This document shows, one piece after another, positions 1 to 36,181 of a stretch of 36,181 bases of DNA. Location: the IMG/VR virus record IMGVR_UViG_3300032286_000030, positions 1-36,181 of that record; one strand, written 5' to 3'. Numbering within the stretch: position 1 is the stretch's first letter; the number at the start of each line of letters is the position of its first letter. The notes under the pieces are model-generated. The model saw nothing but the letters and a program-made list of their open reading frames with translations, had not been told where the DNA came from and ran no database searches. Made by a program: the position numbers and the translations under genes. This DNA comes from a virus.

Positions 1-2
1 CC

Positions 3-59
3 TTTGGGTATCTTAATAGAACGTATGCGCGTCTTGAGTGGCGCAGAAAAGGCACATGA
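3..59 (+). CDS. C-terminal fragment of a phage protein (5' end outside window)
   Basis: Frame 3 is open from the window edge to a TGA at 57-59 and reads FGYLNRTYARLEWRRKGT. The last codons overlap the ATG of the next gene (ATGA at 56-59), the same coupling used by many genes downstream, which is why I treat it as the end of a real gene. The basic tail gives no clue to function and only 18 residues are visible. Confidence 0.5.
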   Translation, partial: FGYLNRTYARLEWRRKGT

Positions 60-496
60 TGAGTAGATTATGGGTTGACCCGCCCGAGGGTTGGAAACAC
101 GGATTCCCTGCTATCTATGACTCCGAGACAGATGGGCAGATGAGCGAATGGATTGTTAATAAGGGTTATCCTGTACAGACAATCAAAGAGTACGGCGAGC
201 AATGGCACATCCGTTGTTGGCCTGCTGAAGAGCCCGAAAAATATCCCGATGAGGTTATAAATGCACAAAAACACTCTGAAGTGATAAAAAATAATCTTAT
301 CGGGGCAAAAATGCGCAAAACCACGCGTGAGGAAAAGATAAGTAAGCCCGCCGTGTATGAAGTGCCAACGGAAGGTGCGCAGTTCATGTCTATCTCAGTG
401 GATGACTACCTAAAACTTTCTGATGACCTAGCCGTGGCTCGGATGCTGATACGCGAGTTGGGTGACCGACTGGCTAGGTTGGAGAAGAACACATGA
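56..496 (+). CDS. Conserved phage protein of unknown function
   Basis: The protein has 146 residues and starts MMSRLWVDPP. The frame could be extended to a GTG at 38, but the ATG at 56 (or 59) overlaps the stop of the preceding fragment and has an AAAAGG stretch just upstream, so it is preferred. The N-terminal half is rich in Trp, Gly and Pro. The last 25 residues (DDLAVARMLIRELGDRLARL) look like an amphipathic helix that could oligomerise. I recall similar small proteins beginning MSRLWVDPP near the early genes of proteobacterial phages, but none with a known function. It is the first complete member of a chain of small coupled genes. No enzymatic motif is visible. Confidence 0.8.
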   Translation: MMSRLWVDPPEGWKHGFPAIYDSETDGQMSEWIVNKGYPVQTIKEYGEQWHIRCWPAEEPEKYPDEVINAQKHSEVIKNNLIGAKMRKTTREEKISKPAVYEVPTEGAQFMSISVDDYLKLSDDLAVARMLIRELGDRLARLEKNT

Positions 497-663
497 CTAG
501 AGAGCAATACATAGAAGGCGCAAAGCACAATAGTTTGTATTGGGCGGAGCAGGCTTGCAACGTGGGTTCGGAAGGACTTATGTACTCTCTGCTCTTGCAG
601 TGGGCTATGGCTGACGAACTGTTTGGAAAGACGTGGGACAACTGGAAAAGGAAACAAGCATGA
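493..663 (+). CDS. Small hypothetical protein (56 aa)
   Basis: ATG at 493 overlaps the stop of the previous gene as ATGA, and the frame runs to TGA at 661-663. The product begins MTREQYIEGAKHNSLYWAEQ and ends TWDNWKRKQA. It is Trp-rich, with a central hydrophobic stretch (GLMYSLLLQWAMADELFG) that is more likely an amphipathic helix than a membrane span. Stop-start overlaps on both sides support it as a real translationally coupled gene. Function not recognised. Confidence 0.7.
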   Translation: MTREQYIEGAKHNSLYWAEQACNVGSEGLMYSLLLQWAMADELFGKTWDNWKRKQA

Positions 664-830
664 TTCTTAACCAAGGCAAAGTCGCTGGCGGTTTGGTAGA
701 TGAACTGCTAGAAGTGATACACAAGTATGACGAGACGCTGTACACATCCACTGTGATTGGCGTATTAGAGTTAGTAAAGCGTCAGTTAATTGACGAAGCA
801 ATGTGGGGAGAAACAGAAGATGATTTATAA
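660..830 (+). CDS. Small hypothetical protein (56 aa)
   Basis: The start is ATG at 660, again in an ATGA overlap and preceded by AAAGGA about seven bases upstream. A GTG at 633 in the same frame would add nine residues inside the upstream gene and has no better ribosome site. The product begins MILNQGKVAGGLVDELLEVI, is acidic and predicted helical throughout, and ends GETEDDL. No motif or family was recognised. The last codons overlap the start of the next gene by 11 bases. Confidence 0.7.
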   Translation: MILNQGKVAGGLVDELLEVIHKYDETLYTSTVIGVLELVKRQLIDEAMWGETEDDL

Positions 831-1044
831 AACAATCGACGAGTGGATTGAACACAACCCAAACCACAGGGGTCTTTTACCTATTGAGGTGTGTCACCAG
901 ATATGGGGTACGAAAGACAACGAGAAGCCTTGGATTGATTTGACAAAAGAAGAATGCTTTGAGTTGTGTGTAAAACATAAAGACGAATCATTTAGTTTGC
1001 TAGTGGCAGTTCAAGACAAATTAAAGGAGAAGAACAATGCTTGA
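820..1044 (+). CDS. Small hypothetical protein (74 aa)
   Basis: I place the start at ATG 820 (MIYKTIDEWIEHNPNHRG) rather than the in-frame TTG at 790, because GGGGAG lies about ten bases upstream of 820. The protein has 74 residues, with a helical N-terminus, two Trp residues and two central Cys (ECFELC) that do not form a convincing zinc site. It overlaps the previous gene by 11 bases and the next by 8, consistent with coupled translation. Function not recognised. Confidence 0.7.
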   Translation: MIYKTIDEWIEHNPNHRGLLPIEVCHQIWGTKDNEKPWIDLTKEECFELCVKHKDESFSLLVAVQDKLKEKNNA

Positions 1045-1141
1045 AACAATCGCATGGGCAGTATTTCTAATGTGCCTTGGCGCAATAATTGTTGTTGCCG
1101 TAGGTATAGCGATAGTGATGATTAGCCGAGAAGACATATGA
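1037..1141 (+). CDS. 34-residue single-pass membrane peptide
   Basis: ATG at 1037 follows a strong AAAGGAGA ribosome site at 1024-1031. The frame ends in TGA at 1139-1141, which overlaps the next start as ATGA. The peptide begins MLETIAWAVFLMCLGAIIVV, continues as hydrophobic residues, and ends MISRED-I, giving one transmembrane helix of about 22 residues and a short charged C-terminus. Very small membrane peptides of this kind occur in phage early regions, where some interfere with host membrane functions or with superinfection, but nothing here shows which role applies. The ribosome site, clean hydrophobic profile and overlaps on both sides make it a convincing gene despite its length. Confidence 0.7.
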   Translation: MLETIAWAVFLMCLGAIIVVAVGIAIVMISREDI

Positions 1142-1371
1142 AATGCCCTGTTTGTGGCTCATGGTCATCTGTTAAAACAACAAGAGAATCGCCCACATTT
1201 GGGCATACACGAAGGAGAGAATGTGGAAACGAACACCGATTTACAACCAAGGAAGTCTTTATCCCGCAAGAGACAATTGATGAAGAACGAAGAAATCATC
1301 TCGAAAGTATGCGCGAGCAGTTGGAATCCATTCGAGCGAGTAGACGGAAAGATTTTAGAAAGGCTACATAA
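1138..1371 (+). CDS. NrdR-like zinc-ribbon protein
   Basis: The protein has 77 residues. The first 39 resemble the zinc ribbon of the ribonucleotide reductase repressor NrdR: MKCPVCG, then a TRES segment, RRREC and HRFTTKE. Cys3, Cys6 and Cys29 plus His33 can hold one zinc ion; bacterial NrdR uses a fourth Cys. The ATP-cone domain that follows in NrdR is absent, and the rest is a charged helix (about 47-75). Short stand-alone zinc ribbons of this type are common in phages and are thought to bind DNA, possibly acting on host nrd genes or phage promoters. No nrd gene is present in the window. The start overlaps the membrane peptide stop (ATGA). Confidence 0.75.
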   Translation: MKCPVCGSWSSVKTTRESPTFGHTRRRECGNEHRFTTKEVFIPQETIDEERRNHLESMREQLESIRASRRKDFRKAT

Positions 1372-1440
1372 AAAACTATTGAAACATCAAACATCACCCC
1401 AACTTGAACAAGCCCCCTTTTAATTTAACGGAGAAATAAA

Positions 1441-1941
1441 ATGCGTAAAGCATCAGACAAAACAAAAAACATTCTTGCGTATGTCGCAGAACACCCCAAA
1501 GCAAAAGCCAAACAAATAGCAGAACATTTTGGCGTCACCACAGGCTACGTGTATAACTTGGTTCACAAGGCTAAGAAAACATATGAGGGTACTAAAGCGC
1601 CTTTACCGCCAGTCACACGGATAAAATTCGATAACATGGCAGAGTTAGCGTATCAACAGACGAAAGGATACCGACGTCATCCAGCCACAGGCAAAGCACT
1701 TATGCAAGGCGCAGATATTGTTACTACGCATCACACTGACATGGTTGATAGCCCCGCGCATTACAAAGTTGGTGGAATGGAAGTGATAGACTTTATTGAA
1801 GCAAAAGGACTTGGGTACAACCTAGGTAATGTTGTTAAATACATTGCGCGTGCCGACCACAAAGGTAACAAGTATGAAGACCTATGCAAAGCGCGTTGGT
1901 ATCTAAACCGAGCCATCGCTAGTGTCTCTAATAACACTTGA
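1441..1941 (+). CDS. HTH-DUF3310 fusion protein (T7 gp1.7-related C-terminal domain)
   Basis: The protein has 166 residues and starts after an ACGGAGAAATAAA ribosome site. Residues 7-45 form a helix-turn-helix of the kind found in small regulators (AKQIAEHFGVTTGYVYNLV). Residues 100-160 carry the DUF3310 signature: MVDSPAHYKVGGMEVIDFIE, a GYNLGNVVKYIARADHKG segment and DLCKARWYL. DUF3310 (PF11753) includes T7 gp1.7, described as a nucleoside monophosphate kinase in dTMP/dGMP metabolism, so a role in nucleotide supply or in sensing is possible. The C-terminus overlaps the DNA polymerase start by 20 bases, tying its expression to replication. Confidence 0.82.
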   Translation: MRKASDKTKNILAYVAEHPKAKAKQIAEHFGVTTGYVYNLVHKAKKTYEGTKAPLPPVTRIKFDNMAELAYQQTKGYRRHPATGKALMQGADIVTTHHTDMVDSPAHYKVGGMEVIDFIEAKGLGYNLGNVVKYIARADHKGNKYEDLCKARWYLNRAIASVSNNT

Positions 1942-3793
1942 CTTTGAGACTTACTACACTGATAAAGACCTAGGGTTTAGAACACAAACAACGGAAGAAT
2001 ATATCCGTGACCCTAGGTTTGAAGTAATTGGTGTATCTGTACAGGTAAACGACGGTTCCCCAAATTGGTTTTCAGGGGACCGTGAATCGACACGTAAGTG
2101 GCTTGCCCAGTTCAACTGGGAAGAAAGCATCGTACTAGCACACAACGCGCTTTTTGACGGCGCGATATTGGCATGGCATTTTGGTATTAAACCTATGGCA
2201 CTTGCAGATACTCTCTGCATGGCGCGCGCACTTCATGGCGTAGAGGTTGGCGGTTCACTCGCTAAACTCGCTACGCGCTACAACGTCGGAGTCAAAGGCG
2301 ACGAGGTAGTCAAAGCAATCAACAAACAACGCACTGACTTTACCGCAGAGGAGTTATCTCTTTACGGTGACTACTGTGTCAACGACGTTGACCTTACATA
2401 CAAGTTATTTTTGTTGATGCTCCCTTCTTTTCCCCAGGAAGAACTAAGATTGATTGACATGACGCTGAAGATGTTTACAGAACCTGTTCTGTATGTCGAG
2501 CAGTCAACACTACAAGAACGTCTAACAGAGTTACAGAGCGAGAAGCAACAACTATTGCAAGGGTTGATGGAGAAATTGTCTTGCGCGTCTGAAGAGGAAG
2601 TGCGTGAGAAACTCTCTAGCAATAAAAAGTTTGCAGAGGTAATAACTGGTTTCGGCGTAGAGGTACCGTACAAAACAAGCGTAACGACTGGCAAACAAAT
2701 CCCCGCACTAGCAAAAAAGGATGAAGGCTTCATCGCCCTAACTGAGCATGATGACCCCTTTATTCAACAACTCTGCGCTGTGCGACTAGGCACGAAGTCA
2801 ACCTTGGAAGAGAAACGTATTGAGCGTTTCATGGATATAGGAAAACGTAATCGTGGCGCACTGCCTATTCCATTAAAGTATTACGGCGCACACACAGGGC
2901 GTTGGTCTGGCACTGACAAGGTGAATTTCCAAAACCTACCTAGCCGTGACCCCAAGAAGAAAGCACTAAAGAAAGCCATCGTTCCGCCTGACGGCTACAT
3001 GGTGATTAACTCAGACTCATCGCAAATCGAAGCGAGGGTGCTTGCGTGGCTTGCTGGACAAGAGGATGTTGTCAAGCAGTTTGCTGACGGTGAAGATGTT
3101 TATTCCATATTTGCATCGAATGTATATGGGCGCAAGGTTACTAAAGCCGACCCTACCGAACGGTTTGTGGGCAAGACATGTATTCTTGGGTTAGGTTACG
3201 GTACTGGGGCATTGAAATTACAGCACACACTTGCTACCTCTCAACCAGTCAGTGTGAAATTAGATGAAGATGAATGCAAGCGCATTGTGAATGTATATAG
3301 AGACAGCAATAGCGAAATCATCGCGCTTTGGAGAGAAGCCGACAACATGCTCAGGAACATGATTGACGAGAAGATTCCCAAGCCAATCCAGTTTGGCGAA
3401 CATAGTTGTGTTCACTATGACAAGCAAGGCATCATCTTGCCTAACGGCTTTCGTATCCGATACCCTAACTTGCGACGTGCGGACAAAGACGGCAAGATGC
3501 AGATTGTTTACGATTCACGCAAGGGTGAAGTCTCAATTTGGGGCGGTGCTGTTGTTGAGAACGTAGTGCAAGCCCTAGCGCGAATCATCGTGGGTACGCA
3601 GATGTGTGAGATAAATCACGAGTATAGAGTTGCTCTAACCGTGCATGACGCCGCAGTTGTAGTTGCACCCGAAGATGAGATTGATGATGCAATAGAGTTT
3701 GTAACGAGAGTCATGTCAGCCCCGCCTGACTGGGCGCAAGGATTGCCAGTCGCGTGTGAAGCGAAGGTCGGCGCAACCTACGGAGATTGCTGA
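1922..3793 (+). CDS. Family A DNA polymerase with 3'-5' exonuclease domain
   Basis: The 623-residue replicative polymerase starts at GTG 1922. The N-terminal proofreading exonuclease is intact: exo I DFETYY (Asp7, Glu9), exo II HNALFD (Asp79) and exo III YCVND (Tyr151, Asp155). There is no 5'-nuclease domain. In the polymerase domain, motif A is SDSSQIEARVLAWLAG with catalytic Asp365. The O-helix (motif B) reads ERFVGKTCILGLGYG, with Arg414, Lys418, Leu422, Tyr426 and Gly427. Motif C is VHDA with Asp576. Leu422 aligns with E. coli Pol I Phe762, a position where phages carry Phe, Tyr or Leu. Motif C has Ala577 where Pol I has Glu883. The stop overlaps the next ATG (TGATG). Confidence 0.97.
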   Translation: MSLITLDFETYYTDKDLGFRTQTTEEYIRDPRFEVIGVSVQVNDGSPNWFSGDRESTRKWLAQFNWEESIVLAHNALFDGAILAWHFGIKPMALADTLCMARALHGVEVGGSLAKLATRYNVGVKGDEVVKAINKQRTDFTAEELSLYGDYCVNDVDLTYKLFLLMLPSFPQEELRLIDMTLKMFTEPVLYVEQSTLQERLTELQSEKQQLLQGLMEKLSCASEEEVREKLSSNKKFAEVITGFGVEVPYKTSVTTGKQIPALAKKDEGFIALTEHDDPFIQQLCAVRLGTKSTLEEKRIERFMDIGKRNRGALPIPLKYYGAHTGRWSGTDKVNFQNLPSRDPKKKALKKAIVPPDGYMVINSDSSQIEARVLAWLAGQEDVVKQFADGEDVYSIFASNVYGRKVTKADPTERFVGKTCILGLGYGTGALKLQHTLATSQPVSVKLDEDECKRIVNVYRDSNSEIIALWREADNMLRNMIDEKIPKPIQFGEHSCVHYDKQGIILPNGFRIRYPNLRRADKDGKMQIVYDSRKGEVSIWGGAVVENVVQALARIIVGTQMCEINHEYRVALTVHDAAVVVAPEDEIDDAIEFVTRVMSAPPDWAQGLPVACEAKVGATYGDC

Positions 3794-4401
3794 TGACGTT
3801 TAATGTACAAGATTTAAGACTTACTCCCGACTATTGGAAACAGCAAAGAAAAAAACGAGAGTGGGAAGCATCTATATTCGGTGCTGATTTTGCTACTGAA
3901 AAAACGGCTTCTGCTTTAGTCAAATCTTTTCTTAACAAAAACATGTGGCAGTATGAGCAAGAGGTACGTACGCCTAGTGGTAAGGCAATTGACTACGTAG
4001 TAACAGGAACTCATGAAGACCGTGAGTTTAAATTTGGTATTGAAGTCAAGCGTCATTTAAGTAAGCACTTCGATGGTGGTTTACATGCAACAACTCTTGC
4101 AGATCACTTTGAGCAGGCGGCAGCATATGCGCGTGATTTAAACATGCCAGTATTCATCGGGCCGTTTCAGACAGATAAATCTCCATCAGCATCGTATATA
4201 GGTGGGCCAGACAATCTCGATTCACTACGTGCTTTAAATATCTTTGGAGGTCGTATGAATGTTGGCTCGTTGATTATTGGGCGTAACGAATACATGATTC
4301 TCAGAGGCGCGTCATTTTGGGAAGAACATACAGGGTTTAACCCAAAAAGGCTTAACATCGTGACTTCAACAGGCTCCGATAAAGAAAGAACCGATATATG
4401 A
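3793..4401 (+). CDS. Putative PD-(D/E)xK nuclease
   Basis: The protein has 202 residues. ATG 3793 overlaps the polymerase stop and has GGAG seven bases upstream, so it is preferred over an in-frame TTG at 3787. Residues 55-90 have the core pattern of PD-(D/E)xK nucleases: a QYEQEVRTPSGKAIDYVV strand pair with Asp68, then FGIEVKRH with Glu84 and Lys86. The following helical part (HFEQAAAYARDLNMPVFIGP) resembles the Gln-containing helix and last strand of such folds. It could process recombination or replication intermediates, or degrade host DNA. The exact family was not recognised. Its place between the polymerase and a second nuclease supports a role in DNA metabolism. Confidence 0.65.
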   Translation: MTFNVQDLRLTPDYWKQQRKKREWEASIFGADFATEKTASALVKSFLNKNMWQYEQEVRTPSGKAIDYVVTGTHEDREFKFGIEVKRHLSKHFDGGLHATTLADHFEQAAAYARDLNMPVFIGPFQTDKSPSASYIGGPDNLDSLRALNIFGGRMNVGSLIIGRNEYMILRGASFWEEHTGFNPKRLNIVTSTGSDKERTDI

Positions 4402-5051
4402 CGCAAATCAAGTGGTCTTACTCAGGACTGAAAGAATACATTAACTGCCCACGTCAATACCATGAGACAAGGATTCTAAAAAAATATCAGAAAGAACCTA
4501 CTAAACAAATGATGTATGGCACTGAGGTACACAAAGCGTTAGAGGACTACGTAAATGAAGGTAAACCTCTACCATATAACTATCAAAGATTTAAAAAGCA
4601 AGTTGACTCTCTAATTGCTATTGATGGTGAGAAGTTGACTGAGTTTCAGATGGCTTTAGACGTTAACAAAAATCCCTGCGCGTGGGATGAACACTGGGTC
4701 AGGGGCATAGCCGACTTAGTTATCAAGGATGGAGACACTGCATATATTGTTGACTACAAGACAGGAAGCAACAAGTATCCCGACATAAAGCAGTTGCAGT
4801 TGATGGCACTAATGATCTTTGCACACTTCCCTGAAATCCAAACCGCCAAGACTGGGTTGCTATTTGTGATGCATGAACACTTTGTGCCTAAAGAATTCAA
4901 ACGAGAAGACGCAGATAGGCTTTGGAGGGATTTCCAACCAGACCTAGAACGGCTAAAATTGTCTTTAGAAAACGATAAGTGGCAAGAGAACCCAACGCCA
5001 CTATGCGGCTGGTGTCCAGTAAAAGTCTGCCAATTCCACAAGGAACGATAA
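4398..5051 (+). CDS. Cas4/RecB-like PD-(D/E)xK exonuclease with probable Fe-S cluster
   Basis: The 217-residue protein resembles the RecB-type nuclease domain (PF12705) and Cas4-like phage exonucleases. Visible motifs are SYSGLKEYINCPRQYH at the N-terminus, GTEVHKALE with His45, GIADLV with Asp106, VDYKTG with Asp119 and Lys121, and KQLQLMAL. Cys17 near the N-terminus together with Cys203, Cys206 and Cys211 near the C-terminus reproduces the four-cysteine arrangement that binds a 4Fe-4S cluster in Cas4 and AddB. It probably resects DNA ends for recombination-dependent replication. No cas1, cas2 or CRISPR repeats are nearby. The start overlaps the upstream stop (ATGA). Confidence 0.85.
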   Translation: MTQIKWSYSGLKEYINCPRQYHETRILKKYQKEPTKQMMYGTEVHKALEDYVNEGKPLPYNYQRFKKQVDSLIAIDGEKLTEFQMALDVNKNPCAWDEHWVRGIADLVIKDGDTAYIVDYKTGSNKYPDIKQLQLMALMIFAHFPEIQTAKTGLLFVMHEHFVPKEFKREDADRLWRDFQPDLERLKLSLENDKWQENPTPLCGWCPVKVCQFHKER

Positions 5052-5362
5052 TGCCCTACGTAAACAAACCAAGACCCTACAAAAAAGAATACCAACAAGA
5101 GAAAGAGCGTGGTGAACACGAGCGACGTATGGAACGTCAGCGTGGGCGTCGCTCTATCGACAAGCGTGATACTGGTACGGTTATGGAAACTTCACCCAAA
5201 CGCAAGGGTAAAGATGTTGCACACGTTGTAGCGCTTGACAAGGGCGGTTCAAACAAAAATGGACTACGCATAGAAAGCGCATCGAAGAATCGTTCATTCA
5301 AACGCGACTCTAAGGGAAACCTCGTATCAGAAACTAGCAAAAAAGAACGTAAAAGAACTTGA
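5051..5362 (+). CDS. Small basic HNH-like phage protein
   Basis: The protein has 103 residues. ATG 5051 overlaps the preceding TAA (TAATG); a GTG at 4979 in frame would lie inside the upstream gene and lacks support. The N-terminal 45 residues are highly charged (RRMERQRGRRSIDKR). Residues from about 58 to 90 read GKDVAHVVALDKGGSNKNG, then LRIESASKNRSFKRD. This resembles the core of small phage HNH-type proteins (D-x-x-H, a GG-S-N turn, and a final N-R-S). The usual zinc Cys pairs are missing, so nuclease activity is uncertain. The last codons overlap the -35 element of the promoter that follows. Confidence 0.6.
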   Translation: MPYVNKPRPYKKEYQQEKERGEHERRMERQRGRRSIDKRDTGTVMETSPKRKGKDVAHVVALDKGGSNKNGLRIESASKNRSFKRDSKGNLVSETSKKERKRT

Positions 5363-5388
5363 CAAATAAAAAACAGACCCCATAATAT
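5359..5388 (+). promoter_or_regulatory. Sigma70-type promoter
   Basis: TTGACA at 5359-5364 and TAATAT at 5383-5388 are separated by 18 bases. The -35 matches the consensus at all six positions and the -10 at five of six. It lies at the end of the previous gene and at the head of the longest non-coding gap of the + arm. Transcription would start near 5395, giving a leader of about 145 bases before the helicase gene. Confidence 0.8.
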
Positions 5389-5401
5389 TAAATACGCTGT
5401 T

Positions 5402-5518
5402 AGGTGTGAGTGGGCAAAGCAGAAACCGCATCAGTTAGTCGGCACAACGCTTTCTACTCATCTTAGGATGAGTTCCTCCCAGTGCGACAGGACTAACGGA
5501 CACCTCGGAAAGACGGGG
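5402..5518 (+). ncRNA. Candidate structured 5' leader RNA
   Basis: Directly downstream of the promoter the sequence folds into nested helices. P1 is AGGTGT 5402-5407 with ACACCT 5500-5505. P2 is GTTAGTC 5434-5440 with GACTAAC 5491-5497. P3 is GCAC 5442-5445 with GTGC 5482-5485. P4 is ACTCATC 5456-5462 with GATGAGT 5467-5473, closed by a TTAG loop. A further hairpin, CCTCG 5503-5507 with CGGGG 5514-5518, would use part of the P1 3' strand, so the two cannot form together. TGGG 5411-5414 could also pair with CCCA 5478-5481 as a pseudoknot. No known riboswitch consensus was recognised. It may regulate the helicase gene starting at 5540, stabilise the transcript, or act as a separate RNA. Confidence 0.55.
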
Positions 5519-5539
5519 ACTTAGTTTAAAAAAGGTAGT

Positions 5540-7117
5540 ATGGAAATAGTTAACAACAGTTTAGTTAGGATGAAATGTCCTACCAGTGTAGCCAAGTCAA
5601 TCGAACGCTACATTGAGAAAAGTGAAGTCCTTAGCGAATCACAAGGCATTGCCGATGTGGTCGTTAACTGGGGGCTTGATGAGATGCAACGTCTCGCAAG
5701 AATAGCCCCGCCTAGCATTAAGGTTCCATCGCCAATCGAGCGAGACTACCACTGGCCGGGTATGTTTAAGCCTTTCGATCATCAAAGAGATACTTCACGG
5801 TTCCTCTCTCTATACCGACGCGCATTCTGTTTCAACGAGGCGGGTACAGGCAAAACATCTGCGGCTATATGGGCGGCAGACTATCTAATGAATCAAGGCG
5901 TAGTAAGACGAGTTCTTGTTATCTGCCCTTTGTCAATCATGCATAGCGCATGGCAAGCCGATTTGTTTAAAACAGCAATGCATAGAACGTGCGCTATAGC
6001 ACATGGTGCTACATCTAAGCGCGAGAAAATTATTCGCAGTGATTATCAGTTTGTCATCATCAACTATGACGGTGTTGGTGTAGTGGAAAAGGCTATCGCT
6101 GAAAGCAAGTTTGATCTAATCATTATCGATGAAGCAAACGCATACAAGAACACTTCAACTAAGCGCTGGAAGACCCTCGCTCGGTTAGTTAAACCTGATA
6201 CATACTTGTGGATGATGACTGGAACGCCAGCCGCACAATCGCCAGAGGATGCGTTCGGACTCGCACGTTTAGTTAATCCTGATGGTGTTCCGCGATACAG
6301 AACAGCATGGCGCGATAAGGTCATGGTTCCTGTAACAAGATTCAAGTGGCGTCCTAAACCAGATTCGCGCACTACTGTCTTTGATGCGTTGCAACCGGCG
6401 ATACGCTATGAGAAAGCGCAGTGTCTTGACTTGCCTGAAGTGACATACCAAACACGCATGGTGCCTCTATCGCCGCAAGCATTGAAGTACTATAACGAAC
6501 TTGTTAAAGAGATGCAGATTAAAACTGCGGGGGAAACTATCAGCACTGTTAACGCCGCGGCCTCACTTACGCGCTTGCTTCAATTGTCAGGCGGGGCTGT
6601 GTACACAGATGACGGCAACGTGGTTGAGTTTGATATTGCACCGCGCTTAGCCGTGCTACAAGAAGTTTTAGATGAGTCACTTCACAAAGTGCTTATCTTT
6701 ATACCCTACAAACATACTCTGTCTTTAATTCAAAACCATCTAAATAAGTCTGGTATTTCTAATGAGATTATTTCTGGAGATGTTACCGCTATACAACGTG
6801 CAAATATCTTTAAGAACTTTCAGCTTAATACTGACCCTAGGGTATTACTTATCCAACCGCAAGCGGCGTCCCACGGGGTTACCCTAACTGCGGCAGACAC
6901 AGTAATATTTTGGTCTCCAGTTATGTCGGTAGAGACATACTTACAGTGTATCGCACGAATCGATCGAGTCGGTCAAAAGAACAGTATGACAGTAATACAC
7001 CTTCAGGGGTCCGAGGTGGAGCGGCGTATGTACACGATGTTGCAGAACAAAGTGGACTTACACGAAAAATTGGTGGACCTGTACAAAGACGAACTTAAAG
7101 GAAAAGACAATGAATGA
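5540..7117 (+). CDS. SNF2-type superfamily 2 helicase/translocase
   Basis: The protein has 525 residues and starts after AAGG five bases upstream of the ATG. Helicase motifs appear in order: Q/I region FKPFDHQRDTSRF, Walker A EAGTGKT (Lys105), motif II IIIDEAN (Asp197, Glu198), motif III MMTGTPA, then motif IV LIFIPYKHTL, motif V ASHGVTLTAADTVIF and motif VI CIARIDRVGQK (Arg473, Arg476). The RVGQ ending is typical of SNF2/Rad54-like proteins, which translocate on duplex DNA. Compact phage SNF2 proteins are found with polymerase and primase genes and probably remodel DNA or remove bound proteins during replication or recombination. The residues before about 65 do not match the family. It begins the transcription unit driven from 5359. 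Confidence 0.92.
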   Translation: MEIVNNSLVRMKCPTSVAKSIERYIEKSEVLSESQGIADVVVNWGLDEMQRLARIAPPSIKVPSPIERDYHWPGMFKPFDHQRDTSRFLSLYRRAFCFNEAGTGKTSAAIWAADYLMNQGVVRRVLVICPLSIMHSAWQADLFKTAMHRTCAIAHGATSKREKIIRSDYQFVIINYDGVGVVEKAIAESKFDLIIIDEANAYKNTSTKRWKTLARLVKPDTYLWMMTGTPAAQSPEDAFGLARLVNPDGVPRYRTAWRDKVMVPVTRFKWRPKPDSRTTVFDALQPAIRYEKAQCLDLPEVTYQTRMVPLSPQALKYYNELVKEMQIKTAGETISTVNAAASLTRLLQLSGGAVYTDDGNVVEFDIAPRLAVLQEVLDESLHKVLIFIPYKHTLSLIQNHLNKSGISNEIISGDVTAIQRANIFKNFQLNTDPRVLLIQPQAASHGVTLTAADTVIFWSPVMSVETYLQCIARIDRVGQKNSMTVIHLQGSEVERRMYTMLQNKVDLHEKLVDLYKDELKGKDNE

Positions 7118-7523
7118 CGGAGAAGCGTTAGTAAAAGATTATCTTGAGGTACGTAAGATGCGCGAGAATTTGAAGGCACAATACGAGTCCCAAGATTCAG
7201 ACCTCAAAGATGCTATGGAAGAAATAGAAGCCGCAATGCTTGCTGTATGTAACGAGACTAACATGAATGGTTTCCGCACAACGCATGGCACTGTTACACG
7301 CACAGTGAAAGAGCGGTTCTTCTGTACTGATTGGGATCATTTCAAAGAATTTATCAATCAAGAAGGTTCTATCGATTTGTTGGAGCGTCGTATCCACCAA
7401 AAGAACTTTAAAGAATTTATATCTGAGCGTGCGCAAGACGGCTTGCCACCCGGAGTAAATGCTTTGCGTGAGTACGATATTGTCGTGCGCAAGGCTTCAT
7501 CAACCAGTGAAACTACAGTTTAA
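7110..7523 (+). CDS. Conserved phage coiled-coil protein in the replication cluster
   Basis: The protein has 137 residues, overlaps the helicase end by eight bases and has AAGGA about eight bases before its ATG. Residues 5-50 form a coiled coil (KDYLEVRKMRENLKAQYESQ and following). A compact domain follows, with HGTVTRTVKERFFCTDWDHF, then LLERRIHQKNFKEFI and GLPPGVNALREYDIVVRK. I recognise the pattern (coil, GT-x-x-R, a TDWD-F segment, RIHQ-N, LPPG) from many unannotated phage proteins next to polymerase and helicase genes. It is loosely reminiscent of Gp157- or Gam-like DNA metabolism proteins, but I cannot assign a function. Confidence 0.8.
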   Translation: MNDGEALVKDYLEVRKMRENLKAQYESQDSDLKDAMEEIEAAMLAVCNETNMNGFRTTHGTVTRTVKERFFCTDWDHFKEFINQEGSIDLLERRIHQKNFKEFISERAQDGLPPGVNALREYDIVVRKASSTSETTV

Positions 7524-7534
7524 GGAAAAGTATC

Positions 7535-8377
7535 ATGAGTAACGAACTCGCAAATATCATCGGCGCAAGCAACCTAATTGAATTGGGTCTTGATGAAGAC
7601 ACTCTTGCAGTAGCAGGTAGTGCAACCAAAGGCAACAAACGAATTTCTATTGAAGGTCGCGTGTTCCGTAAGATTGTTGGCGGCAAAGAACAAAGCGTCA
7701 ACACTGATAACTCGATGAACGTAATCATCATCAAGATGGCGCACGAAGCATCGCGTACATACTACAACCAGACATACAAGAAGGGCGTTAAGTTGTCCCC
7801 CGCTTGCTGGTCAAACGACTCTAAGACACCTGACCCCGAGGTTAAATCGCCATGCGCGTCTACATGCGCTGAGTGTCCAAACTCTGTAAAGGGTTCAGGT
7901 CAAGGCGGTACAGGCGCGGCATGTCGCTTGTCTTGGCGCATCGCTGTTGTTCTTCCGAATGACCCCGCAGGTGATGTGTATCAGTTGGTTCTTCCAGCGA
8001 CTAGCGCGTTCGGTAAAGAAGATGCAGGTAAATGGCCTTTCAGACCATACATCCAGATGTTGGCAAACAACAATGTGAGCGCAGGTAAGATTGTTACTAA
8101 GATGCAATTTGACATCAACTCGCCTGTACCTCGTCTGTTGTTCTCTCCAGACAGCGCAGTTGCACCAGAGCTACGCGACACAATCGTTAAGCAAAGCAAG
8201 ACTCCTGCGGCTGAGAACGCAGTTAAGTTAACTGTGTTTAAGACAGACGGTGGCGCGGAAGAAGAGGCACCAACACAAGAAGCCATGTCTGAGCCTACTG
8301 TGCGCGAATCGACCAAGACTGCAGCCGCTAAAGCTGAAGATGTAACAGACATTGTTAAAAAATGGTCTAAGAAGTAA
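7535..8377 (+). CDS. Cys-cluster phage replication protein, candidate ssDNA-binding protein
   Basis: The protein has 280 residues and follows an AAGGA ribosome site. A beta-rich core of about 230 residues contains a probable zinc-binding insert: Cys91, then PCASTCAECPN (Cys107, Cys111, Cys114), a Gly-rich loop and Cys130 in ACRLSWRIAVV. A low-complexity Ala/Glu/Thr linker follows from about residue 235, ending in a basic VKKWSKK tail. Abundant phage proteins of this shape lie between helicase and primase genes. An OB-fold ssDNA-binding role is plausible from position and the zinc insert, by analogy with T4 gp32, but I see no specific OB-fold signature. The lack of an acidic C-terminal tip argues somewhat against a classical SSB. 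Confidence 0.6.
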   Translation: MSNELANIIGASNLIELGLDEDTLAVAGSATKGNKRISIEGRVFRKIVGGKEQSVNTDNSMNVIIIKMAHEASRTYYNQTYKKGVKLSPACWSNDSKTPDPEVKSPCASTCAECPNSVKGSGQGGTGAACRLSWRIAVVLPNDPAGDVYQLVLPATSAFGKEDAGKWPFRPYIQMLANNNVSAGKIVTKMQFDINSPVPRLLFSPDSAVAPELRDTIVKQSKTPAAENAVKLTVFKTDGGAEEEAPTQEAMSEPTVRESTKTAAAKAEDVTDIVKKWSKK

Positions 8378-8706
8378 TGGCTAGAGGATACAGTTCCGAC
8401 CTACTGGACACAGTAGAGAACACCAATACGTATAGGTTAGGTATTGACTTGGCTAATACATGCATAAAGGCGGGTTTACCCGCTACATATGTAGCACAGG
8501 TGTTTGATACAACACGTATGACGATTCATTCGTGGTTCAGGGGCGGGACTATCCGCTACGCTAAAAGGGCAAAAATAGAAGTGTTTATTAAGTTAGTTGA
8601 GGAGGACTTAGCCAAAGGTATCTTGCCATGCAAGAACCTGCGTGATGCGCGGGCATATCTAAAGGATATGGTTGGAAAACCAATAAATTCCGCGAACCAC
8701 AAATAG
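8377..8706 (+). CDS. Small helix-turn-helix protein
   Basis: The protein has 109 residues and its ATG overlaps the preceding TAA (TAATG). Residues 24-55 (NTCIKAGLPATYVAQVFDTT, then RMTIHSWFRGG) fit a helix-turn-helix with the recognition helix at TRMTIHSWF. A second helical stretch follows (KIEVFIKLVEEDLAKGILPC). Proteins with this SWFRGG pattern are common in phages, always small and unannotated, and are probably DNA-binding regulators or accessory replication proteins. It is the last gene of its block: tandem hairpins begin four bases after its stop. Confidence 0.7.
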   Translation: MARGYSSDLLDTVENTNTYRLGIDLANTCIKAGLPATYVAQVFDTTRMTIHSWFRGGTIRYAKRAKIEVFIKLVEEDLAKGILPCKNLRDARAYLKDMVGKPINSANHK

Positions 8707-8709
8707 CCG

Positions 8710-8727
8710 GACTGACTTCGGTCAGTC
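8710..8727 (+). terminator. Hairpin with UUCG tetraloop (first of a tandem pair)
   Basis: GACTGAC at 8710-8716 pairs perfectly with GTCAGTC at 8721-8727 around a TTCG loop, which is exceptionally stable in RNA. It is followed by TATTTCTT, a weak U-rich tail. It starts four bases after the stop at 8706, so it probably protects or ends the helicase-HTH transcript. Confidence 0.65.
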
Positions 8728-8735
8728 TATTTCTT

Positions 8736-8757
8736 AGCGGAGTAACCTCCGCTTTTT
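8736..8757 (+). terminator. Rho-independent terminator (second of a tandem pair)
   Basis: AGCGGAG at 8736-8742 pairs perfectly with CTCCGCT at 8747-8753 around a TAAC loop and runs into TTTTT (8753-8757). This is a textbook intrinsic terminator. The next gene begins at 8771, only 13 bases on, so it may act as an attenuator in the leader of that gene rather than as a simple end of transcription. Confidence 0.8.
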
Positions 8758-8770
8758 CGTCTCTGCGAAT

Positions 8771-11650
8771 ATGAACCAACAATTTTTTGAGAAAATCTTC
8801 CCTACGCAGGGTAACGTATGTATTGCTGGAATAGACAAAGAAGGAATCATTAAACCCAAGTTTGCGACTAGTGTTGGAGACGCTATTGCACTTGCTCAAA
8901 AGTTTATTGATATTGAACACAATGTTTATTTCACGCCCGGAACATACGAAGGCTTGCGCCGCAAGCAAGATAACTGTGTTTACGTAAAGTCTTTCTTCCT
9001 TGACATAGATGTTGAGCATGGGAAAGATACCTACCCTTCAAAAGAAGCGGCACTAAAAGACTTAGAACGTTTCTGCGAAGAAATCAACTGGCCCCAACCT
9101 GTCTTAATAGACTCGGGTGGTGGCATACATGCGTATTGGATTTTTGACGAGGCGCTTCCCGCCGAAGAGTGGGTGCCCTACGCTAAGAAGTTCAAGCAAC
9201 TTTGTACAGACCGCGGATTGCTTATCGACCAAGCAGTACCAGCAGATTCAGCTCGACTGATGCGCGTGCCCGGTACAAGCAACTATAGATACGATCCTCC
9301 AACACCGTCAATTATGTTGACAGATGTTTGTACCTACGACTTAAACCTGTTGATTCCCGCGCTTGGGACAATAGAGAAGAAGTTTGACTTGCGCGATGTT
9401 GAGAAAGGACTCGACGAAGATACACAAGCTATATACGACAAACTCAATGGCAACTTTGAATATGACTTTCAGAAGATTGCTATTGACAGCCTAGAAGGAA
9501 ATGGTTGTGGACAAATTAAATACATACTTGAAGACCAAGCTGGTTGCCCAGAGCCACTGTGGTACGCTGGACTATCTGTCGCCACTAGGTGTCGTGATGG
9601 CGCTACAGCCATACATGACATGTCCAACGAGCATCCTAAATACAACCACGGAGACACAGAACGAAAAGCCGCTCAGTCAAGACGAGAAGCCACTTGGTCT
9701 CACAGCTGCGATGCTTTTGCTAAAGAAAACCCATCAGGTTGCGCAGGATGCCCCCACCGCACACGTCTCGGAAAGACTGGGCCTATCGGACTTGGAAAAG
9801 TCCTTAAAGTTAATCAACCCAATGAACAATACGATGAACAGTATGATGGAGAACCTAGTAGACAAACAGAAAATAAAGAGGAATCAATTCGGAAAGAGCC
9901 GGATTCCAAAGAAGTTTTCTTCCCCGACTACCTCCAACCCTACTTCAGAGGAGTTAATGGAGGTATCTACGTCATGCCTCCTCCAAGAAGAGACAAAAAA
10001 GGCAAAGTAATTCAGGATGACCCAGAGTTACTAACACCTTTTGATATATACCCAATCCAACGCATTTATAGCCCGCACGAGGGGGAATGCTTGGTTATGC
10101 GTATTGACTTTCCAAAAGATGAGTCACGCGAATTTGTACTGCCTTTAAAGGATGTTGGTCTGTACGATAAATTGAAGACTACGTTGTTAAGCAACGGTCT
10201 GAAGTTTGAGCCAGCTAACGCACCCAAGATGGCGAGTTACATCATGAAATGGTCAACATATTTAACAAACATAAGGAAGGCAGAGGTGATGAGAATGCAA
10301 CAAGGATGGACATCAGAGAAGCACGATTCATTTGTAATCGGCACAACAGAATACATGGCAGACGGAACTACAAGGCAGTGCCCGCCTTCGCCATTGGTGA
10401 AGAACGTAGTGCGCAACATTAAGGAGACAGGAACGCTGGAAGAGTGGAAGAAATCGATTGCGATGTTCAACGACCCCGGTTACGAGTGGCACGCTTTCTC
10501 AGTGCTATGCGGATTTGCAAGCCCATTGATGGAATTTACTAACGTCAACGGAGTGATACTTTCTCTATACGGCAAGTCTGGTTTTGGTAAGACTGGTGCG
10601 CTGTACGGTGCGCTAAGCATCTGGGGGCATCCAGAGAACTTGTCTGTGTTTGACGCTACGCAGAACGCATTGATTACACGCATGATTGCCAGCAAGAACT
10701 TACCGTTCTGTTTGGACGAGCAATCAAATACCGACGGAAAGATTTTGTCTCACGTAGCCTACAACGTATCATCTGGTCAGCCCAAGTTACGTATGCAGGC
10801 ATCAACCAATCAAGAGCGTGAAGCATCATTTGTCACTAAGTTGATTTCGATAATCACAACCAACACAAGGTTGCGCGACGCGATGTCTCAATACAAAGGG
10901 GACACCAACGCAGAAGAGATGCGTATCCTAGAGCCAAGCATTCAACGCCCTAACGTACCCGGCTACGAGTTGACTGGTGAGCGTGGTATCTTGATGTTTG
11001 AGAATCTGAAATTCAACCACGGTCATGCGGGCCCTCTGTACGTGAAAGAAATCTTTAAGATATCTCCAGAAGAAGTTAAGCGTAGAGCTGTTAAGGAATA
11101 CTTAAACGTAAGCGACAAGTACACCAAAAATGCAGAGTATCGTTTCCTATCTAACTTGGTAGCCATTACACGGGTAGCAGGTAACATAACAAACAACATG
11201 GGTCTTACTGTGTTTGATTTAGAACGCATCTTCTCTGTAGTAGGCGCAGACTTTGAGAAAATCATTGACGGCAAACAAGAGGAAGAAGAAAGCAAAGCAG
11301 AGAGCGTACTGGGTGACTTCATCAACAAGAACATTCAGAACACTTTGGTTATCCGTGATGGGCGCGTAGCGCTTGAGCCTCGTCAGGCGCTTTACATCCG
11401 TGCTGAAGTAGACGAAGGAGTTATGTGGATATCATCTGCTGCAGTTAAGGAGTATCTTAAGACCATCAAGTTAGGTACTGCGTGGTTTGAAGGTGAACTA
11501 ACCCGTAAGGGCATCTTGAAACACAAAGACCGCAAGCAGATGGCTAGTGGCTGGAAGTCCGCGTTTGGATCAACAAACATTCAAGCATATCGTGTAGTAA
11601 TGGACATCAGTCACCTATTCCAAAATGAGCAAGAAACCGTCGCCGAGTGA
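8771..11650 (+). CDS. Primase-helicase: AEP-like primase N-terminus with DUF927-type helicase C-terminus
   Basis: The protein has 959 residues. The N-terminal third resembles archaeo-eukaryotic primase/RepB-like domains: FFLDID (Asp78, Asp80), IDSGGGIHAYW (His120) and DSARLMRVPGTSNYR (Asp159, Arg162). A Cys cluster (Cys313, Cys324, Cys327) may bind zinc. After a charged linker at about 340-380, the C-terminal half has GWTSEKHDSFVIG, Walker A YGKSGFGKT (residues 600-608), PFCLDEQ as probable Walker B and a SIITTN sensor motif, as in DUF927 (PF06048) and related phage helicases. It probably primes and unwinds DNA for the family A polymerase. No clear ribosome site precedes the ATG, and two hairpins lie immediately upstream, so expression may be limited or attenuated. 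Confidence 0.88.
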   Translation: MNQQFFEKIFPTQGNVCIAGIDKEGIIKPKFATSVGDAIALAQKFIDIEHNVYFTPGTYEGLRRKQDNCVYVKSFFLDIDVEHGKDTYPSKEAALKDLERFCEEINWPQPVLIDSGGGIHAYWIFDEALPAEEWVPYAKKFKQLCTDRGLLIDQAVPADSARLMRVPGTSNYRYDPPTPSIMLTDVCTYDLNLLIPALGTIEKKFDLRDVEKGLDEDTQAIYDKLNGNFEYDFQKIAIDSLEGNGCGQIKYILEDQAGCPEPLWYAGLSVATRCRDGATAIHDMSNEHPKYNHGDTERKAAQSRREATWSHSCDAFAKENPSGCAGCPHRTRLGKTGPIGLGKVLKVNQPNEQYDEQYDGEPSRQTENKEESIRKEPDSKEVFFPDYLQPYFRGVNGGIYVMPPPRRDKKGKVIQDDPELLTPFDIYPIQRIYSPHEGECLVMRIDFPKDESREFVLPLKDVGLYDKLKTTLLSNGLKFEPANAPKMASYIMKWSTYLTNIRKAEVMRMQQGWTSEKHDSFVIGTTEYMADGTTRQCPPSPLVKNVVRNIKETGTLEEWKKSIAMFNDPGYEWHAFSVLCGFASPLMEFTNVNGVILSLYGKSGFGKTGALYGALSIWGHPENLSVFDATQNALITRMIASKNLPFCLDEQSNTDGKILSHVAYNVSSGQPKLRMQASTNQEREASFVTKLISIITTNTRLRDAMSQYKGDTNAEEMRILEPSIQRPNVPGYELTGERGILMFENLKFNHGHAGPLYVKEIFKISPEEVKRRAVKEYLNVSDKYTKNAEYRFLSNLVAITRVAGNITNNMGLTVFDLERIFSVVGADFEKIIDGKQEEEESKAESVLGDFINKNIQNTLVIRDGRVALEPRQALYIRAEVDEGVMWISSAAVKEYLKTIKLGTAWFEGELTRKGILKHKDRKQMASGWKSAFGSTNIQAYRVVMDISHLFQNEQETVAE

Positions 11651-11849
11651 CACTCCGTTTGACGAACCTACATGGGTTTTCCCCTACGCTGGTATGGGCG
11701 TGGGGGATAGTTTTTTCCTACCAACAATGAAACCTGCATATATGTCTTATATCATCGACACTACAGCAAAAAAGGCTGGTGTTGTAATGAAGGTGTTTAC
11801 AACAACCGAGAAGGACGTTCTCGGTGTTCGTGCGTGGCGTATAAGTTAA
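11625..11849 (+). CDS. Small conserved phage protein (74 aa)
   Basis: The protein starts at ATG 11625, overlaps the primase end by 26 bases and ends in TAA at 11847-11849. The sequence has a Pro-rich start (MSKKPSPSDTPFDEPTW), GVGDSFFLP and a final VLGVRAWRIS. I recall the G-D-S-F-F-x-P and G-V-R-x-W-R pattern from short phage proteins located after primase genes, none with an established role. Size and basic character would suit a small DNA-binding or inhibitor protein, but this is a guess. The final bases overlap the end of the opposing giant gene, and its coding region contains a long inverted repeat (11805-11825). Confidence 0.72.
   Translation: MSKKPSPSDTPFDEPTWVFPYAGMGVGDSFFLPTMKPAYMSYIIDTTAKKAGVVMKVFTTTEKDVLGVRAWRIS
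11805..11825 (-). terminator. Candidate terminator of the late (- strand) operon
   Basis: ACCGAGAA at 11805-11812 is a perfect inverted repeat with TTCTCGGT at 11818-11825, with a five-base loop. In the - strand transcript it lies 20 bases past the stop codon of the giant late gene and is followed by TGTTGT, a weak U-rich tract. It is inside the coding region of the opposing + gene. A role in ending late transcription, or in both directions, is inferred from position. Confidence 0.45.
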
Positions 11850-14800
11850 GGCTTGATACCCATCTCCGCAAACATATCTAGTAGTTGACGTTTGACGATG
11901 TTTGACATGCCATTTATTTCTTCTAACTGGAGTTTGCGTTCACGGGGGGTCAACTCATCGCTAGATCTGATTTGATTAGCAGCCGCACGTAACTGTCTTA
12001 ACTGACCGTTGACTTGCTGGTTGTAGAACTGAACCGCAACATACTCGTCTTGGTGTGAGTCTAAGTAATTACTTAACAACTCTGGCTTGTCCTTCAGCGC
12101 GTTGATACGTTTATCAAATCCTTTGATCTGCTCTTCAACTTTGCTAAATTCGCGGGCATCTATGTTGGACTTAGTGCCGATGAAACTACCAATAAACGGT
12201 ATATCGTTCTTTGGATCAAAACCTTTTTGACCTGCTACTGTTAGTCCAAGGTTAGTAACTGCCGTAGCCATCTTTGCCGCGCCATCAGCATAGTTATTAG
12301 CGAAGAAGTACATGGTGTTTGGACTCCAGTCAACTCCACCATCAGTTGCTTTGAACAGCATACGAGCCGCCATCTTATAGGCTTCAGGGATGTTGTCGCC
12401 GCCTGTGTATGCATCACCGAAGCGTGTCTGACGATTGTTGTAAATCTCACGACCTAAACCATCCATATTCATCACGTATTCGAAGAACGGGCGGAACGCA
12501 GATGGAGTTACTGAGTCCATAGCCCATGCTGGGAAATTTTCTATCGGGCTAATACGTGAGAATGGTAACGGCAAGAATGAGTCCATGCCAACAGTCATGA
12601 TGTTGGAGAATGCTTCAGCAATAGACACACGCCCTGTGGATAGGGCCGCAATCTGAGAGCCAGCAGATGCGAAAGCACCTGGCCCGAAGCCCCAAGGTAT
12701 TTGGATTGGGTTCTCAATTCCTGGGATGAAGAATCTAGCGTAGCGAGTCCAACGCGCCATGTCATCTGTAGCGATACGGTTGCGACCTTGGTCATCATCA
12801 CCAGCCATCATCAGAGCCATCATGTAGAACGCTACACCAATGCCAGCCATAGTAGCCATCATGCGACGTGCAGCATACTGACGCTCATTCATAATCTCGA
12901 CAGCTTGATCAATCTGCGCTTTAGTGCGACCTTCAGCTTCAGCTTCTTTGCGGAACTGTTCTTCATTAAAACTAAATGCGGGAGCCAGCGCCTCGATAGC
13001 ACGGACAGCACCAGTAGCGGCAGGACGGAAGAACATGAATAGCGCACCAGCTTGCTTACCCCAACGACCGATCTGCTCAAAGTTGGCGAGGTTCTTGGCA
13101 TACTCAACGGCACGAATCCTTGCGTCTTCTTTTGCCTCTGCTGGATCCATCTTGTTTTTCAAGTTCTGGTTGTAGTACTCATCCTTGATCAATCTATAGG
13201 CCGCTACACGGCTAGACAATTCAAACATGTCGTTATAGATATCAATGAACTTGTCTACTTGGTCTTTCTTCTTAAGAATGCCAGACCGCCCAACTTCTTT
13301 AATAAGTTCATCTAGCGCGCCTCTAGCGGCAACGCCTTGCAGATAAGAAACGCGACCGCCCATCTCGACGTAATCAGACAAATCACGGTAGTAACGCTGC
13401 TGTTCGTCTAGGCTTTCGTATGGTTTGCCGTTACCTGCTAAACGGTTAATGTCATCAAACTTACCATCAGCATATAGTCTTGAATAATTCAGCGCTCTAG
13501 CAAGACCGTTGTTGGCAACATCAGATGCCATACCGCTAAGTAACTTACCGCCTGTTACAGGGTCAAACTCAGCGCCAATGATTCCAGCGTTAGTGAATGA
13601 ATCTCGCACAAAGTTCATTGGTGCGAAAGCAGGGTTGTAGCGAGTGTGTGTCTGACCGATACCGCTGGTGATCTGATCGACCATGTTAATCAGAGGATTG
13701 GTTGTCTTTGTACTGCGCTTGATGGCTTCAGCCATATCTTTGCCAGTAATACTCCACACATCAATTGTGCCATCAGGTTTGTACAAGAAGATTTTGTTTG
13801 GACCTGTAATGTCTTGTCTAGTTGTACGACCAGCATAACGATCAGAAAACTTAATCGTGGTAACAGGTTCACCCTTTATGATTCCAGACTTGATTGCGTT
13901 GACGATAGTTTCAGGCAATATCTTGCGACCAGCATTGAGTGCGGCAGAAGCGCCGTCAGCAAGTGACTGAAGGATTGGGTTCTCAGATTCAGATATACGA
14001 CCCTTGAATGGGTCTTGTAGTTTTGTGAACTCGCCACCTAAACGCTTACCGTCAAAATTAAACTCTTCGTCAATCGTACGGTTCTCAGGTCTGCCTTTGA
14101 ACGGTACATAGTCTTTGAACCCGTAGAAGTCTACGAAGTTGGCAACAGGCTCAGACCAATAGTTGGCTTCTTTGTTGAGCTTGATTGTTTTCTTATTTAG
14201 ATCACGTAGCGCTTGAGATACGGCATCGATCTCTGCCTTGTATTCTGGTCGGTCTAGCGTATCACGGAATGCCTGTATCTCTTGTGGTGAGCGACCAGCA
14301 ATCACGTTGTATCTTTCATTAGACTCATTAAAATACGCCGCCTCTACAAGCTTGCCATTCTTAATCTTTAGATGAGACTTAGGGTCAGCTACTACGGTCT
14401 CAAGCATCTGACGTAGTTTTTGTGCGCGGGCAGTGCGTTGCTCGTCAGTCAAACCGGGTGTTGGCTCTGTCAATGTATCTATGATGTTTTGACGGATAGT
14501 AGCGGCGGCATAGTACTCGTTACCTATCTTGTAAGTTGGGTTGTCATCCAACGGCACATTCAACAGATACTTGACGTGGCGACGCTCTGGCTCATGGCGA
14601 GCCTGCATTATCAGATGCAGTTTAGATAACGCTTCCTTCACAGGAATGCCAAGTTTTGTTGCATAGGCTTCTACCGCTTTGTCTACAGCAACACTCTCTG
14701 AGCGCACTTCGGTGTTGTACTTATGTACGGCTATACCAATAGAACGGCTGAAAGCGTTGTAGACGTCATTAGCGTTTTCACCTACAGCAGTCACAAGACC

Positions 14801-17800
14801 AAACATGCGGGCACGGTCAAACAATACCTTTAGTGGGTAGCGGTCATTCTGGAAGAACTCAACTGCGGACTGAAAACCATTTTTGGTAAACAAGTTCTTA
14901 AAGAATGCTTTAGGTGTGCGATCTTTAAGTCCTACGTTTTTCTCAGCTTCTGCTGTCATTTGTTCAGCAGACTGCTGACCTGGTGTGGTGGCCTGAACAG
15001 TTTTAGCAGCGCCTTTAGATGGCAGTGTTTCTCCAAAGCCTTCTTTGCCAGCAAGATTAGTGATACCACCTTCAGGCGCAGCAAGAATATCTTCCGTAGC
15101 CATAAACAATTCCATCAGAGCATTGCCCCGATATCCTGGCTCGGTGTTACGGATGCGATCTAGATTAGTTACTCCAGCCTTGCGGAATAATTGGCTTGTT
15201 ATATCTTTAGGTTTACCCTCACCGCCTTTTGTTATAGCGGCTTCTTTAGCTAGTTCTTCAGGGTTATCGTATAACGCTTCTTGATCAAACGCCGCTTTTT
15301 CAGCAGGTGTTAATTCGCCGCGTGATTCTTTTTCCACCAACTCCATAGCGGCGTCAATTCTTTCTTGTTCAGAAAGTTCTTCGTCTTTTTGTTTTTTAGT
15401 TTTGCGCGGCGCATCGTAACCTTTAGCCTCTGAAAACTCAGTTGGCGTTTTTTGCGCCATTGAACCTAAACGCGCTGGAGTTAGCCCAAGTTTTGTTATG
15501 CCAATCCCAGCAGCAATCTTGTTGATTTCATCAAACAGTTGATAGACGCCAACAACCCTCTTGATGCCTCTTCTTTTTTCAACACCTGTTGGGTTGCGCG
15601 TTGCTTCAGATACAACAACTAATCGTTTGTTGTATTTGTCTATAAGTTGTTTAGCTTGTCTTACAGCACTAGAGTCTTCTGTTAATGCAGTGTTAGTGCT
15701 TGCCGAATTCCTGCCAACAAAAGACATTGCCGCTGGGTTAATTACTTCAGCTTTAATTCTTTCAATCGCATCTGCAAGAATTTTTTTGTTAGCGCCGTCG
15801 CGTACTTGAGTCTCCCACGCTTCTCGCTCTCTCATATCTTGTATAGCGGCTGCGTCATCTTTAGAGTTTTCTGAAGCTACTAAGTATTTAGTAACTTTTG
15901 CGTTAGGACGGAACAACTGATACAGATGTGCAATAGCGCCAACAAACTGACCCCATAAAGTGTCAAACAAGTTTTCATACCCACGCAAGGCTCGTTCACG
16001 GCGCTTGACCAACTCAGGGTCTTGCTCCGCAGTCTTGTCTGTGTATTTAGTAAGGCTAGGTTTTTGTATCTTATGGAGTTCGTTTTGGAACTCCAGATCG
16101 GTCATGGCGTAGGCCACAAACTCATACAAGTTATCAAATGCATTCTTGTACTTATCAGAAGTGATGACTGACTTAGCTACAGAAGCAATATCTTCCAGAT
16201 GCTTAATAGCTTCGCGTTGGTTTTTTGTTAGCGAGTCTGGATCAGAATAGTATTTATGGATAAGCCTGACAGTTGCAGCGTGCGTAAGTTCGTGCAGTAG
16301 CGTTGCTTCATCAAGCCCAAATGGACCAAGAATTACAGTGTTTGTTCTGTAGTTGTATTCGCCTATCGTGTTGAAGACAAGTTTTGGATCAAACGCAACG
16401 TTGACTTTGAAGTCTTTTACGTCTAACAGTTTTTCAGCAAGGTTTTTGAAGACCAATGAAGAGAACACTTTGTTAGCCATCAAAGCTTGCTGCTGCGGCG
16501 TGTTCTCACTGATCTGTCTTTTCTCAACCGTGAACGAGTCGCCGTATCTATCAGCATAGGCTTCAAAGTCACCCAGACTCAATACGTTGCCAATTTTGAA
16601 TGGCACTTCATCTTTTATGTCGTCAGCAATCTCGGTGACTGTGTAGCCGTAGCGCACACGTCCAAACTTGGACTTGCCAATCTTTATACCTTTAGCTTCG
16701 TTTCTAAGATACTCTAGGGCAGCCTTGACATCACCGCGACGCAACTTAACAAGAATACCTAGCGGCAACAAACTGCCTTTACCTGCTGGCTGATTCTTGC
16801 GCTCTTGTTGCGCTTGGCGATACATCTGTCCTATGGCTATTGCTTCCGCATCAGTAGCGGCATCTTTAGCTTTCTCGCCTTTGGCTTCTAGTTCTACTTG
16901 TTCTTTGACAAGGTTCAATGCCAAAGACTGCTCTAAAACAGTATCGTTTACGTTTGCTGAACCAAATAGATTCTTACTGGCTCTAGATAAACTTTCCCAA
17001 GGGGGCAACGTGCCAATAGATGGGAACAGTTTGCGCTGGTCTTCATAGCGTACCCCCATAGCAGCATCAGCTTTTACTAATGTCTGTACGGCTTCTTTGT
17101 CCTGACCAAGTTGTGTAGCTTGTCTACCGACTGCTTCTGATTCAGAACGCTTCTTCTCTAAATGCGCACCAACTTTTTGAATTGCTTTAGCTATAGCTTC
17201 TTTGCGTTCTTCTGGAAACGGTAAAGATATACGGGACTTTATGTCTGTATTGAGTGGCGCTACATCAGGCCCAGTTATGTTGCTAAGAAATATTCTTACA
17301 GCATCTGGGTTTTCTCTTAGAAGATCATTAAATTTAGGCGTTACTGTGCCAGCAGCTTTGGCTTTAAACTTTGCGTTGTGTTCAGCAGCCGCCGCTTCAT
17401 AAGCATTTACAACTGCAGGGGATATACGGTTCTTTAAAGAATCTAACTCAGCAAGAGAACTTTCAATCGCTGCTATTAAAGACTCTTCGTCTTCATATTT
17501 AGATGCATCTACTTCCGCATCAGCCGCTAGTTCAAGCAGTTCAGGATCAAACCCTTCGCCTTTGGACGGGAGTTTGTCTTGTTTCTTTTTCTTTAATTCT
17601 TCTAGTCTGTTACGTAAATCAAACTTTTTAACTGGCGCTTTTTGTTTAGCCTCAGTAAAGTCAGGTACGTCTTGCTCCGCTTCTCCAGCCGCTAGTAAAT
17701 CATCTACTGTGCGATTTATTGGAGCGGGCTGTGCATCTTCTCGTTCATCAACCCGTGTAAGAGCTTCTCCATCACGAACCACTCTTCCGGGTTCAATTGC

Positions 17801-19339
17801 TTGAGGTCCTCCGGCGGGGGGAACGTTTGTACTGGCTGCGCCAGATATGCCAGCGCTTTCTCCACCTGCTCCACTGATAGACTGCTTAACATCTTCTGCT
17901 CCTGTTGTAGGCGCTTGGGCAAGCGCGGTGCGTGCTGCATCTATTTCAGCCTTTAATTTTTCATTTTTTGCTATACGAGCTTTTAGAGTGCCTGCTTCTT
18001 CTTGAGTTAAAGAAGGCTTACTCTGCGCGTCAGCAATGTTCTTTGCGCGTGTATCGTAATCTGCTTGCTTTGCATCAATCTCAGGAGTAGTTACCGCAGG
18101 CGGAGCCGCAGGCATAACAAACCCTTCTGGAAGGGCTTCTAGTGTTTCATTGCCAGTAAAGGCCATACCCTTACCGCCGGGTGGTAGCAGTGTCTCGGGC
18201 GCAGTTTCATCTGTTATCTCTCCGCCGGGTGGAACTTCCTGTTGTGTTTGTTGTGTTTGTGTCTCTGTAGAAGGTGGTGCTGTTGGGCCCTTACCGAACG
18301 CTACATCAGTAGCCGCAGTTATACCTGCGCCACCAAAGCCACCTTTTAGACCTGCATTGATAAAGCGCTCAAAGTTCTTCTCAGAGAAAAACTGCTGGTT
18401 GTTATCAACAAACTTTTCAGCCGCAGCAGACGATACTTCTTGTAGTGCCTCAGTGCCGCCTTCAGAGATAAAACCTTGGACTGCGCCTTTGCCTGCACGC
18501 TTGTACCACGCGGCTGCAACTTCTTCTGGGCTAACTCCAGCCTTAGACATCTTGCGTAACAAGGCGATAGGAGTGATTGCATCTAGTGCAGAGTTAAACG
18601 CACCAAATGCTAGAGCCGCGCCAAGGTCTTGCTTACCTGTTGCCTCATAAATGTTTTGGTAAACGTCAGGGACGTTCTGTGCCGCAGAGCCAGCCAACGC
18701 ACCAGCGGTTTGATACTTCAACCCAATCTTTTGCGCTTCTTTTATACCAGCATCTAATGCTTGTTTTTTAATGGCTTCAAGAGTAGCGGCTTGGATTGGC
18801 CCTGCTTCCATAGCCTTTACAACCCCGCGACTTGCCACTTGTTCTGCGGCCTGCATAGCAGCAGCCTGTGCGCCACGACCTGCTACGCCAGCTAGTCCAC
18901 CAGTAAGAACGCTTGGCAATATGGACGGCAACGCTTCGCCAATAGACTCTTTAACGTAGGTTAGCGCTTTGCCAACACTATCAATATCTTTGTATGACGC
19001 AACTTCTGCGGGGTAAAGTCTTTCAGTTTCTTTCTGGTACGCAGCGGCCTCTTCCATTTGCCGTCTTGCGTAGTCTTCAGCGCCAAATGCTTTACCAAGC
19101 ATGGCTGGGGCAACGTCACCTAATAAAGAAGAAATGCCGCGACCACCGCGTATGACGGATGGAATGAAGCCAGTTTCTCCCTTTTGTTCTATGGGAGCAG
19201 CGACAGGAGCCTCTGGCTCCATACCGCCCATGTTTAGATACTGATCTAAAAAGAACGATGCTTCTTTCGTGCTTAATCCGGGCGGGCCATCAAAGCGATA
19301 TGCCTTACCGTCAGCACCCCTTGCGCGGTATGTCGCCAT
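11846..19339 (-). CDS. Giant polyvalent virion protein with metallopeptidase motif and LPD38-like region
   Basis: The protein has 2497 residues, with GGAT upstream of the ATG. The N-terminus (MATYRARGADGKAYRFDGPP) is followed by Ala/Gly-rich, partly hydrophobic helices (about 100-350), then long charged and Pro/Thr-rich linkers. A zinc metallopeptidase motif, LLHELTHA, has His1016, Glu1017 and His1020; a likely third ligand is Glu1073 in NLYEFVAYAM. This matches the MPTase-type domain of phage polyvalent proteins. The last third, from TRYNPAFAPMNFVRDSFTNA onward, resembles LPD38 (PF18857) and contains a hydrophobic segment (MATMAGIGVAFYMMALMMAG). Such proteins are packaged and enter the cell with the DNA. 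It is the last gene of the late block. Virion location is inferred. Confidence 0.82.
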   Translation of the reverse strand: MATYRARGADGKAYRFDGPPGLSTKEASFFLDQYLNMGGMEPEAPVAAPIEQKGETGFIPSVIRGGRGISSLLGDVAPAMLGKAFGAEDYARRQMEEAAAYQKETERLYPAEVASYKDIDSVGKALTYVKESIGEALPSILPSVLTGGLAGVAGRGAQAAAMQAAEQVASRGVVKAMEAGPIQAATLEAIKKQALDAGIKEAQKIGLKYQTAGALAGSAAQNVPDVYQNIYEATGKQDLGAALAFGAFNSALDAITPIALLRKMSKAGVSPEEVAAAWYKRAGKGAVQGFISEGGTEALQEVSSAAAEKFVDNNQQFFSEKNFERFINAGLKGGFGGAGITAATDVAFGKGPTAPPSTETQTQQTQQEVPPGGEITDETAPETLLPPGGKGMAFTGNETLEALPEGFVMPAAPPAVTTPEIDAKQADYDTRAKNIADAQSKPSLTQEEAGTLKARIAKNEKLKAEIDAARTALAQAPTTGAEDVKQSISGAGGESAGISGAASTNVPPAGGPQAIEPGRVVRDGEALTRVDEREDAQPAPINRTVDDLLAAGEAEQDVPDFTEAKQKAPVKKFDLRNRLEELKKKKQDKLPSKGEGFDPELLELAADAEVDASKYEDEESLIAAIESSLAELDSLKNRISPAVVNAYEAAAAEHNAKFKAKAAGTVTPKFNDLLRENPDAVRIFLSNITGPDVAPLNTDIKSRISLPFPEERKEAIAKAIQKVGAHLEKKRSESEAVGRQATQLGQDKEAVQTLVKADAAMGVRYEDQRKLFPSIGTLPPWESLSRASKNLFGSANVNDTVLEQSLALNLVKEQVELEAKGEKAKDAATDAEAIAIGQMYRQAQQERKNQPAGKGSLLPLGILVKLRRGDVKAALEYLRNEAKGIKIGKSKFGRVRYGYTVTEIADDIKDEVPFKIGNVLSLGDFEAYADRYGDSFTVEKRQISENTPQQQALMANKVFSSLVFKNLAEKLLDVKDFKVNVAFDPKLVFNTIGEYNYRTNTVILGPFGLDEATLLHELTHAATVRLIHKYYSDPDSLTKNQREAIKHLEDIASVAKSVITSDKYKNAFDNLYEFVAYAMTDLEFQNELHKIQKPSLTKYTDKTAEQDPELVKRRERALRGYENLFDTLWGQFVGAIAHLYQLFRPNAKVTKYLVASENSKDDAAAIQDMREREAWETQVRDGANKKILADAIERIKAEVINPAAMSFVGRNSASTNTALTEDSSAVRQAKQLIDKYNKRLVVVSEATRNPTGVEKRRGIKRVVGVYQLFDEINKIAAGIGITKLGLTPARLGSMAQKTPTEFSEAKGYDAPRKTKKQKDEELSEQERIDAAMELVEKESRGELTPAEKAAFDQEALYDNPEELAKEAAITKGGEGKPKDITSQLFRKAGVTNLDRIRNTEPGYRGNALMELFMATEDILAAPEGGITNLAGKEGFGETLPSKGAAKTVQATTPGQQSAEQMTAEAEKNVGLKDRTPKAFFKNLFTKNGFQSAVEFFQNDRYPLKVLFDRARMFGLVTAVGENANDVYNAFSRSIGIAVHKYNTEVRSESVAVDKAVEAYATKLGIPVKEALSKLHLIMQARHEPERRHVKYLLNVPLDDNPTYKIGNEYYAAATIRQNIIDTLTEPTPGLTDEQRTARAQKLRQMLETVVADPKSHLKIKNGKLVEAAYFNESNERYNVIAGRSPQEIQAFRDTLDRPEYKAEIDAVSQALRDLNKKTIKLNKEANYWSEPVANFVDFYGFKDYVPFKGRPENRTIDEEFNFDGKRLGGEFTKLQDPFKGRISESENPILQSLADGASAALNAGRKILPETIVNAIKSGIIKGEPVTTIKFSDRYAGRTTRQDITGPNKIFLYKPDGTIDVWSITGKDMAEAIKRSTKTTNPLINMVDQITSGIGQTHTRYNPAFAPMNFVRDSFTNAGIIGAEFDPVTGGKLLSGMASDVANNGLARALNYSRLYADGKFDDINRLAGNGKPYESLDEQQRYYRDLSDYVEMGGRVSYLQGVAARGALDELIKEVGRSGILKKKDQVDKFIDIYNDMFELSSRVAAYRLIKDEYYNQNLKNKMDPAEAKEDARIRAVEYAKNLANFEQIGRWGKQAGALFMFFRPAATGAVRAIEALAPAFSFNEEQFRKEAEAEGRTKAQIDQAVEIMNERQYAARRMMATMAGIGVAFYMMALMMAGDDDQGRNRIATDDMARWTRYARFFIPGIENPIQIPWGFGPGAFASAGSQIAALSTGRVSIAEAFSNIMTVGMDSFLPLPFSRISPIENFPAWAMDSVTPSAFRPFFEYVMNMDGLGREIYNNRQTRFGDAYTGGDNIPEAYKMAARMLFKATDGGVDWSPNTMYFFANNYADGAAKMATAVTNLGLTVAGQKGFDPKNDIPFIGSFIGTKSNIDAREFSKVEEQIKGFDKRINALKDKPELLSNYLDSHQDEYVAVQFYNQQVNGQLRQLRAAANQIRSSDELTPRERKLQLEEINGMSNIVKRQLLDMFAEMGIKP

Positions 19340-19341
19340 GA

Positions 19342-21828
19342 TTATCCTTCGTCGTCTTCGGTGTCAGGTCTTACGCCATAGATGGGCATGGCGCTCTTCA
19401 TGTGTTGTTTCAAACGTTGATTGAACAGTTGATCGTAACTAGTAATGCCTTGTTTTTCAAGAACTTTACGATCCGCTATGTTTTCCCACTGCTTAGTAGC
19501 TTCTCTAGATGCAAGGTTTCTAGCCTGTGCTTGTCCAGAATAGTAGGCTTTGATTCCAGGGTTGGAAGCAGACGAAGCACGTTGCGCCAAGATTCCTTCG
19601 CGTGCTTTGTTGCTACGTATGGTTTCACTCAATGTAGCCTCATGTTGCTTGAGCATACGCATGTTCTGGTATGCGGACATCATAGCGGCTCTGTCACCTC
19701 TACGTTCAGCAATCTTGTATTTCTGATGCTCAAGGTTAAGCTTGAGATTGTTATCTTCGATTGCAGCAATATCTTTCTGCATACCCAAAGCGGCTTGACC
19801 AACACCAGGAGCAGCTTTAGCCGCGCTTTGAAGTACACCAGCTAGCCCGCGTTGAGATTGCGGTTGAGAAGCGGCTTGCGCTAAACCAAAACCGCCTGTA
19901 ATCAATAGATTAGCAAGCGCATCTTTTTTAACTTGGGCTGCTCTACCGCCTTGTTTGTCAATCAAATCTTGCAAACGCTTGTTAGCGGCTTCGGCTTCTG
20001 GGTCTTTCATGAAGCCTTGTATCCTAGCCATGTCAGATTCAAAATCACCTGCACCACCTGATGCAGTTTGTCCTGCGCCACCGCCGCCTACTTTTGTTCC
20101 GCCACCACCAGTAGGTTTAGCTTTGACTTTGGCTTTTTGTATTGTATTAAGCGCGTTCTCAACACCTGCCCCACCTAGACTAGCATCGGTAGCGCCAAGA
20201 TTCTTATACACATCTTTTTTAGCTTGATTTGCTTTGCCTTGCCCCATGATTGCAGCGGCAAAACTTGTTCCTGATGGGTCTGCGCCATAGCCTTCCATCT
20301 GTTCTAACTGTTCTGGAGTAGCATTAGATAGAGCATTAGCCGCGCCCTCAGACAGCGCCAAACCAGCAGTTAATGGTACAGACACGCCAGGAACAGCAGC
20401 AACTCCAGCCGCTGAACGTAACCCTGTTAATGCTTTACCGCTTCCTTTTAAAGCACTTTTAGCAATTTTGCGTATTGGGACTTCTTTTAATAGTGGTGCG
20501 GCACCAACAAGATAGGGTAGCGAGCCTATTCCAGACTTGCTTTCTTCTTCCTCTTCTTCACCTTCTGTACCACCTTTGCTAAACGCAATGATGCCGCCGC
20601 CAGCCATCCTGTTAGCCATATCAGGTGTAATACCACTAGCCACTCCGCGTTTCTCAGAGGCCCGCATAGCCATCTCGTCTTGCGCGGCACGGAATTCTGC
20701 TGGAGAAGACGGATGCTGAAGAATGCCTTGTAATTGCTCATCAGTTAATTTATCAACAGCAGACGCCATTTCATATGGGTCATTCATAGGGTCTGGTATA
20801 TCACCGCCACCAGCATAGCCGCCTTCCGCATATGAATGGACTTGACCGCCTTCAGCTTTGAGTAGTTGGCTTACACCATATGCTCCCATACCGAGACCAG
20901 CGATTTGCCCCATAGTACTTGGAGGTGCTTGGTAGACCTGAGACTGTGTGTTCATACCCATAGGCGTACCACGAACCAAGTTAGCCATGTAGCTAAGTTG
21001 CTGGTATGGGTAGTTCTTCTGTGTGAGGAAGTCTTGATACGCAGTATCCAGACCTTTTTGCTCTTGAGCTTGTCGTTGCGCTCCGTACTGGGATTGCAAC
21101 TGATTGATACCCATCTGCTGACCGTACTGAGTTTGCCCTAATTGACCTAGTTGGCCTGCGGCACTACCCATTAAGTTATAACCCGCAAGTTGGTTCTGCA
21201 AGTTTTGGTTGTATTGGTTTTGCGCATTAGTAAATGCTGTGTTGTAACCTTGACCAACAATCTGGTTTATACCCATATTGCGGTTACGTTCGTTCTCAGC
21301 CGCCATGATTGCTTCGCGTGAACCACCAAACGCACCGGCTTGCGTTGCTGCGCTCTGTTGTTTAGTCGCACCAATATCATATTGACGGTTTGCTTCAGCA
21401 ATTTGAGGTGCCAAAGACATCTGCAAATAGGGGTTCATGTATCCGCCTACTTGATTCTGAAAACCGCCTGTTGTAGCTTGTCCAGCAACTCCCATACCGC
21501 CAATTCCTGCGCCACCAGCTAAAGCTGTTCCTGCTCCTAATTGTGCGGCAGGAGCCATATTCTGCGCACCCTGCATGGCTTGTTGTTGCATCGGATCGAA
21601 CCCAGCAATACGATTACCGCCATAGGCTTGATACGGGTTTTGCCCAACATCTGTTATTGCTTTACCTTTAGAGAGTACATCTTGCGCATACGGCTTTGCC
21701 CATTCAGGTAAATCTTGAGTAGTTGTACTAGTAGTATTAGCTGGCTGACCGCCACCGCCACCGCCGCCGCTGTCACCTTGAGGACCGCTTAATGGAAGCA
21801 AACTTCTTTTCAGTTCTAATATATTCAT
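19342..21828 (-). CDS. Probable internal/ejection virion protein
   Basis: The protein has 828 residues. It has a poly-Gly run near residue 23, LPEWAKPYAQDVLSKGKAIT, then a long Gln/Asn/Gly/Ala-rich region (to about 300) with repeats of the type NQYNQNLQNQLAGYNLMG. YAEGGYAGGGDIPDPM and MAGGGIIAFSKGG follow, then a hydrophobic Ala-rich segment and a C-terminal coiled coil (about 690-790). Proteins of this composition in podovirus-like phages lie beside the giant ejection protein and are thought to be internal or tape-measure-like virion components. The gene starts in an ATGA overlap with the GNAT gene and ends two bases before the giant gene. No enzymatic motif is visible. The role is inferred from position and composition. 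Confidence 0.65.
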   Translation of the reverse strand: MNILELKRSLLPLSGPQGDSGGGGGGGQPANTTSTTTQDLPEWAKPYAQDVLSKGKAITDVGQNPYQAYGGNRIAGFDPMQQQAMQGAQNMAPAAQLGAGTALAGGAGIGGMGVAGQATTGGFQNQVGGYMNPYLQMSLAPQIAEANRQYDIGATKQQSAATQAGAFGGSREAIMAAENERNRNMGINQIVGQGYNTAFTNAQNQYNQNLQNQLAGYNLMGSAAGQLGQLGQTQYGQQMGINQLQSQYGAQRQAQEQKGLDTAYQDFLTQKNYPYQQLSYMANLVRGTPMGMNTQSQVYQAPPSTMGQIAGLGMGAYGVSQLLKAEGGQVHSYAEGGYAGGGDIPDPMNDPYEMASAVDKLTDEQLQGILQHPSSPAEFRAAQDEMAMRASEKRGVASGITPDMANRMAGGGIIAFSKGGTEGEEEEEESKSGIGSLPYLVGAAPLLKEVPIRKIAKSALKGSGKALTGLRSAAGVAAVPGVSVPLTAGLALSEGAANALSNATPEQLEQMEGYGADPSGTSFAAAIMGQGKANQAKKDVYKNLGATDASLGGAGVENALNTIQKAKVKAKPTGGGGTKVGGGGAGQTASGGAGDFESDMARIQGFMKDPEAEAANKRLQDLIDKQGGRAAQVKKDALANLLITGGFGLAQAASQPQSQRGLAGVLQSAAKAAPGVGQAALGMQKDIAAIEDNNLKLNLEHQKYKIAERRGDRAAMMSAYQNMRMLKQHEATLSETIRSNKAREGILAQRASSASNPGIKAYYSGQAQARNLASREATKQWENIADRKVLEKQGITSYDQLFNQRLKQHMKSAMPIYGVRPDTEDDEG

Positions 21829-22232
21829 AGGTCAATCCTCATCACATTATGGGTCTTATCTAAACCCATTTTTTCGTACATGGGTACGAGGTTGTCTTGA
21901 CACCAACATTGCGCTTTTGTAGCACCGTTGGCACGCATCCAGTTTTGGGCTTGCTCAAACACATGTTTCTTAACAATACCCTTACCACCCATCAGATGAA
22001 CTTGCGCGATTCGTTCAGTTGGGTAGTCCGTAAAACTCACAGTGGCTGCGCCTGTAATACCTTCGTTTGGTTCTTCCCACACTAAAAGGCTGATTGCCCC
22101 CGTGCGGATTGTGTAATTCACATGTTGTTCGGACGTAGAGTTTGGGTCTAAGTCAATTGCTTTTTGAAGCAATGGAGCAACAATGCCCCATACTTGGGGC
22201 AGTTCGCGTGGTTGAATATGATACAACGGCAT
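21825..22232 (-). CDS. GNAT-like acetyltransferase domain protein (T7 gp13-like position)
   Basis: The protein has 135 residues and begins MPLYHIQPRELPQVWGIVAP. The order of elements fits a small GNAT fold: an N-terminal helix pair, strand AISLLVWEE, strand TGAATVSF, AQVHLMGGKGIVKKHVFEQA as the acetyl-CoA loop and following helix, then AKAQCWCQDN and a MYEKMGL motif typical of the last GNAT helix. T7-like phages have a related small protein (gp13, DUF2833/PF11090) among the internal virion protein genes, the same context as here. Whether it acetylates anything, or only helps assembly, is unknown. No obvious ribosome site precedes the start; it begins two bases after the upstream stop. Confidence 0.7.
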   Translation of the reverse strand: MPLYHIQPRELPQVWGIVAPLLQKAIDLDPNSTSEQHVNYTIRTGAISLLVWEEPNEGITGAATVSFTDYPTERIAQVHLMGGKGIVKKHVFEQAQNWMRANGATKAQCWCQDNLVPMYEKMGLDKTHNVMRIDL

Positions 22233-22234
22233 GT

Positions 22235-23764
22235 CTATGCGGGTAAATACTTATCCGCACGGTTGTTTTTTGCAACCTTGCCCTTACCGACTGTATTTTT
22301 CCGCGACGCCTGAATTCTGTCCATCATTGCGTAAAGTCTACGTGCGCCAGCTTCAGTTGAGCCATTGCCCAACTCAGAGACAATACGAGCTGGAACTACA
22401 AACTCACCATCAGCAAGACGTGCAGGTTGTTTCTTACCAATCACGGCAGGGATCGAATCAGATACGCCATCGCCCGGCCCGCGAAGTAAGCGACCACCAT
22501 CAGAATAACCACCCAAGTTATATCCCGCATCTGAGATACCTCCTGAAGCCATCCGTTGTTCACCTGTGTATGGGTCAACCGATACATCACCCGCACCTGT
22601 CAATACGTTTTGAGAGATAGGTGTTTGGTAAGGAGTAGCGTAGGCGTTGTTATGTAAGTAGGCTTGGGGAAAACCCGTATTAGCGCCAATAGCGTTGTCG
22701 TTAGACATTTGTTCTACTGGACCGCCCCCTGCATAACCCATAAGTCCACCATCTGCTGCTTGCGCTGCGGGATAACCCGGATACAACTGCTGGGCTTCTG
22801 CATCAGAAACCGCCGTGTATGATGGTTGGAAATAAGTATTTTCTACGCCAGTAGCACTAGCTGCAGGGGTAGGGTTTACCATACCGGGGTTGAACCTATA
22901 GTGGGGTACTGTTTGTTTTTGACTCGCTGTGGGCGGTGGTGTGAACTTCGCCTGTTGGTTAAAAGCAGGAGCCGCAGCCGATAATCCCATTCGAGCTAAA
23001 CCAGAGTAGCTCCCACCACCTAGTGTTTTAAATTTATCCGCTGTTGGATCGGTAAACAAAGACTCAGCGCCTCTTGACATCGCATCAAATCCAGTAGCTG
23101 ATTGCCCAAGTTGCGAACCCGTTAGCGGATTTTGAAGCAAATTTCCTTTAGGTAATATATGCTCATAGTCAGCTCCAATAGGTCCTTGATAGGGAGCTGT
23201 TACGTTAATACCGCCAGAGCCTGTTGGTAGATAGTTAGAACCTGTACCACCCACATCTAAAAAGTTAGGGTTAGTATATTTTGTAGCCTCAGCAAGTTTT
23301 GCCTGTTCAAATGCTTGTGCATTCTTAATAGCCTCGGCGTTTTGCGTGGCGTAATCCATAGAAGCGCCAGTTGATGTCAATCCTGCTTCAGAAGTAGCGC
23401 CAAGATTTGCTAACCCCTGACCCAATCCAGCACCACCGTATCCACCTAGTCCAGATGAAAGCGCGCCCATTAACCCAGCTCTGGGGTTCATTAAATAACT
23501 GCCAGCGCCAACAGCAAGCCCTGCCTGCATAGCGGTCAATCCCATTCCTGCGGGACCAAGAGCCGCACCTGCCACCATAGGTAAGATAGCGGACAAAAAC
23601 CCCGCTTCGGGTAGTCCGGTCTGTGGGTTTATAGTTAGTTGACCGCCATGCGCCATAGCCAAGTCATTAAGGCTCTTGACCTCTTTGTTCGACATGTGAA
23701 CGAGCGTAGTATCAGGTCCACGACCTTTATCGGCTAAATGTTGGGCAGCAAGTTGTAGGCTCAT
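22235..23764 (-). CDS. Probable virion protein with tape-measure-like tail motif
   Basis: The protein has 509 residues and follows a GAGG ribosome site. The start (MSLQLAAQHLADKGRGPDTT) and LVHMSNKEVKSLNDLAMAHG resemble a recurrent family in podovirus-like phages. A hydrophobic Gly/Ala segment follows (about 55-120). The C-terminal part has GGYSDGGRLLRGPGDGVSDS, then IPAVIGKKQPARLADGEFVV and PARIVSELGNGSTEAGARRL, a motif set also seen near the ends of tape-measure and ejection proteins. The extreme C-terminus is basic. I infer a structural or internal virion role, working with the two larger proteins downstream. No catalytic residues were recognised. Confidence 0.68.
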   Translation of the reverse strand: MSLQLAAQHLADKGRGPDTTLVHMSNKEVKSLNDLAMAHGGQLTINPQTGLPEAGFLSAILPMVAGAALGPAGMGLTAMQAGLAVGAGSYLMNPRAGLMGALSSGLGGYGGAGLGQGLANLGATSEAGLTSTGASMDYATQNAEAIKNAQAFEQAKLAEATKYTNPNFLDVGGTGSNYLPTGSGGINVTAPYQGPIGADYEHILPKGNLLQNPLTGSQLGQSATGFDAMSRGAESLFTDPTADKFKTLGGGSYSGLARMGLSAAAPAFNQQAKFTPPPTASQKQTVPHYRFNPGMVNPTPAASATGVENTYFQPSYTAVSDAEAQQLYPGYPAAQAADGGLMGYAGGGPVEQMSNDNAIGANTGFPQAYLHNNAYATPYQTPISQNVLTGAGDVSVDPYTGEQRMASGGISDAGYNLGGYSDGGRLLRGPGDGVSDSIPAVIGKKQPARLADGEFVVPARIVSELGNGSTEAGARRLYAMMDRIQASRKNTVGKGKVAKNNRADKYLPA

Positions 23765-23798
23765 TTTTGCCTCGTAGATGGGGGGTTGATCGAGTTTA

Positions 23799-24134
23799 TC
23801 ACGCCTTAATCCTTAATGGGTAACTAGATGCAGCCCCACCAGACGTATCGTAGTAAATATCACCTGAACGCAAGTTAGCAAAATCCGCTTGTGTTGGCAG
23901 GCTAATAGACGGTGCGCCCGCTAGGGTCGGTGTAGAACAACTTAAAGCAGATATGACTTGCGCAGGGAAACCGCCAGTAGCAGGTGTCCTTTGTGTTGAC
24001 GCTATTATTGGGCCGGGGTTATCCAGTGCATTGAAATACTGGCGAAGAATACTCAACAGAGCATCTACAAAACGCTGGTCATATTCAACCGGAGCGGCTG
24101 GAAGTCGTGGGGCGCTTACACCTTTGCTTGCCAT
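23799..24134 (-). CDS. Small virion-associated protein of unknown function
   Basis: The protein has 111 residues and a strong GGAGATAAGT upstream of its ATG. The N-terminal half is helical (EYDQRFVDALLSILRQYFNA). The C-terminal half is Ser/Thr/Pro-rich and ends SGDIYYDTSGGAASSYPLRI. The D-I-Y-Y-D-T-S motif resembles fibre-attachment or fibre-shaft elements in which short tail proteins present a beta-strand edge. The genes on both sides are structural, so it is probably a minor tail or fibre-connecting protein. The exact role is not recognised. Confidence 0.62.
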   Translation of the reverse strand: MASKGVSAPRLPAAPVEYDQRFVDALLSILRQYFNALDNPGPIIASTQRTPATGGFPAQVISALSCSTPTLAGAPSISLPTQADFANLRSGDIYYDTSGGAASSYPLRIKA

Positions 24135-24136
24135 AC

Positions 24137-26494
24137 TTATCTCCTACCATCAGCGCGAACATCAATACGTGGAGCACCTAGTTGCCACTGTGTGCCTAAT
24201 GTATTTGACTCAAGTCTGAACGCCATCTGACGTCCGCGAATACGCACAAATATCTGTTGGGTAAATTGTTGGACGTTGTATGTCGTAGTGCTTGCGTATG
24301 ACTGCGCACTTGTCACCGCTGGGTTGTCGGAGTCACCGTAATTGGCACCGGGGTTTTGACGTGGGCGAACCTTAAAGTTGACGGAAGGCGCTGCTGAGGT
24401 GGAGCCATCAAAAGTGACGTCAGGTATAAGACGCCACACAAAACCAAAATTATGACCATCACCAATATCAAAGTCTGAAGATTGGCAGTAAGCATCAATG
24501 GCGATTGGGGTGCCAGTCTCGTTGTTATCTACACCTGTCTCTTGATATACAAGAGCGCCGTTGGTATAGGAATTGCCAGAGGTATACCCGATAGCTGACA
24601 TCGGCTCGGAGCGCAATGGGCTATCTAACCAAGCAGTGCGTGGGCGTACGGTTGTGCCATTCCAAGTACCGTAGTACCAAGTACGCTCAAGGTGGTTATA
24701 GATAACATAGCGGTCAACTAATACGTTTGGAGCGCCCGCAGTTCCTGTTCCGTTCTCCCCAGTAGAAGTAGTACCTGTAATAGATACATAAGACCACCAG
24801 ATTTCGTTGTAGCCTTCATTTGTACCAGAGAAGAACTGATACGCTTCCTGAACATTTATGTTGGTATAGATGTATTGGCGCAAGGCGCAGGGTAGCGTTT
24901 CTACACGACCAGAATACGTATAGAACTTATCAGCACCCATCCAATATGCGATATTGTTAGCTGTAGCTATAGCATTAGGACTAATGATAGAGATGTTGTC
25001 CGCAAGAAGCTGAGTGCTCCACACATAAGGAGCGCCAAGGTATTGGAACGAATAAATTGCTGAGTCTGTTAACACCAAAACTTCTTGTCGTGCTTGTATG
25101 GCAGTAACAATAGTTGAGCCGTGGCTTAGACGTATACCACCCGCTTGGTTGGTAATTATGGGAGTCCAAGTAGCAAGTGTGTTTTGGTCAGACCAACGAA
25201 CCTGTAAGGGGTCCAGAGTAGTAGAAGCGTACACACCTGTTGGGTCGTTTGTACCAAAAGCAAAAGTAAAGCGTGAGGAGTCAGACACCAACACAAAGTT
25301 AACTATTGATGGGCAGGTAGCGTCAGGTGTAAATGAACCAGACTTTGTAGTTACCGATACACCTGCCGCGACAAGTTGTCCACGGTCATATATGTTAGGG
25401 CTCGAGTTATTAGCCCAGTAATACATAGGATTACCACGTGGATTAAACAGCAAATCTTCGCCGTAGTTAGACTGACTCCATAGGCGTAACTGAATGCCTA
25501 CACCCGTAGTAGCAGGAGAGCCGTAACCCGTAGCAGTTGATGGATACTGATACACAGCATCGCCGTTTGCATGTGCCGCCGCAGTGCTGCTCGGAATTCC
25601 CGTACCCCCAGCAGCGCGAGTGATGCCGTTAAAAGTTGGAGAACCGCCACCAGTAATACTTGTGTAGGAGATACCTTCAGTACCAATCCATATCGTTCCA
25701 CTTGCGGCAAAACCTGCGGTAGAAGCTACCGCTATGTTGGCTGTAGAACTAGAGTTAATACTGGCAGTAAGAGTAGTTGCATAGGAAGGCCCAAGTGAAC
25801 CGCCATAGCCACCAGCACCATAACCCACACCAAAAGTAAATGTTGTGTTACCAGATGTGATCTGATAGTTTCCTACTGTAGCCGACCCACCACTACCTAC
25901 GTCACTGCTGTTTGCATTAACAGAAGCAGTTATTGTGTACGTAGTAATACTAGGCACTGATTGCACTTGGTATTCTTTATTTAGAACTGTGGCAGTGATA
26001 GCCCCGCCAAGTGAAACTGCGCCACTAAAAATTACAAAGTCCCCAACTTGTACGCTATTACCTACATCAGTAACCGTAATAGTAGGAGAGCCAGTTGTAG
26101 CAGAAAAAGTTACATCGCCCGCCGCTGTAGTAGCACGGATAGGGGTCACGTCGTTGAACGCGCCGCCACTAGAGTTTTGAATGTAGTACTTGTAGTTTGT
26201 TCCTATAGATAGCAGGTTGTACCCAGTTAAGTTAATCCAATTCCACATGGACTTAGCCACGCCCCAGAACGCGCCTGTAGATACTGTGGCAGATGTAGAG
26301 GTACCACTTGCAGCAAATGTGCTTGTAGGGGCAGTTGGGTAAATCGTACCACCATCAACTTGCCAGCCACCAATCTTCTCAGGGTAGCCGGAACGGAAAC
26401 GAATTTTGTCGCAGTCATACCAGCCACCCTCGTTTGAAAGGGTAGTGCCTTCGCGGTTAACGCCGGGTCTGAACTGTAGTTTCTGTAATGGCAT
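24137..26494 (-). CDS. Tail nozzle/DNA-stabilisation protein (P22 gp10-like candidate)
   Basis: The protein has 785 residues. The start, MPLQKLQFRPGVNREGTTLS, followed by NEGGWYDCDKIRFRSGYPEK and IGGW, is a recurrent opening of large podovirus tail proteins. The rest is almost entirely beta-rich, with Gly, Thr and Ser turns (WSDQNTLATWTP, LRLSHGSTIVTAIQARQEVL-like blades) and ends QLGAPRIDVRADGRR. This suits a beta-propeller tail hub or nozzle such as P22 gp10 or T7 gp12, which closes the tail and holds the DNA in. It starts two bases after the endolysin stop with a poor ribosome site, so it may depend on coupling. The family assignment is from pattern memory and context. Confidence 0.7.
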   Translation of the reverse strand: MPLQKLQFRPGVNREGTTLSNEGGWYDCDKIRFRSGYPEKIGGWQVDGGTIYPTAPTSTFAASGTSTSATVSTGAFWGVAKSMWNWINLTGYNLLSIGTNYKYYIQNSSGGAFNDVTPIRATTAAGDVTFSATTGSPTITVTDVGNSVQVGDFVIFSGAVSLGGAITATVLNKEYQVQSVPSITTYTITASVNANSSDVGSGGSATVGNYQITSGNTTFTFGVGYGAGGYGGSLGPSYATTLTASINSSSTANIAVASTAGFAASGTIWIGTEGISYTSITGGGSPTFNGITRAAGGTGIPSSTAAAHANGDAVYQYPSTATGYGSPATTGVGIQLRLWSQSNYGEDLLFNPRGNPMYYWANNSSPNIYDRGQLVAAGVSVTTKSGSFTPDATCPSIVNFVLVSDSSRFTFAFGTNDPTGVYASTTLDPLQVRWSDQNTLATWTPIITNQAGGIRLSHGSTIVTAIQARQEVLVLTDSAIYSFQYLGAPYVWSTQLLADNISIISPNAIATANNIAYWMGADKFYTYSGRVETLPCALRQYIYTNINVQEAYQFFSGTNEGYNEIWWSYVSITGTTSTGENGTGTAGAPNVLVDRYVIYNHLERTWYYGTWNGTTVRPRTAWLDSPLRSEPMSAIGYTSGNSYTNGALVYQETGVDNNETGTPIAIDAYCQSSDFDIGDGHNFGFVWRLIPDVTFDGSTSAAPSVNFKVRPRQNPGANYGDSDNPAVTSAQSYASTTTYNVQQFTQQIFVRIRGRQMAFRLESNTLGTQWQLGAPRIDVRADGRR

Positions 26495-26495
26495 A

Positions 26496-26948
26496 TTACT
26501 TTGCGTGGTATTCGGCTTCTGTCAGGATGCCGGGTTTGTATTTACCTTCTGGCTTATAGATAGTCAACTCTTGCTGACGCATCTCGGGCGCAAAAGAAAT
26601 GTGCATCCAACGTCCATACTCGTGAATCATCTGGTCGAACTTAATACCAGCCTTTATAACAAACTGACATAGCGCGTAAGGAGTGTGAGCAGAAGAAGAG
26701 CAGTCAATAGCCCACCCGTCCATGTGACTGGACACCTTAGAGCCACCAACAGCCACATTAACATCGGGCAAGCGTAGCCAAGAATTAACACGAAGAGCGC
26801 CTGTGACATTTCGTATTGCCTCTAGTTGTTCGGCAGCCGACTTCATATTCGCCAGTTGACGTTCATCGGGCTGGTTGTTTATGTTCATGCGTATAGCAGT
26901 TTCGCTATACGTTGCTTCCTCTAGGCTAAAGTGTTCGGATAAATTCAT
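26496..26948 (-). CDS. M15-family peptidase endolysin
   Basis: The protein has 150 residues. The N-terminus (MNLSEHFSLEEATYSETAIR) is typical of the Peptidase_M15_3 family (PF08291). The zinc site is complete: VGGSKVSSHMDGWAIDC gives the S-x-H-x(6)-D motif (His75, Asp82), and RWMHISF supplies His116, with His109-Glu110 nearby. Such enzymes cut peptide cross-links of peptidoglycan (L-Ala-D-Glu or D-Ala-D-Ala bonds) and serve as phage endolysins. There is no signal peptide, so it relies on the holin, whose gene it overlaps (ATGA). Function is well supported by motif and neighbours. Confidence 0.93.
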   Translation of the reverse strand: MNLSEHFSLEEATYSETAIRMNINNQPDERQLANMKSAAEQLEAIRNVTGALRVNSWLRLPDVNVAVGGSKVSSHMDGWAIDCSSSAHTPYALCQFVIKAGIKFDQMIHEYGRWMHISFAPEMRQQELTIYKPEGKYKPGILTEAEYHAK

Positions 26949-27343
26949 TTCTTAGCCTTCATATCCATTATCTTCTCCAGCGTTCTACCGCCAAAGTAAA
27001 ACGACATAATTAACATGCCCCATTGTCCCAGCAATTCAACATAGTTGTTGTTTACTTCAACGTCCCAAGCCGACATCATGGCAAAAACTGTGTAAGTAAT
27101 TAGTATAAATACCAAAGTCATTGGGCGTATGTTCTTGGACAGCCAAGAGTCTGAAGCCATGTCTGCTTTAAGGCGCTCGGTCAACTCATGGGACTCAGCA
27201 ACATCGGCATTGAGTTTTGCCAACTCGCCATTTTGTTGCATCTCAAGCAGTTTGAGTTTGGCTTGCTCCGCCTGTGCAGGATCAGGAAAGACCTTATCTA
27301 GTATCTTCCCACCAATGTCTAAAAGTGCGCCGATAGGTATCAT
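26945..27343 (-). CDS. Holin (Holin_3TMs / GTA holin type)
   Basis: The protein has 132 residues, with AAGGAAC before its ATG. An N-terminal amphipathic segment (MIPIGALLDIGGKILDKVFP) is followed by a charged helix (about 22-70) and two clear membrane spans, IRPMTLVFILITYTVFAMM (about 72-90) and LGQWGMLIMSFYFGGRTL (about 104-121), ending in a basic KKK-like tail. This matches the 3TM holin family (PF11351). It forms membrane lesions that release the M15 endolysin encoded directly downstream. Its start overlaps the stop of the 58-residue gene, so three or four lysis genes appear translationally coupled. Confidence 0.88.
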   Translation of the reverse strand: MIPIGALLDIGGKILDKVFPDPAQAEQAKLKLLEMQQNGELAKLNADVAESHELTERLKADMASDSWLSKNIRPMTLVFILITYTVFAMMSAWDVEVNNNYVELLGQWGMLIMSFYFGGRTLEKIMDMKAKK

Positions 27344-27516
27344 TTCTGTTCCTTTAGTTCTCGTTTGAGTTTACGCAACTCTTTGATTTCTTGCTTGAGC
27401 TGCGCTTTCATGTATAGGGTTTCTACGTATGCCATTGATGTAACTCCAACAATTACGCATATCGTCACCCCTATCAAAATCCACCAGACAAGTTTCGTAG
27501 TGCCCACATCATCCAT
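27340..27516 (-). CDS. Small TM plus coiled-coil protein of the lysis cassette (58 aa), possible i-spanin
   Basis: The frame from ATG 27514-27516 to TGA 27340-27342 reads MDDVGTTKLVWWILIGVTIC, more hydrophobic residues, then AYVETLYMKAQLKQEIKELR and a Lys/Glu-rich end. It therefore has one N-terminal membrane helix (about residues 8-28) and a charged coiled coil, the layout of inner-membrane spanins but much shorter. It overlaps the upstream gene by 43 bases and the holin start as ATGA. A second in-frame ATG (27433-27435) has GGAG eight bases upstream and would give a soluble 31-residue coiled-coil form. No outer-membrane lipoprotein partner was found. The lysis role is inferred. Confidence 0.6.
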   Translation of the reverse strand: MDDVGTTKLVWWILIGVTICVIVGVTSMAYVETLYMKAQLKQEIKELRKLKRELKEQK

Positions 27517-28190
27517 CCAAAAAACATTGATATAAACACCACTGCAACCCCGCTACTTATCAACCCAATTAACTCAATCTCTTCTCGCTCTTGCTTCCAC
27601 CTTGCCAGCCTAGTCCTACGAATCATCTCAGACCTAGCCCATTCCTGCTCACGTTCAATCTTGCCGTACATTACCAAGAATCTGCTGTACAAGTCTTTTA
27701 ACTCTGGAGGGGCGTAGACCATTGCTTCACGGGTCTGCTCCATCAACTTCTCCAACTGCAACTCAATTAGCGCCCGCTCAATGGCTTTTTTGCTGGTGTT
27801 TTGCGCTGGGTCGTAGTTGGTCTTACTTGTCTCCTCTAGTTCAAGGTAGTAGTTGTTAATCTGTTGCTGGGTGTCAAAGAGGACTCCGATGTTGTCCCCG
27901 ATGTCTTTGATGAGTTTAAGTTCAAGGTCTTCGTAGGACTGCTGCTTCTTTTGCGCCACAGACTTTGGCGCGGCTGTGTCTCGTTTTGTCGCAAGTTTGT
28001 CGTGAGGTGGCGCGAATAGTCCAACGAACCAATCAAATATGCCTTTGATAGCCTTAACATCGCTAATGACTCCCTCGACAGTTTTCTTGGCTCCTTCGAG
28101 TTCCATGCGTCCATCGTGGAGCATGTTGCACCCTGCTTTGATAAAGCCAACGGCGGTTTGGGCCGCCATGAGAAGAGTGAAAGGGTCCAC
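27474..28190 (-). CDS. Coiled-coil protein with C-terminal membrane segment
   Basis: The protein has 238 residues and starts at GTG 28188-28190, with AAGGA about nine bases upstream. The first 60 residues (MDPFTLLMAAQTAVGFIKAG) form hydrophobic and amphipathic helices, with a possible membrane-associating FDWFVGLFAPP. Residues 85-205 are long charged coiled coils (YEDLELKLIKDIGDNIGVLF and RARWKQ-type heptads). Residues 210-230 are a strong membrane span (LIGLISSGVAVVFISMFFGW), followed by a short tail. I recall cyanophage and pelagiphage proteins with a similar MDPITLLMAAQ-like start that are unannotated. It could be a virion internal protein or part of the lysis machinery. Its end overlaps the 58-residue gene by 43 bases. 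Confidence 0.68.
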   Translation of the reverse strand: MDPFTLLMAAQTAVGFIKAGCNMLHDGRMELEGAKKTVEGVISDVKAIKGIFDWFVGLFAPPHDKLATKRDTAAPKSVAQKKQQSYEDLELKLIKDIGDNIGVLFDTQQQINNYYLELEETSKTNYDPAQNTSKKAIERALIELQLEKLMEQTREAMVYAPPELKDLYSRFLVMYGKIEREQEWARSEMIRRTRLARWKQEREEIELIGLISSGVAVVFISMFFGWMMWALRNLSGGF

Positions 28191-28191
28191 A

Positions 28192-28758
28192 TCAGAATGT
28201 CCTTGGCCCGTTAATCCAGCACACAGCCGAATAGCGTTTGCCAGAGGTTACGGGGGTAACTTGATGGCGTACAAAAGAAGGGAACGCAAGAACAGTCCCA
28301 CGTTTCATTTCTATAGTCTCGCCTCCAATAAATTGAAACTCACCGCCTTCAAACTCGGAGGGGTCAGAAAGCAGTGCAACTATGCTTACCTTACGAACTA
28401 TAGGCGAGGTATCAAACGGTGCCCAATCCTCATGCCACCCGTAAAACCCATCTTTATCGTAAGCAGTTAACTGTACTTGTTCTGGTCGCCCAAGTTGGTA
28501 GTCCCAACCAGCTTCTTGGCTTGCGTACAACCCATAATTATACAAAATACCTTCAATCCAATGACTAAATGGAGCCCAGCAAACAGAAGAATTTCGTATT
28601 TTTGTGTCTACCTCCGCATTATCATTTACAACTTCCGCTTTTTTCTCTTGGATTGTGGCTCTTTCTTTTAAAAGTAGGTCACATAATTCAGAAGACAGTC
28701 CATTTTCCCATCTCCAAAAGGCGGATAAGGTACTAAGTTTTGCTGCATCATTTACCAT
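28192..28758 (-). CDS. 2OG-Fe(II) oxygenase (PKHD-type hydroxylase)
   Basis: The protein has 188 residues, with GGAG six bases upstream of the ATG. The double-stranded beta-helix core carries the iron triad: YGWHEDW (His109, Asp111) and FVRHQVTPV (His165). SGKRYSAVCW gives Arg175 for 2-oxoglutarate. FEGGEFQF and KRGTVLAFPS are standard strands of PKHD/prolyl-hydroxylase-like enzymes (2OG-FeII_Oxy_3/4). Such enzymes use O2 and 2-oxoglutarate to hydroxylate a protein side chain, nucleic acid base or small molecule. They are common in marine phages, mostly with unknown substrates. It overlaps the second oxygenase gene by 11 bases. The substrate is unknown. Confidence 0.9.
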   Translation of the reverse strand: MVNDAAKLSTLSAFWRWENGLSSELCDLLLKERATIQEKKAEVVNDNAEVDTKIRNSSVCWAPFSHWIEGILYNYGLYASQEAGWDYQLGRPEQVQLTAYDKDGFYGWHEDWAPFDTSPIVRKVSIVALLSDPSEFEGGEFQFIGGETIEMKRGTVLAFPSFVRHQVTPVTSGKRYSAVCWINGPRTF

Positions 28759-29323
28759 TTGGTTCTCCTGTTTTTATTTTTCCTGATTCCCAATCTTCTA
28801 CTGGTACGTGTGCGCCAAACATCCAAAGCACGCGAGAGGTCTTACCACTAACAGTAGATACAGAGTGTGGGATTTCCGAAACAAGGTAGCAGTGCAACTC
28901 ACCCATTTCTATATCAACACGCTGCCCATCAAGATAAAGCTCGCCACCAGAATCCGCTTTACGGGTCATAACATTACAACGCAGTGTTGCAAAACCACCA
29001 TAAGACCGTGGGTCTTGATGAGTATAAACATCACCTCCAGGAAATGTACAGGAAACAACTACACCATCTCTACCATGTCCTTCAATTAAATCGTAAGAAT
29101 TTACACCACAAAAAGAACGAATACGATTAGATATATCCAAAACAACTTGGGGGTATTCATATCTGTTGCTATATAACCGAGAGGTTACTCGCTTTGTATA
29201 TCCAATACCCTCTGTAGAAATACTAACATCCAACCATTTTTTTTCAACGCCTTCATCTACCCACGCATTTAACGCGGAACATTCTTTGGGCGACAAAAAG
29301 TTTTTATGGCGCTCAATACGCAT
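28748..29323 (-). CDS. Second, divergent 2OG-Fe(II) oxygenase
   Basis: The protein has 191 residues. ATG 29321-29323 overlaps the stop of the cupin gene (TAATG); a TTG at 29330-29332 in frame is less likely. The iron-binding triad is VYTHQDPRSY (His102, Asp104) and SEIPHSVSTV (His153), with SRVLW giving Arg164 for 2-oxoglutarate. SGGELYLDGQ and MGELHCYLV are matching strands. The N-terminal half (NFLSPKECSALNAWVDEGVE) resembles the cap region of prolyl 4-hydroxylase-like proteins. Only the scaffold is shared with the neighbouring oxygenase, so this is not a recent duplication. The substrate is unknown. Coupling to the cupin and the other oxygenase suggests a joint pathway. Confidence 0.87.
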   Translation of the reverse strand: MRIERHKNFLSPKECSALNAWVDEGVEKKWLDVSISTEGIGYTKRVTSRLYSNRYEYPQVVLDISNRIRSFCGVNSYDLIEGHGRDGVVVSCTFPGGDVYTHQDPRSYGGFATLRCNVMTRKADSGGELYLDGQRVDIEMGELHCYLVSEIPHSVSTVSGKTSRVLWMFGAHVPVEDWESGKIKTGEPNGK

Positions 29324-29682
29324 TAGTCCCAATCCCTAGTCAGAGGTTCGAAAGGTGGGGTAACGCCGTCTGGTATAGACGCGGGGTCAAGAATATCGCC
29401 ACTACCGTCTTCGTTACGCAAAGCGTGGATACAGTGGGCAATAGTGTCGTCTTCTAATGCGGTTAACTCATGCACAACATCAGCTTTGATATAGATATGT
29501 GCTGGTGCAGTAAAGTCGGTATCTTTACCTAAAGCGTTTATACGCAACTTGCCCTTACTTAGAAGAGTCAGATGATCATGGCAATGTGCATGCCCGTATT
29601 CTTTGTCGCCTGCTTTACGAAACAACATTTGCTTTATAAAGACATTTTTTACGCACGAAATGTATGGGATTACGTCTGACAT
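29323..29682 (-). CDS. Small cupin protein
   Basis: The protein has 119 residues and starts at ATG 29680-29682, preceded by AGGATAAAA. An extension to 29733 is possible but has no ribosome site. It has a cupin motif 1-like segment, EYGHAHCHDHLTLLSKGKLR (His31, His33, His35, His37), and a motif 2-like IKADVVHELTALED (His71), consistent with a small metal-binding beta barrel. Single-domain cupins may be isomerases, oxygenases or sugar/signal-binding proteins; here the C-terminal 30 residues (DPASIPDGVTPPFEPLTRDW) are extended and Pro-rich. It is coupled to the oxygenase downstream. The reaction is not recognised. Confidence 0.8.
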   Translation of the reverse strand: MSDVIPYISCVKNVFIKQMLFRKAGDKEYGHAHCHDHLTLLSKGKLRINALGKDTDFTAPAHIYIKADVVHELTALEDDTIAHCIHALRNEDGSGDILDPASIPDGVTPPFEPLTRDWD

Positions 29683-29684
29683 TT

Positions 29685-30086
29685 TTATCCTATAAAAGTT
29701 GTTTCTGGAAATGGCACTATCGCAGGAGACCACTTACTAAAACGGTAATTCCAATAATAGTAAACTCCATCAGTCGGATAAGGTATAGGCGGAATCCAGT
29801 TACATGTTGGCTCATCCCAAACAAAATTGTCCACTGGTTTAGGGTCAGCAAACCCACCATACTCACCACATTCAGGGTGGAAAGTACCGCCAATATCAGC
29901 ATATCTAAATCTAAAATTATTGTTGTAGGACGTTTGTTTCCATGTAGCTGCGGGTAGAAAGCTGTTTAAAAACGTTATACCCACAGCTTCGCTTTGCGGA
30001 AACGGTAAATTTTGAATATCGTCATTATTAACAACATGTACTTCTAAAACAACATTGTTTTCATCTAGTTTTGCAAAGTGTGCCAT
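29685..30086 (-). CDS. Conserved phage protein of the fibre region (cyanophage-type MAHFA family)
   Basis: The protein has 133 residues. ATG 30084-30086 (MAHFAKLDENNVVLEVHVVN) has GGAG seven bases upstream and is preferred over an in-frame ATG at 30096-30098 inside that site. The sequence contains GITFLNSFLPAATWKQTSYN, NNFRFRYADIGGTF, VWDEPTCNWIPPIPYPTDG and a Trp-rich end. I recognise this order (MAHFA-DENN, WKQTSYN, YPTDG) from proteins of marine T4-like and podovirus-like phages, located by tail fibre genes. The repeated aromatic/Pro motifs suggest an assembly factor or a small fibre or decoration protein. The function is not established. Confidence 0.7.
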   Translation of the reverse strand: MAHFAKLDENNVVLEVHVVNNDDIQNLPFPQSEAVGITFLNSFLPAATWKQTSYNNNFRFRYADIGGTFHPECGEYGGFADPKPVDNFVWDEPTCNWIPPIPYPTDGVYYYWNYRFSKWSPAIVPFPETTFIG

Positions 30087-30097
30087 TGATTTCTCCA

Positions 30098-31033
30098 TTA
30101 AACAGTAAACACGCCATCACCAGTAAACGTGTTGTAGTAGTACGTACCATCATTTGAAACCGACCCACCAGATTTAGCTCCTGCGCCTATGGGGTATCTA
30201 ATAATCACAACACCACCTCCGCCACTACCTCCAGCTATAGGTTGGTTAATATTGGGAATGCCGCCGCCGCCACCTCCATAACCACCAGTACCTGGTGTAC
30301 CATTGTTGACACCATTTGCACTTGGTCCGCCACCACCTGCACCACCAGCTGCATTAGGCCTATTGTATGTGCCTGCGCCAGCACCACCACCAGCTCGGGT
30401 AGTGCCTGTTACGCCATCATTAGCACCGCTGCCGCCGGGACTTCCATCAGAACCACCATTTCCTGCGCCTGGAGCACCTGCACCGCCACCGCCACCGCCA
30501 GAACTGCCAGATTTTCCTCCATAACCAGTACCACCAGGATTACCTTGACCTCCAGTGCCGGAGCCGGCAGGTGCAACACCGTCCCAACTGCCACCGCCGC
30601 CGCCAGAGCCACCAGAAAGTCCAGGTTGCGAACCTGGGCCTTGACAGTCGCCACCGCCACCGCCACCTGTTGTAGATATGCCGTTAAAAGATGAACCGCT
30701 TCCAGGCCCACCACGTTGAGCACGGCGTCCGGCACCGCCACCACCAACTGTTACAGGATATGAACCCGCAGTAAGAGAAGCTGTGGATGTTCTCAAGCCG
30801 CCTGCACCGCCGCCGCCAGTATTTGCAGCGCCTCCTCCACCTGCAACAACAACAAAAGTTATAGATAAGGCGTTTGACTTCCCGTAGAAATTTGACAGCG
30901 CAATCGTGCCTGACGGAACACCCGCCAAAGTTCTATACGAAGACTGGTTAATGTTCGCGGTTGTAGTACCGGGAGTGTTAAGTTCTACGTTAATTGCATT
31001 GAAGGATATTGGACCGGATGCTGGTAATGTCAT
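30098..31033 (-). CDS. Glycine-rich tail fibre tip/adhesin
   Basis: The protein has 311 residues and follows GAGG. The N-terminus (MTLPASGPISFNAINVELNT) and SSYRTLAGVPSGTIALSNFY, then GKS form a conserved attachment domain of about 55 residues found in many phage fibre proteins. From about residue 60 to 275 the protein is dominated by Gly runs with Ala, Ser, Thr, Pro and Asn (VVVAGGGGAANTGGGGAGG style), closing with GGVVIIRYPIG and a short DGTYYYNTFTGDGVFTV end. Gly-rich blocks resemble the polyglycine-II receptor-binding tips known from T4-like gp38 adhesins. It probably contacts the host receptor. The Gly-rich DNA is low complexity and prone to expansion or contraction. Confidence 0.78.
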   Translation of the reverse strand: MTLPASGPISFNAINVELNTPGTTTANINQSSYRTLAGVPSGTIALSNFYGKSNALSITFVVVAGGGGAANTGGGGAGGLRTSTASLTAGSYPVTVGGGGAGRRAQRGGPGSGSSFNGISTTGGGGGGDCQGPGSQPGLSGGSGGGGGSWDGVAPAGSGTGGQGNPGGTGYGGKSGSSGGGGGGAGAPGAGNGGSDGSPGGSGANDGVTGTTRAGGGAGAGTYNRPNAAGGAGGGGPSANGVNNGTPGTGGYGGGGGGIPNINQPIAGGSGGGGVVIIRYPIGAGAKSGGSVSNDGTYYYNTFTGDGVFTV

Positions 31034-31042
31034 ATCAACCTC

Positions 31043-31780
31043 TTATGGTGTGCCATACGCAGTAATATTAGCAAGGGTAATTAAGTTACCCGACGAATCT
31101 AATGACGCTACATTTGTACCGTTGTAGTTGAAATACAGTTTTGTCCCGCTTGGGGTTACGTTCCAACCACCTGAATTGGTGATGTTCGTTGCGTTTGTGG
31201 CGTTTGTTGCATTTGTGGCGTTTGTTACGGTAGTTGAGCCTATAACAGCAACAACTTGTGCCCCTGTTGCCGCAGTGAAATTACTTGTCCCGTTGCCGTA
31301 GGCCAAACCAGTAAGAGTAGTTACCCCCGACCCTCCGTTATCCACAGTTAAGGGTGTGCTTAAAGCCAAACTACCTAAATAGTTAACCGCGCCAATAACG
31401 TCAGTGCCGTTACACACCATCAAATACTTTGCTCCCGCTGGTACAGATAGCCCTGTCTGACCACTAACTAAAACTCGGACTGCACCGGCAGTATTGTTGT
31501 ATATGAAATAGAGTTTTTTGTTGGCTGGGACAACCAACTGCGTGTTAGTGCCGCCTGTACCAGTCAACTCAATAAACATGTTGCGGGCTGTAGCAGAAGC
31601 CCCCTGAGACATGGTTAGCGTGGTAGTTGCGCCAGTAGAAACCGCTTGGGTCACGTACCCGGAAATAGCCTGCTCTAGTAACGTGCCAATGTTGAGGTTG
31701 TTGGTTGCGCCCCAGTTACCGGCTTGGTCACCAGTGCCGATAAGCTCTAAGGCTAAATTGGTTGAGTATGTTGCTGACAT
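31043..31780 (-). CDS. Tail fibre/appendage protein
   Basis: The protein has 245 residues, with AAAGG upstream of its ATG. The N-terminus (MSATYSTNLALELIGTGDQA, GNWGATNNLNIGTLLEQAIS) is a recognisable fibre-attachment module of marine and freshwater phages. The middle is beta-rich, with a module similar to a collar or carbohydrate-binding barrel (NKKLYFIYNNTAGAVRVLVS). A GGSG shaft repeat follows, then a run of Asn-Ala-Thr triplets (about 188-200). It ends with NYNGTNVASLDSSGNLITLA. No enzyme motif is present. A role in host binding is inferred from composition and neighbours. Confidence 0.72.
   Translation of the reverse strand: MSATYSTNLALELIGTGDQAGNWGATNNLNIGTLLEQAISGYVTQAVSTGATTTLTMSQGASATARNMFIELTGTGGTNTQLVVPANKKLYFIYNNTAGAVRVLVSGQTGLSVPAGAKYLMVCNGTDVIGAVNYLGSLALSTPLTVDNGGSGVTTLTGLAYGNGTSNFTAATGAQVVAVIGSTTVTNATNATNATNATNITNSGGWNVTPSGTKLYFNYNGTNVASLDSSGNLITLANITAYGTP
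31188..31223 (-). repeat. Tandem 9-base repeat coding for Asn-Ala-Thr triplets
   Basis: Four near-identical 9-base units (GTTGCGTTT, GTGGCGTTT, GTTGCATTT, GTGGCGTTT on the + strand) lie back to back inside the fibre gene and give Asn-Ala-Thr triplets. The unit is a multiple of three, so copy-number changes would keep the frame. Confidence 0.75.
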
Positions 31781-31789
31781 GTTGTGCCT

Positions 31790-32386
31790 TTACTGCGAAG
31801 TTTCTATGATCGTCCAAGTAACCGATTGAGTGGTTGGTATTTTTATCCATCCAACATCTGTTTGAATACTTGCCATATTGACATTTTCCGCGATAGTTGC
31901 TGGATGATTAGCCGTACTGAAAGTTGAGTCTGCCATAGTTATAGCTTCTGCTATGGAATCGGTGAATACACGGATGATAGTTAATGCGTCGGCTGGACTA
32001 AAGTTCTCTGTAACGTCGAAAAAGAACGCGCTGTAAATCTCTTGTGCCGATGCCAACGTTGTATCTTCAGTTCTGGACACAGCAAATTGTGCAGCTATTG
32101 TCGGTCCGTCGGCTTGCGTTACACCATCTGAGAAGGTTTGTAAAAACGCAGACTGCTGAGTGCTGGAATCGTCAAAAGTAAAACTCTCAACCACACCAGC
32201 AAAAAAGTTACCACCTACATCGTTTTCAACTTCGTCTACAACTGTATTTTCAGTTATTGTCTGTAAGAACGCGCTTAATTGCGTGCTGGAATCCGCCGCA
32301 CCAATATCTTCTACTACAGCAAACGAAAAGCTATTACCCGCTAACGCAGCGAATGGGGTTGCGGCATAGGCAGGTATTCCAAACAC
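31790..32386 (-). CDS. Repeat-containing virion appendage protein
   Basis: The protein has 198 residues and starts at GTG 32384-32386, two bases after the upstream stop, with AAAGGG nearby. It consists largely of degenerate repeats of about 25-35 residues with the pattern E-x-(3-5)-A/D-D-S-x(4)-S/A-x-F: VEDIGAADSSTQLSAFLQTI, VESFTFDDSSTQQSAFLQTF, TENFSPADALTIIRVF and AEAITMADSTFST. Similar E-S-x-T-x-x-D repeats are found in phage appendage proteins. The C-terminus (IKIPTTQSVTWTIIETSQ) is a beta segment. It is strikingly acidic and poor in Lys and Arg. Probably a shaft or spacer in the fibre complex. No known family was assigned. Confidence 0.65.
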   Translation of the reverse strand: MFGIPAYAATPFAALAGNSFSFAVVEDIGAADSSTQLSAFLQTITENTVVDEVENDVGGNFFAGVVESFTFDDSSTQQSAFLQTFSDGVTQADGPTIAAQFAVSRTEDTTLASAQEIYSAFFFDVTENFSPADALTIIRVFTDSIAEAITMADSTFSTANHPATIAENVNMASIQTDVGWIKIPTTQSVTWTIIETSQ

Positions 32387-32388
32387 GG

Positions 32389-33972
32389 TTACCCTTTCAG
32401 CTTGGCTTCAAGCTCGATGATTCGGTCTTCTAAAGCCTTAACAGATTCAAGTAACAACGGCACCAAACGCTCGTATCGAACAGTGAGGTATTTGTCGTCA
32501 ATAGGGGCTGGAGCCACGGCTTCTGGCTGTACAGCTTGTACAGACTGAGCACTCAAGCCAACCTCAATCACACTTGCGTCATAGCCCAACTCAACCGCAG
32601 TCTCATTGGCATGGTAGAGCATTGTCTCAATCTGACGCACTTTACCTAACGGATCAGTAATGTCACCAACCTTAGTTTTCAAACGAATGTCAGAGTAGTA
32701 GGCAGTAATGTTGTTGGTCGCACGGATTTCACCAGCCGTACCCGAACCAGCCGTACCAACACCAAGCGAATTAAACTGGACGTTAGAACCTGTAGCAACA
32801 GCCTGACCAATACTGATAGTTACCGCGCCGGTAGCGCCTGATACAGTAACACCTGTACCAGCTACGTTGGATGTAACGCCTGTGTTGTTAATACTTAAAG
32901 TACCAGAACCTGTTGTAGTGCTAATACCAGTACCAGCACCAAGAGAAGCTACTGAGTAGTTTGTCCCGTTACCAATTAAAAGTTGTCCGTTGGTTGGGGT
33001 TGTAGTTGTACCAGTGCCGCCAGCCGCCACAGGCAAAGTACCAGCCACAAGAGCAGAAGCGGAAGTGGAATACAGGGCATTGTTAGCCGCAGCGAATGTT
33101 GTCAGCCCCGTGCCACCGTAGCCTGTTGCGATTGTTGTACCGTTCCAAACTGCATCGGAAATAGCAGCGTTATTAAAAGTTGCGGTAGAGTTATTAAAAT
33201 TGTACGAGCCGGGCAGGAAAGAATAGATACCAAACGTACCCGCAGAAGTTGAAATGTTTGTTGCGCCCAACTGGACAGCGCCACCAGAAGGAATGGTGTC
33301 AACCGTTGCGCTAGCGTTGTTTGTAATTGTTAAAACACCAGACGAATTATTTACAAATAGGAAACTTTGTCCAAGCTGCAATGTTGTAGCGTCGGGCATT
33401 TGAAAGGTGTGGGTAGTAGACCCTACCAATATTTGGTTTCTTGCTGAGGCTACGGTTAGGACTGTTGTGCCGCCCGAAGCTGTTGTTGCAGCAAATCCCG
33501 CTACGTAGTTGTTAAAAACAATATTTTGGTTTGCATCGCGCAATACTACAGAACTTGCGCCAGTAGATGCGGTTACACCCGTGCCACCATAAGCAACAGG
33601 GATAGTAGAACCGTTCCAAGTGCCAGATGTAATCGTACCCAACGCACTGACGTTACCAGACGCGTCTTCGTATACCGCTCTTGATGAGGGGTAAGTACAG
33701 AAAACATTAACGGTGCCACTAAAAGTAACCGCGCTTCCAGAGTTACTAGAAGCGTAGACAGTTGTGCGCGTAAGCGTAGGCCCCGTAGATGAATACGTGC
33801 CTAGTCCTGATTCCCAATTACCAACAGCGTCGGTAGCGGCATAGTACGTCGTATTGGTATTGCCAATAGCCGTAAAGTCCTGATACCCCGCTACGGTGCC
33901 AGATAGGGTAAAGCTAACTGTGGTGTTAGCCGTACCCGCTTGTTGAACGCGGTCTGCGAGAACGAGAGCCAT
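32389..33972 (-). CDS. Tail fibre/spike with S74 intramolecular chaperone (self-cleaving)
   Basis: The protein has 527 residues, with AAGGAG before its ATG. The N-terminus (MALVLADRVQQAGTANTTVS) is a recurrent phage fibre start. The middle has shaft repeats such as YGGTGVTAS, GYGGTGLTTFA and AAGGTGTTT. The last 115 residues form a Peptidase_S74 chaperone: AYYSDIRLKTKVGDI holds the predicted catalytic Ser427 with Asp428 and Lys432 close by, then GLSAQSVQAVQPEAV and a C-terminal coiled coil (LLLESVKALEDRIIELEAKL). This domain trimerises the fibre and then cuts itself off. The mature fibre probably ends just before Ser427. Cleavage is inferred from the intact motif. Confidence 0.88.
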   Translation of the reverse strand: MALVLADRVQQAGTANTTVSFTLSGTVAGYQDFTAIGNTNTTYYAATDAVGNWESGLGTYSSTGPTLTRTTVYASSNSGSAVTFSGTVNVFCTYPSSRAVYEDASGNVSALGTITSGTWNGSTIPVAYGGTGVTASTGASSVVLRDANQNIVFNNYVAGFAATTASGGTTVLTVASARNQILVGSTTHTFQMPDATTLQLGQSFLFVNNSSGVLTITNNASATVDTIPSGGAVQLGATNISTSAGTFGIYSFLPGSYNFNNSTATFNNAAISDAVWNGTTIATGYGGTGLTTFAAANNALYSTSASALVAGTLPVAAGGTGTTTTPTNGQLLIGNGTNYSVASLGAGTGISTTTGSGTLSINNTGVTSNVAGTGVTVSGATGAVTISIGQAVATGSNVQFNSLGVGTAGSGTAGEIRATNNITAYYSDIRLKTKVGDITDPLGKVRQIETMLYHANETAVELGYDASVIEVGLSAQSVQAVQPEAVAPAPIDDKYLTVRYERLVPLLLESVKALEDRIIELEAKLKG

Positions 33973-33982
33973 TTAAGACTCC

Positions 33983-34582
33983 TTAAGAAGTTGCAGTAGT
34001 CGAATAAGTAACGCTTACAGTATCACCAGATGTAACAGTCTTGGCAGTGCTGAAGTTGCCTTCTGAGTACAAAGTACCCGCAGTGCTAGAGATTGTGCTG
34101 ACTGCGCCTGTACCTGTCACCAAGAAACATCCATACACAGTAGCAGAGCCTGTCATTGTGTAGGTAATTGCTGTGGCTGTAGAAGTTGTTATGTTTGATG
34201 GTGTTGTACCAGATGAACTGGAAGCTGCAAATACAGCAGTACCACGAACAGCAGAACCGCCCACAGTGTAAGTAGTCAACTCAGTCCATGTCTTAGAAGA
34301 CATAGTGTCTGCGGCTGCAAATGTGGTGCTGTTGTTGATCAAACCTAAGAACGGGCCAACAGTTGTGTAATTACCAGAAGTACGTAGCAAGGTATCAAGC
34401 ATCAACTGCTTACCAACAGCAACGACCAAGTTAGGAAACTCTTCGTTCCACTTGAGGTTACCCTGTGCATCACGGCACTCTACGTGGTAGTAGCCATCAA
34501 TACCCATACCCTCTGGGATAACAGCGTTTGCTTGCATGGTGATTTCAGCATGGTCGCCAAAGTTAGAAAGTTCTTTTTGCAT
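33983..34582 (-). CDS. Structural protein of the tail/fibre region
   Basis: The protein has 199 residues, with GGAG six bases upstream. The N-terminal 60 residues (EGMGIDGYYHVECRDAQGNL then KWNEEFPNLVVAVGKQLMLD) form a conserved opening seen in many phage minor structural proteins. The rest is Ser/Thr/Ala/Gly-rich and beta-strand prone (GGSAVRGTAVFAASSSSGTT), ending in repeated TATS-like residues. Lys is nearly absent after residue 110. Probably a minor virion or fibre-linking protein assembled with the neighbouring 147-residue protein. No enzymatic motif. Confidence 0.68.
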   Translation of the reverse strand: MQKELSNFGDHAEITMQANAVIPEGMGIDGYYHVECRDAQGNLKWNEEFPNLVVAVGKQLMLDTLLRTSGNYTTVGPFLGLINNSTTFAAADTMSSKTWTELTTYTVGGSAVRGTAVFAASSSSGTTPSNITTSTATAITYTMTGSATVYGCFLVTGTGAVSTISSTAGTLYSEGNFSTAKTVTSGDTVSVTYSTTATS

Positions 34583-34593
34583 GATTGCTCCTA

Positions 34594-35037
34594 TTAAGAG
34601 ATGCGGATGATTGCAGACGTGTTAGTGACTGCTGGGAATTGTACGGTGAATGTGTTAACACTCGTTTTATCTGAACCAAAGTCGAGCACGCAGACTGCGG
34701 GGTTCGTTGTGCCGTTAGACAGATAGATCAATGCGCCTCTTGCGGTAATTGAGCCTGTCCATGCGGCGTTTGTAAAAGATAGATAGGCTGTAGCCATACC
34801 CGTTTGGTTACCGATTGTTGGAACTTGAGAGACTGCCAATACCTGACCGCCTGCTGCATAGTTACCACCAGACGCCTCACCTATGCTTGTGTAGGCTGTT
34901 GTAGTGGCGTCTAGGGTAGCCGCGTTGGTATACAACGCAATCTTGTAGACCTGTGTTGTGCCAGTACCAAAATCAAACGTGCCGTCAAGCAAGCCAACTA
35001 AGAACGTATTGGTAGTGAAATTACCCGTGAACGCCAT
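34594..35037 (-). CDS. Structural protein (small beta-rich)
   Basis: The protein has 147 residues. ATG 35035-35037 overlaps the stop of the adaptor gene (TAATG). It starts MAFTGNFTTNTFLVGLLDGT and is a compact beta-rich protein with TQVYKIALYTNAATLDATTT, YTSIGEASGGNYAAGGQVLA and GALIYLSNGTTNPAVCVLDF. I recall this pattern (KIALYT, Y-T-x-x-G-E-x-x-G-x-G-Y) from small structural proteins beside head-tail adaptor genes. It probably forms part of the tail tip or decorates the fibres. The exact position in the virion is not known. Confidence 0.7.
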   Translation of the reverse strand: MAFTGNFTTNTFLVGLLDGTFDFGTGTTQVYKIALYTNAATLDATTTAYTSIGEASGGNYAAGGQVLAVSQVPTIGNQTGMATAYLSFTNAAWTGSITARGALIYLSNGTTNPAVCVLDFGSDKTSVNTFTVQFPAVTNTSAIIRIS

Positions 35038-35762
35038 TATCTAATTCCAGTATTTTGTGGAAGAGGGGCTTCACGGTACTGACCAGAGCGATAAGCATCG
35101 CTACGCTCCAGACCATCACCAAGACGTTTAGCCAAGCCAAGTGCTTCTTTGTACTTGAGTTCGTAGAACGCCATAATGTCTTGCTCACCCTTCATGTAGG
35201 TGTAAGCCTCAACCAGTGAGCCATATAGCAAGACAGTATCAAAGTTGTCCCCCAACCAAGTGCGCCCATCAGCAGCAACTGTGATTGATTCGGGATAGTA
35301 GTAATAGTGCAGTTCTACTGCGTAAGCAATATCTGGAGTTGGACCAACAATAAACGACAACTCATCAGTGATTACAGCGTTTGTGACGTTAGGGCCAAAC
35401 AGCGCGTAATACTTAGGAATACCAACATCTGTTGTCGGGTTTGGATATGCCTGACGGATGAAGTTTACATCTTTGTTTAACAGATACTCATATGCACCGG
35501 TAGAGTCAATGACTGCCAAAGAGTAAGTTGACAAGAAATCGTCTGGGCAAGACAAATATTTGTTAGCGGCAGACACTGCTCCGGTTACGTTTTTACGCAA
35601 CGATGGAAACTGAACCGTGTTATAGATACGCTGTTCAGCCTGAGTAATAAAGCGATTGAGTTGGGTCGTTGAAGACACAACTGTGCTATCCGCCAACGTA
35701 GTGGCAGGAAACGTATTTTCTGTATACGTTTGAATCGCTGTTATTAACTCCGCGTAGGTCAT
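35037..35762 (-). CDS. Head-tail adaptor (phage adaptor, P22 gp4/SU10 type)
   Basis: The protein has 241 residues and its start overlaps the previous stop (ATGA). The sequence runs MTYAELITAIQTYTENTFPA, NRFITQAEQRIYNTVQFPSL, YLSCPDDFLSTYSLAVI, YPNPTTDVGIPKYYALFGPN, LHYYYYPESI and LLYGSLVEAYTYMKGEQDIM. The helical N-terminus, central beta part with P-x-D-F and G-x-P-x-Y-Y, and long helical C-terminus match the adaptor proteins that sit under the portal in podoviruses and related phages. It is the clearest neck protein in the window and suggests that portal and capsid genes lie beyond the right end. Confidence 0.78.
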   Translation of the reverse strand: MTYAELITAIQTYTENTFPATTLADSTVVSSTTQLNRFITQAEQRIYNTVQFPSLRKNVTGAVSAANKYLSCPDDFLSTYSLAVIDSTGAYEYLLNKDVNFIRQAYPNPTTDVGIPKYYALFGPNVTNAVITDELSFIVGPTPDIAYAVELHYYYYPESITVAADGRTWLGDNFDTVLLYGSLVEAYTYMKGEQDIMAFYELKYKEALGLAKRLGDGLERSDAYRSGQYREAPLPQNTGIR

Positions 35763-36037
35763 GCCATCGGGCCTCTACACATAACACCTTTAGTAGCCGC
35801 GCCAGCACCGCGCATTTTGATGCCGGTAGTTTTGACGTTAGTGTTTGCTGGGTCGCCACCGCTTACGCGACGAGCGGGCATGCCGCCGGGGGTGGACTCA
35901 ATCGCGCTCATTTGGTTGGGGTCGGTCTTGTAACCGATGTCTGCGCCTGTAGCTTTACCAGACATATCGTGTGGCTTCGCATAGACGCTGGCGTCGCCAA
36001 CTTCTTTGCCCATAATTTTTTTACTGAAGGTAGCCAT
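35759..36037 (-). CDS. Small basic protein near the head-neck genes
   Basis: The protein has 92 residues, and ATG 36035-36037 is preceded by GGGG about six bases upstream. It starts MATFSKKIMGKEVGDASVYA and has PGGMPARRVSGGDPANTNVK, then a Gly/Ala/Lys-rich end (GIKMRGAGAATKGVMCRGPM). It is largely unstructured in appearance, with many Gly, Ala and Lys. Similar short basic proteins lie between capsid and adaptor genes in related phages. It may bind DNA or act in head assembly. No function is recognised. Overlaps on both sides show coupling. Confidence 0.65.
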   Translation of the reverse strand: MATFSKKIMGKEVGDASVYAKPHDMSGKATGADIGYKTDPNQMSAIESTPGGMPARRVSGGDPANTNVKTTGIKMRGAGAATKGVMCRGPMA

Positions 36038-36181
36038 TATTTGCCCCTTTGGTTTGCAACACGAGCCATGTTACGACCCATAGACTTCATCATCTCGCCA
36101 GTCACGCCGCCCTTTTTGAGCTTAGTCATGGGCTTGCCGGGATGCAGTTTCTTCTCGTGCTTGTGCACGGCACCTGCGATC
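36037..36181 (-). CDS. C-terminal part of a small basic phage protein (5' end outside window)
   Basis: The frame is open from the right edge to TAA (36037-36039), which overlaps the next start as TAATG. About 47 residues are visible: IAGAVHKHEKKLHPGKPMTK then LKKGGVTGEMMKSMGRNMAR and VANQRGK. The MMKSMGRNMARVANQ helix and the KKGGVTG motif recur in short basic phage proteins located between capsid and adaptor genes. It is Lys/Arg/Gly-rich, consistent with a DNA- or scaffold-associated protein. The function is unknown and the start is not visible. Confidence 0.6.
   Translation of the reverse strand, partial: IAGAVHKHEKKLHPGKPMTKLKKGGVTGEMMKSMGRNMARVANQRGK

Follow-up and report, generated by a model that had tools for sequence, protein, structure and literature searches.

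The window analysed here is the whole of a virus record, 36,181 bases in length, in which the gene of an SNF2-family helicase (positions 5540 to 7117; Pfam PF00176 SNF2-rel_dom, 4.7e-24; PHROG 62 DNA helicase) follows that of a 103-aa HNH-like protein (5051-5362; phrog_4590, E 7.6e-7). Both lie on the + strand, and the gap between them (5363-5539), taken on that strand, holds no ORF of at least 20 aa. An earlier note on this DNA had called it the only long non-coding gap; it is the longest, but others exist. That note had also placed a near-consensus promoter ahead of a leader in the gap, and a sigma-70-type promoter matching the consensus at 11 of 12 positions is indeed found there, with TTGACA at 5359-5364, 16 nt, and CATAAT at 5381-5386 on the + strand; further along the same strand, AAGG at 5532-5535 is the putative Shine-Dalgarno sequence of SNF2. 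Elsewhere in the window, a 137-aa protein encoded between SNF2 and the replication genes (7110-7523) matches PHROG 13900 'minor head protein', a label that may be wrong, and a single ORF of 2,497 aa on the - strand (11846-19339) occupies one fifth of the total length.

When 80 viral loci were gathered by their SNF2 protein, a pattern was found to recur in the gap before SNF2, beginning with GUWAG-GYRUG-AGUG and an insert that varies, and continuing through AAC-CRYRUC-AG to a stem and a hairpin. A covariance model (R1), built from 30 sequences and containing only the helices P1 and P2 without a pseudoknot, matches the window with a score of 62 bits and recovers the RNA in 64 of 80 SNF2 loci, in every case directly upstream of SNF2 and on a constant strand relative to it, while no match occurs elsewhere in the 719 kb searched on both strands. 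The R1 alignment of 57 distinct rows contains 296 double-change cells, against 86.8 when shuffled and no more than 42 once the partners are slid; the sequences being metagenomic and related, these and the other cell counts given below do not represent independent events.

Comparative evidence shows a core made up of a P1 hairpin, a pseudoknot, the conserved elements AGUG, AAC and CA, a 7-bp P2, a P3 and a 3' hairpin, all on the + strand. P1 pairs 5396-5398 with 5413-5415 around the loop GTTAGGTGTGAGTG, with a conserved A5402 and AGUG at 5409-5412; in the window it is degenerate, having 3 bp only, and it is weak in the window's own clade, while in relatives it covaries at 7 of 7 pairs with 78% of cells paired. 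The best-supported helix is one that the earlier note did not have, a pseudoknot joining GGUGUG (5403-5408) to CGCAUC (5427-5432), the latter having an invariant AAC (5424-5426) before it and A5433 after it; it is intact in the window, 99.4% paired, and shows double changes at 4 of 6 pairs. P2 (5434-5440/5491-5497) is paired in 98.5% of cells and has double changes at all seven of its pairs. Through a 1x5 internal loop, G / GACAG, it connects to P3 (5442-5445/5482-5485), for which a register search over 79 distinct relatives gave 1/5 as the best offset. Beyond P3 lies a variable apical region (5446-5481), with a lineage-specific hairpin at 5456-5462/5467-5473 and CUCC at 5476-5479. The 3' hairpin of the window, CCUCG-GAAAGA-CGGGG at 5503-5518, has no U run; a hairpin stands 3' of P2 in 69 of the 79 relatives (shuffled rate 0.39), most commonly with a C-GUAA loop, and a U-rich tract follows it in only 19-25 of the 79.

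Because the R1 seed sequences had been picked partly on their pseudoknot pairing, even though the pseudoknot is outside R1, a prospective test was run in the branch whose pseudoknot reads GCCGG/CCGGC. The compensated pattern GCUGG/CCAGC (U-A) gave 12 matches, in 11 of which the motif is surrounded by P1 and P2 (mostly near copies, of about four kinds), and the mismatched pattern GCCGG/CCAGC (C-A) gave nine, comprising two RNAs and seven chance-like matches.

This fold differs from that of the earlier note, which had read 5402-5518 as a structured RNA leader of four nested helices with a possible further pseudoknot. All the strings it named are complementary (P1 AGGTGT/ACACCT, P2 GTTAGTC/GACTAAC, P3 GCAC/GTGC, P4 ACTCATC/GATGAGT, pseudoknot TGGG/CCCA), and its P2 is the P2 described above. 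Its P3 holds in part, since 40 of the 79 distinct relatives form the complete 4-bp helix at one and the same offset. Three elements were dropped as conserved features after comparison of relatives: the earlier P1 (5402-5407/5500-5505), which only 7 of 65 relatives could form and whose 5' bases are those of the pseudoknot at 5403-5408/5427-5432, so that the two helices compete; P4 (5456-5462/5467-5473), with similar apical hairpins in 22 of 75 (shuffled 12.9); and the pseudoknot 5411-5414 with 5478-5481, which is at chance level (11 of 74, shuffled 12.4). What replaces the nested arrangement is a P1 hairpin with a loop pseudoknot, P2, P3, a variable apex and a separate 3' hairpin. Folding energy is barely below that of shuffled sequence for 5402-5518 (z -1.06, 29 of 200 shuffles as good) and 5402-5505 (z -1.45, 16 of 200), and not at all for the full leader at 5393-5545 (z +0.30, 124 of 200). 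On energy alone the claim of a structured leader would fail; it is the comparison that decides, and given the compensatory changes among homologues we accept the leader RNA ahead of SNF2 as real.

Promoters matching at least 10 of 12 positions lie ahead of 24 of 78 distinct relatives, against 0.87 in shuffles, and in 15 of those 24 the -10 element ends 9-16 nt before the AG motif, so that transcription would begin at the base of P1. For the window we infer a start at about 5392-5394, as we do the ends of the RNA, so that SNF2 transcripts would begin with this RNA.

Some 15 of these 80 loci keep SNF2 but have no copy of the RNA. Gain or loss of the RNA on the SNF2 tree amounts to about 5-6 events, and as one locus (L077) has the motif by eye but was missed by R1, the number of changes is about five rather than six. 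Since neighbouring genes, among them the HNH-like gene upstream, are retained in loci with the RNA as well as in loci lacking it, the RNA behaves as a module. The HNH-like protein itself precedes SNF2 in almost every related locus, namely in 64 of 64 with the RNA and 12 of 16 without it, and was rejected as the partner of the RNA. In one locus a likely HNH homing endonuclease gene lies between the RNA and SNF2 (L153, 5736-8000) and is absent from the closely related L199. By R1, the RNA is absent from those cultured phages whose SNF2 proteins are closest (35-40% identity).

Pattern scans produced further phage copies, and SNF2 is the next gene downstream in 167 of 191 motif matches, a count that includes the loci selected by SNF2. 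The same core also exists as stand-alone RNAs in other phages and in a few bacterial chromosomes. In four phage loci (L151, L163, L188, L208) it follows a primase-helicase-like gene, with strong terminators and convergent genes behind it; in L188 and L208 a protein of the HNH-like type precedes the primase-helicase-like gene. Stand-alone copies with terminator hairpins are present in the chromosomes of Polynucleobacter and Methylophilales HTCC2181, and a Xanthomonas prophage carries one, likewise with a terminator hairpin, behind its terminase gene; copies are rare in genomes, being found in 5 of 399 of Polynucleobacter's order and in 3 of 398 of a phylum sample. Two further variants may be recorded. 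In L167 (3264-3450) the CGAATCA after the pseudoknot could pair with the 3' arm of a strong terminator (TGATTCGG), as in a transcription switch, and in another phage group (L229, L230, L239-L247) the motif stands ahead of a gene starting MRATTIAEVLKLADEY, with P1 and P2 that look altered and an R1 score of 28.8 bits.

A possible function is suggested by the apical region, which contains CUCC in 58 of 79 distinct relatives, where dinucleotide shuffles predict 18.4 (sd 3.5). It is present in 56 of 66 SNF2-linked copies and 1 of 12 stand-alone copies (Fisher 4.7e-7, with linkage assigned by tblastn and confounded by ancestry), while its association with the presence of any nearby gene is marginal (p 0.05). 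Apical regions pair with an ideal Shine-Dalgarno sequence at -8.4 kcal/mol, compared with -5.8 for shuffles. That CUCC is common in SNF2-linked copies and nearly absent from stand-alone ones suggests control of SNF2 translation in cis by an anti-Shine-Dalgarno loop placed behind a portable core, and this enrichment and linkage lead us to favour such control, tentatively, over a trans-acting sRNA. The core would be a domain that recognises a partner, most likely a protein. In stand-alone copies it would work as an sRNA; in SNF2-linked copies it would be coupled to the apical CUCC loop and the 3' hairpin, and these would hold down SNF2 expression in cis for as long as the core was neither bound nor refolded. 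We count in favour of cis control the position of R1 matches upstream of SNF2, the covariation, the prospective pseudoknot test, the placement of promoters, CUCC, the pairing of apical regions with an ideal Shine-Dalgarno sequence, and the gain and loss of the module. Against it we count the ancestry that confounds CUCC, the match between CUCC and the Shine-Dalgarno sequence of the window, which is about 3 bp only, the terminated stand-alone copies, which point to a role in trans, the loci that have SNF2 without the RNA, and the lack of cis-specific co-evolution between loop and SNF2 Shine-Dalgarno sequence (native duplexes -8.88, permuted -8.72, 567 of 2000 permutations as good).

The terminated copies also speak for an RNA that acts in trans, as a discrete phage sRNA of about 110-150 nt that would begin at a promoter of its own and end with the 3' hairpin, with host or phage targets and only an incidental placement before SNF2. 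Besides the four phage loci with convergent genes, the chromosomal and prophage copies with terminator hairpins would fit such an RNA, as would the typing of Proteo-phage-1 as sRNA by Rfam and the gain and loss of the RNA in the SNF2 tree. Yet with a U-rich tract after the hairpin in so few relatives, many transcripts would extend into SNF2; besides, 64 of 80 loci keep the RNA ahead of that gene, and CUCC tracks SNF2 linkage. We regard action in trans as the chief rival reading, though a doubtful one. We consider it unlikely that the RNA is a cis-acting processive antitermination element working like put of HK022, which would carry transcription past downstream terminators from the start of an operon. 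Some plausibility is lent to such a role by the positions of two Proteo-phage-1 copies, one in phage phiAH14a, flanked by the nin region on one side and the holin and terminase genes on the other, which we take to be where lambda has its late promoter and 6S leader, and one in PS-1, within an early operon and before endonuclease, Bet and Exo; the window copy, after a promoter and before replication genes, would suit it as well. However, stand-alone copies end in terminators that face convergent genes, where antitermination would be useless. Less probable still is a metabolite riboswitch or self-cleaving ribozyme, which the compact pseudoknot, the roughly eight invariant nucleotides near the junction and the leader position might bring to mind, since none of the riboswitches or ribozymes in Rfam attains its cut-off, the genes downstream have no metabolic role and the stand-alone copies have no regulated gene. 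Finally, a signal acting at the level of DNA, such as a site of replication or recombination, would agree with the inverted repeats and the location among replication genes but is highly improbable, because the helices that covary often contain G-U pairs (one pseudoknot pair is G-U in 46 of 57 rows), which favours RNA, and because the strand relative to SNF2 is constant and a promoter lies directly upstream.

With the corrected fold, Rfam's short two-hairpin sRNA family gains a conserved pseudoknot and a further helix, a large environmental branch of RNAs related to Proteo-phage-1 becomes the leader of a helicase gene, and the RNA is placed at several control points of phage operons. The fold also yields testable mutants, and opens a widespread and barely studied group of phage RNAs to experiment. 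It is conceivable, if on the unlikely side, that one pseudoknotted fold, occurring as free sRNA, late-operon leader and SNF2 leader, serves as a portable domain recognising one conserved partner, a host or phage protein, by which many unrelated phages would control their own operons or the host.

Among known systems, Polynucleobacter-1 RNA (RF01718), a cis-regulatory candidate, resembles the RNA described here in its Burkholderiales and freshwater distribution (PMC2864571). The RF01718 model gave no matches in the phage records, its 37-bit score not being reached at the RNA, and a match in the P. rarus genome was set aside as a different sequence without the motif. In HK022 put and the lambda 6S leader, structured RNA likewise stands at the start of phage operons, and the phiAH14a copy occupies the place that the late promoter has in lambda; unlike these, our RNA has terminated stand-alone copies.

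The earlier note knew of no RNA class with its layout, and no family of Rfam 15 reaches its gathering score in the window or in 16 related loci; intermediates nevertheless link the architecture to Proteo-phage-1 (RF03044), a name reportedly given by Weinberg in 2017. Two of them score below the 42-bit cut-off of RF03044 (L223, the Xanthomonas copy, at 29.4 bits and L222 at 26.7) and are found by R1 too, at 27.7 and 41 bits, while 24 related phage records gave one weak RF03044 match at the RNA (L202, 15.4 bits). A member above the cut-off (L258, 52.6 bits) and at least about 100 IMG/VR members recognised by pattern share the order P1, AG[pk]..AGUG, AAC[pk]CA and 3' hairpins, many with a 7-bp P2; three other RF03044 matches (L259-L261) were without the motif and were dropped. 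In the structure line of Rfam the pseudoknot bases are given as unpaired, and the line stops at the start of P2. The two branches differ in the pseudoknot, GCCGG/CCGGC in Proteo-phage-1 and GGyrUG/CRyrUC in the SNF2 leaders, in the leader position itself, and in the hairpin upstream of P1, the first RF03044 stem, in place of which the window has its promoter. As the window does not match RF03044 even at E 10, we place it as a relative within a broader group instead of counting it as a member. Both branches are borne by phages and prophages, some 3' hairpins have C-GUAA or GAAAGA loops in both, and in an alignment with 15 members of the RF03044 type eight columns are invariant across both branches. 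The window, like Proteo-phage-1, has a P1 hairpin with an AG...AGUG loop followed by AAC...CAG, and its pseudoknot and 7-bp P2 directly after CA match the group as redefined here. On the comparative evidence, the SNF2 leader is a genuine conserved phage RNA, whose widespread pseudoknotted architecture is shared with the Proteo-phage-1 RNAs.

Follow-up and report, generated by a model that had tools for sequence, protein, structure and literature searches.

The locus analyzed here raises the question whether three coupled genes lying between the fiber and lysis genes of a phage act as one unit, and on which substrate. The window, a stretch of 36,181 nucleotides from a phage of aquatic type (IMG/VR record IMGVR_UViG_3300032286_000030), encodes a cupin and two 2OG-Fe(II) oxygenases, OxB and OxA (Table 1). 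As the original prediction had stated, the genes are coupled, with the cupin and OxB genes sharing one base in a TAATG junction and those for OxB and OxA overlapping by 11 nt (28748-28758), and both oxygenases retain intact motifs (H109-E-D111, H165 and R175 in OxA; H102-Q-D104, H153 and R164 in OxB). An alternative upstream TTG start would give an OxB of 194 aa. The position between fiber and lysis genes was likewise borne out: the order upstream is fiber genes, a Gly-rich protein (PF21722), a small protein with a C-terminal tag and the cupin, and the run is followed by a holin (PF11351) and an M15 endolysin (PF08291). The small gene comes directly after the Gly-rich gene, as it does in many relatives. 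Near-syntenic relatives of the run in IMG/VR show 66-95% protein identity, so that the gene run is not a product of chance. Elsewhere in the window, a 2497-aa ORF (11846-19339, - strand) matches both a family of virion structural proteins and phrog_2206, a virion RNA polymerase (E 3e-19).

Table 1. Features of the window around the cupin gene.
Feature	Coordinates	Strand	Remarks
Cupin Ia	29323..29682	-	119 aa, ATG start; metal ligands H31, H33, H37, H71
OxB, 2OG-Fe(II) oxygenase, PHD2/P4H-like fold	28748..29323	-	191 aa (ATG)
OxA, 2OG-Fe(II) oxygenase, optional accessory	28192..28758	-	188 aa; phrog_61, PF13640
Small protein, phrog_7759 body plus C-terminal tag, proposed cupin partner	29685..30098	-	
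C-terminal tag FPETTFIG of the small protein	29688..29711	-	Ia-like, 97th percentile of background
Gly-rich adhesin-like protein	30098..31033	-	PF21722, phrog_2295
Fiber-like protein	31043..31780	-	phrog_31104; weak phrog_12796 (tail fiber)
Tail-fiber protein	32389..33972	-	phrog_5668

To survey the neighborhoods of these genes, IMG/VR was searched using the individual proteins as well as alignments, and bacterial genomes were scanned too, which gave 263 loci; each scan covered the best 80 relatives, upstream ORFs were picked by script, and the phage evidence is nearly all metagenomic. Among the loci listed, 57 of 66 unique OxB proteins have a cupin within 2.5 kb; at the level of ORFs, again among the loci listed, cupin I lies within 300 nt of OxB in 61/78 cases and cupin II in 0/78. 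OxA is mostly found alone, with neither cupin nor OxB nearby for 56 of the 64 unique proteins among the loci listed and one of the two nearby for only eight. The 63 unique cupins among the loci listed divide into 15 near OxB, 8 near OxA only and 40 near neither oxygenase. These counts therefore indicate that OxB depends on the cupin, that OxA is a common accessory and that the cupin is the core. Thus, the three-gene set is not a conserved unit, and a single module of cupin, OxB and OxA, as originally proposed, is ruled out by the survey; the linkage to fibers and the late, virion-related context stood, and a late virion substrate is still plausible. Other enzymes occupy the same place, namely a sulfotransferase (PF03567, E 4e-8; L017 5185-5895, in the slot after OxB of a related phage), a further 2OG oxygenase (L001) and a DUF6065 protein (L011).

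OxA matches PF13640 (E 2e-15) and phrog_61 (E 2e-39) and is about 31-37% identical to enzymes of cyanophages and other marine phages. OxB has no significant Pfam or PHROG match, nor did a sequence search of solved structures return a meaningful one. In an alignment of 43 OxB sequences R164 is invariant and H102, D104 and H153 are conserved at 90% or more, and the AlphaFold2 model built from these sequences (pLDDT 94.2, pTM 0.90) is a double-stranded beta-helix. The closest folds are PHD2 and the algal and bacterial prolyl 4-hydroxylases (P4Hs), at Z about 15, with AlkB nearly level; by fold similarity, OxB would be prolyl 4-hydroxylase-like. Both proteins thus have the HxD...H triad, the Arg and the helix fold of the 2OG-Fe(II) superfamily, the fold of OxA being assigned via PF13640.

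The window cupin is without a significant Pfam or PHROG match, including to any cupin family, and among solved structures a sequence search recovered a distant KdgF. Its AlphaFold2 model, weaker than that of OxB (pLDDT 77.5), is a small beta-barrel like those of KdgF and TM1459, and superposes on KdgF with Z 13.2 and rmsd 1.8 over 87 residues (model mc5d357b061f9). H31, H33, H37 and H71 are invariant in the family (A1), and A3 and A5 show the same pattern. With an HxH motif and later His ligands on a modeled barrel, homology and modeling together support a cupin fold with conserved metal ligands. A second type, cupin II, scores 15.4 bits against Cupin_2 (PF07883), below the gathering cut-off of 27.2. 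The two unannotated families are large (>500 IMG/VR matches each) and nearly absent from the phage-genome collection: annotated phage genomes hold no cupin Ia or Ib and a single cupin II, in an unannotated gap of MW202879.1 (L264 4001-4267), where the preceding protein is also tagged (QPITTGSQTL). Relatives of cupin I were found in bacterial genomes of Quisquiliibacterium (L261), an uncultured member of the Burkholderiales (L262) and Limnohabitans (L263), possibly as prophages, which hint at hosts.

The most constrained feature of the locus, missed by the original prediction, is the tag at the C-terminus of the protein whose gene directly precedes that of the cupin. The family of this upstream ORF varies freely, whereas its last residues are constant. 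Upstream ORFs cluster into 22 groups, and in a few of these the ORF is not a small protein but OxB or a further cupin. The bodies are largely unrelated, yet the tails follow the cupin subtype: [IL]PV[TS]x[LVI] for Ia, IGVxRV for Ib and QPxxxG[AS]QTL for II. When each body family was left out of training in turn, Ia tails were recognized with an AUC of 0.90 (55/96 above the 95% background line, 5 expected). The unchanged matrix, for which the background is 5%, placed 24 of 30 tails from new loci above that line among the loci listed (binomial p 3e-26). For Ib the tail [ILV]xVxR[VILA] was predicted in advance; a fresh scan, among the loci listed, gave the full motif in 49/63 tails and an ending in R-[VILAFM] in 55/63, against a full-motif background of 4/1449 (0.3%). 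Cupin II itself came to light through homologs lacking an Ia tail, some of which end in GAQTL, with this second unannotated cupin type directly after most of them. In a scan of the best 80 of 534 IMG/VR relatives, 68 of 70 unique upstream tails among the loci listed end in GxQxL when homolog-supported ORFs are taken (63/70 with the upstream ORF chosen by the first script), compared with 13 of 1449 other C-termini (1%) and none of 96 upstream of cupin I.

Scored for Ia, Ib and II tags among the loci listed, the partners of cupin Ib gave 2/57/1 with 1 uncalled and those of cupin II 0/0/70 with 2 uncalled; those of cupin Ia gave 70/0/0 with 20 of 90 uncalled, where the Ia calls are loose, with 30% of the background passing the pattern, and the matrix results were used instead. 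The table is nearly diagonal. Five body families occur with both cupin I and cupin II, and in them the tail fits the cupin in 64/64 and 53/53 cases. The best tree of the largest of these families has ten changes of cupin type and ten of tag, of which the well-supported branches retain just two independent switch pairs, both agreeing. Body homologs without a cupin have no tag, and none of the six phrog_7759 proteins in phage records is tagged. Tag II does occur on proteins without a neighboring cupin, in phages with one cupin II elsewhere (L266, L278, L159, L281), which suggests action in trans. No natural fusion of a tagged protein and a cupin was found. Some phages (L012, L004, L159) carry several tandem units of a fiber or adhesin, a tagged small protein and a cupin, with differing tags and cupin types.

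Several tagged bodies match tail-fiber or tail-fiber-assembly families (phrog_4912, phrog_1795 and PF16778, E 2e-22), and one is shared by Pbunavirus, Aeromonas and Vibrio phages, where it bears the label "tail fiber" or "tail fiber assembly" protein; most have no functional annotation. The PF16778 domain is absent from the small protein of the window and present in relatives such as L134 and in some cupin-adjacent proteins. The phrog_7759 body of the window may be a chaperone, and in every family the small tagged protein would be a fiber chaperone or a tip protein. That the tag replaces the assembly-chaperone (APC) domain was suggested by P14 gp44, which has the same body with PF16778 and no tag. 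Ten proteins with this domain away from cupins all end at it, and in about 13 of 21 cupin-adjacent proteins with an APC domain the tag follows the domain, which makes it an add-on and not a strict replacement. Homologs of the small protein of the window also lie among or beside 2OG oxygenases in S-SSM5 and DSL-LC04; the phrog_7759 gene of S-SSM5 (L434 1352-5381), without cupin or tag, sits inside a run of oxygenase-like genes that includes 2OG oxygenases, PF05721 proteins and leprecan-like genes.

On sequence evidence, then, the conserved unit is a small protein of tail-fiber-assembly type with a C-terminal tag, together with the four-His cupin encoded directly after it, in a pairing of tag and subtype that is specific. 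We consider it probable, at about 0.6, that the cognate cupin docks, in some form, on a fiber-helper complex through the tag. A subtype-specific tag would recruit the cupin to the small protein, and hence to the fiber tip being assembled. Joined by OxB and in some cases by OxA or further enzymes, the cupin might mature or oxidatively modify that tip. In the window, the protein ending in FPETTFIG would pair with the adjacent cupin, and OxB and OxA would serve as accessory oxygenases, acting most probably on the fiber tip or the tagged protein.

It is conceivable, as a minority view in our estimate, that the cupin is itself a tag-directed enzyme which, together with OxB in cupin I phages, oxidizes or hydroxylates the fiber tip or the tagged protein; this overlaps with docking, and the two estimates do not add. 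The histidines of the metal site do not vary between cupin subtypes that otherwise share little identity, the linkage of OxB is confined to cupin I, and the OxB fold is closest to prolyl hydroxylases of proteins and peptides. In the cultured cyanophage S-SCSM1 (MK867354.2, L351 3319-5933), moreover, four tandem 2OG-Fe(II) oxygenase genes, one of them OxB-like (27%), stand directly before two tail-fiber genes. However, the 40 of 63 cupins without an oxygenase neighbor favor an assembly partner, AlkB-type oxygenases of nucleic acids score nearly level with the P4Hs for OxB, and no residue common to all tags offers an obvious target. Hydroxylation of a virion protein, one of the possibilities first proposed, may occur. 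The tag as a Pro/Thr hydroxylation site was rejected, as neither residue is conserved across tags, and because Pro is not conserved, hydroxylation of Pro in the tag itself is unlikely as a general rule.

We regard it as improbable that the oxygenases act on DNA, nucleotides or a host surface sugar, their place beside the fibers being incidental to a late operon and phage mosaicism. The fold matches of OxB include AlkB-like proteins, a review places cyanophage oxygenases beside uvsX/uvsY and suggests that they act in repair (PMC2984593), and OxA comes from a broad family that also occurs without a cupin nearby. On the other hand, OxB is tightly linked to a cupin whose partner is a protein of fiber-assembly type, and oxygenases adjoin fiber genes in unrelated phages.

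Since the tags adjoin the cupin genes, some of their conservation could be explained if the cupin gene hitch-hikes together with the last part of the gene before it. For tag II, the codons show 1.1-1.9 bits at third positions versus mostly <0.7 at first and second positions, and because the third positions are nearly free, this tag appears to be selected as protein; a signal at the DNA level only is rejected for it, and not fully for Ib. The final R-V of tag Ib (CGT GTC TGA) overlaps the GTG-TCT start of the cupin, and the codons for G-V or E-V in this tag are similar to a Shine-Dalgarno sequence, so that only the I-x-V part counts as independent evidence. That the tags are merely the ribosome-binding site and start region of the cupin, moved by cupin recombination and incidentally translated upstream, is very unlikely: cupins do overlap or abut the upstream stop, tag Ib does read GGA-GTN...CGT-GTC-TGA (Shine-Dalgarno plus GTG start) and the last two codons of the window tag (I-G) do form the Shine-Dalgarno-like AGGA of its cupin, but the conserved Pro codons of tag Ia are CCN, and tag II is ten residues long, is kept at the 23 of 67 loci without a Shine-Dalgarno-like motif and is present where no cupin follows.

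Docking of the cupin through the tag is the most likely reading. Open papers, the literature covered here, contained no earlier description of a cupin at tail-fiber genes, and the matching of tags and cupins across hundreds of related phages suggests that phage fiber tips have a docking or modification system not described before. The bacteria that a phage can infect are decided by these tips, and it has long been asked how their variable parts are exchanged and put together. If tags and cupins form a matched code, it would account for the continued recognition of swapped, unrelated fiber-helper domains by the same machinery, and the two large families without annotation would gain a function. 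Aquatic phages commonly encode 2OG oxygenases; we know of no established substrate for these phage enzymes, and the fiber tip would be a concrete place to seek one. More doubtful is a full orthogonal code, in which interchangeable fiber-helper proteins bear one of at least three tags and each tag is read by its own metal cupin, the cupin acting in trans on all proteins so tagged and, with 2OG oxygenases, oxidatively maturing the receptor-binding tip; if true, it would amount to tag-directed post-translational modification of the virion.

The ssrA tag and SspB form an adaptor-tag system. Like these, the phage tag and cupin combine a short C-terminal peptide with a matched small partner protein, but in a different fold and context, and with a docking that is putative. 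The four-His monocupins TM1459 and KdgF share the fold of the phage cupin (Z 12-13, rmsd 1.8-2.1) and its HxHxxxH...H ligand pattern, at only about 11-22% identity in fold alignments; in contrast to the partner proposed here, neither has a known peptide-tag partner. OxB has motifs and fold in common with P4Hs (PHD2, vCPH, P. putida P4H), and differs from known P4Hs and cyanophage oxygenases in lying outside Pfam and PHROG families and in its linkage to cupin I, whereas OxA is an ordinary member of the phrog_61 2OG-Fe(II) oxygenases of cyanophages. The closest parallel to the tagged proteins lies in the tail-fiber assembly chaperones, for which no cupin partner was found in open papers. In Pam3 gp25, which was undetected in virions, a variable N-domain grips TNF-like and Gly-rich fiber parts and a conserved C-domain trimerises (PMC9608196). 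Similar to Tfa of Mu, Pam3 gp25 (7YPX) and the PF16778 chaperones, the tagged proteins are encoded by a small gene right after the fiber and have a variable N-terminal body; unlike them, most have no C-terminal assembly domain and end instead in a subtype-specific tag, followed by a separate cupin.
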